This document shows, in pieces, positions 1 to 64,000 of a stretch of 64,000 bases of DNA. Made by a program: the position numbers and the translations under genes. The DNA comes from Spirochaetota bacterium (GTDB lineage Bacteria > Spirochaetota > UBA4802 > JAFGDQ01). The notes beneath the pieces were generated by a model. That model was not told the origin of the DNA. It saw nothing but the letters and a program-made list of their open reading frames with translations, and made no database searches. Position 1 is the stretch's first letter, and the number at the start of each line of letters is the position of its first letter. The stretch lies in NCBI GenBank assembly GCA_034190085.1, contig JAXHTS010000073.1, positions 1 through 64,000 on the forward strand, in the 5' to 3' direction.

Positions 1-2
1 GT

Positions 3-137
3 GCTTTGATTAAACAAGTTGAAATTGACGACGAAGAAGTTAAGATTGTTTATAGGGTTAATCCGAGTCCTTCGGATAATACTTCTGATTTACAAAGTTT
101 GCAACATTGTTTGAGGGGTGATCTTACCCTCTCTTAG
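3..137 (+). CDS. C-terminal tail of a probable site-specific serine recombinase (partial)
   Basis: An open frame enters from the left edge and stops with TAG at 135-137, giving 44 residues. The segment IKQVEIDDEEVKIVYRV resembles the last beta-strand region of large serine recombinases/resolvases, where a short basic-acidic strand of the form 'v.i.d..v.i.yrv' precedes a variable tail. Only the end of the protein is visible, so no catalytic residue can be checked. It lies on the same strand as waaA but is separated by 218 AT-rich bases. The family call rests on recall of similar C-termini and is tentative. Confidence 0.4.
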   Translation, partial: ALIKQVEIDDEEVKIVYRVNPSPSDNTSDLQSLQHCLRGDLTLS

Positions 138-245
138 GGGATGCCTTTCGCTGAACTTGGGAAAATTTTCTCTCACCCTCAAGTCTAATTATCATATAAA
201 CTTAATAAAACATTATAACAAGCATAATTAATACTATAAAATAAA

Positions 246-276
246 TTGACTTATTTGGGCTCTTACAAATTAGAAT
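246..276 (+). promoter_or_regulatory. Possible sigma70-type promoter before waaA
   Basis: TTGACT at 246-251 is followed after 19 bases by TAGAAT at 271-276. The spacer is longer than the ideal 17, so this is weak evidence. It lies about 80 bases before the waaA start and would drive the waaA-thiE run. Confidence 0.25.
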
Positions 277-355
277 ATTAAACAAAGTCTACAGGTTATT
301 AAATCAAGTAGAATAAAATGTTGCAATAAACATAAGTAACGGAGAACTCCCCCAA

Positions 356-1627
356 GTGATATATGAGATATTCATATTTGTAGCTTCCCTTCTCGGAAGG
401 ATCGCTTCTGTGTATAATAGAAAAGCGAGAAAATTTTTCTCTTTGAGAAAAGGCGAAATAGACAGGATTGAAGAATATTTCAGAAACAATCCCGGCAACA
501 GGGTTATTTGGTTCCATTCCGCCTCAGCAGGAGAATTTGAACAGGCTAAACCCATAATTGAATACCTGAAGAAAGACAGAGAGGAGATCAGAATTGTTGC
601 GAGTTTCTTCTCGCCCTCAGGTTTTGAGGCTGGCATTAAATACAGGGAGATAGACCTCTGCTTTAACCTGCCTCTTGATTACAGGAGAAATATCAAGCGA
701 TTATTGAATTGCATAAAACCGGAAATCATCATCTACTCAAAATATGATATCTGGCATAATCTTTCTACCCTGGCGAACAGGAGGGACATTAAGCTTATAA
801 TGATAAGTGCAACAATACCTGAAAGCTCCTTGAGGCATAGATTCCCATTTCGTATTTTCTTTAGCCGCACATATGGTCTTTTTTGTAGGATCTATGCTAT
901 TTCGAAGGAGGATGCCCTCAGATTTATTAGAATAATTGGCCGTGGAAAGAAGGGGATTGTGATAATCTCCGGCGACACAAGGTTTGATAGGGTAAAAACG
1001 GTTCTTAAAAAGAAGCCAATTGCCATGACTGATATGATCCTGCGGGATAAGGAGCATCAATATATAATTGCCGGAAGCACTTACGAAGTATCTGAAAATA
1101 AGTTATTAAATGTGGCCATGAGGTTGAGGGATGGAGGAGAAAAGGCGATATTCATCCTCGTACCACATGAGGTGGATTCTGAAAACATAGATAGGATAAA
1201 GGAAAATATCAAATCAAGGGGATTCATGCCGATAATATACAGCAAATCCAAGGATCCGATTCTTTTAAAGGAAGAGGAGATGCTAATCGTCGATGTTCAG
1301 GGAGTCCTTGCCTATCTCTATGAGATAGCGGATATCGTATTTATAGGTGGCTCCTTTAAGGGCAGCGTTCACAGCGTTTTAGAACCAGCCATTTTCGGGA
1401 AACCGATCTTGACAGGGCCATTCATTAAAAATGCCTTTGAGGCCATTAGTCTAAAGGATATCGGAGGGTTGTCTGTTTGCAGGAACGAGGATGAACTCTA
1501 TAAAATGATTAAGACACTAATGGATGATAAGTTGAGGAATAATATGTCAAAAAGGGTGAAAGAATACTTTAATGAGAACCTCGGAGCCTGCAGATATATA
1601 ATTCATGATATGAAAAAATTTATTTAA
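356..1627 (+). CDS. waaA: 3-deoxy-D-manno-octulosonic acid (Kdo) transferase
   Basis: Family GT30 enzyme (KdtA/WaaA), which transfers Kdo from CMP-Kdo to lipid A precursor on the inner face of the inner membrane. The 423-residue length is normal. The N-terminus has one hydrophobic segment (IFIFVASLLG), the usual membrane anchor. HSASAGE at about residues 54-60 matches the family HxxSxGE motif. Near residue 320, FIGGSFKGSVHSVLEPAIFG matches the C-terminal nucleotide-sugar motif of the form 'GGS..g.Hn.lEPa..gkPv'. The start is GTG at 356 with GGAG at 341-344, a slightly long spacing. An ATG at 363 is out of frame. Its presence implies that the organism makes Kdo-containing LPS. Confidence 0.92.
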   Translation: MIYEIFIFVASLLGRIASVYNRKARKFFSLRKGEIDRIEEYFRNNPGNRVIWFHSASAGEFEQAKPIIEYLKKDREEIRIVASFFSPSGFEAGIKYREIDLCFNLPLDYRRNIKRLLNCIKPEIIIYSKYDIWHNLSTLANRRDIKLIMISATIPESSLRHRFPFRIFFSRTYGLFCRIYAISKEDALRFIRIIGRGKKGIVIISGDTRFDRVKTVLKKKPIAMTDMILRDKEHQYIIAGSTYEVSENKLLNVAMRLRDGGEKAIFILVPHEVDSENIDRIKENIKSRGFMPIIYSKSKDPILLKEEEMLIVDVQGVLAYLYEIADIVFIGGSFKGSVHSVLEPAIFGKPILTGPFIKNAFEAISLKDIGGLSVCRNEDELYKMIKTLMDDKLRNNMSKRVKEYFNENLGACRYIIHDMKKFI

Positions 1628-1696
1628 TATATAGTATAATTCTACGATATAGGATATTATAATACAATCATTCTATTTATCTGATGCTTAGCTTAT

Positions 1697-2476
1697 ATGA
1701 GAAAAAAATTTCTGTTCATAATAATAGGCACACTATTGCTGTTTCCGCAAATTGTGCTCCCCCTCTACTCAGCCGAACAGAGAGATATCGAATTGAAGGC
1801 TCATGAGATTGTAGCAAGAGTAGATAGTATTTTAGATTACCCAAAGGGTATTATTAAAGGAAGCATGCAGCACATCACTCCTGATGGGAGATCTAGGTCT
1901 GTCAATCTTAAGGGATTTATTTCCGAAGATGACTACCTCTTTACATTTACGAGCAAAAAGAGGGGCGAGGAGCAACGGATTTTGTACAACCTCAGGGGAG
2001 AGGATATCTGGGTTTATCATGTCTTTGCAATTAAACTATTTAATAAAAGGGATATAGATAGATTTAACAGAATCCTATCAACAAACTATTATTACATTGA
2101 CCTTTCCAACGCTGATCTACAGAGCAACTATAATGCTGAGATTATAGGCGATTCCATTATAAAGGGATATGAATGTTATGAACTGAAACTATATCCGATC
2201 TTCAAAAAGGGGGAATACGGGCTGTTGACCCTATATGTAGAAAAATCGGATTATATACCACTCAGAATTGATTATCATGATACTGATACCGTCATTTTTA
2301 AGACCCTATCTATCTCAAGGGTAATCACTGAAAAGAATAGGATAATTCCCATAAGATATGATATGCTGGATATCCTCAAGGGGACATTAACGATCCTTGA
2401 GTTCAACAGCTTTGATGAGGATATTGACCTTGACAGGAATATTTTTAGACACCAGAATCTTGGCCTAAGGAAATAG
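1697..2476 (+). CDS. TP0789-family outer-membrane lipoprotein-sorting (LolA-like) protein
   Basis: A 259-residue exported protein. Residues 1-25 form a signal peptide (basic MRKKF, then a hydrophobic run ending near YSA). The rest has the alternating pattern of a LolA/LolB-like half-barrel, with RGEDIWVYH and YECYELKLYP typical of the family named after Treponema TP0789 (Pfam LolA_like). These periplasmic proteins are thought to carry or sense lipoproteins or lipids; no direct function is established for this subgroup. It follows waaA by 69 bases and precedes thiS by 47, so it is probably in the same transcript. The family is frequent in spirochaetes, which supports the taxonomic guess. Confidence 0.78.
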   Translation: MRKKFLFIIIGTLLLFPQIVLPLYSAEQRDIELKAHEIVARVDSILDYPKGIIKGSMQHITPDGRSRSVNLKGFISEDDYLFTFTSKKRGEEQRILYNLRGEDIWVYHVFAIKLFNKRDIDRFNRILSTNYYYIDLSNADLQSNYNAEIIGDSIIKGYECYELKLYPIFKKGEYGLLTLYVEKSDYIPLRIDYHDTDTVIFKTLSISRVITEKNRIIPIRYDMLDILKGTLTILEFNSFDEDIDLDRNIFRHQNLGLRK

Positions 2477-2523
2477 CAACGCTTTCCTCAGCATAAGTTT
2501 ACATATTATAACAAAGCAAAGAA

Positions 2524-2721
2524 ATGAAAATACAGGTAAATGGCAAAATAGTTGAATTCGATAAGTCCAAAATTTCTGAATTATTAGAAGAATACAATCT
2601 CGATAAGATGCTTACGGTGGTGGAAAAGAATGGAGAGATTATTAAATCCGATATATATGAGGAAGAAGAACTAAAGGAAGGCGATGTTATTGAGATAGTA
2701 CAGCTTGTCGGAGGGGGATAA
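2524..2721 (+). CDS. thiS: Sulfur carrier protein ThiS
   Basis: A 65-residue beta-grasp protein that ends in Gly-Gly-Gly, the C-terminus that ThiF adenylates and that then becomes the thiocarboxylate donating sulfur to the thiazole of thiamine. It begins MKIQVNGK and has the conserved VEKNGEII and GDVIEIVQLVGGG segments. The length is typical. thiG, thiF and thiH are not in the window. It overlaps or abuts the next thiamine gene, so the two are translationally linked. A molybdopterin synthase small subunit (MoaD) also ends in GG, but the neighbouring thiE favours ThiS. Confidence 0.88.
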   Translation: MKIQVNGKIVEFDKSKISELLEEYNLDKMLTVVEKNGEIIKSDIYEEEELKEGDVIEIVQLVGGG

Positions 2722-2725
2722 GACA

Positions 2726-3772
2726 TTGGGAAATGGCATCTATTCAGCTATTGATGCGAATATCAATAGAACCCTAGAGGGACTCAAAATCTGTGAAGAT
2801 GTGTACAGATTCATATATCATGAAACCCGTCTTGCCGGGAGGATTAAGGAAATTCGTCATGATTTTATCAAAGAGGTAAGAGTATTCCCGGATACACCAT
2901 TACTAAACGCAAGGGATGTTGAGAGTGACCAACTAAAGTTTATTGATCTTGAAAGCGAACGAAGGAGGGACTCCCTTGAGGAATTGGTCAAAAGGAACCT
3001 TCACCGTTCAATTGAAGCATTAAGAGCTATAGAGGAATTCACAAAGCTATTGGATATTCAATTGATCCACAATCCCTTTCAAAGGATACGATTTTCGCTT
3101 TACAATCTTGAAAAAGAGCTGATCTCGAATATATTAAAAGTAAGAAAAATTGAGAAATTAAAAAACTCGCTCTATGCTATTCTTGATTCCTCGTTAATTC
3201 ATGATGAGGGGTATTCCCAAACAGCCTCAAGGCTTATTGATGGAGGCGCAAGGGTTATTCAGTTGAGGATGAAGAGTGTTCCTGTGAAGAGTGTGCTCTC
3301 GGTTGCTAAAGAGATATCCGCGATCTGTAGGGAGAGGAGGGTCCTATTCATTATCAATGATTATCCTGATATTGCACGTATATCAAATGCAGATGGCGTT
3401 CATCTTGGCCAGGATGACCTACCCTTAAAGGATGCAAGGTTAATCCTTCCACCAGACATGCTTATTGGCATCTCCACTCATACATTCCCACAGGCAATGA
3501 TAGCTTATGAGGAAGGGGCTGATTACATAGCCTTAGGGCCAATATATGATACCAGAAGCAAATATGACCAATTGTTGAAGGGGATTGAGATGGAAGTAGT
3601 ACGCGATCTGGTTGAAAAAATTAATATACCCATCGTATGCATTGGGGGGCTTGAACCTGAAGGCGTGAGTTGGCTTAAGGGCTTGGGATATTCCTCCTTT
3701 GCCTTGATCTCATACCTGTATAGAGATAATGCTATTGAAGAGAATTGCAGGAGAATAATCGCCTCAATGTAG
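2726..3772 (+). CDS. thiE: Bidomain thiamine phosphate synthase with N-terminal ThiD2-like domain
   Basis: The C-terminal half (about residues 145-345) is a TMP synthase barrel that joins HMP-pyrophosphate and thiazole phosphate. Visible motifs are VIQLRMK, FIINDYPDIARISNADGVHLGQ (split: INDYPDIA, DGVHLGQDDLP), GISTHTF and ADYIALGPIY. The first 140 residues match the extension found on cyanobacterial ThiE (Pfam ThiD2), with ANINRTLEGLK, LNARDVE and the hallmark NLHRSIEALRAIEEFTK. That domain has been proposed to phosphorylate HMP-P. The longest frame begins at TTG 2705 inside thiS. TTG at 2726 is preferred because GGAGGGGG at 2710-2717 lies 8 bases upstream and the frame then begins just after the thiS stop. 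This gives 348 residues. Confidence 0.85.
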   Translation: MGNGIYSAIDANINRTLEGLKICEDVYRFIYHETRLAGRIKEIRHDFIKEVRVFPDTPLLNARDVESDQLKFIDLESERRRDSLEELVKRNLHRSIEALRAIEEFTKLLDIQLIHNPFQRIRFSLYNLEKELISNILKVRKIEKLKNSLYAILDSSLIHDEGYSQTASRLIDGGARVIQLRMKSVPVKSVLSVAKEISAICRERRVLFIINDYPDIARISNADGVHLGQDDLPLKDARLILPPDMLIGISTHTFPQAMIAYEEGADYIALGPIYDTRSKYDQLLKGIEMEVVRDLVEKINIPIVCIGGLEPEGVSWLKGLGYSSFALISYLYRDNAIEENCRRIIASM

Positions 3773-3811
3773 GTGTATTCTATCTCAGAACACTAATTTA
3801 ATGATATTGAA

Positions 3812-4048
3812 ATGAATCTTCAGGATATTAAGAATGAGCTTTCTACACTAAGGGATGAATGGAGGAGGGTACGTAGGGAAAGGATAAACAAAATGAAGGA
3901 ATTGTTGACTAGTGGCATGAATATCAGAGAGATACGGAGTGATAGCATTTATAAGGATTTAAAAAAGAGACAGGAACGTCTCTCTAAGGATATCAGGCAT
4001 AAAGAAAAAATATTGAACAGAAAGATCGCCTTAAATAGACGCAGATGA
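3812..4048 (+). CDS. Small charged helical protein of unknown function
   Basis: A 78-residue protein, very rich in Arg, Lys and Glu, with heptad-like hydrophobic spacing (LSTLRDEWRRVRRERINKM, then LKKRQERLSKDIRHKEKIL), so probably a helical hairpin or coiled coil. There is no signal peptide, membrane segment or recognised motif. It starts 39 bases after thiE with no clear Shine-Dalgarno. It ends just before a long non-coding stretch, so it may be the last gene of the waaA-thiE run. The lack of a recognisable family keeps confidence moderate. Confidence 0.5.
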   Translation: MNLQDIKNELSTLRDEWRRVRRERINKMKELLTSGMNIREIRSDSIYKDLKKRQERLSKDIRHKEKILNRKIALNRRR

Positions 4049-4178
4049 TCTCCACCTCTCATTTTTTATTTTTTGCATTTATCATACACTCCACTAAAAT
4101 TTAGCATATCAAAAATTTAGTTCATTTTATGATGAGTGTTCTTAGGAAGAATGCCAATTTTGAATACCATAAAGAATA

Positions 4179-4206
4179 GTAGGGGCGAACGGCCGTTCAC
4201 CCCTAC
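4179..4206. repeat. 28-bp GTAGGGGCG-type intergenic palindrome
   Basis: The left arm GTAGGGGCGAACGG (4179-4192) is followed directly by the right arm CCGTTCACCCCTAC (4193-4206), an inverted repeat with a single mismatch. The mismatch would be a G-U pair in a minus-strand transcript. The GTAGGGGCGAA...TTCGCCCCTAC palindrome is known as a dispersed intergenic repeat in many unrelated bacteria. It stands out here as GC-rich in an AT-rich gap. Only one copy is visible in the window. Confidence 0.75.
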
Positions 4207-4429
4207 ATTGATACTCGGTTTTTACTTAAAAACTTTAATCCCTTAGGGGCCAGCCGCTTATTTTGTTGATTTTTTAATCTAATCATAATTCAATACAATT
4301 CAATTACAGCGACAGGCATAAGGGTGAGCCTATAATTTAGTATTAGAATTTGAGATGTAATAATACCTCTATAAATTATATAAAACCTCATTTATTGAAA
4401 GGTTACCAAATGCTGACATAATTTTTTCA

Positions 4430-4466
4430 TTGACAGTTGGAATATTGAGTATATTACTATACTCAA
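4430..4466 (+). promoter_or_regulatory. Candidate promoter with overlapping 22-bp palindromic operator upstream of pssA
   Basis: A perfect -35 hexamer TTGACA lies at 4430-4435. The expected -10 position (TATTAC, 4452-4457, spacer 16) falls inside a perfect inverted repeat, TTGAGTATA-ttac-TATACTCAA, at 4445-4466. A palindrome covering the -10 is the usual layout of a repressor site. The predicted transcript would have a leader of about 250 bases before pssA. The arrangement is seen in the sequence; the regulatory role is inferred. Confidence 0.4.
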
Positions 4467-4629
4467 CTTTTAATTGAATATTAATACTCTGAATATGTCC
4501 AAGTTGGAGATCAGTCATTAACATCTTTTATCAGGATGCCCAAATGATCTCCCTATCAGAATTGTAAGGCATTATCACTCACAATATTACTCAATTTAGA
4601 CAATCACCAATATGTTTGAAGATTATATT

Positions 4630-4698
4630 ATGAAAGAGGAATTACTATGCTGTATTTTTCATGTGGAACTATTGGCATATACAGCAAACCTGCTGTAA
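4630..4698 (+). CDS. Possible 22-residue leader ORF before pssA
   Basis: ATG at 4630 opens a short frame (begins MKEELLCC, ends TANLL) that stops with TAA at 4696-4698, 19 bases before the pssA ATG and next to its Shine-Dalgarno. There is no convincing ribosome binding site of its own. It could be a leader peptide coupling translation to pssA or simply chance. Evidence is weak. Confidence 0.15.
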   Translation: MKEELLCCIFHVELLAYTANLL

Positions 4699-4717
4699 CA
4701 GGCATAAAGGAGCGGTT

Positions 4718-5431
4718 ATGACTCTTGCATGGATACCTAACACATTAACAACTGGCAACCTACTTTTGGGATTTATCTCAGTAATATATTCAAGTCATGG
4801 AAATTATCAGGGATACATTACAGCCGGACTTCTGATTCTAGCAGCCGCTCTCCTCGATGGTCTGGATGGCCCCGTTGCGAGGCGTTTAAATGTATCTAGT
4901 CCTCTGGGTGGAGAACTGGATTCTTTAGCAGATTGCGTAACATTTGGCGTAGCCCCAGGATATTTAGCATATAAGGCCTATCTATCTGAAAGTACAATAC
5001 CTATGTTTGGCAATATAGATATAGTGGGTATATTCATCGCATCAATTTTTCCTATATGCGCTGCCTACAGGCTTGCCCGATTTAATATAAGTTCCGATAA
5101 AAATTCCTTTACTGGATTGCCATCTCCAATCGCTGGCGTAATTGTCGCTCTGGTACCTATTTGTTTCATAAATGTTGTAATACCAAAAATAATTTTCGCT
5201 TTCTCCTTTGTAATTATTGGTCTATTGATGGTATCTACTGTAAAGTATTCCAAACCAAAGTATTATCTGTTTAAAAATATCCATGGATTCAAGTTAATCA
5301 TTTTTATTATCGCTATCGCCCTCATTCTAATATTTTTTAGACAGTGGACAGTATTTATTTTTATTTCGCTCTATATCTTATCCGGTATTTTGAGTTTCAT
5401 CATACAGTTTATACAGGATCATAAATATTAA
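4718..5431 (+). CDS. pssA: CDP-diacylglycerol--serine O-phosphatidyltransferase
   Basis: Integral membrane enzyme that makes phosphatidylserine from CDP-diacylglycerol and serine, the first step to phosphatidylethanolamine. The CDP-alcohol phosphotransferase signature DGx2ARx8Gx3Dx3D is complete: DGPVAR, then G, then D and D of ELDSLAD (about residues 49-72). NTLTTGNLLLGF at the N-terminus is typical of PssA. About six membrane segments follow. The open frame extends up to an ATG at 4661, but ATG 4718 is chosen because AAAGGAG at 4706-4712 sits 5 bases ahead and MTLAWIPNTLT aligns with the family start. Length is 237 residues. moaC follows after 39 bases. No psd gene is next to it. Confidence 0.9.
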   Translation: MTLAWIPNTLTTGNLLLGFISVIYSSHGNYQGYITAGLLILAAALLDGLDGPVARRLNVSSPLGGELDSLADCVTFGVAPGYLAYKAYLSESTIPMFGNIDIVGIFIASIFPICAAYRLARFNISSDKNSFTGLPSPIAGVIVALVPICFINVVIPKIIFAFSFVIIGLLMVSTVKYSKPKYYLFKNIHGFKLIIFIIAIALILIFFRQWTVFIFISLYILSGILSFIIQFIQDHKY

Positions 5432-5470
5432 AGATTGCTATCACTGGTAAATTATTGCATAAAGTCTGCC

Positions 5471-5944
5471 ATGAATGAATTCTCTCACTATAATGATAAT
5501 GGCTCTGCCACAATGGTTGATATTTCAGAGAAAAAAATTACTTTAAGAAAGGCTAAAGCAGCTGGATTTGTTAGAATGCAACCCAAAACCCTGCATTTAA
5601 TAAGAGAAGGGTTGATACCTAAGGGCAATCCCTTTGAGGCAGCCAGATTTGCAGGAATAATGACAGCAAAAAGAACAGCGGAATTGATTCCTATGTGTCA
5701 TCCCCTATTATTAACCCATGTTGATATAAAGCTGGATATTGATGATGAGAAATGTGGCATTTCAATCACCTCTGAAGTGAGATTAGAGGGCAAGACAGGA
5801 GCGGAGATGGAAGCATTATCAGCGGTCTCAATTGCGGCATTAACAGTCTACGATATGTGTAAGGCCGTGGACAAGAATATGATAATTGAAGATATGAGGC
5901 TAATCGAAAAAAGCGGTGGGAAATCTGATGTTGGTTTATCATAG
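5471..5944 (+). CDS. moaC: Cyclic pyranopterin monophosphate synthase MoaC
   Basis: Second enzyme of molybdenum cofactor synthesis, converting the MoaA product to cyclic pyranopterin monophosphate. The family motifs are visible: ATMVDISEK near the N-terminus, IPMCHPLLLTHVD, the active-site region GAEMEALSAVSIAALTVYDM, and KSGGKSD near the end. The frame is open from TTG 5435, but ATG 5471 gives MNEFSHYNDNGSATMVD, which matches the usual MoaC start and a normal length of 157 residues. It probably shares the pssA transcript. moaA is about 8 kb downstream in a different unit, so the cofactor genes are scattered. Confidence 0.92.
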   Translation: MNEFSHYNDNGSATMVDISEKKITLRKAKAAGFVRMQPKTLHLIREGLIPKGNPFEAARFAGIMTAKRTAELIPMCHPLLLTHVDIKLDIDDEKCGISITSEVRLEGKTGAEMEALSAVSIAALTVYDMCKAVDKNMIIEDMRLIEKSGGKSDVGLS

Positions 5945-6224
5945 ATTATTACTCCTTATGGATTAAATGCATAAACATCAGTATAGTGTATAACCGTTAA
6001 TGAGAAGTGCTCCCATTAAGTATTAAATGAATCCTTTTGGGGTTTTTCATTATTTTTTTTCCTTCACACCCTTTAATTATCTATCAAGCATGATCACATC
6101 CTAATATAGGATAGAGTCAAAGAGAATTAGTGAAAAAAGTATAATTTTTTTATTATTGCGTAAGAAATCTATATTTTGCCACAACAGCCAATAACCATTC
6201 ATAAACACCAATAATTGCATATTA

Positions 6225-6259
6225 TTGCACTTGCCTAATTAGAAAATCTATAGTATATC
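6225..6259 (+). promoter_or_regulatory. Candidate groESL promoter directly upstream of the CIRCE-type palindrome
   Basis: TTGCAC (6225-6230) and TATAGT (6249-6254) are 18 bases apart. An alternative pair, TTGCCT (6231-6236) and TATATC (6254-6259), has a 17-base spacer. Either places the transcription start inside the inverted repeat at 6261-6306, the usual place for an HrcA operator. The predicted mRNA would have a leader of about 430 bases before groES. Confidence 0.5.
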
Positions 6260-6260
6260 A

Positions 6261-6306
6261 TGTTTAGTTGTTAGCACTCAGCGAGATGAGTGCTAACAAC
6301 TAAACA
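6261..6306. promoter_or_regulatory. CIRCE-type HrcA operator in an extended perfect palindrome
   Basis: Two perfect 20-base arms (6261-6280 and 6287-6306) flank a 6-base loop, GCGAGA. Inside them are the two CIRCE half-sites, TTAGCACTC (6271-6279) and GAGTGCTAA (6288-6296). The half-sites match the consensus exactly, but the spacer is 8 bases instead of the canonical 9, and the symmetry extends well beyond the half-sites. CIRCE is bound by the heat-shock repressor HrcA and controls groESL and dnaK operons. Here it lies 400 bases before groES, much farther than usual. Confidence 0.85.
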
Positions 6307-6507
6307 TCAGAAGGTAATCTATTTTAAACAATAACCTATAATTTTAGGTATTTATCAAAAAAATAGTTGCCAAATATTAAATACTTGCTTTCTTTGTATT
6401 TTTCTGTGACTTTAATAAAACTATTTTAATACAATATTAAAATATAATATTTAGTTCCCTTTCAGATACTTACAATAAAAAAGTAAAAAATTTATATATA
6501 TAATTTG

Positions 6508-6619
6508 ATCTCATACTATTGAGATGAGGGTTAACCAAGGATTATTACCCTCCAAAGGATGCCCTTAATATAATATTCAAACACTCATTAGTGAATTAGG
6601 GAGAATAATCATTCTTCCC
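6508..6619 (+). other. Structured part of the long groES leader
   Basis: Three short inverted repeats follow one another in the AT-rich leader: ATCTCA/TGAGAT at 6508-6525, GAGGGT/ACCCTC at 6526-6552, and GGGAGAAT/ATTCTTCCC (one bulged base, 4-base loop) at 6599-6619. The last ends about 75 bases before the groES Shine-Dalgarno. No U-run follows any of them, so they are not obvious terminators. No ORF longer than a few codons is visible in the leader. Confidence 0.35.
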
Positions 6620-6706
6620 GTCACTTTAATAATGTACATAAATGATTTAAAAAATATAGTGATAAAATAAAATCAGTATCAAATTAAAAATAGTAGGAGG
6701 CATATC

Positions 6707-6991
6707 GTGGCTATTAAACCATTAGGAGATCGAATTCTCATAGAAGTTATTGAGGAAGAGATGCAGAAGGAGGGGTCTTTATTTATCCCTGATACAGCCA
6801 AGGAAAAGCCACAGCAGGGAAAGGTTATTGCTGTTGGTAAAGGAAGATTTGAGAATAGTGAATGGATTCCTCTTGATGTCAAAATTGGAGATACAGTTCT
6901 TTACGGAAAGTATTCCGGAACAGAGGTTAAGCATGAGGGGAAAGAGTATTTAATCGTTAGAGAAAGCGATATTTTAGCGATAGTTGAATAA
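6707..6991 (+). CDS. groES: Co-chaperonin GroES (Hsp10)
   Basis: A 94-residue protein that forms the heptameric lid of the GroEL cage. It begins [12 protein letters not shown] and contains the mobile-loop and roof regions, then [14 protein letters not shown] and the terminal ESDILAIVE, all typical of GroES. The start is GTG at 6707 with AGGAGG at 6695-6700, six bases ahead. It is followed by groEL after 23 bases. Regulation by HrcA through the palindrome at 6261-6306 is inferred. Confidence 0.97.
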
Positions 6992-7014
6992 TAAAATGAA
7001 AGGAAGGTGTTAAT

Positions 7015-8652
7015 ATGCCAAAAATATTACAATATAACGAAGAAGCAAGAAGATCAGTTCTGGATGGTGTTACGCAATTGTGTGATGCAGTAAAGATTAC
7101 TCTAGGGCCCCGAGGTAGAAATGTAGTTTTGGACAAAAAGTTCGGCGCTCCTACCATTACCAAAGATGGTGTAACTGTTGCGAAGGAGATTGAATTGGAA
7201 GAGCCCTTTGAAAACATGGGCGCTCAAATGGTCAAAGAGGTTGCTACTAAGACCAATGATGTGGCTGGAGATGGCACAACTACAGCTACGATCCTTGCTA
7301 CTGAGATATATAAAGCAGGCCTTAAGACCGTCACTGCCGGAGCAAACCCTATGGCCGTTAAGAGAGGGATTGATAAGGCTGTTGATGCAGCGGTCAAATT
7401 TATTGGCGATTCATCTAGAGAGATAAAAGACAAGAAAGAGATAGCCCAAGTAGCAGCAATATCATCCAATAATGATACAGAAATCGGCGAGTTAATCGCA
7501 GAGGCGATGGAAAAGGTAGGAAAGGATGGTGTTATTACTGTAGAGGAAGCAAAATCTATAGAGACCAATCTTGAAGTAGTAGAGGGGATGCAGTTTGATA
7601 GGGGTTACATTTCGCCCTACATGGTAACAGATGCTGAGAGCATGCAGGCCGTCTTAGAGGATGCCTATATTTTAATAAATGAAAAGAAAATATCAGTGAT
7701 GAAGGATCTTCTTCCAATACTGGAAAAGGTAGCACAAGCGGGAAAACCTTTACTTATTATTGCTGAAGACCTTGAAGGCGAAGCGCTAGCAACTATTGTC
7801 GTAAACACCCTGAGGAAGACTATATCCTGTGTAGCGGTTAAGGCGCCTGGTTTTGGAGATAGACGAAAAGCCATGCTCGAGGACATAGCGATCCTAACCA
7901 AGGGTCAGGTTATTTCTGAGGATCTTGGGCTCAAGCTTGAGAATACTACTATAGATATGTTAGGCAAGGCAAAAAGGGTTCTCATCGATAAGGAAAACAC
8001 CACAATTATTGAAGGTGATGGCAGCCAACAGGATATTCAGGGAAGAATAACTGTGATAAAAAATCAGATTGAAGAAACTACATCAGATTATGATAAAGAA
8101 AAACTTCAGGAGAGATTGGCAAAATTAGCAGGCGGAGTTGCTGTTATCAATGTAGGCGCACCCACTGAGGTTGAATTGAAGGAGAAGAAGGCAAGAGTTG
8201 AGGATGCCCTGTCCGCGACCAGATCTGCTGTTGAGGAAGGGATTGTCCCAGGCGGCGGCTTAACCCTACTCTATGCACAAAAGGCTATAAAAGAAACCGC
8301 TGAGAAATTAGATGGCGATGAAAAGATAGGCGCTGAAATAATTACAAGGGCTGTATTAGAACCCATGAGGCAGATAGCTAATAATGCCGGATACGAAGGG
8401 TCTGTGATTGTAGAAAAGGCTGTTAACGAAAAGAAGGGAATCGGCTTCAATGCTGCAACCCTAAAATGGGAAGATTTGATGGAAGCAGGCATTGTTGATC
8501 CAGCTAAAGTGGTTCGGTCATCGCTTCAGAATGCAGCTTCTATTTCAGGTATGCTGTTGACAACCGAGGTTCTAATTACCGATAAACAAGAGGAAGAAAA
8601 GATGCCTCCTGGTATGGCTGGTGGCGGAATGCCTCCTGGAGGAATGTACTAA
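7015..8652 (+). CDS. groEL: Chaperonin GroEL (Hsp60)
   Basis: A 545-residue ATP-driven folding chamber subunit. The ATP-binding region [11 protein letters not shown] is at about residues 86-96, and the apical domain and hinge are intact ([20 protein letters not shown]). The C-terminus is a Gly-Met-Pro tail ([16 protein letters not shown]) in place of the common GGM repeat, with a terminal Tyr. AAGGAAGG precedes the ATG. A single groEL is seen. It is last in the operon and is followed by a clear terminator at 8671-8699. Confidence 0.98.
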
Positions 8653-8670
8653 AATTATTGAAAATATGAA

Positions 8671-8699
8671 AGGGGTGTTGCATCAAACGCCCCTTTTTT
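8671..8699 (+). terminator. Rho-independent terminator of groESL
   Basis: The stem GGGGTGTT (8672-8679) pairs with AAACGCCCC (8685-8693) around a 5-base loop and is followed by seven T (8694-8699 plus flank). It lies 20 bases after the groEL stop, between convergent genes. Confidence 0.85.
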
Positions 8700-8734
8700 A
8701 ATCCATATACGACTTATTAAACGAATAAAATAAT

Positions 8735-9694
8735 CTATTTTTTAATATTAACAACCTCCCTAATTCTATAGGGCGGCTGCCCTTGGGTTTCATGGTAAAC
8801 CCTTATCAATATCTCTGCAAGAATTCCCAAGAGTACAACCATCATGCTCAATGTAATGAGCATTACAGTCAAATGAAATAGAGGATTTCTAATCATACTG
8901 TGATTGAGCATCATCTTCATAATAATTACCGCTGACCCGCTAAAAATACTCATTATAAAAAGGATTAGACCTATCCCGCCAAAAACATATATTGGTTTTG
9001 TTGAATAGGTGCCCATAAATTTGACAGTAATCAGGTCAAGGATAACCTTGAATGTCCTCTTTAAGCCATAATTGGATATCCCAAACTTTCTCGAATGGTG
9101 TTCAACCTGGATCTCTGTTATTTTAGCCCCCTCCCATGATACATGAATAGGTATGAACCGATGCATCTCACCATATAGCTTGACGTACTGGAGAACTTCC
9201 CGTCTATAAGCCTTGAGTGAGCATCCCAAATCATGGAGTTTTACTCCGCTGATCTTTGATATTAGCCAATTAGCGATAATTGAGGGTATCCGCCTATAAA
9301 GAAGTCCATCCTTCCTCTCCCTTCTCCAACCGCTCACAACATCATATCCCTCGTTTATCTTTTTAAGGAGTCTTTTAATATCCTTTGCGTCATTCTGAAG
9401 ATCAGAATCCATAGTAACTATGACATCACCCTTAGAATATTCGATTCCAGCTGCCATAGCAGCAGTCTGTCCAAAATTCTTTCTAAAACATAAGGCCTTT
9501 ACTCGACTATCATTTTTTGATATTTCCTTTATTACTCCAAAGGAGTTGTCAGTACTGCCATCATCAACGAATATTATTTCATAATTAATTTCCAGTGGAT
9601 CTACAAATGATATAATATTCTCAAATTGGAGAGGTATATTCTTTTCTTCGTTAAATACTGGCAAAATAATTGATAGCTCTATATCATTACTCAT
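8735..9694 (-). CDS. Family 2 glycosyltransferase, membrane-anchored (GtrB/DPM-like)
   Basis: A 319-residue polyprenyl-phosphate sugar transferase of the DPM1/GtrB/ArnC type. The GT-A domain shows SIILPVFNEE, FVDDGSTDNS, the DxD-type MDSDLQND and SGWRRERKDG (residues 8-140). Two membrane helices follow (about 235-260 and 270-300), ending with the common PPYRIRE tail. Such enzymes load a sugar onto undecaprenyl phosphate for transfer outside the inner membrane; the sugar cannot be told. It stands alone on the minus strand, converging on groEL. Confidence 0.88.
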   Translation of the reverse strand: MSNDIELSIILPVFNEEKNIPLQFENIISFVDPLEINYEIIFVDDGSTDNSFGVIKEISKNDSRVKALCFRKNFGQTAAMAAGIEYSKGDVIVTMDSDLQNDAKDIKRLLKKINEGYDVVSGWRRERKDGLLYRRIPSIIANWLISKISGVKLHDLGCSLKAYRREVLQYVKLYGEMHRFIPIHVSWEGAKITEIQVEHHSRKFGISNYGLKRTFKVILDLITVKFMGTYSTKPIYVFGGIGLILFIMSIFSGSAVIIMKMMLNHSMIRNPLFHLTVMLITLSMMVVLLGILAEILIRVYHETQGQPPYRIREVVNIKK

Positions 9695-10247
9695 ATTTCC
9701 TCTAATTTATATCGTCAATATCATTCTTGCTATGACGAAAGTGCTGTTATTAAAATTTTAATTATTAGTACAACTAAAAAAAATGAGTACTTTTATTCTG
9801 GCAAGTCAAATAATTTAATTGATAGCATTCAAATAAATTCAGCCAAAGAGAAAAACATCAGCGATTTAGCAATTTCCTTCAGACCTTCTAAGTTATGCAC
9901 AAACCAGATAGACGAGTTAAAAAGGTTTGTTTAGCAGACCTTTTTATTCTGATTGGGGAATATTGGGGGTCTTTCCCATCTAATATTATGTCTATCAAAT
10001 GGCATCATCTGGGGTTAAATCGCAGCCATTCTTGGTGGGGGTGTGTATTAACACTCTGCACACTCTTCGGATGATCAAATGTTATTTTTATGACGGGGTT
10101 ACATTAACAGTTTTCACCCTAATTCTTTGTTTTATAGAAAAATCATATCTTATTATAACTCCAATGAATGTAGGCTTTCAAAAGTGAGTGAGAATAAAAC
10201 TGATTCATGTCTCAATATATAACCAATATCTCACAAAACCAATAATG
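9695..10247. other. Intergenic stretch with one hairpin, otherwise empty
   Basis: The only structure seen is an 11-bp stem, AAAAAGGTTTG (9919-9929) with CAGACCTTTTT (9935-9945), a 5-base loop and T/A runs on both sides. It could terminate transcription in either direction, including read-out from the protease gene about 300 bases away. The rest (9950-10240) is slightly richer in GC and has a 62-codon frame with no family resemblance, which is not called. Confidence 0.5.
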
Positions 10248-12233
10248 TTAATTTAGTCTCTTAATATAATCAACCGCTATGTTAAATGCCTCGTGAAGGA
10301 ATAGATCATTTTCTAAATCAATAATCATATCATTCTTATTGGTTCGTAACTTCTTCTCAACATCCTTTCTCTTCTGATCCTCAATCCCGGCCTCCTCCTT
10401 AAGGCTAAACTCTTTCCTTTTAAGCTTTTCCTTAAACTTGTTTATTTTATTGATCAATTCAGTAAATTTTTTGTTTGATTTAATCCTTGCAGATGAGAGT
10501 CCAACAAGTTGTGAAATGATCTTTTCATTTATATAGTTTTGATAAGGCACATAATTTGCCCTCTTGATCTTTTCCCATTTAATGGCATTATGCAACTCAT
10601 TTTCTCCTATTTCCCAAATTGAAGAGATATCCGGAATGGTGATATCTGGATGAATACCATTTAATTGATTGGATGAACCCGCTGGTTGATAAAAGAGGGC
10701 TGTTGTTATCTTCATCGCCCCCTTCCTGCTTGGCAATACGTTATAGGTCTGCACCGATCCTTTTCCAAAGGTACTACATGGACCAATTATTAGTCCTCTA
10801 CCATAGTCCTTTATTGCACCAGCAAAAATCTCTGAAGCGCTGGCGCTAAATCTATCAATTAGTACAACCATAGGCCCATCATAATATACACCTGGATCAT
10901 TATCCTTCATTACATTAAGGCTATCTCTCCCATCTAATATCTGTACAATAGGCCCTTGATCAATGAACATCCCAGCGATATTGATAGACTCAGTCAGAGC
11001 ACCCCCAGGATTTCCCCTTAAATCCAATACAATTCCATCTATCCCCTTGTTTTTTAATTTATTGATCTGAATTATAATATCCTTGGATGAACTCTTAGCA
11101 TTGGGATCATTCTTTTGAATAGCGTCAAAGTCGAGATAAAAGGATGATAATTTAATATATCCAATTCTCAGTTGATTTTTCATACCATCAGTTGTGTAAA
11201 CTTGAGATTTCGCTGCTCTATCCTCTAATTTTATCTCTTCCCTTATTATTGGGATTACATTTCGCAGTTGCTCATGAGTCTCACCAACCTCCCTTAAGAT
11301 AGTGAGCCTCACTTTCGTTCCCTTTTTCCCTCTAATAAGCTTTACAACATCCCGAAGGGCCATATCAATGACATCAACTGGTTCTCCGTTATCTCCTTCT
11401 GCAACAGCCACGATCTTATCATTTGGTTTTAATTTAAGATCATCAGACAACTTCGCTGCTGCCCCAGCTGGGATTATCGATTCCACTATTACAAAACCAT
11501 CCTCAGATCTGAGTAATACTCCGATTCCCTCAAGCTTTAACTTGGTTGATATCATAAAATCTTCATGCTCTTCACGAGTTAGATAATTAGAATGTGGATC
11601 TAATGCTGTGGAAAAACAATTCACAAAGATGGAAGTTATTTTGGCACTATCAATCTCGTTGATCCGCTTTTCATATAATCGATATTTCTTCTTCAGTTTC
11701 TTCTTTGCTTTGACTATATCCTTCACGATTGCCATTTGATTGAAAAGCTGGAGTTTTATATTTTTCCTCCATCTTTCCTGCATATCTTTTTCATCTGTGG
11801 AATATTGTGCTTTATCCCTGTCAATAATGATACTTTCATCTTTATTAAAATCATATTTATTTTCAATAAGTAAATGAAAGCGTTTTATACCTTCACTAAC
11901 CCTCTTCTTGTACACCTTCAATATCTCAAAGATAAAATCATACTGATCAGAATTTACGAGATCATCGATTTTATCCTTATTATGAAAAAAAATATCAACA
12001 TCACCTTGAAAAAAATAATATTTCCCAGGATCAAGATATTTCATCAGATTGATCAAGGTTCTTGATGATATCTCATCATTAAATTCGTGATATTTCACAT
12101 GCCTTGCTAAAAAAATTGATATTATCGGTTTTATATCAGATTTTTTAAGACCTTCTGTCTTTTTTAAACAACTAAGAACCAGTATAATTGCAACAATAAA
12201 TGATATTGTTCTCTTTTGCCTATTATTTGCCAT
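10248..12233 (-). CDS. prc: Tail-specific (C-terminal processing) protease, Prc/CtpA family
   Basis: A 661-residue S41 peptidase of the long Prc/Tsp type, acting in the periplasm on unstructured C-termini. The order is an N-terminal helical domain with YLDPGKYYFFQGD, a PDZ domain (GIGVLLRSEDG, residues 240-325), and the protease core with GIVLDLRGNPGG. The catalytic Ser is in FSASASEIFAG (about 463) and the Lys in TFGKGSVQ (about 488). The N-terminus has a hydrophobic stretch ending LVLSC, which could be a lipobox and would tether it to a membrane. GGAG lies 11 bases before the ATG. It stands alone on the minus strand. Confidence 0.9.
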   Translation of the reverse strand: MANNRQKRTISFIVAIILVLSCLKKTEGLKKSDIKPIISIFLARHVKYHEFNDEISSRTLINLMKYLDPGKYYFFQGDVDIFFHNKDKIDDLVNSDQYDFIFEILKVYKKRVSEGIKRFHLLIENKYDFNKDESIIIDRDKAQYSTDEKDMQERWRKNIKLQLFNQMAIVKDIVKAKKKLKKKYRLYEKRINEIDSAKITSIFVNCFSTALDPHSNYLTREEHEDFMISTKLKLEGIGVLLRSEDGFVIVESIIPAGAAAKLSDDLKLKPNDKIVAVAEGDNGEPVDVIDMALRDVVKLIRGKKGTKVRLTILREVGETHEQLRNVIPIIREEIKLEDRAAKSQVYTTDGMKNQLRIGYIKLSSFYLDFDAIQKNDPNAKSSSKDIIIQINKLKNKGIDGIVLDLRGNPGGALTESINIAGMFIDQGPIVQILDGRDSLNVMKDNDPGVYYDGPMVVLIDRFSASASEIFAGAIKDYGRGLIIGPCSTFGKGSVQTYNVLPSRKGAMKITTALFYQPAGSSNQLNGIHPDITIPDISSIWEIGENELHNAIKWEKIKRANYVPYQNYINEKIISQLVGLSSARIKSNKKFTELINKINKFKEKLKRKEFSLKEEAGIEDQKRKDVEKKLRTNKNDMIIDLENDLFLHEAFNIAVDYIKRLN

Positions 12234-13077
12234 TAATAATTATACTCCTTATAAATAATATAGCCATATTGGTTTTAATAAAGCTATTGAAACAATGGAT
12301 TTTATAGAATAATCCTTGATTAAATTACCCTCACTTCATCGAAATATAATTTTTAGGGTATATTAGTTCAATTTCAAAAGAATCTATGTTATTTATTATA
12401 ATTCAAATACACTGGTATTGGCGCTGAATTTGAAATGACTATATGTTAAATTAAAAAGTCAACAATAATATTATATTATTCGATCATTGATGATAATGCA
12501 ACAGATTAAGTACTTTTGTAAATTGAAAAATACAACTCTAATACATATGATGGGATTGTACCATCCTTTTTTATTAACCATCATTATAAAATAATATCAA
12601 ATGATATCGAATATAGATAAAACCAGTTATTTCTGATTACTATAATTATTTCACTGGAGCTTTTGATATAGGGTTTAAGATGAGATCATGTTCCCTATTA
12701 ACGATGATTTCATTAATAATTTAATAATTGGGGTAACGAATTTCTGCAGGCCCAACTTAGATTATTTACTTATTCTCATAATTAAGTCAATGATTATTTA
12801 AGTCATTTATATCACTATTTGAAATCTCAACTTTACTAATCCATTTATTATCATTTATTATTGACATCGGAGAAAAATCTCCTTTCCTTATTATTAGGAA
12901 TTCGAAATCAATAAGCTTCCCTTCTATTAGTTATCCGATTTATGGGGAATATCTGATTTATCACTATTCAGACTGATAAACAATTCCAGTTTTTCAAATT
13001 TTTACTGCTTTACAGCTTGGACTAGATATTACACAAGTAGTCAAATATTAGTCTAAGCAATCTAATAACTTGTAGAC
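12234..13077. other. 844-base AT-rich gap between divergent genes, nothing recognised
   Basis: No ORF, RNA gene, clear hairpin or strong promoter was found. It must hold the promoters of the divergent prc gene and the 13078 unit, but AT-richness gives many weak -10-like matches and none can be preferred. Confidence 0.6.
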
Positions 13078-13596
13078 ATGTATATACCAAAATACAATTT
13101 TATAATCATTCTTACTTTTATTTACAGCTCCTGCTACTATTATTTTCCAGTTCGATTATCAAAAAACCACCTACTCTCTCAAAAGGATATTACCACAGAA
13201 GCAGGGCAAAACATAGAAGAGAAGGATATCATTAACCTCAGCTTTCATAAAAGGAGGAATGATAGTGAGCATAGTACTATAGATGAAAAAATCTATAAGA
13301 TATATTTAAAGAGATATTTTGCAAAATCTGTATCTTTTTCTCCCATTGCTAGAATAAATAATAGGGGTGTAGAGTATGCCATGAGTGGATATTTTGGGAA
13401 AGCCTTGATTCTTTTCAATGAGTCAATAAATGAGTATAAAAGTTATCCCCCTGCCTATAATAATCTTGGAATTATATATGAACTATTCGGACATCGTCAG
13501 GAAGCCTACAAAATGTATTCTAAAGCATGTCTTCTTGAACCAGAAAATGAATATTTTAAAAAAAATTTTATTTTTTTTCATAATCACAAAAGATGA
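13078..13596 (+). CDS. TPR-containing probable lipoprotein
   Basis: A 172-residue exported protein. The N-terminus has a hydrophobic segment ending IYSSC (Cys near residue 19), a plausible spirochaete-type lipobox. The C-terminal half holds about two tetratricopeptide repeats: NNRGVEYAMSGYFGKALILF and YNNLGIIYELFGHRQEAYKMYSKAC. The middle is polar and has no known motif. It overlaps the next gene by four bases (ATGA), so the two are translationally coupled, and moaA follows directly. TPR lipoproteins usually serve as assembly partners; the partner here is unknown. Confidence 0.72.
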   Translation: MYIPKYNFIIILTFIYSSCYYYFPVRLSKNHLLSQKDITTEAGQNIEEKDIINLSFHKRRNDSEHSTIDEKIYKIYLKRYFAKSVSFSPIARINNRGVEYAMSGYFGKALILFNESINEYKSYPPAYNNLGIIYELFGHRQEAYKMYSKACLLEPENEYFKKNFIFFHNHKR

Positions 13597-14264
13597 GTAG
13601 ATTTAACATAATTGAATACTATATAATATTACCCCTTTTACTTCTTTTACATTCCAATTCTTATGCACTTAATTATTCCTCTAATTCAGAATTTGTTCAT
13701 ATAATGAATACGTCACAAAATGGAGATTCTGCGAAACAAAAGCTTGAAAGTGGAAACTCATTAACTGAGATTGATGATATTATACCAATTACAAGGGATA
13801 GGATTTCTCATACTAAAGCCTTTGCTCTTGATCTATTATTACCCGGAGGCGGGCATTTCTATATTCGTAATTATTATATGGGGGCTATCTTTGGTATTAT
13901 CAAGGTACTTGGTGGTTATTATATCTATTATGGCTATAGAGATTGGAAGGATAAGAGGTCAGAATATAATAATTCGAGAAGGGTATATGAATATTCCGAA
14001 TTTTTAAAAATGAATGATTATACTTATGCTGCGTCCTTTGAGGCAGAAAAGAATAAACGGGATTATGATAGAGCGGCCCAGCGTATTACCTTTATAGTGC
14101 TTGCTAATACTAGCGTGTATATATCGTCTTTATTGTTGACATATTATAACATAAGAAAAATCAATGAAAAATCAATACCAACCTTTGAATTGCATTATGG
14201 GTTAGGTAAATTCGATGCCCTTGGGGATAATTCCCTTTTTATTCGATTTAATTTCAGGATTTGA
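13593..14264 (+). CDS. DUF5683-like membrane protein
   Basis: A 223-residue protein with an N-terminal signal or anchor helix (YYIILPLLLLLH). A segment near residue 78 reads LDLLLPGGGHFYIRNYYMGAIFG, like the 'PGlGqfY.g....ga' motif of DUF5683/TM2-like proteins. A second helix pair follows near residues 160-185 (TFIVLANTSVYISSLLLTYY). The C-terminus (FELHYGLGKFDALGDNSLFIRFNFRI) looks like outer-membrane beta strands. The start ATG overlaps the TGA of the upstream TPR gene. Function is unknown. Confidence 0.68.
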   Translation: MSRFNIIEYYIILPLLLLLHSNSYALNYSSNSEFVHIMNTSQNGDSAKQKLESGNSLTEIDDIIPITRDRISHTKAFALDLLLPGGGHFYIRNYYMGAIFGIIKVLGGYYIYYGYRDWKDKRSEYNNSRRVYEYSEFLKMNDYTYAASFEAEKNKRDYDRAAQRITFIVLANTSVYISSLLLTYYNIRKINEKSIPTFELHYGLGKFDALGDNSLFIRFNFRI

Positions 14265-15269
14265 ATGATGTTGACGGATAAATTCCTTAGGCGAATTGAC
14301 TATCTTAGAATATCTATTACTGATAAATGTAATTTAAGATGCATCTACTGTATGCCCAAGGAAGGAGTAACACTGCTACCCTATGAAGAAATACTCAGAA
14401 ATGAGGAATTTATTCATTTTATTAACATTTTTATATCATTAGGGGTTAGAAAGATAAGATTTACAGGTGGAGAACCGCTGATTCGCAAGGGTTTTGTTGA
14501 TATAATCTCTAAAACTAAAAAATTGTTTCCGGATATTGATTTAGGTCTTACTACTAATGGTGTTCTTTTAGATGAGGTGTTAGATAACTTATATTCTATC
14601 CAGCTGCATGGATTGAACATTAGCCTTGACTCAATGAGCAGAGAGCGTTATGCGATGATTACTGGAAGAGATTATTTTTATAGAGTGATCTCAAATATTG
14701 AAAAAGCTATCGCTTTTGACTTTTTTAATATAAAGATAAATTCAGTATTATATGAGGGAACTATCGAGGAATTAGAAGTATTTTTGGATTATTTTAAGGA
14801 AAAAAATATTACTCTTAGATTTATTGAAAAGATGCCTTTTACTATTGATGAAAGACTACAATCTAATGTATCATGTAATGACTTGATTAATCATCTGGAT
14901 CGATTTGGAGATTTGATGAGGAACAAAAGAATGGATACTCGGGTATCAATGATGTATGATTTTTATTACAAAAATAGATACAAGATGAAAATCGGCATCA
15001 TTCCTCCCATGACTCATAATTATTGCCATAAATGTAATAGATTGCGCCTTACCTGTGATGGCTTCCTAAAGACTTGCCTTCTCTCAAATATTGAATATGA
15101 TCTCAAAAGGCCATACAGGATGGGAATAGGAGATAATGCTTTACAACAAATTATTCTCCAAGCTGTGAGTGAAAAGCCAAAGCATCACAATCATAATTCC
15201 TTGTACATTAGCGATGAGGGGTGTTCATCCTTAGCTCCTAACAGAAGCATGTCCAAGATTGGTGGGTAG
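14265..15269 (+). CDS. moaA: GTP 3',8-cyclase MoaA
   Basis: Radical SAM enzyme that rearranges GTP in the first step of molybdenum cofactor synthesis. The N-terminal cluster motif is CNLRCIYCMP (CxxxCxxC, residues 22-29), followed by RFTGGEPLIR for SAM binding. The second [4Fe-4S] cluster is ligated by CHKCNRLRLTCDGFLKTC. The protein ends in Gly-Gly (SKIGG), which is essential in the family. The length of 334 is normal. The ATG (14265, or the next codon at 14268) comes right after the upstream stop, so it is cotranscribed with two envelope genes, an odd pairing. Confidence 0.95.
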   Translation: MMLTDKFLRRIDYLRISITDKCNLRCIYCMPKEGVTLLPYEEILRNEEFIHFINIFISLGVRKIRFTGGEPLIRKGFVDIISKTKKLFPDIDLGLTTNGVLLDEVLDNLYSIQLHGLNISLDSMSRERYAMITGRDYFYRVISNIEKAIAFDFFNIKINSVLYEGTIEELEVFLDYFKEKNITLRFIEKMPFTIDERLQSNVSCNDLINHLDRFGDLMRNKRMDTRVSMMYDFYYKNRYKMKIGIIPPMTHNYCHKCNRLRLTCDGFLKTCLLSNIEYDLKRPYRMGIGDNALQQIILQAVSEKPKHHNHNSLYISDEGCSSLAPNRSMSKIGG

Positions 15270-15384
15270 AACATAAAAGATCTCGCCATTGTGCATTTAA
15301 TGAATATATTGGATATTAATAATGTTATGAATAACTCAAGCAGGGGTAAACTCGTCATTTTTCGGAAAAGACTTACATATTTAT

Positions 15385-15501
15385 ATATGGGAACCTCTAT
15401 TAATTAAAAATATTTTGTTGCCAGCCTGTGCAAACACCTGATTCCACAGGGTTTGTGAATAAGGGTATTGTTAGAAATTTAATTAATAGTGGTTCCCATA
15501 T
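15385..15501. mobile_element. MITE-like hairpin element abutting tRNA-Asp
   Basis: A 24-base terminal inverted repeat (15385-15408 and 15478-15501) differs at one base; the outer part reads ATATGGGAACC. The 69-base interior holds a second inverted repeat, CAAACACCTG / CAGGGTTTG around ATTC. The whole 117-base unit can fold into one long cruciform. TA dinucleotides flank TGGGAACC on both sides, as would a Tc1/mariner (IS630)-type target duplication. It has no ORF. It begins 14 bases after the tRNA 3' end, so it could also act as the tRNA terminator. Confidence 0.55.
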
Positions 15502-15514
15502 GAAATATTAATAT

Positions 15515-15589
15515 CGGGGTGTACGAGACTTGAACTCGCGACCTCCTGCGTGACAGGCAGGCACTCTAACCAAACTGAGCTAACACCCC
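15515..15589 (-). tRNA. tRNA-Asp (GTC)
   Basis: A full cloverleaf can be drawn on the minus strand: acceptor GGGGTGT/ACACCCC, D arm GCTC/GAGT, anticodon stem CCTGC/GCAGG with loop CTGTCAC (anticodon GTC), and T arm GCGAG-TTCAAGT-CTCGT. The discriminator base is G, as expected for Asp. CCA is not encoded. Length is 75. A TATAAT lies about 35 bases upstream. It is the only tRNA gene seen. Confidence 0.96.
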
Positions 15590-16213
15590 ATTTATTACTT
15601 ATAACAAAACTCCCTTCGTAAGCTATTATAAGATGCTAATTGAACCTCACTTAAGCACCTTCATGAAAGGGAGGGATTTATAATTACTCTGTCTTTTAAT
15701 TATTACGTTGAATATGGTAAAATTACTTTATTCTGTATGTCAACAAAAAAAAGGCTTAATCTATAATTTTGCCAATAACTTAGATACTAATTATTAAATA
15801 CGGATCAGATTGTTTGAAATATACATAAACGTGAAAATACACTTACTCCCATGAAAGACGGAGGGATTGAATAACCCAGTAATATACATTTTATTCTTGA
15901 TAAGTATGAATAGATTGATTATACAACTTCTGTAAGAGGGCTGATTTTGCCTATATTAACCTTTGAGAAATGAGGCATAAAGATAAATTATATGGTGACC
16001 TACTCATCCAATGAATAATTGGGGGAGGTAGCAATCATAAAAGCATCTCTCAGAATAATAATTTAACATAATAAATCAACTAAATTTTCTCGCTAAATTA
16101 GGAAAATAGTCTTTACTGAGAGAAGGTTCGGTTTTAACTTGTTTACTTTAACACCTTAATATACCCCTTTTGGTTATTTCACAAAATTTATTAATGAGTC
16201 AACGAGAAACATA
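15590..16213. other. Gap with a short imperfect direct repeat only
   Basis: CATGAAAG...GAGGGATT occurs twice, at 15662-15678 and 15850-15868, with small internal changes. No gene, terminator or RNA was recognised in the rest of this AT-rich stretch, which must contain the rhomboid promoter. Confidence 0.45.
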
Positions 16214-17188
16214 ATGAAAAGATCAAACACTGTGTTTTATAATGGATGGGTTTTTAAACTCATACTAATCAATGTAGTGATATTTGCTATACAGGTATTT
16301 ACTGCCAAACATCAGGCAATATATTCAATTTCAGGATTTAATGGCCGTTCCTCTGTAATTACATTTTACCTTGGGCTTATTCCCGCGTTAGTGGTTGAGA
16401 AGGGATTCATATGGCAAATTGTCTCATACATGTTTCTGCATAGCACAGTAAGTTTCGTTCATATATTCTTCAATATGTATGCTCTGCTCATCTTTGGTGT
16501 ACCCATAGAGCAGGAATGGGGAAGTCGTAGGTTGCTCTTCTATTATTTTTTTTGTGGAATCGGTGCTGGAATGACTATATTCATAATAAACTCAATTTCA
16601 CAGGGGATTGGATATTATATTCCAACAATAGGTGCATCAGGAGCAGTTTTTGGACTCTTGCTTGCCTTTGGTATCTTATTTCCAAATGCTGAGATTCTTC
16701 TTTTTTTTGTTTTACCTGTAAAAGCAAAATACCTTGTTATCATTTTTGGTGGATTGGAATTGTTCTTTGAATTTTCCGGGGGTCAGGGCACGATATCTCA
16801 TATTGGTCACCTGGGAGGATTGCTCGCTGGACTGATCTATTTTTTTACCCAAAAAAGGAGAGGGATAAAATTTAAATCAAAAGTAATGATAGCTAAGGGC
16901 AAAAAAAGGTATATTGCTAATAAGTCATCGGAGCAGGCAGGGAAAGATCGGTTGGATGAAACTAAAGATGAAATGAAGAAAAATATCTTAAAAAAACTCC
17001 AACAATCTGGCTATAAACATCTATCTGATGATGAGGTACAGTATATTAAATATATAGAAATCATGACAGATGATGAGGTTGCAGTTTGCCAAGATGGGGA
17101 TTTAAACTTGGATGATGAATATTGTAGTAATTGTGATAACGTAAATACATGCTTTCTGCGTGAAGTTGCAAAATATACTGAGAAATAG
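16214..17188 (+). CDS. Rhomboid-family intramembrane serine protease with C-terminal Cys-rich tail
   Basis: A 324-residue protein. Residues 1-215 form six membrane helices of the rhomboid fold. The catalytic Ser is in GASGAVFG (about 141) and the His in HIGHLGG (about 199). After KRRGIKF there is a soluble tail of about 110 residues, predicted helical, that ends in a cysteine cluster (C at 'AVCQD', then CSNCDNVNTC). A CxxC...C cluster in a rhomboid tail may bind a metal. The gene stands alone. The start ATG lacks a strong Shine-Dalgarno. Confidence 0.88.
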   Translation: MKRSNTVFYNGWVFKLILINVVIFAIQVFTAKHQAIYSISGFNGRSSVITFYLGLIPALVVEKGFIWQIVSYMFLHSTVSFVHIFFNMYALLIFGVPIEQEWGSRRLLFYYFFCGIGAGMTIFIINSISQGIGYYIPTIGASGAVFGLLLAFGILFPNAEILLFFVLPVKAKYLVIIFGGLELFFEFSGGQGTISHIGHLGGLLAGLIYFFTQKRRGIKFKSKVMIAKGKKRYIANKSSEQAGKDRLDETKDEMKKNILKKLQQSGYKHLSDDEVQYIKYIEIMTDDEVAVCQDGDLNLDDEYCSNCDNVNTCFLREVAKYTEK

Positions 17189-17499
17189 GACTTATTAATT
17201 ATCCTATTGAGCATTGTTAGGTGAGTTGCCTATTTGAGGATTTAAGATGAAAAAATGTGGTAACGAAGGGCAACTCCTTACTATAAAACATAAACAATTC
17301 ATTAAATACCTTTTGTCTTATTTATGAACATGCCTTATTCCTTGGAAAGAGGAGTTGTACAATTATTTGCTTTAGGAGTTTACATTTTACATAAATTAAC
17401 ATTATCAATCGATACACCTTTTCCCAATAATTTCCAGATGGGCATATAATACAATATGAATATAATTAGCTATTAAAACTATAGTTAGGAGAAGAAACT
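17189..17499. other. 311-base gap before ppdK, nothing recognised
   Basis: No ORF or stable hairpin was found. The end contains the ppdK ribosome binding site (AGGAG at about 17488-17492). Confidence 0.5.
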
Positions 17500-20211
17500 A
17501 TGCGAAAAAGAGTATATTCTTTTGGTGGGAAGTCGACCGATGGAAGTGCAAAGATGAGAGACCTATTAGGAGGAAAAGGTGCAAATTTAGCTGAGATGTC
17601 TAGAATAGGTATACCCGTTCCATCAGGTTTTACTATTACTACAGAAGTCTGCAATGAATACTATGGAAACGATAAAAACTTTCCTAGTGAACTCAAGGGG
17701 GATGTTGAAAAAGCATTGAAGAGGATCGAGAAGGAGATGGGAGCGAAGTTTGGCGATAAAGACAATCCTCTTCTAGTTTCTGTGAGATCGGGAGCTAGGG
17801 TTTCAATGCCTGGAATGATGGATACCGTATTGAATCTTGGACTTAATGACGTTACCTTGAATGGTATTATAAAAAAAACAAATAATGAACGTTTTGCTTG
17901 GGATTCATATAGAAGATTTATTCAGATGTATGGTGATGTTGTAATGGGGCTTAAACCTGTATCCAAGGATGAAACTGATCCCTTTGAAGAGATTATTGAT
18001 GAACTGAAAAAATCAAAGGGAGTGGAGCAGGATCTGGACTTATCAGTTGATGACTTAAAGGAATTGGTTAAGAGGTTCAGAAATATTATTAATACAAGAT
18101 TAGGAAAGGAATTCCCGACTGATCCATATGAGCAATTATGGGGAGCTATTGGAGCAGTATTTGGTTCATGGGACAATGAAAGGGCCATACTATATAGAAA
18201 AATGAATAATTATAGTGATAGCTGGGGAACAGCAGTAAATGTTCAGGCTATGGTATTTGGCAATATGGGCAATGATTGTGCTACTGGTGTGGCATTTACT
18301 AGAGATCCTGCTACTGGAGAGAAAAATTTTTATGGAGAATACCTTGTAAACGCACAGGGAGAGGACGTTGTAGCCGGGATCAGGACCCCACAGCAGATTA
18401 CACACAACGACTCGAAAAAATGGGCAAGGGAGAACAATATAAGCGAGGAGGAAAGAAGATCAAAATATCCTTCTTTAGAAGAGAATATGCCTGAAGTCTA
18501 TAAGGAACTAGAAGGGGTATATAAAAAACTTGAAAAGCACTACCGCGATATGCAGGATATCGAATTCACTATCCAGAACAGAAAGCTATGGATGCTTCAG
18601 ACACGAAATGGGAAGAGGACCGCAGCGGCTGCAGTACGCATAGCAGTAGAAATGGTTGAAGAGGGGCTGATAGACAAGAAGGAGGCCCTTATGCGGATTG
18701 ACCCGGATTCCCTTGATCAATTGTTGCATCCAACCTTTGATCCAAATGCGACGAAAAAAGTGATTGGCAAGGGACTTCCCGCATCACCGGGCGCTGCTAC
18801 AGGGAAGATTGTTTTCCATGCTGATGATGCTGATGAGTTGAATAGTAGAGGAGAGAAGGTCATTCTTGTAAGGATTGAGACCTCACCGGAAGATTTAAAG
18901 GGGATGAATGCTGCTCAGGGGATATTGACCTCAAGAGGAGGCATGACCTCACATGCAGCTGTTGTTGCCAGAGGTATGGGGAAGTGCTGTGTTTCAGGAT
19001 GTGGTGTTTTAGATATTGATTATTCCAAAAAAGAGCTGGGGGTAGAAGACCTGATTATTAAAGAGGGAGACTACATATCACTTGATGGATCCACTGGCGA
19101 GGTTATGCTCGGAGAGGTCCCAACAATTAAGCCAGAACTATCTGGATATTTCGGCACCATTATGAATTGGTCTGATGAAGTGAGGAGGCTTGGGATTCGT
19201 ACTAATGCTGATACACCACAGGACGCTGTAACAGCAAAAAATTTCGGAGCAGAGGGGATTGGCTTGTGTAGAACCGAACACATGTTTTTTGAGGATGATA
19301 GGATTAAGGCCATGAGAGAGATGATACTTGCTGAAGATGTTGAGGGCAGAAAAAGGGCTTTGGATAAACTCTTACCAATACAGAGGAAGGATTTCTATGA
19401 AATATTAAAGGCAATGGAGGGATTTGGTGTTACAATTCGGTTATTAGATCCACCCCTGCATGAGTTTGTTCCTCATGAGGATGAAAATCAGAGAGAGATG
19501 GCCAAGGAGATGGGGATTACAATTGAAGCCATCAAAGCGAAGGTTGACTCGCTGCATGAGTTCAATCCGATGCTTGGTCATAGGGGTTGTCGCCTTGGTA
19601 TTACCTATCCTGAGATTACCCAAATGCAGGCTAGGGCAATTATTGAAGCTACATGCCAGCTCCATAAGGAGGGAACGGATGTTAAACCCGAGATAATGGT
19701 TCCCCTTGTAGGATCAGTAGAAGAGTTGAAAATGCAGAAAGATATAATAGTGCAAACCGCGAACATGGTAATGGAAGAGATGGGAGTTACTGTAGAATAT
19801 CTTATTGGTACAATGATTGAAGTTCCTAGAGCGGCCCTAACAGCAGATGATATTGCAAAGGAGGCTCAATTTTTTTCCTTTGGAACCAATGATCTTACTC
19901 AGATGACCTTTGGATACAGCAGGGACGATGCTGGCAAATTTTTACCAGAGTATGTGGACAAACAGATATTGCCATCAGATCCATTCAGCATTTTAGATAG
20001 AAACGGAGTTGGCAAGTTGATAAAAATTGGTGTTGAGAGTGGTAAGGATTCTAATCCTGATCTTAAAATCGGTATTTGTGGAGAACATGGAGGGGAGCCC
20101 AGCTCAGTTGAATTTTGTCATATAGTGAACATGAATTATGTAAGCTGTTCCCCCTATAGAGTACCAATAGCTAAGCTCGCAGCAGCCCAGGCTTCTATCA
20201 AGAATGATTGA
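17500..20211 (+). CDS. ppdK: Pyruvate, phosphate dikinase
   Basis: A 903-residue enzyme interconverting pyruvate + ATP + Pi and PEP + AMP + PPi, used for gluconeogenesis or PPi-linked glycolysis. It opens with the ATP-grasp domain ([27 protein letters not shown]). The swivelling phospho-His domain has [16 protein letters not shown] with His near residue 486. The C-terminal PEP/pyruvate barrel has [10 protein letters not shown] and the catalytic Cys in [10 protein letters not shown] (about 862). Thr two residues before the His is the site that PDRP-type regulators phosphorylate. AGGAG lies 7 bases before the ATG. The next gene begins 27 bases downstream. Confidence 0.97.
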
Positions 20212-20238
20212 CAACTCTAGAGAATGATGGGGAGAATT

Positions 20239-20976
20239 ATGAAAATTTGTTTAAAATTTATAATGATAACAACAATGAGCACATTCCTATATGCCTCTTA
20301 TGATGATGCTCTGGAATTATACATCTCAAAGGGATATCAAAAATCACTTGATATTATCGCTAAAGAGTTGGATATCGACAAGGATATGATACCTGATTCC
20401 CCAAACTACAATTTACGCTTTCTTGCTGCTCACAATCATTGGAAACTCGGTAATCTTCAATCAGCTATAACACATTTCAAAAAATGTATTGAGATTAAGC
20501 GGGATAATGTTGACCCAATTATCGATCTTTCTATGCTACTGGTTGAAAATAGATTGTTCAGAGACGCTCGTTATTATGCTAAAAAGGCGTTAGATTTAGA
20601 AGAGGTCCCAATTGTTTACTATATTCTCGCCAAAAGTGCTTTAGGGCTTAAAAAATATAGTACAGCTAAGGAGTATTATGAGAAAGCGATTTCAATTAAG
20701 CCTGAGATGGGTATCTCTTATAATGGACTTGGTATAGCATTGATGAGGTTAAAGAGATATTCCGAAGCAAATACAGCCTTCTCTGCAGCCCTAGCGATTA
20801 TACCGAATTCCCCAGAGGTCTTAAACAACATTGGAATTTGTCTTGAGAAAGCTGGAAATTTGGATGATGCGCTAAGGTATGTGAAGAAGGCCAGTGTATT
20901 AAATCCTAATAATCCTATAATCAAAAAAAATCTTCGTCAATTGAGAAAAAATGCGATAAAGGATACAGGGGATTAG
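20239..20976 (+). CDS. Exported TPR protein
   Basis: A 245-residue protein with a signal peptide (MKICLKFIMITTMSTFLYAS) and about five tetratricopeptide repeats, clearest at YYILAKSALGLKKYSTAKEY, YNGLGIALMRLKRYSEANTA and LNNIGICLEKAGNLDDALRY. The frame is open from ATG 20224. ATG 20239 is preferred because GGGGAGA at 20229-20235 precedes it and because the signal peptide then begins properly. It follows ppdK closely and may be cotranscribed. No enzymatic domain is present. It probably acts in the periplasm as an interaction scaffold. Confidence 0.75.
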   Translation: MKICLKFIMITTMSTFLYASYDDALELYISKGYQKSLDIIAKELDIDKDMIPDSPNYNLRFLAAHNHWKLGNLQSAITHFKKCIEIKRDNVDPIIDLSMLLVENRLFRDARYYAKKALDLEEVPIVYYILAKSALGLKKYSTAKEYYEKAISIKPEMGISYNGLGIALMRLKRYSEANTAFSAALAIIPNSPEVLNNIGICLEKAGNLDDALRYVKKASVLNPNNPIIKKNLRQLRKNAIKDTGD

Positions 20977-21021
20977 AGATTAGCTATTACATATTATAGT
21001 CTCTATTATGATTTAATATGA

Positions 21022-21831
21022 TTAATTTGAGAATGCATATCCAGTTGATATAATTAGGCTTATTGAATCGATATAACCACTGTTTGAACCTGAGAGGTAT
21101 GCTTTTTCTGTTTGTGGATTGGTTAGATTGAGATCACCCCCAAAATCCAACCTGTTTCTTATCCATTCAGTCCCTATGGAGACATAGAGTCCGCCGCTAA
21201 AATAGATGGTGCAATTCAACTCAGAACCGAAGGATAGTCCGTTATCCGATTTTCTATTATCCCCGATGTATCCTGAGATGGTTTCCTTAGCTATAGGGGT
21301 AGCAATATATTTTGAGAAAACATATCCCAATAGGGGTGTAAAAACAAAATCCCATCTCTTTCTATTTGTAGCATGTATTGAGGGTCCAAAATAAAGTGAT
21401 ATATCTCTGTAGAGATAACCTGTCCAGTTTTTATAATTCGATCCAAAGTTTGATTTTTGAACGATGTATGACCTCCTCAATCTTGTATTTATCCCGAAAT
21501 GATTATAAAACATATACTCAAATGTAAGACCAAAAGCAAATGAAAGATGAGAGACCTCTATCTCCTTTGTTACACCATTTTCAAAGGTATAGGTTGAACG
21601 CAAAATCGTGTTATTTACAGGATCAATAACCTCATCAAGAAAATCATTTTCAGCATCAATAAGATTGCCTCGCGGAAAGCCGAAATTGATAAATGCGCCT
21701 AGTAACATCTGACCTGCATGAGCGCCCTCTGGAGGTTTATCGAGTTCATCGAACCTAGCTGAATATGTTATAGAAGAGAACATCATAGTCAAAAATATCA
21801 AGCAAAGTGTACAGATATATTTTTCTTTCAT
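21022..21831 (-). CDS. Probable outer-membrane beta-barrel protein
   Basis: A 269-residue protein. The first 24 residues (MKEKYICTLCLIFLTMMFSS...) form a signal peptide. The body has repeated short amphipathic strands with aromatic ends (LSFAFGLTFEYMFYN, YLYRDISLYFGPSI, GLYVSIGTEWIRNRL), typical of an 8-12 strand barrel, ending ISTGYAFSN. The frame extends to 21900, but ATG 21831 is chosen because the signal peptide begins there and GAGAAG lies just upstream. It converges on the TPR gene. No specific family was recognised. Confidence 0.68.
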   Translation of the reverse strand: MKEKYICTLCLIFLTMMFSSITYSARFDELDKPPEGAHAGQMLLGAFINFGFPRGNLIDAENDFLDEVIDPVNNTILRSTYTFENGVTKEIEVSHLSFAFGLTFEYMFYNHFGINTRLRRSYIVQKSNFGSNYKNWTGYLYRDISLYFGPSIHATNRKRWDFVFTPLLGYVFSKYIATPIAKETISGYIGDNRKSDNGLSFGSELNCTIYFSGGLYVSIGTEWIRNRLDFGGDLNLTNPQTEKAYLSGSNSGYIDSISLIISTGYAFSN

Positions 21832-21865
21832 GCTAACTTCTCTTCTCCTCAATTTTCTTTTCTCA

Positions 21866-21955
21866 TTACAAAGATGAATATGCTCTTTCCAATTCCTCAA
21901 AGCTTATAGCCCTCTCTATAATTTCAACCTCATTGATCATACCTCTGAGGTAATA
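21866..21955 (-). pseudogene. Remnant of a LamG-like domain C-terminus
   Basis: On the minus strand about 29 codons read YYLRGMINEVEIIERAISF and then EELERAYSSL before TAA at 21868-21866; a stop lies just upstream and no fold-defining residues precede it. The pattern 'G.I.EV.I..RA.s..E....Y' is the classic end of LamG/concanavalin-like domains. It sits 34 bases upstream of the outer-membrane protein start. Most likely this is the last piece of a decayed surface protein gene. Confidence 0.4.
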
Positions 21956-22297
21956 TCATCAATTTTAAAAAACTTGATTAATCATTAGAATACTATTATA
22001 ATTCAGGATGAATAAATGGCTATGCATAGATGTTAATAAAATGTTAAACTAATACATACTAATGTATCAATAGCTTCTCAGACCAGGATAAAGGTGAGAA
22101 ATGCTATTTTTACAATATATAACCAAATTCAATCGCTTCTATAAGAATCATTGATCTGTAGATATTTGTCAATATAAACTTTATAGGATTAACATCTAAT
22201 CTTACATTTAATCGAATAGCCAAATTATTTAGTATTAGAGCCATACCATTAATTTATTTAAGATGAATGATATTATTTCTATTAAAGGATTAGAACT
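21956..22297. other. 342-base gap before the chemotaxis receptor, nothing further recognised
   Basis: AT-rich, with no ORF or clear hairpin. AAGGA about 9 bases before 22298 is the receptor's ribosome binding site. Confidence 0.45.
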
Positions 22298-24082
22298 ATG
22301 GGTAGACTAAAAAACTTGTTATTGGGATCTATGAGCAGAAAAATATACGCTATCTTATGTATTCATATATTAGCTATTATAGTTATCGTATTTATCATCC
22401 AATATGCCCTAAATGCTGTTTACAGTATCGGAATGATAGGTTTAATAGAGCGTGAGCATACTGTCACGTATCAAAGGGGCATGTCGAATTTCTATAGATA
22501 CCTTCATAACGATAAGGCGAATGGCAAGGATCTATATAAAAATGAATCTAACCGTCTGATAAGCATATATAGCGCAATCTGTCCACTTTTAGATGATATA
22601 AAGACCAAATCCAATAAGAATATTGCCCAACCCCTATCTGAATTGATCAAAACTACTAGCTATGACCGATTAGAGGATTTTGTCGGAATACTGAGACTTG
22701 TAGACTCAAATGACCTGCTAATACAGCTAATAAATAAATCAAAGGAATCTAGGGACATCAATAAAAGATTATCCACTTTGACAGATGAATATTTAAATAC
22801 TTCAGAAGGATTAAAGAGGAAAGCATCCTTTAATAAAATAGTAGAACTTGATAAAAGGCTATCCGCTCTTTCCCTAGAAATGTCAATAACAGCAACAAAA
22901 CTATCTGAGGAGATAGCCTCTTATGTCTCAATCCTCCTATGGCTCTTCATATTGGTCGCTCTTTCAATTATCACCATTATTTCGTACATCATGGCAAACT
23001 CAATCATTAAGCCAATAAAAACCACTTCAGAGATGATAAGGGATATCTCTGAAGGAGAGGGCGATTTAACCAAGGAACTACCAATAGATTCAAAGGATGA
23101 GGTAGGTGAAATCGCAAAGAACTTCAATAATTTTGTGAAAAAAATCAGGGGTGTAATAACAGACGTAAAGGATATATCAAATCAGTTAGCGGCCTCGGCT
23201 GAGGAGATGTCATCAACGTCTCTATCCTTTTCTGAGAATTCCCAAAGTCAGGCCGCTAGTTCTGAAGAGATAACAGCTACAGTTGAAGAGGTGGCTGCAG
23301 GCGTAGATAATGTAGCCCAGAGCGCAGAGGGACAATTTGACAGCATGACATCATTTATTTCAAGAATGGATGAACTTTCTGAAATGATAAAAAAAATGGG
23401 CCAATTAACAAAAGAGGCGTCAGTGCTCTCTGAGAATATATTAGAAAAGGGGAAATCAGGTGAAACATCCTTGAAGGGGATGAATGAGAGTATGATGAAG
23501 ATTAGCGACAGCTCTAACAAAATTACTAATATAATTGAAATTATAAATGACATATCCGAACAGATAAATCTGCTTTCATTAAATGCTGCGATAGAGGCAG
23601 CGAGAGCAGGAGAGGCGGGCCGAGGATTTGCTGTAGTTGCTGATGAGATATCGAAATTGGCTGATCAGACTGCAGGAAGCATAAAGGATATTGATGCGCT
23701 CATTGGAGTGAATGAGGGAGAGATAAAGATGGGTATATCCAATGTCAATGATACGGTGAATGGCATTAGCGCAATAATTGAAGGGATCAATTCAATAGAT
23801 GAGATGATGAACAGGATATTTGAGTCTATGCAGAAGCAATTGGAAACAAATGAAAATGTTAACAGCGAGGCAGAGGATGTAAAAATTAAATCAGATGAGA
23901 TTAGAAATGCGACAAGCGAGCAGAAGATTGCTGTTACCGAGATAGTAAAATCTATCTCAAATATAAGTGAATTGACTCAGTCCACCTCATCAGGGGCAGA
24001 GGAGATGGCAAGCAACTCTGAAGAGCTTTCAGGAATGGCAGAATCTCTCAAGCTTAAGGTGGATTATTTTAAGCTTGAGTAA
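22298..24082 (+). CDS. Methyl-accepting chemotaxis protein
   Basis: A 594-residue transmembrane receptor. Helix 1 is at about residues 17-43. A periplasmic helical ligand domain of about 165 residues follows, with no recognised subtype. Helix 2 is at about 208-232, then a HAMP domain ([32 protein letters not shown]). The cytoplasmic coiled-coil signalling domain has the conserved hairpin tip around residues 415-450 ([30 protein letters not shown]). It signals through CheW/CheA, none of which is in the window. There is no C-terminal pentapeptide tether. The gene is monocistronic. Confidence 0.95.
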
Positions 24083-24233
24083 AGGCTGAATGCAATCACT
24101 AAATATAGTATTATCTTCCCAGGATATCATTATCCTCTCAAGTGACATTATCCTAACAGATACTTTTTCAATACTCCCTATTCATTCTCTTCAAGCTCCT
24201 TAGAAATCATCTAACGCTTAAGTAATTTACAGA

Positions 24234-25154
24234 CTATTTCATAAAATCTAGGATCCACCTGGTTAATCCGATTGAGACCAATATCGCTCCCTCTGTACGC
24301 GAAAGTAACCACCCAGTCCTCAGGAATAGAACAACCAGAATAACCATTCCTGATAGCATAAGAAGCGATTGAATCGCCAACGGATCGATCTCTAAGGGAT
24401 TTATAATCCCTGCTAATCCTAAAACACCCAGAATATTAAAGAGATCACTACCGATCAAATTACCAGCAGATATGCCATGCTTGCCCTTTAGAACAGCTAC
24501 AATAGAAGTAACCATTTCTGGAGCGGAGGTGCCGGCTGCAACGATTGTAACACCAATAATCCATTCAGACACTCCTATATACCTAGCGATTTCTGAGGCG
24601 GACTCAACCAAAAAATGCCCCCCCGCTATTATTATTATTATGCTGACTGGTAATATTATGTAATCTATGGATGTTGCCCTTTCATGCAATATCCCCTCTT
24701 CATCCATGACCTCCTTTTGGACAAAAAGGAATACGAGATACCCAAAAAGTAGAGAGGCTAATATAACCCCCTCCCATCTTTTAAGCTGATGGTCATGGAA
24801 AAACAGCAAAAGGAGCAGAGTGACGCCAATCATAAATAATCCATCCCTATATACAAGCCTATGGGATGTTTCAATACCCTTTATTATGGCCACGGTACCG
24901 AGTATAAAACCCAGATTAAAGATATTGGAGCCTACTATATTCCCAACAGAGATGTTTGCATAACCCTTGATGCTAGCGCCAATAGTAACCGCAAATTCAG
25001 GCGCTGAAGTACCAAAGGCAACTACAGTAAGTCCAACTACAAGCTCTGACACACCAAAGGTCTCAGCAATTCTACTTGCTGACTCTACCAGATATTTTGC
25101 TCCATACCATAAGGCTAATATTGATACTATAAGTAAAATAATATCTATTATCAT
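24234..25154 (-). CDS. Ca2+/Na+ antiporter (CaCA family, YrbG-like)
   Basis: A 306-residue, roughly ten-helix antiporter. The two inverted alpha-repeats that bind the cation are both present: VAFGTSAPEF...VGNIVGSNIFN (residues about 45-85) and VAAGTSAPEM...AGNLIGSDLFN (about 195-240). The acidic residues of both GTSAPE motifs are intact. The ATG overlaps the TGA of the upstream dehydrogenase by four bases, so the two are translationally coupled. No biochemical link between the two is obvious. Confidence 0.92.
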   Translation of the reverse strand: MIIDIILLIVSILALWYGAKYLVESASRIAETFGVSELVVGLTVVAFGTSAPEFAVTIGASIKGYANISVGNIVGSNIFNLGFILGTVAIIKGIETSHRLVYRDGLFMIGVTLLLLLFFHDHQLKRWEGVILASLLFGYLVFLFVQKEVMDEEGILHERATSIDYIILPVSIIIIIAGGHFLVESASEIARYIGVSEWIIGVTIVAAGTSAPEMVTSIVAVLKGKHGISAGNLIGSDLFNILGVLGLAGIINPLEIDPLAIQSLLMLSGMVILVVLFLRTGWLLSRTEGAILVSIGLTRWILDFMK

Positions 25155-26158
25155 AATATTGACTCATACTTTTTAGAGTATAATGATTTATATGCGGAAT
25201 CGATTAGCCTCAGCTCTCTTCGTATTCTTTCCAAAGAAGGTTGCCAGCTCCTTTGAGAGATATAGGCTTCAATGAATGCTTTATGCATTGCCTTAAATCC
25301 GAGAAAATCCATTGGATTGATTATTGATAATCCCTTCCTCTTGCCATAAACATATACAAAGAGTCCATTGCTCTCAAAAGTAATAACCCCCTCAGTGCCG
25401 TATACCTTGGATAATCCTACACCCTTTAGTGAATTGGGTATTCTCCATGAATGGAGAAGTCTGCCAATCATACCATTCTCAAATTCTACATTTATTATCA
25501 TGGAGTCTTCAAATGGGATGTTTGTATCATATTCGATGTCTGGTTTACTGGCCAGCACCTGAACAGGGGATGCACCAGCCAATGAAACCAGAGCGTTGAT
25601 CCAATGAACGCCACCCTCAAGAAGGGCTCCACCACCCACTATACTTGCATCCGAGCGCCATCCGGATATTTTATCCCTATTTGTTTTATTTAAATCGATA
25701 ATAAGCGGATTCCCAATATAATCCCCTTCGATATATTCCCTAACCCTCTTAATAAAGGGTTTATAATAATAATTCTCAGCAACAGTGCAATTTACCCTAT
25801 TCTTAGCAACAGCTCTCTCTATATCATTCAATTCCTCGATATTTCGCGTAATCGGTTTTTCAATAATTATATCTTTATTGTTATCTGCGTTTAAGATTGC
25901 CAATTTGGAATGAGAATCTGGAGGTGTTGTAATGAAAGCGATATCAAATAAATCTGAAACAGCAGCATCTTCATAGCTTCCGAAGGAGATTCTCCCACCA
26001 TATTTCGAAACATATTCCTTGGACTTTGAAAGATTTCTGCTGGCAAAGGATATATCAATATCAGAGTGGATCTTTTTTAATATCTTTGCATGCCTGGCCG
26101 CAATATTACCACAACCGAAAAAACATATATGTGGTAATTTATCTTTACTTAAGTGAAT
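25151..26158 (-). CDS. Gfo/Idh/MocA-family NAD(P)-dependent oxidoreductase with apparent ATT start
   Basis: From TTG 25903 the protein would lack its cofactor domain, but the same frame stays open upstream to a TAG at 26175-26173 and encodes a full Rossmann fold: HICFFGCGNIAARHAKIL (GxGxxA motif), DIAFITTPPDSHSK, then EKPITRN with the family EKP motif. No ATG, GTG or TTG exists in that upstream part. GAGGAG (26171-26166) is followed at 4 and 7 bases by two ATT codons, so initiation at ATT 26158 (or 26161) is proposed, giving 335 residues. The C-terminal domain (GGGALLEGGVHWINAL) is normal. The substrate, usually a sugar, is unknown. Coupled to the antiporter gene. Confidence 0.75.
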   Translation of the reverse strand: MHLSKDKLPHICFFGCGNIAARHAKILKKIHSDIDISFASRNLSKSKEYVSKYGGRISFGSYEDAAVSDLFDIAFITTPPDSHSKLAILNADNNKDIIIEKPITRNIEELNDIERAVAKNRVNCTVAENYYYKPFIKRVREYIEGDYIGNPLIIDLNKTNRDKISGWRSDASIVGGGALLEGGVHWINALVSLAGASPVQVLASKPDIEYDTNIPFEDSMIINVEFENGMIGRLLHSWRIPNSLKGVGLSKVYGTEGVITFESNGLFVYVYGKRKGLSIINPMDFLGFKAMHKAFIEAYISQRSWQPSLERIRRELRLIDSAYKSLYSKKYESIL

Positions 26159-26296
26159 AATCGAACTCCTCTATGTTTTGAATGCTCATATAATATTTAT
26201 ACTTTTATCTACGTGTCAACTACTAACCTAAGATTTCCAGAATTTTGTAATAACGATTATTTAAAAAAAAAGATAGATTAATTCAAATAAAATATC

Positions 26297-26327
26297 TTGA
26301 CTTCTATATGATTTTTTTAGGTAAAAT
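26297..26327 (+). promoter_or_regulatory. Possible promoter of the carboxyltransferase genes
   Basis: TTGACT at 26297-26302 and TAAAAT at 26322-26327 are separated by 19 bases, longer than optimal. It lies in the 304-base gap before 26463, which is otherwise featureless. Confidence 0.25.
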
Positions 26328-26462
26328 AATCAGCTAAGATATATATAGATTTATTATAGGTCTTCTCATTCAATCAGGCGATCGGTAATTGAAAAAAATA
26401 CCTAATCATGATCAATTAAAGAATAACCGACACCTGAAATATTTTCAAAGGAGTGATACAGT

Positions 26463-28013
26463 ATGGGAAAATGGATGGAGAGTTATCTTGAGAAGTATGA
26501 GAAACTGCTTCATGAGAGTAAAGAAGGTGGTGGAATTGATCGAGTTAAGATACAGCATTCCTTAGGAAAGCTCACTGCCAGAGAAAGGATTGAGCGTTTA
26601 GCTGATCCCGGTTCTTTTGAGGAGGTAGGTGGGTTTGTGAGGGATGATCGCCCACCCTATGATGGCAATCCAAGACTAAGCCCCTCTGAAGGCATCGTTA
26701 CAGGTTATGCGAAAATCAATGGTCGACAAGTTATAATCTATTCCATGGACTTTACGGTCATGTCTGGCTCTTTAGGTGACCAGGCAGTATGGAAATTGTC
26801 AGATCTATCCTGGTTTGCAGGACAGATGCGTATACCATTAATCAGCATTATCGATTCAGCAGGAGAGAGGCTAAGCATAAAGGATGGGAATGTGGGCTAC
26901 TTTGGACTGGCACATTTCTTCAGAAATTATTCCCTCATCTCTGGATTGGTTCCAAGGATATCCCTTGTATTAGGACCATGTTCAGGAATACAATCTGTGG
27001 TTCCAGTTTTATCAGATTTTCTTATTATGAATAGGGAGGTTGGTTTCTTATGGCTAGGGGGCGATAAGGATTCCGATGATGCAGGTGGGGCTGATTTTCA
27101 TATGGAAAGGAGCGGGCAATGTGATTTTGTAGTTGATAGCGATGAGGAGGCTATTGAAAAGACAAAGGAACTCTTGGGTTACTTACCTCAGAATTGCTGG
27201 GAGAAACCACCTGCAATAGAGACAAAGGATGATCCGGAAAGGATGGAGGAATCCCTGCTCGATGTTATGCCAGATGATCCAAAATTTACCTATGATATTC
27301 ATGATATTATTGAGTTAGTTGTTGATGATGGAGAATTTATAGAGATAAAGGAAGATTTTGTAAACCATCTAATATTGGGTTTCTGCCGCTTTAATGGCCA
27401 ACCATGTGGACTTGTCGCAAACAATCCAGATGAGCTTAGTGGAATCATAGAGCCTGACTCATCGGATAAGTATGATAGATTCATGAACTTCCTGGATGCC
27501 TTTAATATTCCCCTTGTCACCCTCGTTGATACCACCGCATTCCCTCCTGGTGACAAATGGGAAAGGTTGGGGGTAATCAGGCATGGAGCAAAACTTCTTC
27601 ATTCCTATGCGCATCTCACATGTCCCAAGGTCACAGTGGTATTAAGGCGTTCATATGGTGGAGGGAACATCGTAATGGGCTGCATAAGAATGACACCTGA
27701 TTATGTATATGGATGGCCTACAATGGAATTTGCTCCAACCGGTCCAGAGACGGTTGTGCATGCGGTCTTTCATAAGGAGTTAGCAAGGGCGAAGGAAGAG
27801 GGTAATTACGATGAGGTCTTTAATTCCTATTTGAGTATATTAAAAGAACAATTTAGCGTTCTAAATCTATCCAGGGTATGGACTACTCCCTATACCGTTC
27901 ATGAGGTTATTGATCCAAGGGAAACCAGACCCAAGATCATCAAAGCGCTGCAGTCGCTAAACAATAAGAGCGAATTTGTTCTTAAAAAGAAACGCTCAAT
28001 CAAACCCGCATAG
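26463..28013 (+). CDS. Acyl-CoA carboxylase, carboxyltransferase subunit (divergent paralogue 1)
   Basis: A 516-residue biotin-dependent carboxyltransferase of the PCCB/AccD type, with N and C crotonase-like domains. LTARERIERLADPGSFEE and DFTVMSGSLGD are typical. The usual 'SGGAR.QE' is here SAGERLSIKD, and 'GPCAGGAVYSPA' is GPCSGIQSVVPV, so the N-domain acyl-CoA pocket is altered. The C-domain oxyanion region (RRSYGGGNIVMG, YGWPTMEFAPTGPE) is closer to the consensus. AAGGAG precedes the ATG. Its paralogue follows after 21 bases. It would use biotin from the carrier at 31211. Confidence 0.87.
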   Translation: MGKWMESYLEKYEKLLHESKEGGGIDRVKIQHSLGKLTARERIERLADPGSFEEVGGFVRDDRPPYDGNPRLSPSEGIVTGYAKINGRQVIIYSMDFTVMSGSLGDQAVWKLSDLSWFAGQMRIPLISIIDSAGERLSIKDGNVGYFGLAHFFRNYSLISGLVPRISLVLGPCSGIQSVVPVLSDFLIMNREVGFLWLGGDKDSDDAGGADFHMERSGQCDFVVDSDEEAIEKTKELLGYLPQNCWEKPPAIETKDDPERMEESLLDVMPDDPKFTYDIHDIIELVVDDGEFIEIKEDFVNHLILGFCRFNGQPCGLVANNPDELSGIIEPDSSDKYDRFMNFLDAFNIPLVTLVDTTAFPPGDKWERLGVIRHGAKLLHSYAHLTCPKVTVVLRRSYGGGNIVMGCIRMTPDYVYGWPTMEFAPTGPETVVHAVFHKELARAKEEGNYDEVFNSYLSILKEQFSVLNLSRVWTTPYTVHEVIDPRETRPKIIKALQSLNNKSEFVLKKKRSIKPA

Positions 28014-28034
28014 GGTATTAAAAGAGGTACTGAC

Positions 28035-29591
28035 ATGGGAAAAAGAATGGATGAAGCTATTCAAAGGCTAAAGGAGATACATGACAAAAACCTCTTGGGA
28101 GGTGGTCAAAAACATATAGATAGACAGCATAGCAGGGGAAAGATGACAGCAAGGGAGAGGATAGAATGCTTTGTAGATCCAAATACTTTTGTTGAGCTTG
28201 GCGCGAGTGTCCAAACCACTGGATGGAGAATAGATGGCAGAAAGACCGATGCCCCTTGTGATGGGGCTGTCATTGGCACTGCCAAAGTAAATGGTCAGGA
28301 GATAGCACTCTACTCCAGCGATTTTACAGTATTAGGCGGATCTATTGCCAGTCAACATGGGATGAAGTGCGTTCAGACGCTCAACCTAGCCGTAAAATGG
28401 GGAATCCCAATGATATGGTTGATGGATTCTTCTGGGGCGCGTTTGGGTTATCAAGATGTGCCTGGAGCTGGGTTGGATTGGTATTTTGCACTCATATCAC
28501 GATACTCTGGCCGAATCCCTCAGATCAATGTACTCATGGGTCCATGCATCGCGGGACAGGCTTATGCTCCAGTACTTTGCGACTTTTTATTAATGAGTAG
28601 GGTATCAGCAAATTTATGGTTGGGTGGGCCTAGGATGACAGCAGCAGCCACTTCAGAAACCATTGATACATATGTAGGCAGCGCTGATTATCACATGGAA
28701 TTCAGTGGAACATGCGATGTTGTTGGCGCTACAGATGAAGAGACAATACAGAAGGCGCGTAAGCTCCTAAGCTATTTACCACCTAACTATACTGAAAAGC
28801 CGCCCTACATTAAGCCATCTGATGATCCTGAACGTGAAGTAAATCAGTTGATCGATATTGTCCCAGATGAATATGATATTTCCTATGACATGCATGATGT
28901 GATTAAGGAACTTGTTGATAACGGTGACTACTTTGAGATAAAGGATAATTATGCTAAGAATCTTATCACCTGTTTCTGTAGATTCAATGGAGAGGTTGTT
29001 GGATTAGTTGCCAGCAATCCAAAGGAGCCTGGTAGTATTATGGAGATAGACTCATGCGATAAATACTACCGATTTCTTCAAGTGCTCGATGCATACAATA
29101 TACCTATGGTTACTCTTATTGATACACCACCAAATGTTCCGGGAGAGGAACAGGAGGCAAAGGGATTATTGAGGCACATCGGCAAGGTTATAGATCTTTA
29201 TGCAACCTCCACGATTCCCAAAATAAGCGTCATTATCAGGGAGTCCTATGGCGATGCAGGGGGTATGCTTTTAGGGAGCGTTAAGGGGATGGGATCGGAT
29301 ATATGCTATTCCTGGCCCATAGCACAACTCGCTATACAGGCATCTCACCTTGATCTTCATCAGGTATATGGCAAGGGTATTGAGGAGGACGCCTATGAGG
29401 GCTACTTAAACAGATCAAGGGAGAAACTGGATGTCTTTGAAGTTGCAAAGAGCTGGACAGCACAGATGATAGATGAAGTGATTGAACCAAAGGACACTAG
29501 GAAAATAATCATTGGAGCACTGGCTTTTACCAGACTAAAGAAAGAAGAATTTCTCCCAAAAGCGAAACTACATGGTACTGCGCCTTCATAG
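28035..29591 (+). CDS. Acyl-CoA carboxylase, carboxyltransferase subunit (paralogue 2)
   Basis: A 518-residue carboxyltransferase, clearly related to its upstream neighbour. It keeps a more standard N domain (KMTARERIECFVDP, DFTVLGGSIASQHG, DSSGARLGYQD, GPCIAGQAYAPV), but its C domain is altered: RESYGDAGGMLLG and YSWPIAQLAIQAS replace the usual 'GGAY' and 'WP.AEI.vMG'. The two subunits therefore deviate in opposite halves and may complement each other in one complex. The gene ends at a strong terminator. The substrate could be a short or branched acyl-CoA; it cannot be deduced here. Confidence 0.87.
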   Translation: MGKRMDEAIQRLKEIHDKNLLGGGQKHIDRQHSRGKMTARERIECFVDPNTFVELGASVQTTGWRIDGRKTDAPCDGAVIGTAKVNGQEIALYSSDFTVLGGSIASQHGMKCVQTLNLAVKWGIPMIWLMDSSGARLGYQDVPGAGLDWYFALISRYSGRIPQINVLMGPCIAGQAYAPVLCDFLLMSRVSANLWLGGPRMTAAATSETIDTYVGSADYHMEFSGTCDVVGATDEETIQKARKLLSYLPPNYTEKPPYIKPSDDPEREVNQLIDIVPDEYDISYDMHDVIKELVDNGDYFEIKDNYAKNLITCFCRFNGEVVGLVASNPKEPGSIMEIDSCDKYYRFLQVLDAYNIPMVTLIDTPPNVPGEEQEAKGLLRHIGKVIDLYATSTIPKISVIIRESYGDAGGMLLGSVKGMGSDICYSWPIAQLAIQASHLDLHQVYGKGIEEDAYEGYLNRSREKLDVFEVAKSWTAQMIDEVIEPKDTRKIIIGALAFTRLKKEEFLPKAKLHGTAPS

Positions 29592-29626
29592 CAAAAGGCC
29601 AATATTCAAGCTAAAGATATATATTT

Positions 29627-29668
29627 AAAAACCACAGATTAAACCGCTAACTAAATCTGTGGTTTTTT
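29627..29668. terminator. Bidirectional terminator between the carboxyltransferase and biotin carboxylase genes
   Basis: The 14-base stem AAAAACCACAGATT (29627-29640) pairs perfectly with AATCTGTGGTTTTT (29654-29667) around a 13-base loop, with T-runs on both strands. It lies between convergent genes. Confidence 0.88.
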
Positions 29669-29713
29669 ATTTATTACCAATTTTATTGAACTGTGAATAT
29701 GGATGATATCATT

Positions 29714-31096
29714 TCATTCATCATCATCGTCATCATCTTCATCCGGCACAAACCTCTTGATAAAATCAGTGCTAAACCTTCCCTCACGGAAAAGTGGATC
29801 ATCCATGATTTGTAGATATAAAGGGATTGTTGTCTTAAGGGGGGCTATATGAAACTCCCCAAGCGCTCTCTTCATGACAGCGATTGCATCCTCCCTCGTG
29901 CTACTGAATGAAATGAGTTTGGCTATCAAGGAATCGTAATACACAGGCAATTCAAATCCCTGATAAAGATATGTATCAAGCCTTATACCAAATCCGCCTG
30001 GGGGGGAATACTCCTCCACCCTGCCTGGGGATGGAATAAAATTTCTATCAGGATCCTCAGCATTTATACGGCACTCTATTGCCCACCCCCTGCATATCAA
30101 ATCCTCATAAGAGTAATCCAGTCTCTTCCCTGATGATATGCCGATCTGCTCCTTAACAAGGTCTATTCCAGTTATGAGTTCTGTTACAGGATGTTCAACC
30201 TGAATCCTGGCATTGATCTCCATGAAATAGAAGTTCCCATCCCTATCAAGGAGAAATTCAACCGTACCAGCATTTAGGTAATCAACGGCTCTGGCAGCAG
30301 CAATAGCCGCCTCACCCATTGACCTCCTCAACTCGGGTGTAATTCCAGGGGATGGCGATTCTTCTATAAGCTTCTGGTATCTCCTTTGGATAGTGCACTC
30401 CCGCTCGCCAAGATGGATAATATTAGAGTATCCATCCGCAAGTATCTGAAATTCAATATGTCTTGGTTCCACTATACACTTTTCAATATAGACCTCTTCA
30501 TTGCCAAAGGATGCCCTAGCCTCCATTTTGGCTATGGAGAATTCCTCAAGAAGCATCTCTTCATTCTCACAGATCCTTATGCCTCTGCCACCCCCACCCC
30601 CTGAAGCCTTAATCATAACAGGATAACCGATCTTACTGCATATCTCTAATGCTTCCTCTTCCGTATTAATTCCACCTGGACTGCTGGGAATTATCGGCAC
30701 ACCGGCCTCGCTAATGACCTTCTTGGCAGTAATCTTGTCACCAGCCATTCGTAGATTGTTAGGGGTTGGGCCAATAAAGACTAATCCCTCTTCATTACAT
30801 TTCAAAGCAAACTGCTCACTCTCCGCTAAATATCCATAACCTGGATGTACAGCCTCAGCCCCAGTATCCTTAGCAGCCTTAATAATAGCCTCAATATTAA
30901 GATAGCTTTGAGAACTAATGGGAGGGCCAATACATACTTTTTCATGAGCTTGCCTAACATGTAAGGAATTAACATCAGCCTCAGAATAGACTGCCACACA
31001 CTCGATTCCCAACTCTTTACATGCCCTAATGACTCGAAGCGCGATCTCGCCCCTGTTAGCAATCAATATTTTCGAAAACTTAGATTTATTATTCAT
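29714..31096 (-). CDS. Biotin carboxylase subunit of acyl-CoA carboxylase
   Basis: A 460-residue ATP-grasp enzyme that carboxylates biotin on its carrier protein. ILIANRGEIALRVIRACKEL opens the protein. The Gly-rich ATP lid is KASGGGGGRGIRI and the active-site stretch is EINARIQVEHPVTE. It is slightly longer than E. coli AccC because of an acidic tail, DEDDDDDDE, encoded by a CAT-rich trinucleotide run. It follows the biotin carrier gene on the minus strand by 114 bases and converges on the carboxyltransferase pair. It is an AccC relative, but the context fits a catabolic acyl-CoA carboxylase, so the symbol is not assigned. Confidence 0.93.
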   Translation of the reverse strand: MNNKSKFSKILIANRGEIALRVIRACKELGIECVAVYSEADVNSLHVRQAHEKVCIGPPISSQSYLNIEAIIKAAKDTGAEAVHPGYGYLAESEQFALKCNEEGLVFIGPTPNNLRMAGDKITAKKVISEAGVPIIPSSPGGINTEEEALEICSKIGYPVMIKASGGGGGRGIRICENEEMLLEEFSIAKMEARASFGNEEVYIEKCIVEPRHIEFQILADGYSNIIHLGERECTIQRRYQKLIEESPSPGITPELRRSMGEAAIAAARAVDYLNAGTVEFLLDRDGNFYFMEINARIQVEHPVTELITGIDLVKEQIGISSGKRLDYSYEDLICRGWAIECRINAEDPDRNFIPSPGRVEEYSPPGGFGIRLDTYLYQGFELPVYYDSLIAKLISFSSTREDAIAVMKRALGEFHIAPLKTTIPLYLQIMDDPLFREGRFSTDFIKRFVPDEDDDDDDE

Positions 31097-31210
31097 TAAT
31101 ACCCTTATTTTCCTTATTCATAATTACCAGAGATATCATAGAAATATTCCGATATTTACTATCTCCCAATTATATTCCTCGGTCATTCTCTATTGATCTA
31201 TTCCAATTAC

Positions 31211-31468
31211 CTAACTAGTTTCAATTATAAACATGACAGCTTCATCCTTCAGGGTCGCCTCATTTTCAGCTAAAATCTCTACTATTTTACCATCAATGGG
31301 TGATTTTATTTTTTGAAAAACCTTCATCGTTTCAAGGAGCGCCAACACCTGCTTCTTCTTCACCTCATCTCCAACCTCAACATATGGAGCTTTATCAGGA
31401 GCCGGTTTTCTATAAAATACACCTGACATTGGCGCTTTCACTTCTATTTTATTATTTGATCCACTCAT
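31211..31468 (-). CDS. Small biotin carboxyl carrier protein
   Basis: An 85-residue biotinyl domain. KAPMSGVFYRKPAPDKAPYV begins the fold and the biotinylated Lys lies in LETMKVFQKI, about 35 residues before the C-terminus. The usual motif is AMKM or EAMKL; here it is ETMKV. It lacks the long N-terminal region of AccB (about 150 residues), resembling carriers of PCC-type complexes. It keeps the 'thumb' residues (FYRKPAPDKAPYVEVGD) seen in AccB. It is transcribed before the biotin carboxylase. Confidence 0.9.
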   Translation of the reverse strand: MSGSNNKIEVKAPMSGVFYRKPAPDKAPYVEVGDEVKKKQVLALLETMKVFQKIKSPIDGKIVEILAENEATLKDEAVMFIIETS

Positions 31469-32089
31469 AGTTCATTAACCTCCAAATTATATTTTCAATT
31501 TACGTTCACTTGTCTAAAAGGCTAATCTATTATCCACTATCAGAAATGTTTAATATATCCTTATCAACAATAGCGCTAATTCAATAAAATTACCTTTGGT
31601 ATAGGAATTATAAAAAGAACTGATAATATTTAAGAAGAAAAAGATTCAAGAATTCTAAAATTGGCAGCTTCAAGTGGATAAATTAAATTAACCAATGTTC
31701 ACATATGCCTCAATATACATATATCTTGACTTTTCTCAAGAATTATTCCTCACTAATAAAATATAACACCTATAATTTAATTAAATCAGGCATTATTAAG
31801 TCCTCTTCATAAGCCATATAAATTATTGAATATCGCCCACCCGGATAGAATGATCAAACCAAGGATTTCTTATATATGGAGATCAAATAGTTGCTAAATC
31901 ATTTTTTGTCAAGGAAAATCCATTTCCCAAAGACAATTATCGATCTACAGTAGAAGATTGGCGGTCAAATGGGACTATCCGCACAAAAAAGCCCCTAATA
32001 ATATCCAAAATAAAGATAATAATAAATTTCTTTTATTTACCCAGGTTATTGAGTAATTTTTAAATATAACTAAGAATTTATTTTTAGCC

Positions 32090-32120
32090 TTGACATTATA
32101 AGTTATAAAATTAATTTAAT
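32090..32120 (+). promoter_or_regulatory. Candidate promoter of the crotonase/BKACE/dehydrogenase unit
   Basis: A consensus TTGACA lies at 32090-32095, with TTTAAT at 32115-32120 (19-base spacer) or a poorer hexamer at 17. It precedes the palindrome at 32152-32171 by 31 bases. Confidence 0.3.
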
Positions 32121-32151
32121 CATATCCTTGGTCATCTACTTATATTCAAAC

Positions 32152-32171
32152 ATGATGATGATTATCATCAT
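32152..32171. promoter_or_regulatory. Palindromic operator candidate
   Basis: ATGATGAT (32152-32159) and ATCATCAT (32164-32171) are perfect inverted arms around GATT. Placed just downstream of a TTGACA element, the site fits binding by a dimeric repressor (TetR or GntR type is common for acyl-CoA genes). No regulator gene lies in the cluster. Confidence 0.35.
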
Positions 32172-32383
32172 ACTAAATATTATTCAATAATATATATACA
32201 AATTTTACATACTCGTGTTTAAGCGAGTGCATAATATCATAAAGGTTGAAAGGTTGAAGTAACCCCATGAAGGTAGCTTTATTCCTACACTATACTTTAG
32301 ATAGAGATCAATAATCAAATATTCGACGACTATATTTATCATGAAATATATCAATATAATCAATACAAAAAAGGGAGTGAACC

Positions 32384-33163
32384 ATGAGTCAGGATGATCT
32401 TCTTTATAATATCAAGGACCGTGTAGCCTATCTTACTATTAACCGAGAAGAAAAGAGAAATGCTATTAACGAAAATGTAATGGATTTAATCATTGAAAGC
32501 CTTGAGCGAGCTGAGAAGGATAATGATGTAAGGGTTGTATGCTTAACCGGTTTCGGTGAAAAAGCATTCTGTTCAGGCGGTGATCTTGGAGGTGGAGGTT
32601 CAGGATCGCCAGAGGATGCACAGAGAGGCCAGAAAAAATTTGCCCATATGCTAAAAAAAATGGATAAATTTCCCAAACCTATAGTAGGAAGGATCAATGG
32701 ATACTGCATGGCTGGCGGGCTTGGTCTTATGCTATCATGCGACATAGCAATAGCTCATGAGGATGTTAAATTCGGAACGCCAGAGGTCAATGTTGGGCTA
32801 TTTCCAATGATGATCGGCGCATTGATTTTAAGGGATGTAGGGCGTAAAAAGGCAATGCAAATGGTATTAACTGGCGAGAGAATAATTGCATCAGAAGCGG
32901 AAAAGATTGGCCTTATTTCTGAAGCTGTTCCAAAGGATAAATTTGATGAAAGGGTTGATGAGGTATTGCAGGGCTTGTCAAAGAAGAGTCCAATAATCAT
33001 AAAGCTTGGCAAAGAGGCCTTTAATCAGGTATCTTCTATGGGATTCGATGATGCAGTTGATCTTCTCTGCGATGCATTAGGCAAGGTAATAGCTACTGAT
33101 GATGCAAAAGAAGGGGTAATCGCATTTTTAGAAAAGAGAGAACCCAATTTTACTGGAAAATAA
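32384..33163 (+). CDS. Enoyl-CoA hydratase/isomerase (crotonase) family protein
   Basis: A 259-residue crotonase-fold enzyme acting on acyl-CoA. The oxyanion-hole segments CSGGDLGG (about residues 63-70) and GYCMAGGLGLMLSCD (about 106-120) are present. The first catalytic Glu of true hydratases (GGGCELA in mammalian enzyme) is replaced: the motif reads AGGLGLM. The second (TPEVNVG, near 131) is kept. A single Glu is typical of isomerases, dehydratases or hydrolases of this superfamily, so the reaction is uncertain. GGGAGTG precedes the ATG. The BKACE gene follows after 26 bases. Confidence 0.88.
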   Translation: MSQDDLLYNIKDRVAYLTINREEKRNAINENVMDLIIESLERAEKDNDVRVVCLTGFGEKAFCSGGDLGGGGSGSPEDAQRGQKKFAHMLKKMDKFPKPIVGRINGYCMAGGLGLMLSCDIAIAHEDVKFGTPEVNVGLFPMMIGALILRDVGRKKAMQMVLTGERIIASEAEKIGLISEAVPKDKFDERVDEVLQGLSKKSPIIIKLGKEAFNQVSSMGFDDAVDLLCDALGKVIATDDAKEGVIAFLEKREPNFTGK

Positions 33164-33189
33164 TTTAAGAACAAAGAAGAGGTAGAAGT

Positions 33190-34074
33190 ATGTCATCATT
33201 ATGGATAAAAGATAATCAAAACTATGAAAGGGGCTGCATGATTACATGTGCCCTCTCTGGTGTTGCTGCTAACAGGGCTCAATGCCCTAGTATTCCATAC
33301 ACACCAGAGGAATATGCAGCGGAGGCCAAGCGTGCATATGATGCGGGTGCCGCTGTAGTTCATATACATGCTCGAAAACCGGATGGCGCCCCCAGCTATG
33401 ACGTAGAAGATTATCGAAACATTTATCAGGCTATAACTGATGCCTGTCCCATTATTACCAACTTTTCCACAGGGGCTATAGGAATATCCACCGAACAGAA
33501 GACAGCCCCGATTAAGGAGATTAGACCATCCATTGGCGCCCTTAATATGGGATCGATGAACTATGCAAAGTATAGTCCTACCAAAAAGAAATTCGTTTTT
33601 GAAGCAGTTTTTAGCAATCCATTCTCCGAGATAATCGAAATAGTCAAAACCATGAATGATAGCAACGTCAAGCCTGAGATGGAATGCTTTGACGCAGGAC
33701 ATATAGGCAACATATATCCACTTATCAATCTTGATTTGCTAACCCCACCCTATCAGGTTAGTCTTATTATGGGAGTTTTGGGAGGCATTCCCCCAACGGT
33801 TGAAAATCTTGTTCATCAAGTGGAGTTGCTACCACCACAGAGCGATTGGGAGGTAATTGGGATAAGTCATGACCAATGGAGGATGGTCGCAGCGGCTATT
33901 TCTATAGGTGGGAATATACGGGTTGGTCTGGAGGATCATTTTTATATCTCCAGCGACAGAATGGCAAATTCAAATGGCGAACTTGTAGAAAAAGCAGCCC
34001 GCATGGTGAGGGATCAGGGAAGAGAGGTAGCAACGGTTAAGGAATGCAGAGAGCGACTCAAGCTTGTGAATTAA
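33190..34074 (+). CDS. BKACE (beta-keto acid cleavage enzyme, DUF849) family protein
   Basis: A 294-residue TIM barrel of the family founded by 3-keto-5-aminohexanoate cleavage enzyme (Kce). Members condense a beta-keto acid with acetyl-CoA and split it into acetoacetate and a new CoA ester or the equivalent. The Zn ligands HIHARKPDG (His-x-His, near residue 57) and the distal GLED (Glu-Asp, near 253) are intact, as are NFSTGAIG and CFDAGHIGN. The family has many subgroups with different keto acids, so the substrate is open. It follows the crotonase by 26 bases and is separated from the first acyl-CoA dehydrogenase by 208. Confidence 0.9.
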   Translation: MSSLWIKDNQNYERGCMITCALSGVAANRAQCPSIPYTPEEYAAEAKRAYDAGAAVVHIHARKPDGAPSYDVEDYRNIYQAITDACPIITNFSTGAIGISTEQKTAPIKEIRPSIGALNMGSMNYAKYSPTKKKFVFEAVFSNPFSEIIEIVKTMNDSNVKPEMECFDAGHIGNIYPLINLDLLTPPYQVSLIMGVLGGIPPTVENLVHQVELLPPQSDWEVIGISHDQWRMVAAAISIGGNIRVGLEDHFYISSDRMANSNGELVEKAARMVRDQGREVATVKECRERLKLVN

Positions 34075-34175
34075 CAGGGTCTATAGTTAGCAATCATAGA
34101 GCAAGTCGATTATTGTATAGACATAGATACTCACAATGGACATTATTACGACTTCAGACAATCTAATGAAAACTT

Positions 34176-34200
34176 ATCACTATCGTCAAGAGTTAGTGAT
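34176..34200. promoter_or_regulatory. Inverted repeat before the acyl-CoA dehydrogenases
   Basis: ATCACTA (34176-34182) and TAGTGAT (34194-34200) are perfect arms around 11 bases. No U-run follows, so it is more likely an operator or attenuating hairpin than a terminator. It lies 82 bases before the first dehydrogenase gene. Confidence 0.25.
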
Positions 34201-34282
34201 GTGAAATACAAAAATGTTTCTTAATCCGGTATAATAATATAATCTAGAATGGACTTATATTACCAATTGATAAGGGGGCAAA

Positions 34283-35479
34283 ATGGATTTTAGGTTTACT
34301 AAAGAGGAGGAAGAATTTCGTCAAGAGGTTCGCGACTGGCTAAAGAAGGAGATACCCAAAAGATGGCATGAACTTCACCCTGTTAGCACAATGTGCACTG
34401 CCATGTGGCAGGAGACTGAAGAGTCCTGGCCAATATCTCGAGAATTTCAGAGGAAGTTGGGCAGCAAGGGTTGGTTAGCTCCGTCCTACCCCAAGCAGTA
34501 TGGGGGGTCAGAGATGAGTCACATGAAACGCCTCATCCTTGCGGAGGAGTTGTCATATAACAATGCGCCGGTAGGCGTAGAGACAGAGATCGCTGTCAAT
34601 TGGGTAGGTCCTGATATTCTATTATTCGGTACTGAAGAGCAGAAGGAGAAGTATGTAAAGGGTGTGGCCTTGGGAGAGAAAATAATATGTCTCGGTTATA
34701 GCGAACCGAATGCGGGTTCAGATCTTGCGTCAATACAGACTAAGGCTGAAGAGGATGGAGATGAGTACGTGATAAATGGCAGCAAGATTTGGACAAGTTA
34801 TGCTCATCATGCTGATTATTGTTGGCTTGTTGCCAGAACAGATCCCAATGCACCTAAAAAATATCAGGGCGTCAGCATGTTTATAATTGATATGAAGACT
34901 CCAGGTATCACTGTGCGCCCTTTGGTAAATATTGTTAATTTTCATTCTTTCAATGAGGTTTTCTTCGATAATGTACGCGCAACTAAGGATTGCCTGGTTG
35001 GCGAGAAAAATAAAGGATTTTACGAGTTGATGATCGCCTTGGATTATGAACGCTCTTCAGTAGGAACCGCTGCTAGCCTTCAGAGAATCCTTGAGGGACT
35101 TATTAGATATGCCAAGGAGATGGGGCGTGACAAGGATCCTATAATTCGACAAAAGTTAGGAGAGTTTGCAATTGAGGTTGAGGTCAGCCGCATGATGTGC
35201 TACAGGATTGCATGGATGTTCAGCAAGGGCCTTCATCCAAACTATGAATCCTCAATGTCAATGATATTTATGAGTGATTTAGCAAGGCGTGTAGCAGATC
35301 TTGGAAGGGATATTCAAGGGCTTTATGCTCAGTTAGCATTAGATTCGAAGTGGACCATTGATAATGCAAGCATTGAAAGATTGATTTTAGGATCCCTTTC
35401 CATAGGTGTTGGTGGCGGCACAAATGAGATTCAGCGTAACATTATAGCACAACGAGGATTAGGCTTGCCGAGAAAGTAA
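34283..35479 (+). CDS. Acyl-CoA dehydrogenase (paralogue 1)
   Basis: A 398-residue flavoprotein that makes an alpha-beta double bond in an acyl-CoA. It has the helical N domain, the beta domain (LGYSEPNAGSDLASIQTKA; WTSYAHHADYCWLVART) and the C-terminal helical domain ending GGGTNEIQRNI. The common catalytic Glu just before 'GT' is Gly here (near residue 377). A Glu in LDYERSS (near 255) sits where isovaleryl-CoA dehydrogenase has its base. That pattern is common in actinobacterial FadE-type enzymes for bulky substrates. It is followed by a paralogue 23 bases downstream. Confidence 0.92.
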   Translation: MDFRFTKEEEEFRQEVRDWLKKEIPKRWHELHPVSTMCTAMWQETEESWPISREFQRKLGSKGWLAPSYPKQYGGSEMSHMKRLILAEELSYNNAPVGVETEIAVNWVGPDILLFGTEEQKEKYVKGVALGEKIICLGYSEPNAGSDLASIQTKAEEDGDEYVINGSKIWTSYAHHADYCWLVARTDPNAPKKYQGVSMFIIDMKTPGITVRPLVNIVNFHSFNEVFFDNVRATKDCLVGEKNKGFYELMIALDYERSSVGTAASLQRILEGLIRYAKEMGRDKDPIIRQKLGEFAIEVEVSRMMCYRIAWMFSKGLHPNYESSMSMIFMSDLARRVADLGRDIQGLYAQLALDSKWTIDNASIERLILGSLSIGVGGGTNEIQRNIIAQRGLGLPRK

Positions 35480-35502
35480 TTTATCGAAAGATAGGGGGTA
35501 AT

Positions 35503-36702
35503 ATGGATTATAGGTTTACAGCTAAGGAAGAGGCCTGGTGGCAGGAGGTTGAAGATTTTATAAAGGCAGAACTTCCCGATGGATGGGTAGATGAATGTCT
35601 AACTTGGCCAGGGGGATATGGGATATTGCCTATGTTTGAAGAGGAATATATCTCATTCTGTCAACAGTTCTGGAAAAAATTAGGGAAGAAGGGATGGCTC
35701 AGTATGAGTTGGCCCAAGTGGAATACTGAAAAACGCACTCATATTGAGCAGGCTATTTTTAGTTATATAATGAGTTATTACAGGGCTCCTGCTGGCAATG
35801 TGGCTACTGGCATCGGAGGCGCCACTATCGATCTATTTGGCAGTGATGAGCTTAGGAATGAATGGTTGCCTAAAATTGCAAGTGGAGATATAAGCTTTTG
35901 GTTGGCATATAGTGAACCCAATTCAGGTTCCGACTTGGCATCTCTTCAGACAAAGGCGGTCGAGGATGGCGATGACATAATTATTAACGGCAGCAAGATA
36001 TGGAGCAGCGGCGCTCATGTTTCAGATTGTGCTTGGATGGTTGTTCGGACTGATTCCAATGTTGAGAAAAAATATCAAGGAATAACCTTTATCATTGTAC
36101 CCAATGACTTACCAGGTATCACCATTCGTCCTATTGTAAATATTTGTGATATTCATTCCTTTAATGAAGTTTTCTTTGATAATGTGCGTGTTCCGAAAAA
36201 TAATATAGTGGGTGAAATGAACCAGGGATGGTATTATTTAATGGTTGCTTTGGGATACGAAAGACTTGCTGTACCCATGGGCGGATTTAAGAGAAATTTT
36301 GAGGAATTGGTTCAGTACACGAAACAAACCGAACGCAATTCAAAGCCATTAAGTGAAGATACTCTAGTTCGAAGCAAGCTAGCGGATATCGCGATTAAAA
36401 TTGAGATAGTAAACAAATTCTATTGGCAGGTAGCTTGGCAGAGTGATAAAGGCATCAGTGCTGATACTGATGCATCAATTTTAAAATTAATTTCTACTGA
36501 GGTTAGTCGTGATCTCGCCTTTGCCGCAATGGACATTATGGGTCCATATGGTCAATTATCAACAGATTCCAAGTGGACAGCGTTAAGGGGAAGGATACAA
36601 CTTGGCTATCTCGACTGTATATCTGCTATTGTAGGCGCTGGCACATCTGAAATCCAGCGTAATATTATCGCTATGAGGGGTTTAGGATTAACTCGCAAAT
36701 AA
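35503..36702 (+). CDS. Acyl-CoA dehydrogenase (paralogue 2)
   Basis: A 399-residue protein, similar along its whole length to the preceding gene (LAYSEPNSGSDLASLQTKA; NICDIHSFNEVFFDNVRVP). The canonical Glu position near the C-terminus is Ala (IVGAGTSEIQRNI) and an alternative Glu is present in LGYERLA (near 252). The two may form a heteromeric dehydrogenase, as do FadE pairs of steroid-degrading bacteria, or act on successive intermediates. GGGGG lies before the ATG. A third dehydrogenase follows. Confidence 0.92.
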   Translation: MDYRFTAKEEAWWQEVEDFIKAELPDGWVDECLTWPGGYGILPMFEEEYISFCQQFWKKLGKKGWLSMSWPKWNTEKRTHIEQAIFSYIMSYYRAPAGNVATGIGGATIDLFGSDELRNEWLPKIASGDISFWLAYSEPNSGSDLASLQTKAVEDGDDIIINGSKIWSSGAHVSDCAWMVVRTDSNVEKKYQGITFIIVPNDLPGITIRPIVNICDIHSFNEVFFDNVRVPKNNIVGEMNQGWYYLMVALGYERLAVPMGGFKRNFEELVQYTKQTERNSKPLSEDTLVRSKLADIAIKIEIVNKFYWQVAWQSDKGISADTDASILKLISTEVSRDLAFAAMDIMGPYGQLSTDSKWTALRGRIQLGYLDCISAIVGAGTSEIQRNIIAMRGLGLTRK

Positions 36703-36738
36703 AACTCTAATCAAGTTAAAAGACTAGGAGGTAAGAGA

Positions 36739-37872
36739 ATGGACCTTGGTTTAAGTGAAGAACAGGAAATATTAAAAAGATCAGCTCGGGAATTTTTAGC
36801 TGAGGAATGTCCAAAGGAGAAGGTGAGAGAGCTGGATGAGAGCGATGAGGGATACTCCCCGGAATTATGGAAAAAAATAGCTGATTTGGGTTGGCTTGGA
36901 GTTGTCTTCCCTGAAGAATATGGTGGAAGCAATGGCTCTTTTATGGATTTAGTTATTCTACTCGAGATGATGGGATATAATATTTTACCTGGACCATTCT
37001 TCTCTACAGTGATTCTAGCAGGTCTTCCCATTTTAAACGCAGGAAACGATGATCAGAAAAAACAATATTTGTCCAAGATTTCAAGTGGTGAAGCGATCTT
37101 GACTTTGGCTTTAACTGAGCCAAGCATTTCTTACGAAGCCTCTTCTATATCTACAAAAGCAACTGCAAAAGATGGACAATACATAATAAATGGCACAAAG
37201 CTCTTTGTACCAGATGCTAATGTAGCTGACTATATATTATGCGTGGCCAGGACAAAGGAAACATCAAATCCTGAGGAAGGAATTAGCATTTTTATAGTTG
37301 ATGCAAAGAGTCTAGGAATTAAGTGTACCCTGCTAAAAACGCTGGCACATGATAAGCAGAATGAAATCATATTTAAAGATGTAACCGTACCCAAAGAGAA
37401 CATCCTTGGGGGGTTAGATCAGGGATGGCCAATTATTAAGGATCTCTTAGAGAAGGCTGCGGTCGCCAAGTGTGCTGAGATGGTTGGAGGCACACAGGCG
37501 GCTCTGGAAATGAGTGTTCAATATGCTAACGAACGGACGCAATTCGGAAGACCAATTGGCACTTTCCAGGCTATTCAGCACTATTGCGCCAATATGCTGA
37601 TTGATGTTGATGGCTCTCGGTATATTACTTATGAGGCTGCATGGAAAATTTCAGAAAACCTACCTGCCACAAAGGAGACTTCAATGGCTAAAGCTTGGGT
37701 AAGCGATGCCTCCCAACGAGTAACGATGTTGGGGCATCAGATCCATGGGGCTATGGGATTCACCATGGAGCATGATATGCATCTGTATTATAGAAGAGCA
37801 AAGGCGGCTGCGCAGGCTTTCAATGATAGCGATTATCATCGCGAGATTGTAGCAAGGGAGATAGGTCTTTAG
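36739..37872 (+). CDS. Acyl-CoA dehydrogenase (third, divergent)
   Basis: A 377-residue protein. The N and middle domains are recognisable (LGLSEEQEILKRSAREFLAEE, GWLGVVFPEEYGG, LALTEPSISYEASS). The C domain has the FadE28-type signature YANERTQFGRPIGTFQAIQH and ends in LYYRRAKAAAQAF with no 'EGT.EIQ' motif. It has less Gly/Ser-rich flavin contact than paralogues 1 and 2. Such short forms often pair with a partner subunit. AGGAGGT precedes the ATG. It is the last gene of the plus-strand unit, before a strong terminator. Confidence 0.9.
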   Translation: MDLGLSEEQEILKRSAREFLAEECPKEKVRELDESDEGYSPELWKKIADLGWLGVVFPEEYGGSNGSFMDLVILLEMMGYNILPGPFFSTVILAGLPILNAGNDDQKKQYLSKISSGEAILTLALTEPSISYEASSISTKATAKDGQYIINGTKLFVPDANVADYILCVARTKETSNPEEGISIFIVDAKSLGIKCTLLKTLAHDKQNEIIFKDVTVPKENILGGLDQGWPIIKDLLEKAAVAKCAEMVGGTQAALEMSVQYANERTQFGRPIGTFQAIQHYCANMLIDVDGSRYITYEAAWKISENLPATKETSMAKAWVSDASQRVTMLGHQIHGAMGFTMEHDMHLYYRRAKAAAQAFNDSDYHREIVAREIGL

Positions 37873-37958
37873 ATCTGATTCTATTTTTGATTGAAAGTAG
37901 GTTTTAAGCTGTAATCCACATTCACTTAATAGAATGCTGCTTAAGAATCATGAAAAAT

Positions 37959-38004
37959 AAAAGGAGATCCCCTCTCATTTAGATGTGAGAGAGGATCTCC
38001 TTTT
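37959..38004. terminator. Strong bidirectional terminator
   Basis: AAAAGGAGATCC plus CCTCTCA (37959-37977) pairs with TGAGAG, AGG and ATCTCCTTTT (37986-38004), with one mismatch in about 19 pairs and an 8-base loop. T/A runs at both ends allow use by the converging dehydrogenase and synthetase genes. Confidence 0.9.
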
Positions 38005-38037
38005 GCTAAAGAGACAATTCTATACTCAGCTTTATCA

Positions 38038-39681
38038 TCAAGATCGATTATATATACCACTATATTCCTTCCTCAGATTCTTCTTTAAAATCTTTCCACT
38101 TGGATTTTTGGGGAGTTCATCCAACACAACTACCTTCTTGGGAACCTTATATCCTGCAAGCCCCTGCTTACAATGCTGTATGATTTCATCCTCACTTAAG
38201 CTATCTCCTGGTTTAGGAGAGACAAAAATAGTAACAGCTTCACCCCATCTCTCGTGAATAAGGCCAACCGCCGTACATTCAGCCACCTTCGGGTGCTTGG
38301 CTACCCAGTTTTCCACCTCAATTGATGACACATTCTCCGCGCCTGTCTTAATGATATCCTTTTTCCTATCAACAAAATAGTAATAACGCTCCTCATCCAT
38401 TATAGCAAGATCTCCAGTGTGATGCCACCCCCCTCTAAATGTCTCTCTCGTCTTTTCCTCTTCCTTATAATACCCAAGCATAGTAGTGGGGGATCTCACA
38501 ACCATCTCTCCAACAGTTCCTGGAGGCACTTCATTATCATCATCATCTACAACCCTCATCTCTACCACAGCATGAGACTGTCCAATTGGTTCTGCTCCAT
38601 CAAACCTCTCCTCCGCTTCCCCAAACTTCCTTAGTAAATCAGGGGATTTTAGTGTTGTTCCAAGCGGGGTTAGCTCTGATTGTCCATAATAATTCTGCCA
38701 ATATACCTCAGGCAATATCTCCATTATCCTTCGCATGGTTGCCTCTGGTATGGGGCTGCCGAAGATGGTACATGATCGGACAGTGCCAAATAGCTCCTTC
38801 ATCAGTTTCTCTCCATCCGGCATATTAAGCATATTTACAAAGACTGTTGGCGGCAGGCCAATTGAATTGATCTTCTCGCTTTTTATTATTTGCATAACCT
38901 CACTTGGATCTGGTGTATATAAAAGTACAAATTTATCACCCTGCACAAGGGTCAAAAAGATAGCCAAATGACCTGCCACATGGAATAGGGGGATCGCTCC
39001 TAATTGAATTCCTTCCGGCGGACTCCAACGACCAAAGTCCATACAGAAATTCATAATTGACGAGAACCAGTTGAGGTGAGAATTTAATACGCCCTTGGGC
39101 ATTGCCTCAGTACCGCTTGTGTACATCAAGGTCAAAACATCGTTATCGTTTATCTCAACCATTGGCTCATCATCCGAATATTTCTCCGAGCATAATTCAT
39201 CAAAATCGAGCCATCCCTCAGGGATTGATCTATTACCGCTTAGGTTGATCATAACCTTATGCTTAACGCTATGCATTTCCCCCACTACTTCCATTATGGT
39301 GTCAGCCAATTCATCTTCAACGACCAACATCACTGTCTCTGAATGGTTCACTATGGGTAAAATTTCTCTACTCTTGAGAGCAAAGTTTATTGGTGTTATC
39401 CATCCCCCCATCTTCGAAAGCGCAATTAATAAATCAACATATTGAACGCAATTGTGGGAAAAAATCGCCACACGATCCCCCTTTTTTACACCGAGTTCCA
39501 TTATTGCATTAGCAAACCGGTTAGCCTCCCTGTTTAACTCCTCAATTGTAAGTCGCCTTATAATCTTGCCCTTATAGCTGAAGACGATCACTTCCTTCTG
39601 GGGTTCATTAATCACGCGTTTTCTTATCATATCCCCTATGCATACCCTTCTCATTAAATTTGTATTTAATTTATCATCCAT
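38038..39681 (-). CDS. AMP-forming acyl-CoA synthetase
   Basis: A 547-residue ANL-superfamily ligase that activates a carboxylic acid with ATP and CoA. The P-loop-like motif is YTSGTEAMPKG (near residues 190-200). A5-like YYGQSELTP, the hinge GWHHTGDL...DRKKDIIKTGAENV and the C-terminal catalytic Lys in NPSGKILKK are all present. Chain-length preference cannot be told. It lies between the dehydrogenases and the hydrolase, so it probably makes the CoA ester that feeds the cluster. Confidence 0.93.
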   Translation of the reverse strand: MDDKLNTNLMRRVCIGDMIRKRVINEPQKEVIVFSYKGKIIRRLTIEELNREANRFANAIMELGVKKGDRVAIFSHNCVQYVDLLIALSKMGGWITPINFALKSREILPIVNHSETVMLVVEDELADTIMEVVGEMHSVKHKVMINLSGNRSIPEGWLDFDELCSEKYSDDEPMVEINDNDVLTLMYTSGTEAMPKGVLNSHLNWFSSIMNFCMDFGRWSPPEGIQLGAIPLFHVAGHLAIFLTLVQGDKFVLLYTPDPSEVMQIIKSEKINSIGLPPTVFVNMLNMPDGEKLMKELFGTVRSCTIFGSPIPEATMRRIMEILPEVYWQNYYGQSELTPLGTTLKSPDLLRKFGEAEERFDGAEPIGQSHAVVEMRVVDDDDNEVPPGTVGEMVVRSPTTMLGYYKEEEKTRETFRGGWHHTGDLAIMDEERYYYFVDRKKDIIKTGAENVSSIEVENWVAKHPKVAECTAVGLIHERWGEAVTIFVSPKPGDSLSEDEIIQHCKQGLAGYKVPKKVVVLDELPKNPSGKILKKNLRKEYSGIYNRS

Positions 39682-40039
39682 ATCAACAATCCTTATAATA
39701 ATATTTCTATAAATTAAAAATCACTATTTATAGAATTCAATCTCAGTTAGTATTTTGGATACCCTGAGGTAATTGACATGAATACTCTGCCTATATTCTC
39801 ATGCGATAGTAGTGCAAGAGTAACTAAAGTAACTAAGCAGTTTCTTATAATGATTAGCTGTTATATAATGCATAAAGCAAAAGTAGTCAGAAACCCTTAT
39901 GTGTTTATAAAAAATATTTGTTGGGGTGGTTGTTATACTCTATCACTCTTTCAGTTATTATTCTTTTGTGATCTCCAACAAGGTGCTCAAAATTATATAA
40001 AATAGTCGATTAATGACAGATTTTAACTAAACGGCACAC
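39682..40039. other. 358-base gap, nothing recognised
   Basis: Only short open frames with no family features are present. It may hold the promoter of the acyl-CoA synthetase gene. Confidence 0.5.
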
Positions 40040-40660
40040 TCATCGCAATGACTTAGAAAAAAACGCTGATGCCTTAGTAGCGATCTGTTCCTCAAATCCC
40101 CACCAGAAATGATCAGCACCTGGTATGATCTCAATTCCCTCCATTTCTGCTTGTGATGAAGGAGGGTTAATAAACTGATCTTCCTCTCCAAAAAGGAGAT
40201 GCATTGGTTTATTATAACTCTGTAATTCCTCCAACGCAGATGGATCGATGATAGGAGAAATAAGGAACAGAGCCTTTACCCTCTCATCACGCTGTGAGAC
40301 AGGAAAAGCCACCATGCTCCCGAAGGAATAACCTGCCAATCCAATTCTCGATGATTCAACCCCATCTAACGAGGACAAAAAGGTAATGGCACCCTTAACA
40401 TCCCCCTGCTCCCCAATTCCATCAGAATAACTTCCCTGGCTTCCGCCCACACCTCGGAAATTAAACCTAAAGGCGGCAACTGACTCATTGGCTAGGGCAC
40501 GACAGACTTCAACTACAACGCAGTTGAACATATTCCCGCCATATTGAGGATGGGGATGACACATAACAACACCAGGGGAAGGACCACCTCCATGAGGATG
40601 ATGTAATACACCCTCTAAAACAATATCATCAACAGTAAATTCGACAGATTCCTCAGGCAT
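40040..40660 (-). CDS. Alpha/beta hydrolase (COG2945-like)
   Basis: A 206-residue serine hydrolase. The nucleophile elbow is AGYSFGSM (Ser near residue 111), the acid is in FGEEDQFI and the His is in GADHFWWG. The oxyanion region MCHPHPQYGG is typical of the COG2945 group of small esterases. No signal peptide, so cytoplasmic. In this context it may hydrolyse an ester or thioester. It precedes the FabK-like gene's stop by 113 bases of minus-strand order and is probably in the same unit. Confidence 0.85.
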   Translation of the reverse strand: MPEESVEFTVDDIVLEGVLHHPHGGGPSPGVVMCHPHPQYGGNMFNCVVVEVCRALANESVAAFRFNFRGVGGSQGSYSDGIGEQGDVKGAITFLSSLDGVESSRIGLAGYSFGSMVAFPVSQRDERVKALFLISPIIDPSALEELQSYNKPMHLLFGEEDQFINPPSSQAEMEGIEIIPGADHFWWGFEEQIATKASAFFSKSLR

Positions 40661-40773
40661 CTATTTCTCCCACATTATAGGACAAGTCACGCATATATAT
40701 GCTCTCCTACTCAGCTATCTGTATAATTAGACATATTCAACTTATAATTAATAATAATCCGAATACAAATGTA

Positions 40774-41742
40774 CTAACGAAGTATATCATTCAGCCTATT
40801 ATTAGCTGATCTTGTCTCTTCAGCCAACTGTTGAAATAACTCTTTAAGGGGCAAAATTTTATTGATCTGTCCTATACCCTGACCACAGGAGATGAATCCT
40901 TTTGTCAAGTCGCCTTCGTTGATTAACTTGGAATTCTCTTCACCAGCGATAATCGGGATCACCTTCTCAATAGGCGCATTCTCCTTTTCGAGTTCCTGCA
41001 CCTTTTTTACAACATCATTGATCAAACATCTATGGGTATTGCCATATGGACGCATAATTAGGGTTGTATCGGTCTCTTTTGCTTCAAGCAGAGTCTTCTT
41101 TAGGTTGTCGTGTATTGGACATTCTTCTGTGCAGAGCAATAAGGTTCCAATTATAACACCCTCTGCTCCTAATCCCAGAATAGCTGCTATTGCTGCACCT
41201 GAAGAAATTCCACCACCACCTATTACAGGAATATTAACCCCATTAACAACCGTTGGAACAAGGCAAAGGGTAGTAATATCCAATGTTCCAGTAGCGCCAC
41301 CATTCTCAAAGCCGACTACTGTCACCATATCTACGCCAGTTGATTCAGCTTTTCTCGCATAACGCACTCCAACACATTTATGAATCAATTTCACTCCCTC
41401 TGGCTTCAATCTAGCTACAATATCATCAGGTGCACGATGCCCGCTTGATTCAACTATCTTTACCCCTTCCTCTAATATAACATCCAAATACTCATTATTA
41501 TCTATAGGCTGCATCATAGGGAAAAGGTTAATGTTTACAGCAAAGGGTTTATCGGTTTTATCCTTAATTTCTTTAATAGCATCCCTGAAACTCTCTTTAC
41601 TTCTAAACATTGCTGAAGCTAATATCCCGACACCCCCAGCCTCCGATATTGCGCTAACGAAGGAGGCGGTTGATATGTACATCATAGTACCACCAAAGAA
41701 GGGATAAGTGACATTCAACATCTCTGTTATCCTAGTTTTCAT
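40774..41742 (-). CDS. FabK/nitronate monooxygenase-like flavoprotein lacking the catalytic His
   Basis: A 322-residue FMN TIM barrel. It has FGGTMMYISTASFVSAISEAGG (split: FGGTMMYIST, AISEAGGVG), then NIPVIGGGGISSGAAIAAILGLGAEGVIIGT, the phosphate-binding end. Where FabK and nitronate monooxygenases have GGH (EGMEAGGHIG), this protein has FENGGATG, so the His is an Ala. An alternative activity is likely, for example an enoyl-CoA or acyl-CoA reductase, as for the IpdC-type members in steroid degradation. The frame extends to a TTG at 41757, but that overlaps GGAGGAG (41748-41754), the Shine-Dalgarno of ATG 41742. Confidence 0.82.
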   Translation of the reverse strand: MKTRITEMLNVTYPFFGGTMMYISTASFVSAISEAGGVGILASAMFRSKESFRDAIKEIKDKTDKPFAVNINLFPMMQPIDNNEYLDVILEEGVKIVESSGHRAPDDIVARLKPEGVKLIHKCVGVRYARKAESTGVDMVTVVGFENGGATGTLDITTLCLVPTVVNGVNIPVIGGGGISSGAAIAAILGLGAEGVIIGTLLLCTEECPIHDNLKKTLLEAKETDTTLIMRPYGNTHRCLINDVVKKVQELEKENAPIEKVIPIIAGEENSKLINEGDLTKGFISCGQGIGQINKILPLKELFQQLAEETRSANNRLNDILR

Positions 41743-42008
41743 CGTATTCTCCTCCAAGTTTTATGATGTTTACTTTCACCACAAGATATATCATACAATC
41801 AAGCAAGGCTAATCATCGAGTAAAAGAATGTCAAGGCGAAAAAAAATCCAATTAAGGCGTATTTTTTCTACTAATTTGAGATAACCGTTAATGAATATTG
41901 GGAAATATAATCTTAAGTCTTAGCATAGGGGTGTGAGTGCTACCCTTCATTCATAGCCACATACAGGAATAGTCAATCACCTTCATCTGGGAGTAAAAAT
42001 ATCTTAAC

Positions 42009-42824
42009 CTATTCCTGTTTAATTTCAATTCCCTTTAATGGATTAAATATAATCTCAAATTCAATAATTACAGGCAATTTCTGATCAATTGTAAGATCAG
42101 TTTCAAAATCAAGTTTAAGGGGCACATCTAAATCCACATCAATAGGAAAGTTTACATCCACCACGATATCAACAGGTACATCAAAGGTATGATTTATCGG
42201 CACGCTGACAGGCTCTTTTGGTAGGAAGGAAATATTATCGTTAATCCGAAATTTATGATCTATTGGTATATCAAAATCCACTGGGAAGTCGCCCTTGACT
42301 CTAACATCTTTATTAATACCAAATAGGCTAATGGTAGTTACTGTATCGATTGGTAGCTTAGTATCAAGATGTACTACCTCATTTACTGGGAAAACGTGAT
42401 CTAAATATACGGATATAGGCTTTTCAAAGGGAAGTTCAAATGTTTTATTGATGGGTATTGAAAGCACTGTTTTAAAAGGGACTTTAGCCCGCAGTAACTT
42501 CTTAAAGGGGATATTGATCCTTTGCTCCACTGGTAGGCTAATTCGTATAGGAGCAGCCAATTGGGCATTAACTAATCTATCAAATTTATAGGTGTAATCA
42601 GTATCTAGGAAACTCCATATTACAGGTCTATACTTAAAGAAAACATAGGTTGTAACTCCAATAAATCCCAAAAATATTAGGAAAAAGAGTATAATCACAA
42701 AGATAATTATACGAATAAGGATTTTCTTTCTGGGAATGATCTTCTCTACAAAAAAGGCTTCCGTGCCATCTATAATCTCATTCATTAGGGCAATTAAAAG
42801 TGTAATTATTTTTCTATTTTTCAT
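42009..42824 (-). CDS. Membrane-anchored protein with Pro-hydrophobic beta repeats, unknown
   Basis: A 271-residue protein with a single strong membrane helix (about residues 38-62, IIIFVIILFFLIFLGFIGV) after a basic stretch, then a soluble domain of about 200 residues. The domain is almost entirely short strands with a recurrent [IVLF]P[IVF] signature every 8-14 residues, for example SIPINKTFELPFEKPI, DFPVDFDIPIDHKF and SVPINHTFDVPVDIVVDV. It is rich in Asp and Val and has no Cys. No family is recognised. It may be a fibrous extracytoplasmic beta domain. The next gene on the strand is transketolase. Confidence 0.6.
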   Translation of the reverse strand: MKNRKIITLLIALMNEIIDGTEAFFVEKIIPRKKILIRIIIFVIILFFLIFLGFIGVTTYVFFKYRPVIWSFLDTDYTYKFDRLVNAQLAAPIRISLPVEQRINIPFKKLLRAKVPFKTVLSIPINKTFELPFEKPISVYLDHVFPVNEVVHLDTKLPIDTVTTISLFGINKDVRVKGDFPVDFDIPIDHKFRINDNISFLPKEPVSVPINHTFDVPVDIVVDVNFPIDVDLDVPLKLDFETDLTIDQKLPVIIEFEIIFNPLKGIEIKQE

Positions 42825-42910
42825 TTTCTCATCCCAAATGATAAATGATATCCTTCAATAGATCTTTTCTATATATTATTCTTAAATTGATAATCCCTCT
42901 TGTAATATAT

Positions 42911-44902
42911 CTATGCCTTTAAATATTCAAGCACTTTTGCTTTTATGTAATCACAATTAAAGCCATATCGTTCTGCTAACATCTTATAAGGTGCCGAAAC
43001 CCCAAACTGCTCCATGGTGATATAAAGGGCCTTATCACCTGCATACCTCTCCCATCCCATCCTGATACCAGCCTCAATAACAACCCTTTTCTTGATTTCT
43101 TTAGGTAAAATCTTTTCTTTATATTCACATGACTGCCTTTCAAATAATTCCCATGATGGAAAGGATATCACTCTTGCTTTAATCCCCTCTTCTTCCAACT
43201 TGATTGCGGCGTCAATTGAAATATGGACTTCCGAACCTGATGCGATTAGGATAACATCTGAGGCAAGGGCTGTATCATAAATTATATATGCTCCCTTATC
43301 AAGATCTCTTTCAGCCTGCGACTTCCTCTTGATAACCGGTACATTCTGCCTAGTTAGAATAAGCGCTGTTGGTCCGTCCCTGTTTTCTATTGCTGAAATC
43401 CATGCCTCTCTCGTCTCTAATGCATCAGCAGGTCTGATAACTGTAAGGTTTGGGATCATCCTGATTCCAGCAAGGTGCTCTACTGGCTGATGAGTTGGAC
43501 CATCCTCGCCAACAAAGACCGAATCATGTGAAAGAACATATATGACATGCAGTCTGCTCAATGCAGCGATTCGAACTGCAGGACGCATGTAGTCCGTGAA
43601 TACAAAAAAGGTTGCGGTATATGGCAAAAAACCACCATAGCAGGAAATCCCATTCTGAATCGCTGCCATAGCATGTTCCCTTACGCCAAAGTGTATATTT
43701 CTACCTAACTTGTTCCTCCCTGTTTCTTCATATCCCTTAACAAAGGATTTATTACTTGATCCAAGGTCAGCGGAACCACCTACTATATTTGGAACTTCTT
43801 TGAAAAGCATCTCCAGCATCTTTCCGCTAGCGCTTCTAGTTGCAATTGCCTGATCTATATCAAACACAGGCAAATTCTTTCGGAGAGATTCGATATCAGG
43901 ATTTGTAAAAAATTTATCCCACCTGTCTTTACGATTACCAACAATAAGCTTATTAAATTTCTCATCCCATAATTCATTAATCCTCTTCAACTCCCCTTTC
44001 CTCTCAGTCAGTATATCATATACCCTCTGTGGAACATAGAAATGCAAATTGGCATCGAATCCAATATTCTGTTTTGATGCCCTAACCTCCTCCTCACCCA
44101 GGGGAGCCCCATGTGTATCTTCACTCCCTTCCTTATTCGGGCTTCCCTTGGCTATTACTGTATTTGCTATAATAATTGATGGCCTATCCTCTATCTTTTG
44201 CGCCTTCAATACTGCATTCTCTATCTCATCATAATTATGGCCATCTGCAAACTGGACATGCCAATTACAGGATTCAAATCTCTTTTTAATATCCTCCGAA
44301 TAAGTTAGATCGATATCCCCTTCTATTGTAGTTTTATTATAGTCATAGATAAATATCACATTTCCAAGGCCAATATGACCAGCTATTGATGCTGCCTCAT
44401 AAGATATTCCCTCCATTACATCCCCGTCACTCACAATCGCATATATATAGTGATCTATGATACTGACTTCATCATCATTGAATTCCCTTGCCAAGAATAG
44501 GCTGGCTATTGCCATGCCAATAGCGTTAGCAAATCCCTGTCCTAAAGGGCCAGTGGTTGTCTCGATACCGGGTGTGCTTCGATATTCAGGATGGCCAGGA
44601 GTAATGCTGTTCATTTGCCGAAAGTTCTTGATATCTTCAAGGGTTATATCATATCCTGAAAGATGCAAAACAGAATACATCAGCATTGAACCATGGCCTG
44701 CGGACAAGACAAACCTGTCACGATTTATCCAACCTGGATTCGATGGATTATGCTTCAGAATTTTACTCCATAGAACAGCTGCAATATCAGCACATCCCAT
44801 GACCATTCCAGGATGGCCGGAATTAGCTTTCTGTATAGCATCTATGGAAAGACTTCTTATTGTGTTAGCAATAAGCTTCAGATCGTCGGCACTTATTTTC
44901 AT
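42911..44902 (-). CDS. tkt: Transketolase
   Basis: A 663-residue thiamine-diphosphate enzyme of the pentose phosphate pathway, moving two-carbon units between sugar phosphates. ANSGHPGMVMGCAD opens it and the ThDP/Mg motif is SDGDVMEGISYEAASIAGH. The Pyr domain has GVREHAMAAI and the C-terminal domain VISFPSWELF. The frame extends to a TTG at 44920, but that codon lies within GAGGAG (44918-44913), the ribosome binding site of ATG 44902, giving MKISADDLKLIA, the family start. The gene is single. Confidence 0.96.
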   Translation of the reverse strand: MKISADDLKLIANTIRSLSIDAIQKANSGHPGMVMGCADIAAVLWSKILKHNPSNPGWINRDRFVLSAGHGSMLMYSVLHLSGYDITLEDIKNFRQMNSITPGHPEYRSTPGIETTTGPLGQGFANAIGMAIASLFLAREFNDDEVSIIDHYIYAIVSDGDVMEGISYEAASIAGHIGLGNVIFIYDYNKTTIEGDIDLTYSEDIKKRFESCNWHVQFADGHNYDEIENAVLKAQKIEDRPSIIIANTVIAKGSPNKEGSEDTHGAPLGEEEVRASKQNIGFDANLHFYVPQRVYDILTERKGELKRINELWDEKFNKLIVGNRKDRWDKFFTNPDIESLRKNLPVFDIDQAIATRSASGKMLEMLFKEVPNIVGGSADLGSSNKSFVKGYEETGRNKLGRNIHFGVREHAMAAIQNGISCYGGFLPYTATFFVFTDYMRPAVRIAALSRLHVIYVLSHDSVFVGEDGPTHQPVEHLAGIRMIPNLTVIRPADALETREAWISAIENRDGPTALILTRQNVPVIKRKSQAERDLDKGAYIIYDTALASDVILIASGSEVHISIDAAIKLEEEGIKARVISFPSWELFERQSCEYKEKILPKEIKKRVVIEAGIRMGWERYAGDKALYITMEQFGVSAPYKMLAERYGFNCDYIKAKVLEYLKA

Positions 44903-45168
44903 CAATTTTTTACTCCTCAAATTTCACATTTTTTATTGTTAATTTAAAATTAATCCGAATAAAGCGAAACCAACATCCTTTGTCAATGAATTTGTATTGG
45001 GAAGTATTATTAATTAGGAAAAAGTTTCATTCTAATAAAAACGTAATAAGTACTCAATAAGCGTAGTGATTACTTGTGACTTAAATGATGAATTTATATT
45101 TTCAACTAAGAAGCCTCTTCAACAAATGGAAAGACCCTACAGATTTAACATAAATTGTAATAATCGTA

Positions 45169-46311
45169 TCAATCATATTCTGGTGTAGGATTTCCCTTTG
45201 CTCTATAGTCAAATATCCGTTTTTTATTCTTTACCTTTTTCATCATAACCATTGACCTATCGATCTCTTCAACCATGTTATCAATCATTGAATTTGTATT
45301 TTGTTGAGGAGTGATAAGCCAACCATCATCAATAGCCCTCTTCACAATATCCTCGCCTGCTGGTGTACGGCTTGTCACATGTGCTCCACCAAATGAAATA
45401 TCAGCGTATTCTGCAGAATAATCAGTACACAATCTGCATCGCTTCCAACATTGATATTGAGGTAAAATCTGAAATAGCTCGAATATATTCATCTGCTTAC
45501 TGACCTTTCTACCATCCTTAAGAACAACCTCATAAACGACATCGAACTCCATTGAAACCCTTCTAAAATCAACTTGTATAATATCCTGCTCTGATACCTC
45601 GCAGAGTTTTGCAACATGAAGAAGGAAATCATCCTTTTGTTTCATTGGAGCGCCACAGTATAAACCAAAACTATATTTTACCTTCTTTACCAGATTTGAG
45701 TATGTTTTTCCAAGATATTGCAGCTTCCTCAATCCCTGTATATGACATCCCAAACCGACCAACGCAACATCATCAATATCCTTCATATCTAAAATCTCTT
45801 TTAGAGCTATTAGATTGGGACTGAATACGTACTTGCTTCCCGTTCCGTTAATCAAATCATCTCGACTTTTTGCGATCATAGGCCATGACAACCAGTTGAA
45901 AGGGGATGTTTTACCCCAGGAGGATATTATAGCTGCATCAATCTCCTTCTTATCCAGAAGATATGCGAGAATAGCTGTTATCTTACCGCCCGTATAGCCG
46001 CAATTAAATATTTCCTCATCTCCGCTAACAAGATTTCTGTCCTTGATAAAAATCCCCATACCACTTTGGTCCTCTTCTTCTGTTTTCAAACGGCCAAATA
46101 CCAGACTATCCAATTCCTGAAGTGGAGCACCCAACCCTGGACAGGTCTCTAGACACTGTCCACAGTCAGTACATTCTCCGTCAAGTTCAGGCCCATTGTC
46201 CTTAAATACAATACAGTCTGCCGGACATACAGCAACACATGTACCACAGAAAAAACATAATTGAGTATCAATAGCTCGCTCTTTAAGTTCCTGAAACAAC
46301 GATGTATTCAT
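45169..46311 (-). CDS. FrhB/FdhB-like iron-sulfur flavoprotein (coenzyme F420 hydrogenase beta-subunit family)
   Basis: A 380-residue protein. Two N-terminal [4Fe-4S] ferredoxin motifs are visible: CFFCGTCVAVCP and CTDCGQCLETCP. The core has the FrhB family signatures VALVGLGCHIQGLRKLQ, GLYCGAP and KRCRLCTDYSAEYADISFGG. Family members pass electrons between ferredoxin-type carriers and a flavin; F420 itself need not be used. The family also occurs in polysaccharide pyruvyl and archaeosine-related contexts. Orphan gene with no partner subunit nearby. Confidence 0.85.
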   Translation of the reverse strand: MNTSLFQELKERAIDTQLCFFCGTCVAVCPADCIVFKDNGPELDGECTDCGQCLETCPGLGAPLQELDSLVFGRLKTEEEDQSGMGIFIKDRNLVSGDEEIFNCGYTGGKITAILAYLLDKKEIDAAIISSWGKTSPFNWLSWPMIAKSRDDLINGTGSKYVFSPNLIALKEILDMKDIDDVALVGLGCHIQGLRKLQYLGKTYSNLVKKVKYSFGLYCGAPMKQKDDFLLHVAKLCEVSEQDIIQVDFRRVSMEFDVVYEVVLKDGRKVSKQMNIFELFQILPQYQCWKRCRLCTDYSAEYADISFGGAHVTSRTPAGEDIVKRAIDDGWLITPQQNTNSMIDNMVEEIDRSMVMMKKVKNKKRIFDYRAKGNPTPEYD

Positions 46312-46544
46312 AAGTATTTCTCCATATACATTAATTATACTTCATAAACAATTAACGGCTTAAATAATATTATGGTTATATTTTGATACATTCAGTCAAG
46401 GATAAAGTTGTATTATGTAATAAATTGGCAGGATGATTAACAATTATCAAATAAGAATCCGTGAGGGTTGATTGGAATTCATGGTATCTTGGTTAAAATA
46501 TTTCTACGACAAATGGATCATCTGTTACTAATGTGATGAATCTA

Positions 46545-47339
46545 TTAAAATGCTGATTCCATTGACGAGAGGGGTGGATTATATTCAATTTCATGTAAAT
46601 ATAAGCCATAGGATGGAGCTGTGATGCCACTTGATGCTCTATCCCTTTGGGCAAGTATATTAATTATATGTTTCGGTTCCATTTTATTTTTAAACATCTC
46701 AATGACTGTTCCTACTATTATCCTTATCATGTTATGTAGAAATGCATTCCCCCGTATTTGAATAATCAATAGATCCCCCATCCTCGAAAGCTTAATATCT
46801 TCAATTCTCCTTCTGGTATTAATATCAGATGATCTTTTTTTACAAAAAGATGCAAAATCCTTTTCTCCAATTAATAAATATAATGCCTCACGAAGAAAAT
46901 CAATATCAAGTTTATAATTTACCCACATTGCCCTGTAATTCATAAAGGGATTTCTCTGATAGTGATTGTATATCAGATATATATACTCTCTGGATTGAAC
47001 GCTAAACCTTGCATGAAAATCCTGTGGGACAGCATATGCGTTCTTTATTGAAATATCCCAATCCAGAACACCGTTCAACCCGATACAAAGCCTTTTTATA
47101 TCAATCCTCTTCTCTATATCAAAATGAGCTACTTGACCTAAGGAATGTACTCCTGTGTCAGTTCTTCCTGAGGCAACTATACGAGTTCTCTCTTTAGTAA
47201 TTATCTCTATTGCTCTTTCGATCTCATCCTGTACAGTCCGTCCTGCTTTTTGGGACTGCCACCCATTAAACATTGTCCCATCGTACTGAATCAATAATGC
47301 TATTCTAATCTTTCTCTCTCTCCCATTTCCTGATACCAT
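46545..47339 (-). CDS. truA: tRNA pseudouridine(38-40) synthase TruA
   Basis: A 264-residue enzyme that isomerises uridines in the tRNA anticodon arm. The catalytic Asp is in ASGRTDTGVHSLGQV (near residue 60). LLIQYDGTMFNGWQSQ, HARFSVQSREY and GNAFLHNMIRIIVGT are the other motifs. The ATG overlaps the end of the upstream DUF2225 gene by 40 bases, with no better start that keeps IRIALLIQYDG intact, so the genes are coupled. Confidence 0.95.
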   Translation of the reverse strand: MVSGNGRERKIRIALLIQYDGTMFNGWQSQKAGRTVQDEIERAIEIITKERTRIVASGRTDTGVHSLGQVAHFDIEKRIDIKRLCIGLNGVLDWDISIKNAYAVPQDFHARFSVQSREYIYLIYNHYQRNPFMNYRAMWVNYKLDIDFLREALYLLIGEKDFASFCKKRSSDINTRRRIEDIKLSRMGDLLIIQIRGNAFLHNMIRIIVGTVIEMFKNKMEPKHIINILAQRDRASSGITAPSYGLYLHEIEYNPPLSSMESAF

Positions 47340-48193
47340 TGATCTAACATCTCATTTATTTTTGTATATAGATCTCTTATCATATCTACTAGAGGTCCTG
47401 GTTTTGACTTTGATGTCTTTCCGCTTCCAAAAAGTTTACTCAAATATCTCTTTGTCACCTCAAAATTATTGATCCTCCTCTCTAGTAATGGTTCTTTTGA
47501 GCCAATTTTCACAGTAAGGATTGCACACATATACAGCAAGCCATTATATCCCCAATTTTTATCATAATCAGGCCCTAAATTTCCCACACCATCCATAAGC
47601 TCACCACCGGTTTGAACAAGCTTTAATGCCTGATGATAAAATCCATAGGCCTTCCAATAGAAAAAATCTGATATCTTTTTATAAGTAGGATTATTAATCT
47701 CGTTGAAGAGATCATCAAAGAGCCATGCAGCCCTGATTGAGGAAATTGCCTTTTTAAATGTAGGCGCAACCTTCCTATCCCTATATGTATAACAATCAAC
47801 AGATAATAAAAATGAGGCCGCCCCTGATGTTAAATTTCTATTATTCTCAAAGCTCATCCCTCCAAAAAACTTTTTAATAGAATCAATCCTTGACTGTGTA
47901 GAAGTCCTTATTTTTTCAATTTCTTCAATTGTGATTTCATTAAAATCCATTGGATATGATGCATACAGACACTTAGGGCAAATAACCACCAAATAAGCCA
48001 ATGGATACACCTTCCCAAATTTTTCATTTCTTTCGAATTTTCTCCTTAACTCATCAGTCAGATCACCAGCTATTAATCTACCTCCACCTGTCAACATCTC
48101 CTCTCGATAGAATTCATAAGAGCATACCGGACATAGTGTGGGATTCTTTTGCCTGAAGGATATCTTCTTTTGGGCCATCTTATCGCGATTCAT
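47300..48193 (-). CDS. DUF2225 zinc-ribbon protein
   Basis: A 297-residue cytoplasmic protein. A CPVC motif near residue 21 and CPKC near residue 72 suggest a zinc site. The rest is helical, with TPR-like pairing (LFNEINNPTYKKISDFFYWKAYGFYHQALK). It matches the DUF2225 family found in spirochaetes and Firmicutes, whose role is unknown. AAGGA lies directly before the ATG with no spacing, so the true start could be Met 6 (48178). It overlaps truA. Confidence 0.8.
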   Translation of the reverse strand: MNRDKMAQKKISFRQKNPTLCPVCSYEFYREEMLTGGGRLIAGDLTDELRRKFERNEKFGKVYPLAYLVVICPKCLYASYPMDFNEITIEEIEKIRTSTQSRIDSIKKFFGGMSFENNRNLTSGAASFLLSVDCYTYRDRKVAPTFKKAISSIRAAWLFDDLFNEINNPTYKKISDFFYWKAYGFYHQALKLVQTGGELMDGVGNLGPDYDKNWGYNGLLYMCAILTVKIGSKEPLLERRINNFEVTKRYLSKLFGSGKTSKSKPGPLVDMIRDLYTKINEMLDQWYQEMGERERLE

Positions 48194-48536
48194 TCCTTGT
48201 CAATCAGATAATTAATATAAATTCATTATACTAACGTTTATAATACAATCGATAATTCAATATGATAAACTGTTTCATTTAATACATCTTAAATCATATT
48301 ATATAGATTTATATTAATCAATTACCTTTTAATATCTTATCTTAAATATATCTTGCATAAACTATGCTTATATAGAAAAAATACATCAGTAGATTAAGAA
48401 AAAATTAAAACAAGACGATATTAAAATATAAATGTATCATTATAATTTTTTCTTTATAATATAAAATTATTGTTTCCCCAGTTATATTTGGAAGAGAAAT
48501 ACTATATTACAACAAAATACAAATTCTATTAAGCTA
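48194..48536. other. 343-base AT-rich gap between divergent genes
   Basis: No ORF, hairpin or clear promoter could be chosen from the many AT-rich -10-like matches. Confidence 0.5.
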
Positions 48537-49409
48537 ATGAATAAAATACTATTATACATATCTATTCCATTTATAATAATTAGTACTAATACTGATATAT
48601 ATTCCATATCCGCTTCCCTAAAATCACAACAAAATTATTCGATATTGCTGAATCACTTAAGAACAATGCGAATAGTAGTAGAAAATTTTGGGAATGATGA
48701 ACAAAAAAAAGGATACGAAGAGATTAAAAAGCTTTTTCAAGATGCCACAGAGGAATACTATGGTCAAAATTTCGATTTAGCAACTAAAAAATTTTATAAT
48801 GTATATGAAGAATTATGCAATATAATGAAAAAATTTGCTTCGATTTATTTGAAACGAGCAGAGGAGATTCTAGATTCAACCGCTAAAGAATCTTTTGACA
48901 TCCTTATCAAATATGGTACCAACAGTGGCTTTGCTAACTATTTTAAGAGGCCCTATGATCCAATTGAAGGAATTAAAGCATACGAGGAAAAAGAATATCA
49001 CCTATTCCATGATCGAGAAACAATAGAGAGATATCTAAACAACGGCTACAAGAAACTAGGAAAAGCAAAAAAAAATTATTATGATCCTAACATAGAATTA
49101 CTCAATAAGAAAAAAAAGAAGACAACACAGAACTTGAACTACATCATTGATAGATATGCCAACACTATCACATTTTGCAAATTAACCAAATTATATGGAA
49201 TAGAAATATATAAAATCATTAATATGAACCAAATTGGTGAGATTATATTAAAATACGACCTCCGAACTAAACACATAGACCCTATATTTGATGATAGAAT
49301 TCCACAAGAGTATAAGAGGGATGCAAATGACAACCTCAATTTAATCCATTCAGTCGAAAAGAAAAGACTTTTGAAGAAGACTACAATTAATCAATTACCC
49401 CCCCCATAG
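48537..49409 (+). CDS. Secreted helical protein of unknown function
   Basis: A 290-residue protein with a signal peptide (MNKILLYISIPFIIISTNT). The rest is Lys/Tyr-rich and helical, with one acidic-aromatic region (YGQNFDLATKKFYNVYEELC) that is weakly TPR-like. It ends Pro-Pro-Pro. The base composition is as AT-rich as its flanks. No family was recognised. It is an isolated plus-strand gene that converges on rplQ. There is no Shine-Dalgarno before the ATG. Confidence 0.6.
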   Translation: MNKILLYISIPFIIISTNTDIYSISASLKSQQNYSILLNHLRTMRIVVENFGNDEQKKGYEEIKKLFQDATEEYYGQNFDLATKKFYNVYEELCNIMKKFASIYLKRAEEILDSTAKESFDILIKYGTNSGFANYFKRPYDPIEGIKAYEEKEYHLFHDRETIERYLNNGYKKLGKAKKNYYDPNIELLNKKKKKTTQNLNYIIDRYANTITFCKLTKLYGIEIYKIINMNQIGEIILKYDLRTKHIDPIFDDRIPQEYKRDANDNLNLIHSVEKKRLLKKTTINQLPPP

Positions 49410-49537
49410 GTATAAAGCGGGTTAGTATCATAATCCTTTCTCAATGAAGATGTATTAATTTGACGTCATCTGTAAAGTGATAGCAGGGAAGGCGAATGAG
49501 AAGCAATAATAGGAATTGATCGGGGTTTATTCCCAAA

Positions 49538-49993
49538 TTATTTTTTGTTCTTATCCTTTTTATCCTTCTCTTTTTTATCTTGAAGCGCGTCAGAGTCCTT
49601 TATAGACTTTTTCTCAATAAGTTCAACAAGGGCCATTTCAGCAGCATCGCCTGACCTTCTTCCCAGGAGTAATAATCTGGTATAACCCCCATTCCTATTC
49701 ATATATCTATGTGCAATATCATCAAACAGTTTGGCAACGACATCCCTGTTTCGAATAACACGCATAACAACCCTTTTATTATGAAGTCTTTCTCCAACCT
49801 GTCCTTCTTGCAAGAATAGATTCCTCTTGGCTCTGGTTATCAAACGTTCTGAAATCTTCTTTAATTCCTTGCCCTTCTGTTTTGTGGTTATTATTCTCTC
49901 GTTTATAAAAAAAGATGTAACCATATTGCTATACATGGCCTTTCTGTGAGAATGGGTTCTGCCTAATTGTTTTACGCTATTCTTGTGCCTCAT
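49538..49993 (-). CDS. rplQ: 50S ribosomal protein L17
   Basis: A 151-residue protein with the L17 core (MRHKNSVKQLGRTHSHRKAM...GERLHNKRVVMRV, GGYTRLLLLGRRSGDAAEMALVEL) and a Lys/Asp-rich tail of about 25 residues (DKKEKDKKDKNKK) beyond the usual end. It is the last gene of the leftward ribosomal run. No strong terminator was found before the convergent gene at 49409. Confidence 0.97.
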   Translation of the reverse strand: MRHKNSVKQLGRTHSHRKAMYSNMVTSFFINERIITTKQKGKELKKISERLITRAKRNLFLQEGQVGERLHNKRVVMRVIRNRDVVAKLFDDIAHRYMNRNGGYTRLLLLGRRSGDAAEMALVELIEKKSIKDSDALQDKKEKDKKDKNKK

Positions 49994-50004
49994 TGTTTTC
50001 TCCC

Positions 50005-50970
50005 TTATTCCTTCAATCCGAGGCTTAAATGTAATATTTCCAACTTTTCCTTTACTTCTTTAAGTGTATTATCACTAAAATATTTTGATTTCCTTAATTC
50101 CTCTTCTGTTTTACGAACCAGTTGTTCTAATACTATTATATCCAGACTATTCATCATATTAAATGCTCTTACGGATATCCCAAGTTCCTCTACAGGCTTT
50201 AACAACAGACCTTTCATCCTTTCGTAATCTTCTTCAACAACCTCACCATCTTCCTCTATCTCTTCTTCAAAATTGATAAATATGGTCATATGATCCTTAA
50301 TAATCTTGGCTGCTTGAGACAGGGCATCATCTGGTGATATGGATCCGTCAGTCCATATCTCAAGTATCAATTTATCATAATCAGTTCTCTGTCCTACCCT
50401 AGTGTCTTCCACTCTTATATTTACCCTTTTTATGGGTGTAAATATTGTATCAATGGGTATAACACCAATAACATCTGAACTACCCTTACTCAACTCTGCA
50501 GGCACATACCCACGTCCATTTTCGACCTGTACCTCAATATCAATTTTCCCTGATTCATTTAAGGTAGCAATAACGATATCCTTATTCATCACCTCAATCT
50601 CAGAGTCAACATCAAAATCAGCTCCTACTAGAGTACTAGGTCCTTCCTTTATTACGTGTAAGACCTTAGGTATTTCACCATGATATTTCAGCCTAAGCTG
50701 TTTCAAGTTTAGAATTATTCTCGTAACATCCTCATATACACCATCTATAGCATAAAACTCATGTGGAACGCCTTCGATCTTTATTGCTGATATTGCAGCC
50801 CCTTCTATAGATGACAGGAGGACCCTTCTAATCGAATTACCAATAGTTAATCCATATCCCTTCTCAAATGGTTCAGCAATAAATTTTCCGTAATTCGACT
50901 CTAATTCCTCATGTTCAAATATGATCCTGGATGGCCTTTTGAAACCCTTCAAAAGATTCTTATGAGCCAT
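50005..50970 (-). CDS. rpoA: DNA-directed RNA polymerase subunit alpha
   Basis: A 321-residue subunit. The N-terminal domain (EPFEKGYGLTIGNSIRRVLLSSIEGAAI) assembles the polymerase and the C-terminal helical domain contacts UP elements and activators (LGISVRAFNMMNSLDIIVLEQLVRKTEEEL). The frame reaches 50982, but the first codons there form GGAGGTAGGA, the ribosome binding site of ATG 50970. It is 11 bases upstream of rplQ. A 177-base gap separates it from rpsD. Confidence 0.97.
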   Translation of the reverse strand: MAHKNLLKGFKRPSRIIFEHEELESNYGKFIAEPFEKGYGLTIGNSIRRVLLSSIEGAAISAIKIEGVPHEFYAIDGVYEDVTRIILNLKQLRLKYHGEIPKVLHVIKEGPSTLVGADFDVDSEIEVMNKDIVIATLNESGKIDIEVQVENGRGYVPAELSKGSSDVIGVIPIDTIFTPIKRVNIRVEDTRVGQRTDYDKLILEIWTDGSISPDDALSQAAKIIKDHMTIFINFEEEIEEDGEVVEEDYERMKGLLLKPVEELGISVRAFNMMNSLDIIVLEQLVRKTEEELRKSKYFSDNTLKEVKEKLEILHLSLGLKE

Positions 50971-51147
50971 TCCTACCTCCATAATATTAAATCAAACTGG
51001 ATGACATATAATTACTTTCTTATTATTGTTTCTTATTAATATCTCAATTGGTATGAGAAGGGGTAGTCTAATACAATAAATTCATTTATTACAAATTTAT
51101 TTAATGGGGACCCCTCTTATTGAGAAGTTATTATACAAAAAGTATAT

Positions 51148-51777
51148 TTATTTTGAATATAATTCAACTACCAATCGTTCATTAAAATCGATCTCCACAT
51201 CCTGCCTGGTGGGCAACCTTACTACTGTGCCCTTTTTGTCATCAAAATTAATTTCTACCCATTCAGGAATAGAGCTAGTAGCCTTAGATAGCTTAACCGA
51301 ATCCTCAAGCATTACATTATTCTTAAAATTATCCCTAATCTCTACAGTTGTCCCTTCCTTAACTCTATAGGATGGTATATCCACAATATCGCCATTCACT
51401 AATACATGTCTATGTTGGATAAATTGTCTGGCCTGTCCTCTGGATGAGGCAAAACCCATTCGATAAATAACATTATCCAATCTTCTCTCAAGAAGTGAGA
51501 GCATATTCTCACCTGTTGCTCCTTTCATCCTTGTGGCGTCTTCAAAGTTTCTTTTAAACTGTCTCTCTAACATACCATAGCTTATTTTGACTTTTTGCTT
51601 AGCTCGAAGCTGCATCCCATAGTCAGAAAATTTAGTTCTCCTTTTCCGTGGTGGCCCAGGAGGATATTTCTTTCTCTTTAATGCACACTTATCCGAAAGG
51701 CACCGTTGCCCCTTCAGCATCAAAGGCATCATCTCTCTTCTACATAATTTACATGACGGTCCAACATACTTTGCCAT
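51148..51777 (-). CDS. rpsD: 30S ribosomal protein S4
   Basis: A 209-residue primary 16S rRNA-binding protein. The N-terminus keeps a four-Cys zinc site (CKLCRRE, then C and C of QRCLSDKC), the zinc-binding form of S4. The S4 domain is LDNVIYRMGFASSRGQARQFIQHRHVLVNGDIVDIPS. In the alpha operon order. Confidence 0.97.
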   Translation of the reverse strand: MAKYVGPSCKLCRREMMPLMLKGQRCLSDKCALKRKKYPPGPPRKRRTKFSDYGMQLRAKQKVKISYGMLERQFKRNFEDATRMKGATGENMLSLLERRLDNVIYRMGFASSRGQARQFIQHRHVLVNGDIVDIPSYRVKEGTTVEIRDNFKNNVMLEDSVKLSKATSSIPEWVEINFDDKKGTVVRLPTRQDVEIDFNERLVVELYSK

Positions 51778-51796
51778 CGATTATTCCTTGTATAAA

Positions 51797-52183
51797 TTAT
51801 ACCCTTCTACGCTTTGGCGGCCTACAACCATTATGTGGTATTCTGGTTACATCCTTAATTTTTGTAATATTCAGGCCAGAATGAGCAAGAGATCTTATAG
51901 CTGCCTCCCTGCCAATTCCAGGCCCCTTCACCATTACCTCGACTATTCGCAATCCAGCGATATCCATAGCCTTTTGTGCAGCCACCTTAGCTGCCATCTG
52001 TGCGGCAAAAGGAGTAGATTTTCTTGAGCCTTTGAATCCTTCACCACCTGCGGATGCCCAACTAATAACATCACCGTTCATATCAGTAATTGTTATTATA
52101 GTATTGTTATATGTAGCTCGGATAAAGGCCTTGCCTACTGGTATATTCTTTTTTTCCTTTTTTCTGGTTCTCTTCTGTTTCAC
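51797..52183 (-). CDS. rpsK: 30S ribosomal protein S11
   Basis: A 128-residue platform protein with [16 protein letters not shown], the [17 protein letters not shown] segment and the terminal [14 protein letters not shown]. It lies 19 bases downstream of rpsM in coding order's next position and upstream of rpsD. Confidence 0.98.
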
Positions 52184-52204
52184 GTATTTCTATTTTCCTT
52201 TGTA

Positions 52205-52576
52205 TTATCTCTTTTTACGGCTTAAGAGGGGTTTTTTATTCCCCTTAGATGTTCTTGCATTATTTTTTGTATTCTGACCTCTCAATGGTAATCCTCGCCT
52301 GTGTCTAATACCCCTATAACATCCGATGTCCATTAGGCGCTTGATATTCATCGTAATCTCAGTTCTCAAATCACCCTCGATCTTGTAATTCTTTTCAATG
52401 GACCTTCTTAAAGAGCTAATTTCTTCATCTGTTAAATCCTTAACCCTTCTATTTGCATCAACTCCCGTCTCATATAGGATATTTTTTGAGGTTGAAAGCC
52501 CTATTCCAAAGATACGTGTCAGGGCTATCTCTATTCTCTTATCATTTGGCAGATCTACACCCGCAATTCTTGCCAT
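52205..52576 (-). CDS. rpsM: 30S ribosomal protein S13
   Basis: A 123-residue head protein that contacts the P-site t[24 protein letters not shown], then [17 protein letters not shown] and a basic C-terminal tail ([17 protein letters not shown]) are all present. It follows rpmJ by 23 bases. Confidence 0.98.
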
Positions 52577-52599
52577 TTAAACCTTCCTCTTATTTAATA

Positions 52600-52728
52600 T
52601 TATCCGACATTTCTCTTCTTTTGACGCTGCTTATGTCTAGGATTCTTACAGATAACACGAACTACGCCTTCACGTTTAATTATTTTACAATCATTACATA
52701 TCTTCTTAACTGAAACTCTCACTTTCAT
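52600..52728 (-). CDS. rpmJ: 50S ribosomal protein L36
   Basis: A 42-residue protein too short for most ORF scans. [18 protein letters not shown] starts it, and the zinc ligands are CNDC and CKNPRH (Cys-x4-His). The usual L36 is 37-38 residues and ends in KQRQG; this one adds a short KKRNVG tail. It lies between infA and rpsM, the standard position. Confidence 0.95.
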
Positions 52729-52799
52729 ATTTTCCCTCTGCCCTATGAATCCAAAAACAAATCATTAACTACAACCTATAAAATCTTATATTTCCCTAA

Positions 52800-53021
52800 T
52801 TATTTATAACGGTATACGATTCTACCTCTTGTCAAATCATATGGTGATAATTCAACCGTCACCCTATCCCCGGATAAAATCCTGATATAATGCATCCTCA
52901 TCTTACCGGATATATGAGCTAATACTACTGGTCCATCATTGTCAAGCTTAACTCTAAACATTGCATTAGGCAACAGCTCAACCACTACGCCTTCAACCTC
53001 AATGGGTTCTTCCTTAGCCAT
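52800..53021 (-). CDS. infA: Translation initiation factor IF-1
   Basis: A 73-residue OB-fold protein that occupies the A site of the 30S subunit. [20 protein letters not shown] and [17 protein letters not shown] match the family along its length. It follows map by 12 bases. Confidence 0.98.
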
Positions 53022-53033
53022 AATACTATTTAT

Positions 53034-53798
53034 TCAATTAAATCTCTTTCCCTTTGTTAATATTTTCGCTCTTCCTTCTATAACAGCGATAGTATGTTCA
53101 AAATGTGCAGATAATTTTCTGTCTCTAGTAACTACGGTCCATCCATCATCCTGAAGATCAACCTCATAGGTGCCAATATTTATCATTGGTTCAATGGCCA
53201 AAACCATCCCATTTATTATTCTGGGTCCCCGCCCTGATTCACCAAAATTTGGAATAGAGGGCTCTTCATGTAGCGAATTTCCAATGCCATGTCCTACATA
53301 ATCTCTTACCGGAGAAAATCCATATTGCCTTACACAGGTTTCCACTGCATTGGATATATCAGAAATCCTATTACCCACTACGCACTCACGAACGCCTGCA
53401 TATAATGATTCTTTTGTAGCCTTCAATAATAATTCCGCATCATGTTTTAATTTTCCCACTGCATATGTTCTTGCAGTATCTCCATAAAATCCTTTGTATT
53501 CTACGCCAATATCTATTCCTATTATATCGCCATCTTCTAGTTTAATACCCTTATCAGGAATGCCATGGACTACTTCTTGATTAATTGAGGTACAGACTAC
53601 TGCTGGGTAACCCCTATATCCAAGAAATGCTGGCCTTCCTCCTGACCTATCGATAATATCTCTCGCCAATCGATCGATCTCATAAGTTGAGGTGCCAACG
53701 TCAATAATCTCTTCAATTTTATCAAGCGCCTCAGCAACAATAAGACACGCCTCTTCAATTCTCTTAACCTGCTCAAGGTTATATAAATAAATCCCCAA
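53034..53798 (-). CDS. map: Type I methionine aminopeptidase
   Basis: A 254-residue metalloprotease that removes the initiator Met. The metal ligands lie in GDIIGIDIGVEYKGFYGDTARTY (two Asp), in GHGIGNSLHEEP (His), in LAIEPM (Glu) and in SAHFEHT (Glu). The start is TTG at 53798, with AAGGG 6 bases upstream and no ATG in the frame nearby. In the spc-alpha junction, directly after secY. Confidence 0.96.
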   Translation of the reverse strand: MGIYLYNLEQVKRIEEACLIVAEALDKIEEIIDVGTSTYEIDRLARDIIDRSGGRPAFLGYRGYPAVVCTSINQEVVHGIPDKGIKLEDGDIIGIDIGVEYKGFYGDTARTYAVGKLKHDAELLLKATKESLYAGVRECVVGNRISDISNAVETCVRQYGFSPVRDYVGHGIGNSLHEEPSIPNFGESGRGPRIINGMVLAIEPMINIGTYEVDLQDDGWTVVTRDRKLSAHFEHTIAVIEGRAKILTKGKRFN

Positions 53799-53826
53799 AA
53801 CAATCCCTTTCCCATAACCTCAAATA

Positions 53827-55170
53827 TCAACGTCTACCCCTTATCCTGCCCTTTTTGATGAAACCATCATAATGTCTTATTAACAACTGAGATTCTATCT
53901 GCTTAAGGGTATCAAGAGCCACACCAACAATGATTAATAATGATGTTCCGCCAAAGAGATAAGCCATCTCTGGAGAAACCTCCTCGGGCCATATACGTAT
54001 AATAAAATCAGGCACAATGGCTATTAGCGCAAGAAAAATTGATCCTGACAGCGTTACCCGATTAAGGATCCTCATTATATAATCCGATGTCTTTTTTCCT
54101 GGTCTAATGCCAGGGATAAATCCTCCGTACTTCTTTAAATTATCAGCAATATCTACAGGATTAAATTGTATAGCTGTATAAAAATAACAAAAAAATACTA
54201 TTAACACACTATAAAATATCATATAAAGGAACTGTCCTGGAGATAACCAATATTGTATCTTAGTAAAAATTGCATACTTACTTACTCCAAGCATATTACT
54301 AATTTGTGTTGGGAACAACATGACTGAAGAGGCAAAGATTATGGGAATAACACCAGCTGCGTTGACTCTTAAGGGTATAGCCTGAGACTTCATCTGCACC
54401 ATCCTTCTGCCTACTACCCTCTTGCCGTATTGTACTGGTATTTTCCTAGTGCCAAGAGTCAACATTATGGAAGCAGCAATTACCAGTAGGAATATTCCTA
54501 ATAGTATTATTCCTATTATGGGATCGCTTCTTGTTATGATCCTGTTCAGGGTATCCATAACAGCAGAGGGCGCCCTAACAACAATACCCGCAAATATTAA
54601 TAGGGAAATACCATTCCCAATCCCCTTCTCTGTTATTAGTTCACCAAGCCACATCAATACCATTGTGCCTGTGGTAATGGCTAATACTGCAATTATAATA
54701 AATTCTACACCTGAATCCCTCGGTACTACAGATCCCTTTGGAGAGGTCATCGACTTCATCCAAAATGTCAGACCTAAAGACTGGATAGCACATAGAAATA
54801 CCGTTCCATATCTTGTATATTGGTTAATCTTCTTATATCCCTCAGGCCCCTCCTTGCTCAATCGTTCAAGTGCAGGTATCACAACATTTAGTAGTTGCAT
54901 AATTATAGATGCCGATATGTATGGCATTATGCCTAATGCAAAAATAGTAAATCTCTTTAAGGCACCTCCAGCGAAGAGATCAAAGAAGTCTAACAAACCT
55001 CCAGCAGCACTTTTTGAGGCTTGATCAAAATATGCTTTTAATGCCTCTACATTAATGCCAGGAATCGGGATATGACAACCTACCCGATATATGATCAAAA
55101 TAAATAATGTAAAAAAGACCTTCCGTCTGAGTTCAGGAATTTTAAAAATATTTACTACAGCACTTGCCAT
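53827..55170 (-). CDS. secY: Protein translocase channel subunit SecY
   Basis: A 447-residue protein with ten membrane helices. The plug and signal motifs are typical: GCHIPIPGINVEAL, LGIMPYISASIIMQLL, GERLITEKGIGNGISL-like (here GELITEKGIGNGISLLIF) and PGIRPGKKTSDYI. AAAGG precedes the ATG. It follows rplO by 15 bases, and map follows it after 28. adk, which often sits between secY and map, is absent. Confidence 0.97.
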   Translation of the reverse strand: MASAVVNIFKIPELRRKVFFTLFILIIYRVGCHIPIPGINVEALKAYFDQASKSAAGGLLDFFDLFAGGALKRFTIFALGIMPYISASIIMQLLNVVIPALERLSKEGPEGYKKINQYTRYGTVFLCAIQSLGLTFWMKSMTSPKGSVVPRDSGVEFIIIAVLAITTGTMVLMWLGELITEKGIGNGISLLIFAGIVVRAPSAVMDTLNRIITRSDPIIGIILLGIFLLVIAASIMLTLGTRKIPVQYGKRVVGRRMVQMKSQAIPLRVNAAGVIPIIFASSVMLFPTQISNMLGVSKYAIFTKIQYWLSPGQFLYMIFYSVLIVFFCYFYTAIQFNPVDIADNLKKYGGFIPGIRPGKKTSDYIMRILNRVTLSGSIFLALIAIVPDFIIRIWPEEVSPEMAYLFGGTSLLIIVGVALDTLKQIESQLLIRHYDGFIKKGRIRGRR

Positions 55171-55185
55171 AAAATTTGCCTTTCA

Positions 55186-55641
55186 CTATTTCTCTGTTTG
55201 TAACATATCCTTTTTAAGGATCACTCTCCCACCTGCTCCCTCAATTTTCTCCTTGGCAGATTTTGAAAATGCATCAGCGATAACACTTATTGGCTTATCA
55301 ACATGACCATCTCCTAAAACCTTTAATAGACTCTTTGCATCCTTTATTATACCAGCCTTACTCAAGAGTTCCGGATTTACTACTTCTGAATCAAGCTTCG
55401 TCAATTGCGATAAATTTACATTCTGATAATTTTTTTTAAATATATTGGTAAAACCCCTCTTGGGTACTCGTCTTTGAATTGGCATTTGACCACCCTCGAA
55501 CCATGCCCTTCGCCTGCTCCCTGATCTCGACATCTGCCCCTTCTGACCCCTGCAACTTGTCTTTCCATGCCCGCTGCCAATGCCACGGCCAATTCTCTTC
55601 CTCAACTTGATCGATGACGGTCTTTTTAAATGATATTGCAT
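55186..55641 (-). CDS. rplO: 50S ribosomal protein L15
   Basis: A 151-residue late-assembly protein. RKRIGRGIGSGHGKTSCRGQKGQ and GGQMPIQRRVPKRGF are the hallmark Gly-rich N-terminal motifs. It lies between rpmD and secY. Confidence 0.97.
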   Translation of the reverse strand: MQYHLKRPSSIKLRKRIGRGIGSGHGKTSCRGQKGQMSRSGSRRRAWFEGGQMPIQRRVPKRGFTNIFKKNYQNVNLSQLTKLDSEVVNPELLSKAGIIKDAKSLLKVLGDGHVDKPISVIADAFSKSAKEKIEGAGGRVILKKDMLQTEK

Positions 55642-55650
55642 ATAATTTCT

Positions 55651-55839
55651 CTAATCACTTATATTTCTTACTTCTACTAAATGTTTTACCCTCTCAATCA
55701 TACCCCTAATCACATTATTATCATCATGCTCACGCTCAGCTCCCATCTTCCTAAGCCCTAATGCGGTAAGGGTTGCTCTCTGCTTTGGTTTAGAGCCGAT
55801 CTTGCTCTTTATCTGTTTTATAATAATCCTTCCAGCCAT
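55651..55839 (-). CDS. rpmD: 50S ribosomal protein L30
   Basis: A 62-residue protein; IIIKQIKSKIGSKPKQRATL and LGLRKMGAEREHDDN match the bacterial short L30. It follows rpsE by 11 bases. Confidence 0.95.
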   Translation of the reverse strand: MAGRIIIKQIKSKIGSKPKQRATLTALGLRKMGAEREHDDNNVIRGMIERVKHLVEVRNISD

Positions 55840-55850
55840 ATAAGCGCTCT

Positions 55851-56366
55851 CTATAATCCCATTAACCTATTTACTGAAACATCCCGCAATTTTGCCACCT
55901 CTTCCAGACTCCGAAGTTGTAATAATCCCAACATTGTAGCTTTTGCTATATTCAAAGAATTACGCGATCCTTGAGATTTGGTCAAAATATCTGATATACC
56001 CACCTTTTCTACAACTGCCCTCACAGCAGAACCAGCAATGATTCCAGTACCTTGCGAAGCCGGTTTCATTATTACTCTAGCTGATTTAAACTTCCCTATT
56101 ACTATATGGGGTATTGTATTCTTTTTTAGATTTATCCTATAAATATTCCTCTTTGCATTTTCAACACTCTTCCTAATTGCATCTGGCACTTCATTCGCCT
56201 TTCCAAAACCCATTCCAACATGACCATTCTCATCACCAACCACTGATAAAGCATTGAAGGAAAAGCGTCTTCCACCCTTAACAACTTTTGTCACACGATT
56301 TATGACAATAACCTTTTCAGTCAATTCTAAATCCTCATCTTCTGTTATTTTTCTTTCTATATCCAT
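55851..56366 (-). CDS. rpsE: 30S ribosomal protein S5
   Basis: A 171-residue accuracy-related protein with the double-stranded-RNA-type N domain ([17 protein letters not shown]) and the GxGFGKA segment ([16 protein letters not shown]). AGGTGA precedes the ATG. In the spc order between rplR and rpmD. Confidence 0.97.
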
Positions 56367-56378
56367 ATGAGTTCACCT

Positions 56379-56741
56379 CTAAAATTCAAGACCATTTTCT
56401 CTCGCTGAATCAGCTAAAGCCTTTACTCTACCATGATAGAGATAACCATTCCTATCAAATACAACCCGCTTTATACCTTTATCTAAAGCCCTCTGTGCTA
56501 TAATCTTTCCTAAGACCTTTGCAGCATCAATGTTTCCTCCCTTGGCTTCTGGAAATTCCTTACCAAGTGTTGATGCAGAGACAAGGGTGTGACCCTTTGA
56601 GTCATCAATTATCTGTACATAGAGATATCTATTACTCTTCGATATACATAACCTTAATCTATCTATGTTTGACCGTATCTTCTGCTTAACCCTAAGCCTT
56701 CTTCTCTGATACCTTTTTTTCTTCAACGCAATCTTAGACAT
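56379..56741 (-). CDS. rplR: 50S ribosomal protein L18
   Basis: A 120-residue 5S rRNA-binding protein; RLCISKSNRYLYVQIIDD and VVFDRNGYLYHGRVKALAD-type motifs are conserved. Its ATG shares the last bases with the rplF stop at 56741. Confidence 0.97.
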   Translation of the reverse strand: MSKIALKKKRYQRRRLRVKQKIRSNIDRLRLCISKSNRYLYVQIIDDSKGHTLVSASTLGKEFPEAKGGNIDAAKVLGKIIAQRALDKGIKRVVFDRNGYLYHGRVKALADSARENGLEF

Positions 56742-57286
56742 TATTTTTTCCCTGCTTTACCAGCCTTCCTTCTTACATATTCTCCCCGGTATCTAATACC
56801 CTTACCCTTATAGGGTTCCGGAGGACGTAATCTCCTGATATCCGCTGCTACCTGCCCCACCTGCTGTTTGCTTACCCCCTTTACCTTTATAAGGGTTGGC
56901 TCAATAACCTCAACAGTTGTTCCGTCAGGGGGTGAAAACTGGACATTATGTGAAAAACCCAATTGAAACACTACATCTTGATTTTGCTGGGTCGCTCTAT
57001 AACCTACTCCAACAATCTCCAAATCACGCTCAAATCCCTTTGATACTCCAGTAATCATATTGGCTATTAGGGATCGGGATAGTCCATGCAATGCCCGTTG
57101 ATTCCTATCACTCTCACACCCTACATTTATGACCTGGAGTATTTTATCCTCAATCTTTATCTCAATCCCTTCAAAAAGATACTGGTTTTGTTTACCCAAA
57201 GGGCCCTCAACATTGATGACTCCACCATCAATCCTTATCATAACCCCATTGGGTATCTCAATCGGTTTTTTCCCAACTCTTGACAT
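56741..57286 (-). CDS. rplF: 50S ribosomal protein L6
   Basis: A 181-residue protein near the factor-binding site. SRVGKKPIEIPNGV at the N-terminus and RPPEPYKGKGIRYRGEYVRRKAGKAGKK at the C-terminus (given here as two parts: PEPYKGKGIRY, then RKAGKAGKK) are diagnostic. It is preceded by a 122-base gap after rpsH. Confidence 0.97.
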   Translation of the reverse strand: MSRVGKKPIEIPNGVMIRIDGGVINVEGPLGKQNQYLFEGIEIKIEDKILQVINVGCESDRNQRALHGLSRSLIANMITGVSKGFERDLEIVGVGYRATQQNQDVVFQLGFSHNVQFSPPDGTTVEVIEPTLIKVKGVSKQQVGQVAADIRRLRPPEPYKGKGIRYRGEYVRRKAGKAGKK

Positions 57287-57408
57287 AATGATTTCTCGAT
57301 ATATATACCCTTAAAATTAACCCTATCCTATCTCAATTTATATCAATATAAAACTATATAACAATACAAGGAAGGGGAATAAGCTCAATATAGATCTCAA
57401 CGAAGTTA

Positions 57409-57810
57409 CTAAGAGACCTCACATAAAACCTCTCCGCCAACATTCAACTTCTTGGCTACCCTGTTTGTAACCACCCCTTTAGATGTTGACAAAATCCAAA
57501 TCCCAACATTATTTATAACTGGCCTCAAATCCTGAGCTTTGATATAAACTCTACGGCCTGGTTTACTGATTCTCCTAAGAGTAATAATCACAGGCTGGCT
57601 ATTTTGACCATACTTCAAATACAACCTTAAAAGCTTATGATCCTTTCCACTAATTATTTTAAAGTGTTTAATAAACCCCTCATTTTTCAAAATCCTTGCA
57701 ATTGCTACCTTCATTTTTGAAGGAGGGATATCAACCTTCATATGTCCGGCCTTCACAGCATTTCTGACTCTTGTCAACATGTCTGCTACAGGATCTGATA
57801 CACCACTCAT
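57409..57810 (-). CDS. rpsH: 30S ribosomal protein S8
   Basis: A 133-residue 16S rRNA-binding protein that also regulates the spc operon in E. coli. DPVADMLTRVRNAVKAGH and the C-terminal STSKGVVTNRVAKKLNVGGEVL match the family. AAAGGA precedes the ATG. Gaps of 147 and 122 bases flank it, unusual spacing within this run. Confidence 0.97.
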   Translation of the reverse strand: MSGVSDPVADMLTRVRNAVKAGHMKVDIPPSKMKVAIARILKNEGFIKHFKIISGKDHKLLRLYLKYGQNSQPVIITLRRISKPGRRVYIKAQDLRPVINNVGIWILSTSKGVVTNRVAKKLNVGGEVLCEVS

Positions 57811-57957
57811 AACATAATCCTTTCTTCACTCAGATAGAAAAATCTATCCATGGATAATTATACTGATCAATTTATTACTTATCTTATTTTAATATCTATA
57901 ATCGAATTAAACTCCGTTCTGCCAAACAAACAAAGAAATCTTCAATGCTCTCAAAAA

Positions 57958-58143
57958 TTACCATGATGACTTAATTACTCCCGGTATCTTGCCCTCATTT
58001 GCCAATTGACGAAAACATATTCTACATAAACCAAACCTTCGTAAATAACCTCTTGGTCTACCACAAATCTTACATCTATTGTGTTCACGAACCCTAAATT
58101 TCCTGGGTCTATTATGTTTTGCTATCATACTTATTTTTGCCAT
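57958..58143 (-). CDS. rpsZ: 30S ribosomal protein S14, zinc type
   Basis: A 61-residue short S14 with the zinc site [20 protein letters not shown] (CxxC...CxxC). The frame extends to 58182 inside rplE, but ATG 58143 gives [16 protein letters not shown], the family N-terminus. It follows rplE by 10 bases. Confidence 0.96.
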
Positions 58144-58153
58144 AATAATACCT

Positions 58154-58696
58154 CTATCCCCTAAATGGCATTTTAAACTCATTTAGAAGGGCAAGACTCT
58201 CTTCCTTAGATTTAGCTGTTGTAACTATTGTAATGTTAATTCCATGTATCTTATCAACCTTATCAAAATTGATTTCCGGAAAAATGATCTGCTCTTTAAT
58301 AGAAAAATTATAATTCCCAAAACTATCAAATGACTTCGTTGAAAGACCTCTAAAATCTCTAACCCTTGGCAAGGAAACGTTTATAAGCCTATCAAGGAAT
58401 TCATACATCCTATTACCCCTTACAGTCACTCTACAACCAACCTCATATCCCTCCCTGATCTTGAAATTAGATATAGGTTTCTTGGCTAAGGTCTTTACTG
58501 ACTTCTGTCCGGTAATAATTGTCAGTTCATCCATAGCTGCACTTAAAGCATTGGGGTTTGCATGTGCCTCACCCAGACCAACATTAAGAACAATCTTCTC
58601 AAGTTTGGGAACCTGCATAACGGATTTATACTTTAAGCTATCAACTAATCTCTGCTTAATATTTTTCTGATATTCCTCTTTAAGTCTTGGCACCAT
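58154..58696 (-). CDS. rplE: 50S ribosomal protein L5
   Basis: A 180-residue 5S rRNA-binding protein. [15 protein letters not shown] and the loop [23 protein letters not shown]-like stretch (here [16 protein letters not shown]) are diagnostic. The frame extends to a TTG at 58714 within rplX. ATG 58696 gives the normal start and length. Confidence 0.97.
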
Positions 58697-58710
58697 TTCT
58701 ACAATCCAAA

Positions 58711-59028
58711 TCAATCAAAGTTATTACCGCACTTTATACAGACTCGCGTCTTTTTATTATCCGACAATTTAGTTCCAATTCGAACTCCCTTCTTACACTT
58801 TTCACAAAAAACCATAATGTTAGATATCTGAATCGGCCGCTCAAGGCTGATAATTCCTCCCTTCGGATTTTCCTGAGAAGGCCTGACATATTTCTTTTTC
58901 TTATTTACTCCCTCAACAATAACTCTCCCCGATTTTCTATCAACGTGTAGCACCTTTCCACGATTTCCCCGATCAAAACCAGTAATCACTACAACATTAT
59001 CATTCTTCTTGATCTTTGTCTTATTCAT
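58711..59028 (-). CDS. rplX: 50S ribosomal protein L24
   Basis: A 105-residue KOW-domain assembly initiator. [20 protein letters not shown] is the KOW motif. The C-terminus carries two CxxC pairs (CEKC, CIKC), a zinc-ribbon-like form seen in some bacteria but absent from E. coli L24. Confidence 0.96.
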
Positions 59029-59104
59029 ATCAAATTACCTTTAACAACATTAGATTGTAACACTTTATTCCCTTCACATTACCAATCCATTTCAATAAAG
59101 TTTG

Positions 59105-59497
59105 TTACAAAACCTCTGGAGCAAGGGATATAATCTTTAAAAAATTTCTATCTCTCAATTCTCTCGCTACAGGCCCAAATATCCTAGAACCCTTAGGTTC
59201 ACCTTTATTATCTATAATAGCCACTGCATTATCATCAAACTTTATATAGGTTCCATCATTACGTTTCACTGGCTTTTTAGTCCTAACCACAACAGCCCTC
59301 AAGACAGCTTTAGAGTGCACCTTTTTACCAGTAGAATCCTTCAATCCGTAAGCAGGCTGAGCATCCTTAACCGCGACAACAATAACATCACCAACCGTTG
59401 CATACCTTCTTCCACTATCACCCAACACCCTAATGCACTGTACGGCCTTTACACCACTATTATCCGCGACATTTAACATTGTTTGGACTTGTATCAT
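59105..59497 (-). CDS. rplN: 50S ribosomal protein L14
   Basis: A 130-residue protein. [17 protein letters not shown] opens it and [25 protein letters not shown] closes it. It is about eight residues longer than E. coli L14 because of an insertion near residues 49-60 ([13 protein letters not shown]). The frame extends to 59530, but ATG 59497 matches the family start exactly. Confidence 0.97.
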
Positions 59498-59504
59498 ATA
59501 TACC

Positions 59505-59753
59505 CTACTGAACCTTTTGAGTAACTTCAATCAATCTATATCTCTTCTCTTTTGAAATTGGTCGTGTTTCTTCAATTATAACCATATCTCCAATGGAACA
59601 CTCATTCCTCTCATCATGACTCAATACACGCTTGGCCCTAACCATAGATTTATTATATAAAGAGTGCATTAGCAATCTCTCTACCTCTACGACTATTGTC
59701 TTATCCATCTTATTGCTAACGACCTTTCCAGATATACGCTTTTTATTAGGCAT
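59505..59753 (-). CDS. rpsQ: 30S ribosomal protein S17
   Basis: An 82-residue OB-fold 16S rRNA-binding protein; [18 protein letters not shown] and [20 protein letters not shown] are typical. The frame extends to 59801. ATG 59753 (or 59756, adjacent) is chosen because GGGGA lies 6 bases upstream and the protein then has normal length. Confidence 0.94.
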
Positions 59754-59845
59754 CATCTTCCCCACTACTTTTTGACAGTTGTATTTATTCTCCCTATACA
59801 ATTGTTATAGTTATGCACTAACAAACCAATTGGCTATCACCAATA

Positions 59846-60055
59846 CTATTTACCCCTAAGTAATCTAATACCCAATTCATATTCCTTTTTTAGGGTCAAT
59901 ATCCTTGCTATATGCTTCTTTAGGTATCCTATTTTCTTTGGATTTTCAAGCCTGCTGGTGACACTACTAAACCTCTCCTTTCTCAACTCCTCTTTTGTCT
60001 CAGCTAAGCTCCTGTTTAGCTCTTCAATACTCAACTCTTCTAACTTGCCCTTCAT
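59846..60055 (-). CDS. rpmC: 50S ribosomal protein L29
   Basis: A 69-residue helical hairpin at the exit tunnel. LEELSIEELNRSLAETKEEL and RLENPKKIGYLKKHIARILTL match. It follows rplP by 25 bases. Confidence 0.95.
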   Translation of the reverse strand: MKGKLEELSIEELNRSLAETKEELRKERFSSVTSRLENPKKIGYLKKHIARILTLKKEYELGIRLLRGK

Positions 60056-60080
60056 CTCTATTTTCCCTAAATATTATTAC

Positions 60081-60491
60081 CTAATCATCTCGAGATACGA
60101 TCTTCGTCTTTACAGGCAATTTGAAAGAGGCTAACCTCAAGGCCGCCCTTGCCAGTTCTTCATCAACACCAGCAAGCCCAAAGAGTATTCTTCCAGGTTT
60201 TATTATGGCATACCATCCTTCAGGATTGCCCTTACCCTTCCCCATTCTTGTTTCTGCTGGTTTCTTAGTATATGGGTAATCAGGGAAAATACGTATCCAA
60301 AGCTTACCGCCCCTCTTTACCTTTCTTGAGATCGCAATTCGAGCAGCTTCAATCTGTCTATTCGATATCCTACCACACTCAAGGGATTTTAATGCAAATT
60401 CACCATAGATAATCTTTGATCCTCTATAGGCCTTACCCTTCATCCTACCACGCTGTCTCTTCCTATGTTTTGTTCTCTTTGGCATTAACAT
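60081..60491 (-). CDS. rplP: 50S ribosomal protein L16
   Basis: A 136-residue protein that helps form the A-site. [19 protein letters not shown] is the conserved beginning, which supports the first ATG over Met 3. [22 protein letters not shown] is also present. It lies 15 bases after rpsC. Confidence 0.97.
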
Positions 60492-60506
60492 AGCAATTAA
60501 CCTATT

Positions 60507-61187
60507 TTACTGCAATTTTCTCTGAACAGTGTATTTATCCTCTTCAAGTTCATCCTTATGTTCCAAAATATCGCCATTATATATCCAAACCTTCACACCA
60601 ATCAAACCAAATGTTGTCAAAGCCTCTGCAAATCCGTAATCAATATCAGCTCTAAGGGTATGCAAAGGGATCCGCCCCTCTTTGTATGATTCAGTTCTAG
60701 CCATCTCAGCCCCATTTAATCTGCCAGATATGGTAACCTTGATACCCAGCGCCCCACCCCTAATGGCTCCGGCTATGGCCTGCTTTATTGCTCTTCTGTA
60801 GGGGAATCTACCCCTTACTTGAATTGATATCTGCTCAGCTATTAATTTTGAGTTTCTCTCAACCTTTTTTACTTCAATAATATTTATGTATACAGACTTG
60901 GAAGCAATCTTCTGAATATCCTTCTTCATTGCTTCAATATCAATTCCTTTCCTACCTATAAGAATTCCTGGCCTTGCAGCATGTATATTGACATTGACTC
61001 TGTCTGGGAACCTTTCAATAATGACTTTAGCAATCCCCGCATTTTGATGCTTCTTCTCAATAAACTCCCGTATGGCTAGATCTTCATGAAAATATTTGAC
61101 GTATAAATCCTTCTGTTCATGCCAAATAGAATCCCATGTTCTAATTATGCCAACTCTAAGGCCTATTGGATTGACTTTTTGTCCCAT
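60507..61187 (-). CDS. rpsC: 30S ribosomal protein S3
   Basis: A 226-residue protein with helicase-like role at the mRNA entry. The N-terminus [20 protein letters not shown], the KH motif [18 protein letters not shown] and [31 protein letters not shown] are all intact (short parts quoted: IGRKG, NGAEMAR). Confidence 0.97.
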
Positions 61188-61203
61188 TTAACTATCCTAT
61201 AAT

Positions 61204-61542
61204 TTATTCCTGATCAGACAATACAATCATTATGGTGCTGGTACGCTTTCTTATTCTTGTCGCCCTTCCTCGAGCTCTGGGCATATATCTCTTTAATGTA
61301 GGTCCCTCATCAATACATATTTTTTTAATATATAGATCATCTTCTAAAATATCAGGATTTTTGTATTTAGCATTTGCGCCAGCTGAATATAGGGTTTTTA
61401 ATATCATCCCTGACGCCTTCTTTGTAATAGCCTTCAAGGTTTCTACTGCTTCACGAAAAGAATATCCCCTTATTTCATTTGCTACAAGCCTTGCCTTTGA
61501 GGCGGATATCCTATTGTAACGGGATATTGCTCTGACGTCCAT
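61204..61542 (-). CDS. rplV: 50S ribosomal protein L22
   Basis: A 112-residue tunnel protein. SASKARLVANEIRGYSFREA and RYMPRARGRATRIRKRTS (the loop that lines the tunnel) are conserved. Its ATG shares bases with the rpsS stop at 61542. Confidence 0.97.
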   Translation of the reverse strand: MDVRAISRYNRISASKARLVANEIRGYSFREAVETLKAITKKASGMILKTLYSAGANAKYKNPDILEDDLYIKKICIDEGPTLKRYMPRARGRATRIRKRTSTIMIVLSDQE

Positions 61543-61829
61543 TACCTCTTTCTCCTCGCTATCTTATCATCCTTGCTTGTATGTCCTCTATATGTCCTTG
61601 TAGGAGAGAACTCACCCAGTTTATGACCCACCATATTCTCTGTAATATACACTGGGATAAAAACCTTTCCATTATAGACCATTAAAGTATGGCCTATCAT
61701 CTCAGGAAATATTGTTGATCGCCTTGACCAAGTCTTAATAGCCCTTTTAGTGTTAGAAGAATTCATCTCTTCTATTTTTCTAAAGAGCCGAATATCTATA
61801 TATGGCCCCTTTTTAATTGATCTAGCCAT
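61542..61829 (-). CDS. rpsS: 30S ribosomal protein S19
   Basis: A 95-residue head protein. [19 protein letters not shown] and the stretch [20 protein letters not shown] are diagnostic. It overlaps rplV by one base and follows rplB immediately. Confidence 0.98.
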
Positions 61830-61830
61830 T

Positions 61831-62655
61831 CTATTTCCTTCGCTTTAATATCATTTTATTGCTGTATTTGTTCTTCTTCCTTGTCTTATAGCCCTTTGTC
61901 GGAACTCCTGTTGGAGATACTGGATGCCTACCACCTGAGGCCTTACCCTCCCCTCCACCAAGGGGATGATCTACTGGATTCATTGCAACACCCCTAACCT
62001 TTGGCCGTTTATTCAACCACCTCGATCTCCCAGCCTTGCCAATATCGATGTTAACGTGATCCTTATTCCCTACCTCTCCAATAGTCGCATAACATTCCTT
62101 ATGTATTTTTCTTAATTCACCTGAGGGCAACTTTACTAGAGTATAGTTTCCCTCCTTTGCTGTTATATGAGCCGAGGTGCCAGCCGATCTGGAAAGCTGA
62201 CCCCCTTTTCCCCTATGCAGTTCAATATTATATATGCTTGTCCCAAGTGGAATCTTCTTAAGTGGAAGCGCATTCCCTACTTTAATCTCCGCACCTTCGC
62301 CAGACATTATCCTATCATCTACCTTGAGGGTGTCAGGAGCAATAATATATCTTTTTTCACCATCCCTATAGGCTATCAGTGCTATATTTGCAGATCTATT
62401 TGGATCATACTCAATTGTCTTCACCAGTCCCTCAATCATATATTTATCTCTCTTAAAATCTATTGCCCTATATTTCCTCTTATGCCCCCCTCCCCTTCTG
62501 CGAACAGATATCTGACCCTTAAAACCCCTTCCTGCATACTCTTTCTTCCCAGTGCATAGACTTTTTAAAGGCTTATCAGTAGTAATCTCATCAAAGGTGA
62601 GTACTGTTTTATATCTTAATGTTGGCGTGACAGGCTTAAATTTTTTTATCCCCAT
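61831..62655 (-). CDS. rplB: 50S ribosomal protein L2
   Basis: A 274-residue peptidyl-transferase-associated protein. [21 protein letters not shown] and the active-site loop [20 protein letters not shown] (with the essential His) are intact. It follows rplW by 45 bases. Confidence 0.98.
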
Positions 62656-62700
62656 CTAATATTCCTAATATTCAATTTATTAATTAATAACTAAATATAA

Positions 62701-62985
62701 TTACTGATGCTCAAAAAGCTCAATCTTATCTCCCTCTCGCAATGTTACTATTGCCTTTTTCCAGCCTGAAGTGTAACCATATTGGTATCGAACCCTTTTA
62801 CGACGTCCCCTTACATTCATGACATTAACCTTAACAGGATTAACGTTATAAATCTCCTTAACAGCCTTTTTAACAAGATGTTTATTGGCTTTCATCGACA
62901 CACGAAAAACATATTTATTTTCTTCTGACATAACAGTAGTCTTTTCTGAAACCACTGGTTTGACCAATATGTCATTATAATTCAT
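62701..62985 (-). CDS. rplW: 50S ribosomal protein L23
   Basis: A 94-residue protein that binds SRP and trigger factor at the exit tunnel. ILVKPVVSEKTTVMSEENKY and VKAVKEIYNVNPVKVNVMN-type motif (here VKKAVKEIYNVNPVKVN) are conserved. It follows rplD by 17 bases. Confidence 0.97.
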   Translation of the reverse strand: MNYNDILVKPVVSEKTTVMSEENKYVFRVSMKANKHLVKKAVKEIYNVNPVKVNVMNVRGRRKRVRYQYGYTSGWKKAIVTLREGDKIELFEHQ

Positions 62986-63002
62986 AAGATCTTACCTCAA
63001 TA

Positions 63003-63632
63003 CTACTTAGCAAATTCATCATTGATGATCTTCACTGCGCTCTCAGTAAAGAGTACTGTTTGGGAATATAATATATCTCTGCTAGATATCCTTTTCGCAT
63101 TATTATATACAAACCAAGGAATATTCCTTATAGCTCTCTTAAGCATGGGATCTTCATCATGAGTCACAAGCACACCCCTACCAATCTGCAGGTTTGTTCC
63201 AATACGTGCTATCTCCTTTGTCTTCCCGCTTTCAATCTTAAAATCCTCTACTACCTTTATTGATCCTTCCGTCGCTTTTAAGGAAAAGATGGACCTATAG
63301 GCCTCCCTTTTCATCTTTTTGGGCAATTGAACACGATAACTCCTTGGCTTTGGTCCAAACACAACACCACCGCCCCTCCACTGGGGAGACCTTATGCTTC
63401 CATGCCTTGCTCTACCTGTACCCTTCTGCCTCCAGGGCTTTGCACCCCCACCCCTGACATCCCGACGCTCCTTTGTCGAGTGTGTACCCTGTCTTCGGTT
63501 AGTATTTAACGCCCTTATCAACTCGTATATCAAAACATCATTAACCTTAGCCTTAAACACGCTTTCAGAGAGTTCAACACTCCCTATCACCTCTCCATCA
63601 ATGGAATACTTGTCCACGTCCATCCTTATCAT
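63003..63632 (-). CDS. rplD: 50S ribosomal protein L4
   Basis: A 209-residue protein. NTNRRQGTHSTKERRDVRGG, KPWRQKGTGRARHGSIRSPQ and FGPKPRSYRVQLPKK are diagnostic. The frame extends to 63644 inside rplC. ATG 63632 overlaps the rplC stop as ATGA and is preferred. ATG 63623 (MDVDKYSIDG) is the main alternative. Confidence 0.95.
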   Translation of the reverse strand: MIRMDVDKYSIDGEVIGSVELSESVFKAKVNDVLIYELIRALNTNRRQGTHSTKERRDVRGGGAKPWRQKGTGRARHGSIRSPQWRGGGVVFGPKPRSYRVQLPKKMKREAYRSIFSLKATEGSIKVVEDFKIESGKTKEIARIGTNLQIGRGVLVTHDEDPMLKRAIRNIPWFVYNNAKRISSRDILYSQTVLFTESAVKIINDEFAK

Positions 63633-64000
63633 GCCCTCTCGCATACAGTGATTATCGAATTTTTTCGACCAGGTATAGCACCTGAAATTAGAACTACATT
63701 TTTATCCTCAAATATCTTTACAATATTTAGGTTTTTCGTCGTCACCTTCTTATTACCATGCCTTCCTGCTAATTTCTTCCCCTTCCATACCTCGCCAGGA
63801 TAAGCACACCCCCCTATCGAACCGGGCGCTCTATGAAATTTCGAACCGTGGCTCTTCCTCCCCCCTCTAAATCCATGCCTTTTAACAACACCGGTAAAAC
63901 CCTTACCCTTTGACATGCCTGTTACATTAACTATATCGCTTTCCTGAAAAATATTACATGTTATCACACTACCCACGTCTAAGGAATTATCAAAAGCATC
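63629..64000 (-). CDS. rplC: 50S ribosomal protein L3 (C-terminal part, cut by the window edge)
   Basis: The frame runs off the right edge, leaving 123 residues. The visible part has VNVTGMSKGKGFTGVVKRHGF, HRAPGSIGGCAYPGEVWKGK and the end SGAIPGRKNSIITV. This is the first gene visible of the S10-type run; rpsJ would be expected beyond the edge. An internal GTG at 63976 is not the start. Confidence 0.97.
   Translation of the reverse strand, partial: DAFDNSLDVGSVITCNIFQESDIVNVTGMSKGKGFTGVVKRHGFRGGRKSHGSKFHRAPGSIGGCAYPGEVWKGKKLAGRHGNKKVTTKNLNIVKIFEDKNVVLISGAIPGRKNSIITVCERA

Follow-up and report, generated by a model that had tools for sequence, protein, structure and literature searches.

A probable AUU start codon in place of an ancestral ATG in a Spirochaetota Gfo/Idh/MocA-family oxidoreductase gene

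An oxidoreductase gene on the minus strand of the 64,000-nt stretch of Spirochaetota DNA analysed here (the window) probably starts at an ATT codon that arose in this lineage from an ATG and lowers the gene's output. In the mechanism we propose, the ancestral ATG of an otherwise intact gene would have changed to ATT (26158), transcription would begin at a promoter just upstream, and the Shine-Dalgarno (SD) sequence AGGAG would place the 30S subunit. Initiator tRNA would then decode the AUU inefficiently and, by analogy with AUU reporters in other bacteria, less oxidoreductase would be made, and perhaps less of the antiporter coupled to it by an ATGA overlap. Gene finders restricted to ATG, GTG and TTG would either label the gene a pseudogene or predict a 250-residue product that lacks most of the cofactor domain. 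The case shows how a canonical start can become AUU within a family; as a single case in a single draft genome, it can be told from an error only with independent reads.

The oxidoreductase frame extends from stop to stop over 339 codons (26170..25151, minus strand) with no internal stops. After the stop TAG (26173-26171) its codons read AGG AGT TCG ATT ATT CAC TTA AGT AAA GAT AAA TTA CCA CAT ATA TGT TTT TTC GGT TGT GGT, and the first in-frame ATG, GTG or TTG is a TTG at 25903-25901 (minus strand). The distance from upstream stop to first canonical start is thus 89 codons, compared with a 99.5th percentile of 46 codons for 1422 gene-like frames in 2.13 Mb of the genome. Residues 15-131 of the frame match positions 3-119 (of 120) of the Pfam profile GFO_IDH_MocA (PF01408) with E=2.4e-14, which puts the beginning of the NAD-binding domain upstream of every canonical start. 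TTG 25903 itself sits inside the Rossmann domain, and a product started there would have 250 residues and lack most of that fold; no usable ATG, GTG or TTG lies near the conserved N-terminus. A preliminary description of this DNA had reported a complete Rossmann domain upstream of any canonical start, with GAGGAG at 26171-26166 and ATTATT at 26161-26156, and our analysis bears out both the observation and the coordinates.

That description took the first ATT (26159..26161, minus strand) as the start. An ATT start is indeed the best-supported reading, but SD spacing and alignment point to the second ATT, one codon downstream (26156..26158, minus strand), as the better candidate. The AGGAG (26166..26170, minus strand; GAGGAG from 26171) lies 7 nt from the second ATT and 4 nt from the first. 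As a reference for spacing and SD strength we used 430 genes of the same genome with an unambiguous ATG. AGGAG-to-ATG spacing in this genome peaks at 6-8 nt (22 cases at 6 nt, 14 at 7 nt and 12 at 8 nt), and a spacing of 4 nt occurs in 2 of 92 pairs versus 14 of 92 at 7 nt, which favours the second ATT and makes the first less likely. The second ATT also aligns without gaps with the ATG of an orthologue from the same family (G001), and its SD falls within the optimum of the genome. With the anti-SD taken as canonical, since no 16S rRNA gene was found in the assembly, the predicted duplex energy is -8.6 kcal/mol against a median of -5.9, and 75% of the 430 ATG genes have a weaker or equal SD. 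Nevertheless, this is a five-base SD and not an extended one of the kind that might compensate for a weak codon; the value for infC of the same genome is -12.6 kcal/mol.

Comparison with orthologues, which the preliminary description had proposed as a check, showed ATG to be the conserved start. We searched 46 genomes of the order, from uncultured Spirochaetota (MAGs), and found an orthologue in 16, the focal genome counted. In each of the other 15, an in-frame ATG precedes the invariant Pro of the motif LPxICFxGCG by 4-8 codons. In G001 this ATG stands 8 codons before the Pro, with an in-frame stop 5 codons before it; ATT 26158 is likewise 8 codons from the Pro, with its preceding stop 5 codons away. 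Since these distances are identical and the alignment is gap-free, ATT 26158 appears to be the positional homologue of an ATG. None of the 15 orthologues has ATT at this codon. The AUU is therefore private to one draft genome and not a conserved regulatory feature like the non-AUG starts of infC, sigR and cvfC1, and it probably reflects a recent change. Copies from the same species or genus were found neither in the 46 genomes nor in a wider contig scan, which may omit the focal genome. A Gemmatimonadetes relative of the oxidoreductase (L053, near 5644) likewise shows no ATG, GTG or TTG ahead of its Rossmann motif; a GAGGGG with a CTG behind it points to CTG as the start there.

Read from ATT 26158, the gene (25151..26158, minus strand) would encode a 335-residue NAD(P)-dependent oxidoreductase of the Gfo/Idh/MocA family with PF01408 and PF22725 domains. 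The N-terminal Rossmann and C-terminal domains both score above their gathering thresholds, and the protein has relatives in the PDB. It shares the Rossmann plus C-terminal alpha/beta architecture and the EKP motif with inositol dehydrogenase and glucose-fructose oxidoreductase; however, the protein falls far below the cut-off of every NCBIfam equivalog model, so that none of them gives it a substrate. Along its whole length it is 51-62% identical to 14 orthologues, and it keeps the family's invariant residues, including GCGxIA and EKP. Its branch (0.39 changes per site) compares with 0.37 and 0.35 for two relatives from the same family, and identity in the N-terminal part is 0.51, against 0.51 and 0.52 in those two. 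A search for marks of a pseudogene (stops, frameshifts, relaxed constraint) found the altered start codon alone. On these comparisons the gene is intact and evolves no faster than its sisters.

These data bear on the possibility that ATG-to-ATT was a deleterious or neutral mutation that abolished expression in this strain, leaving a gene that is turning into a pseudogene. The preliminary description had reasoned that relatives with ATG at the same codon would mark a recently broken gene. All 15 relatives do have ATG, G001 at exactly this codon; the frame, however, is intact and not accelerated, so that a broken gene is not demonstrated. The private ATT agrees with a loss of this kind, as does the very low output from an ATT start in Listeria (PMC13068326), and the gene is dispensable because most genomes of the order do without an orthologue. 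Against it, the 335 codons carry no other lesion, the invariant motifs are kept, the branch is no longer than those of relatives, and SD and promoter are intact. The invariant residues, the ordinary branch length and the antiporter overlap kept in relatives exclude old decay, but recent loss would leave just such a picture and is thus only weakly disfavoured. We regard it as unlikely, while giving it some weight.

The predicted promoter is a sigma-70-like TTGACA-N18-TATTAT with 11 of 12 matches at 26190..26219 (minus strand), with a predicted transcript start near 26183. Such matches (at least 11/12) are roughly ten times denser upstream of starts than within genes of this genome (0.217 per kb, from 14 hits, in the 150 nt before starts; 0.022 per kb, from 11 hits, within genes). 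Predicted folding of the leader is unremarkable (z = -1.29), and a search of the window for RNA families returned one tRNA and nothing else. A hairpin of nine pairs (TTACCACA...TTGTGGTAA) at window positions 26105-26138 (minus strand), which begins some 20 nt after the ATT and within the coding sequence, probably arises incidentally from the LP...GCG codons.

We also considered the sole nearby ATG, at 26189, which is out of frame and opens a 14-codon frame (MSIQNIEEFDYSLK-stop; 26145..26189, minus strand), as a leader or a source of frameshifting. Translation could begin there and pass into the main frame through a +1 shift around CTT-AAG-TAA or an uncalled indel. The short frame does run through the SD and ends at a TAA right after the two ATTs, and CTT-A could conceivably allow a +1 slip. 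However, a protein made in this way would have 18 residues before the invariant Pro rather than the 4-8 of the orthologues, with no resemblance to them, and no orthologue resembles the MSIQNIEEFDYSLK frame. ATG 26189 moreover has no SD, and given the transcript start predicted near 26183 it would lie outside the mRNA. We consider this route highly improbable.

Alternatively, the true codon may be ATG, or another base may be wrong, through an error of sequencing or assembly. A single wrong base would be enough, and the genome, with 86 contigs, 96% completeness and no 16S rRNA found, behaves like a draft; its relatives are MAGs. Nevertheless, the site lies 26 kb inside a 113.5-kb contig, and the half of the genome that we surveyed contains few clearly broken frames. 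By our own estimate, a substitution error hitting a start codon is also a priori rarer than true non-AUG starts, of which a genome would have a handful. Taken together, these points make an error improbable.

To place the probable AUU start in its genomic setting, we screened half of the genome (2.13 Mb, 1422 gene-like frames) for an SD followed by a near-cognate codon and coding sequence ahead of the first canonical start. The oxidoreductase was the one clean gene in this half, with no second clean case. Near-cognate codons were not enriched behind SDs (29 of 964, 3.0%, versus 172 of 5906, 2.9%, for other codons), and we therefore rejected widespread non-AUG starting in this genome. An intact copy of a multicopy GxxExxY (PDDEXK_3) gene (L264; G000:C9:3346-3723) lacks all three canonical start codons throughout. 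Depending on the copy (L264 and paralogues L265-L268), GTG, GCG or GGG precedes its conserved ATT, and other copies are broken, so we did not count it as a second case. Candidates on contigs C15, C40 and C27 resemble broken frames of repeat-rich, cytochrome-like or transposase genes.

Downstream, the oxidoreductase gene overlaps a calcium/sodium antiporter gene (24234..25154, minus strand; Pfam Na_Ca_ex, TIGR00367 above cut-off) by the ATGA at 25154-25151, as had been described. The same 4-base overlap is found in two relatives (G002 and G017; L035, 6987-6990, and L045, 6990-6993, the latter with a TTG start), so that the operon probably predates the ATT. Elsewhere in the order, in families represented by L034, L038, L040 and L041, a long frame lies directly upstream of the oxidoreductase orthologue, so that the operon context varies by family; in L034 and L038 this frame carries an N-terminal GSGFGGAFAA dinucleotide-binding motif.

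Could the AUU have been selected in this lineage to throttle the oxidoreductase-antiporter operon and couple its output to IF3 levels? If so, it would add to the instances, beyond infC, in which metabolism is regulated through the start codon. The preliminary description had hinted at such infC-type control, which the private ATT and the ATG of all 15 orthologues leave unsupported: with the codon not conserved and the SD not extended, two features expected of a regulatory start are missing, and we strongly doubt it. Non-AUG starts nonetheless appear to be in use in this clade, as seen at infC. In the same genome, infC (L161, G000 contig C85) reads GGGAGG-TTCGTT-ATA with no canonical start near the N-terminus and appears to start at ATA. 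Across the order infC often lacks ATG, GTG and TTG near its N-terminus: read by eye, an SD-ATA arrangement occurs at about 9 of 30 loci (among L134-L163), and one locus has ATC. This points to IF3 starts of the AUA type, as in S. aureus.

Among known systems, infC of Escherichia coli, which encodes IF3, starts at an AUU behind an SD; the gene is controlled by the protein it encodes, and its start is widely non-AUG. The oxidoreductase resembles it in the probable AUU behind an SD and differs in having orthologues that start at ATG and nothing that ties it to feedback by IF3. AUU starts are unusual, but already known outside infC, and the view that they are known mainly from that gene is dated: cvfC1 of Staphylococcus aureus has a conserved AUU start, and ccpN, citZ and infC of that species have AUA starts (PMC13009471). 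Reporters with non-AUG starts, the cvfC1 AUU included, gave about 10% of the AUG output in poor medium (PMC13009471), and Streptomyces sigR, which has a GTC start, is subject to repression by IF3 (PMC5472188). Like our gene as we read it, cvfC1 is the first gene of an operon and has an AUU behind a suitably spaced SD; its AUU and extended SD are, however, conserved among staphylococci and its initiation was mapped, whereas the ATT described here is private and its SD has five bases. The ATG-to-ATT and ATG-to-ATA mutants of rsbW in Listeria monocytogenes likewise combine a one-base change of an ancestral ATG with an otherwise intact operon gene, and the ATT mutants make much less protein (PMC13068326); these arose in the laboratory under acid challenge and their effect was measured. 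Finally, citZ of the S. aureus NCTC 8325 lineage (PMC13009471) starts at AUA rather than AUU, and its initiation was measured; it too is a metabolic gene with a lineage-specific non-AUG start, as we propose for the oxidoreductase.
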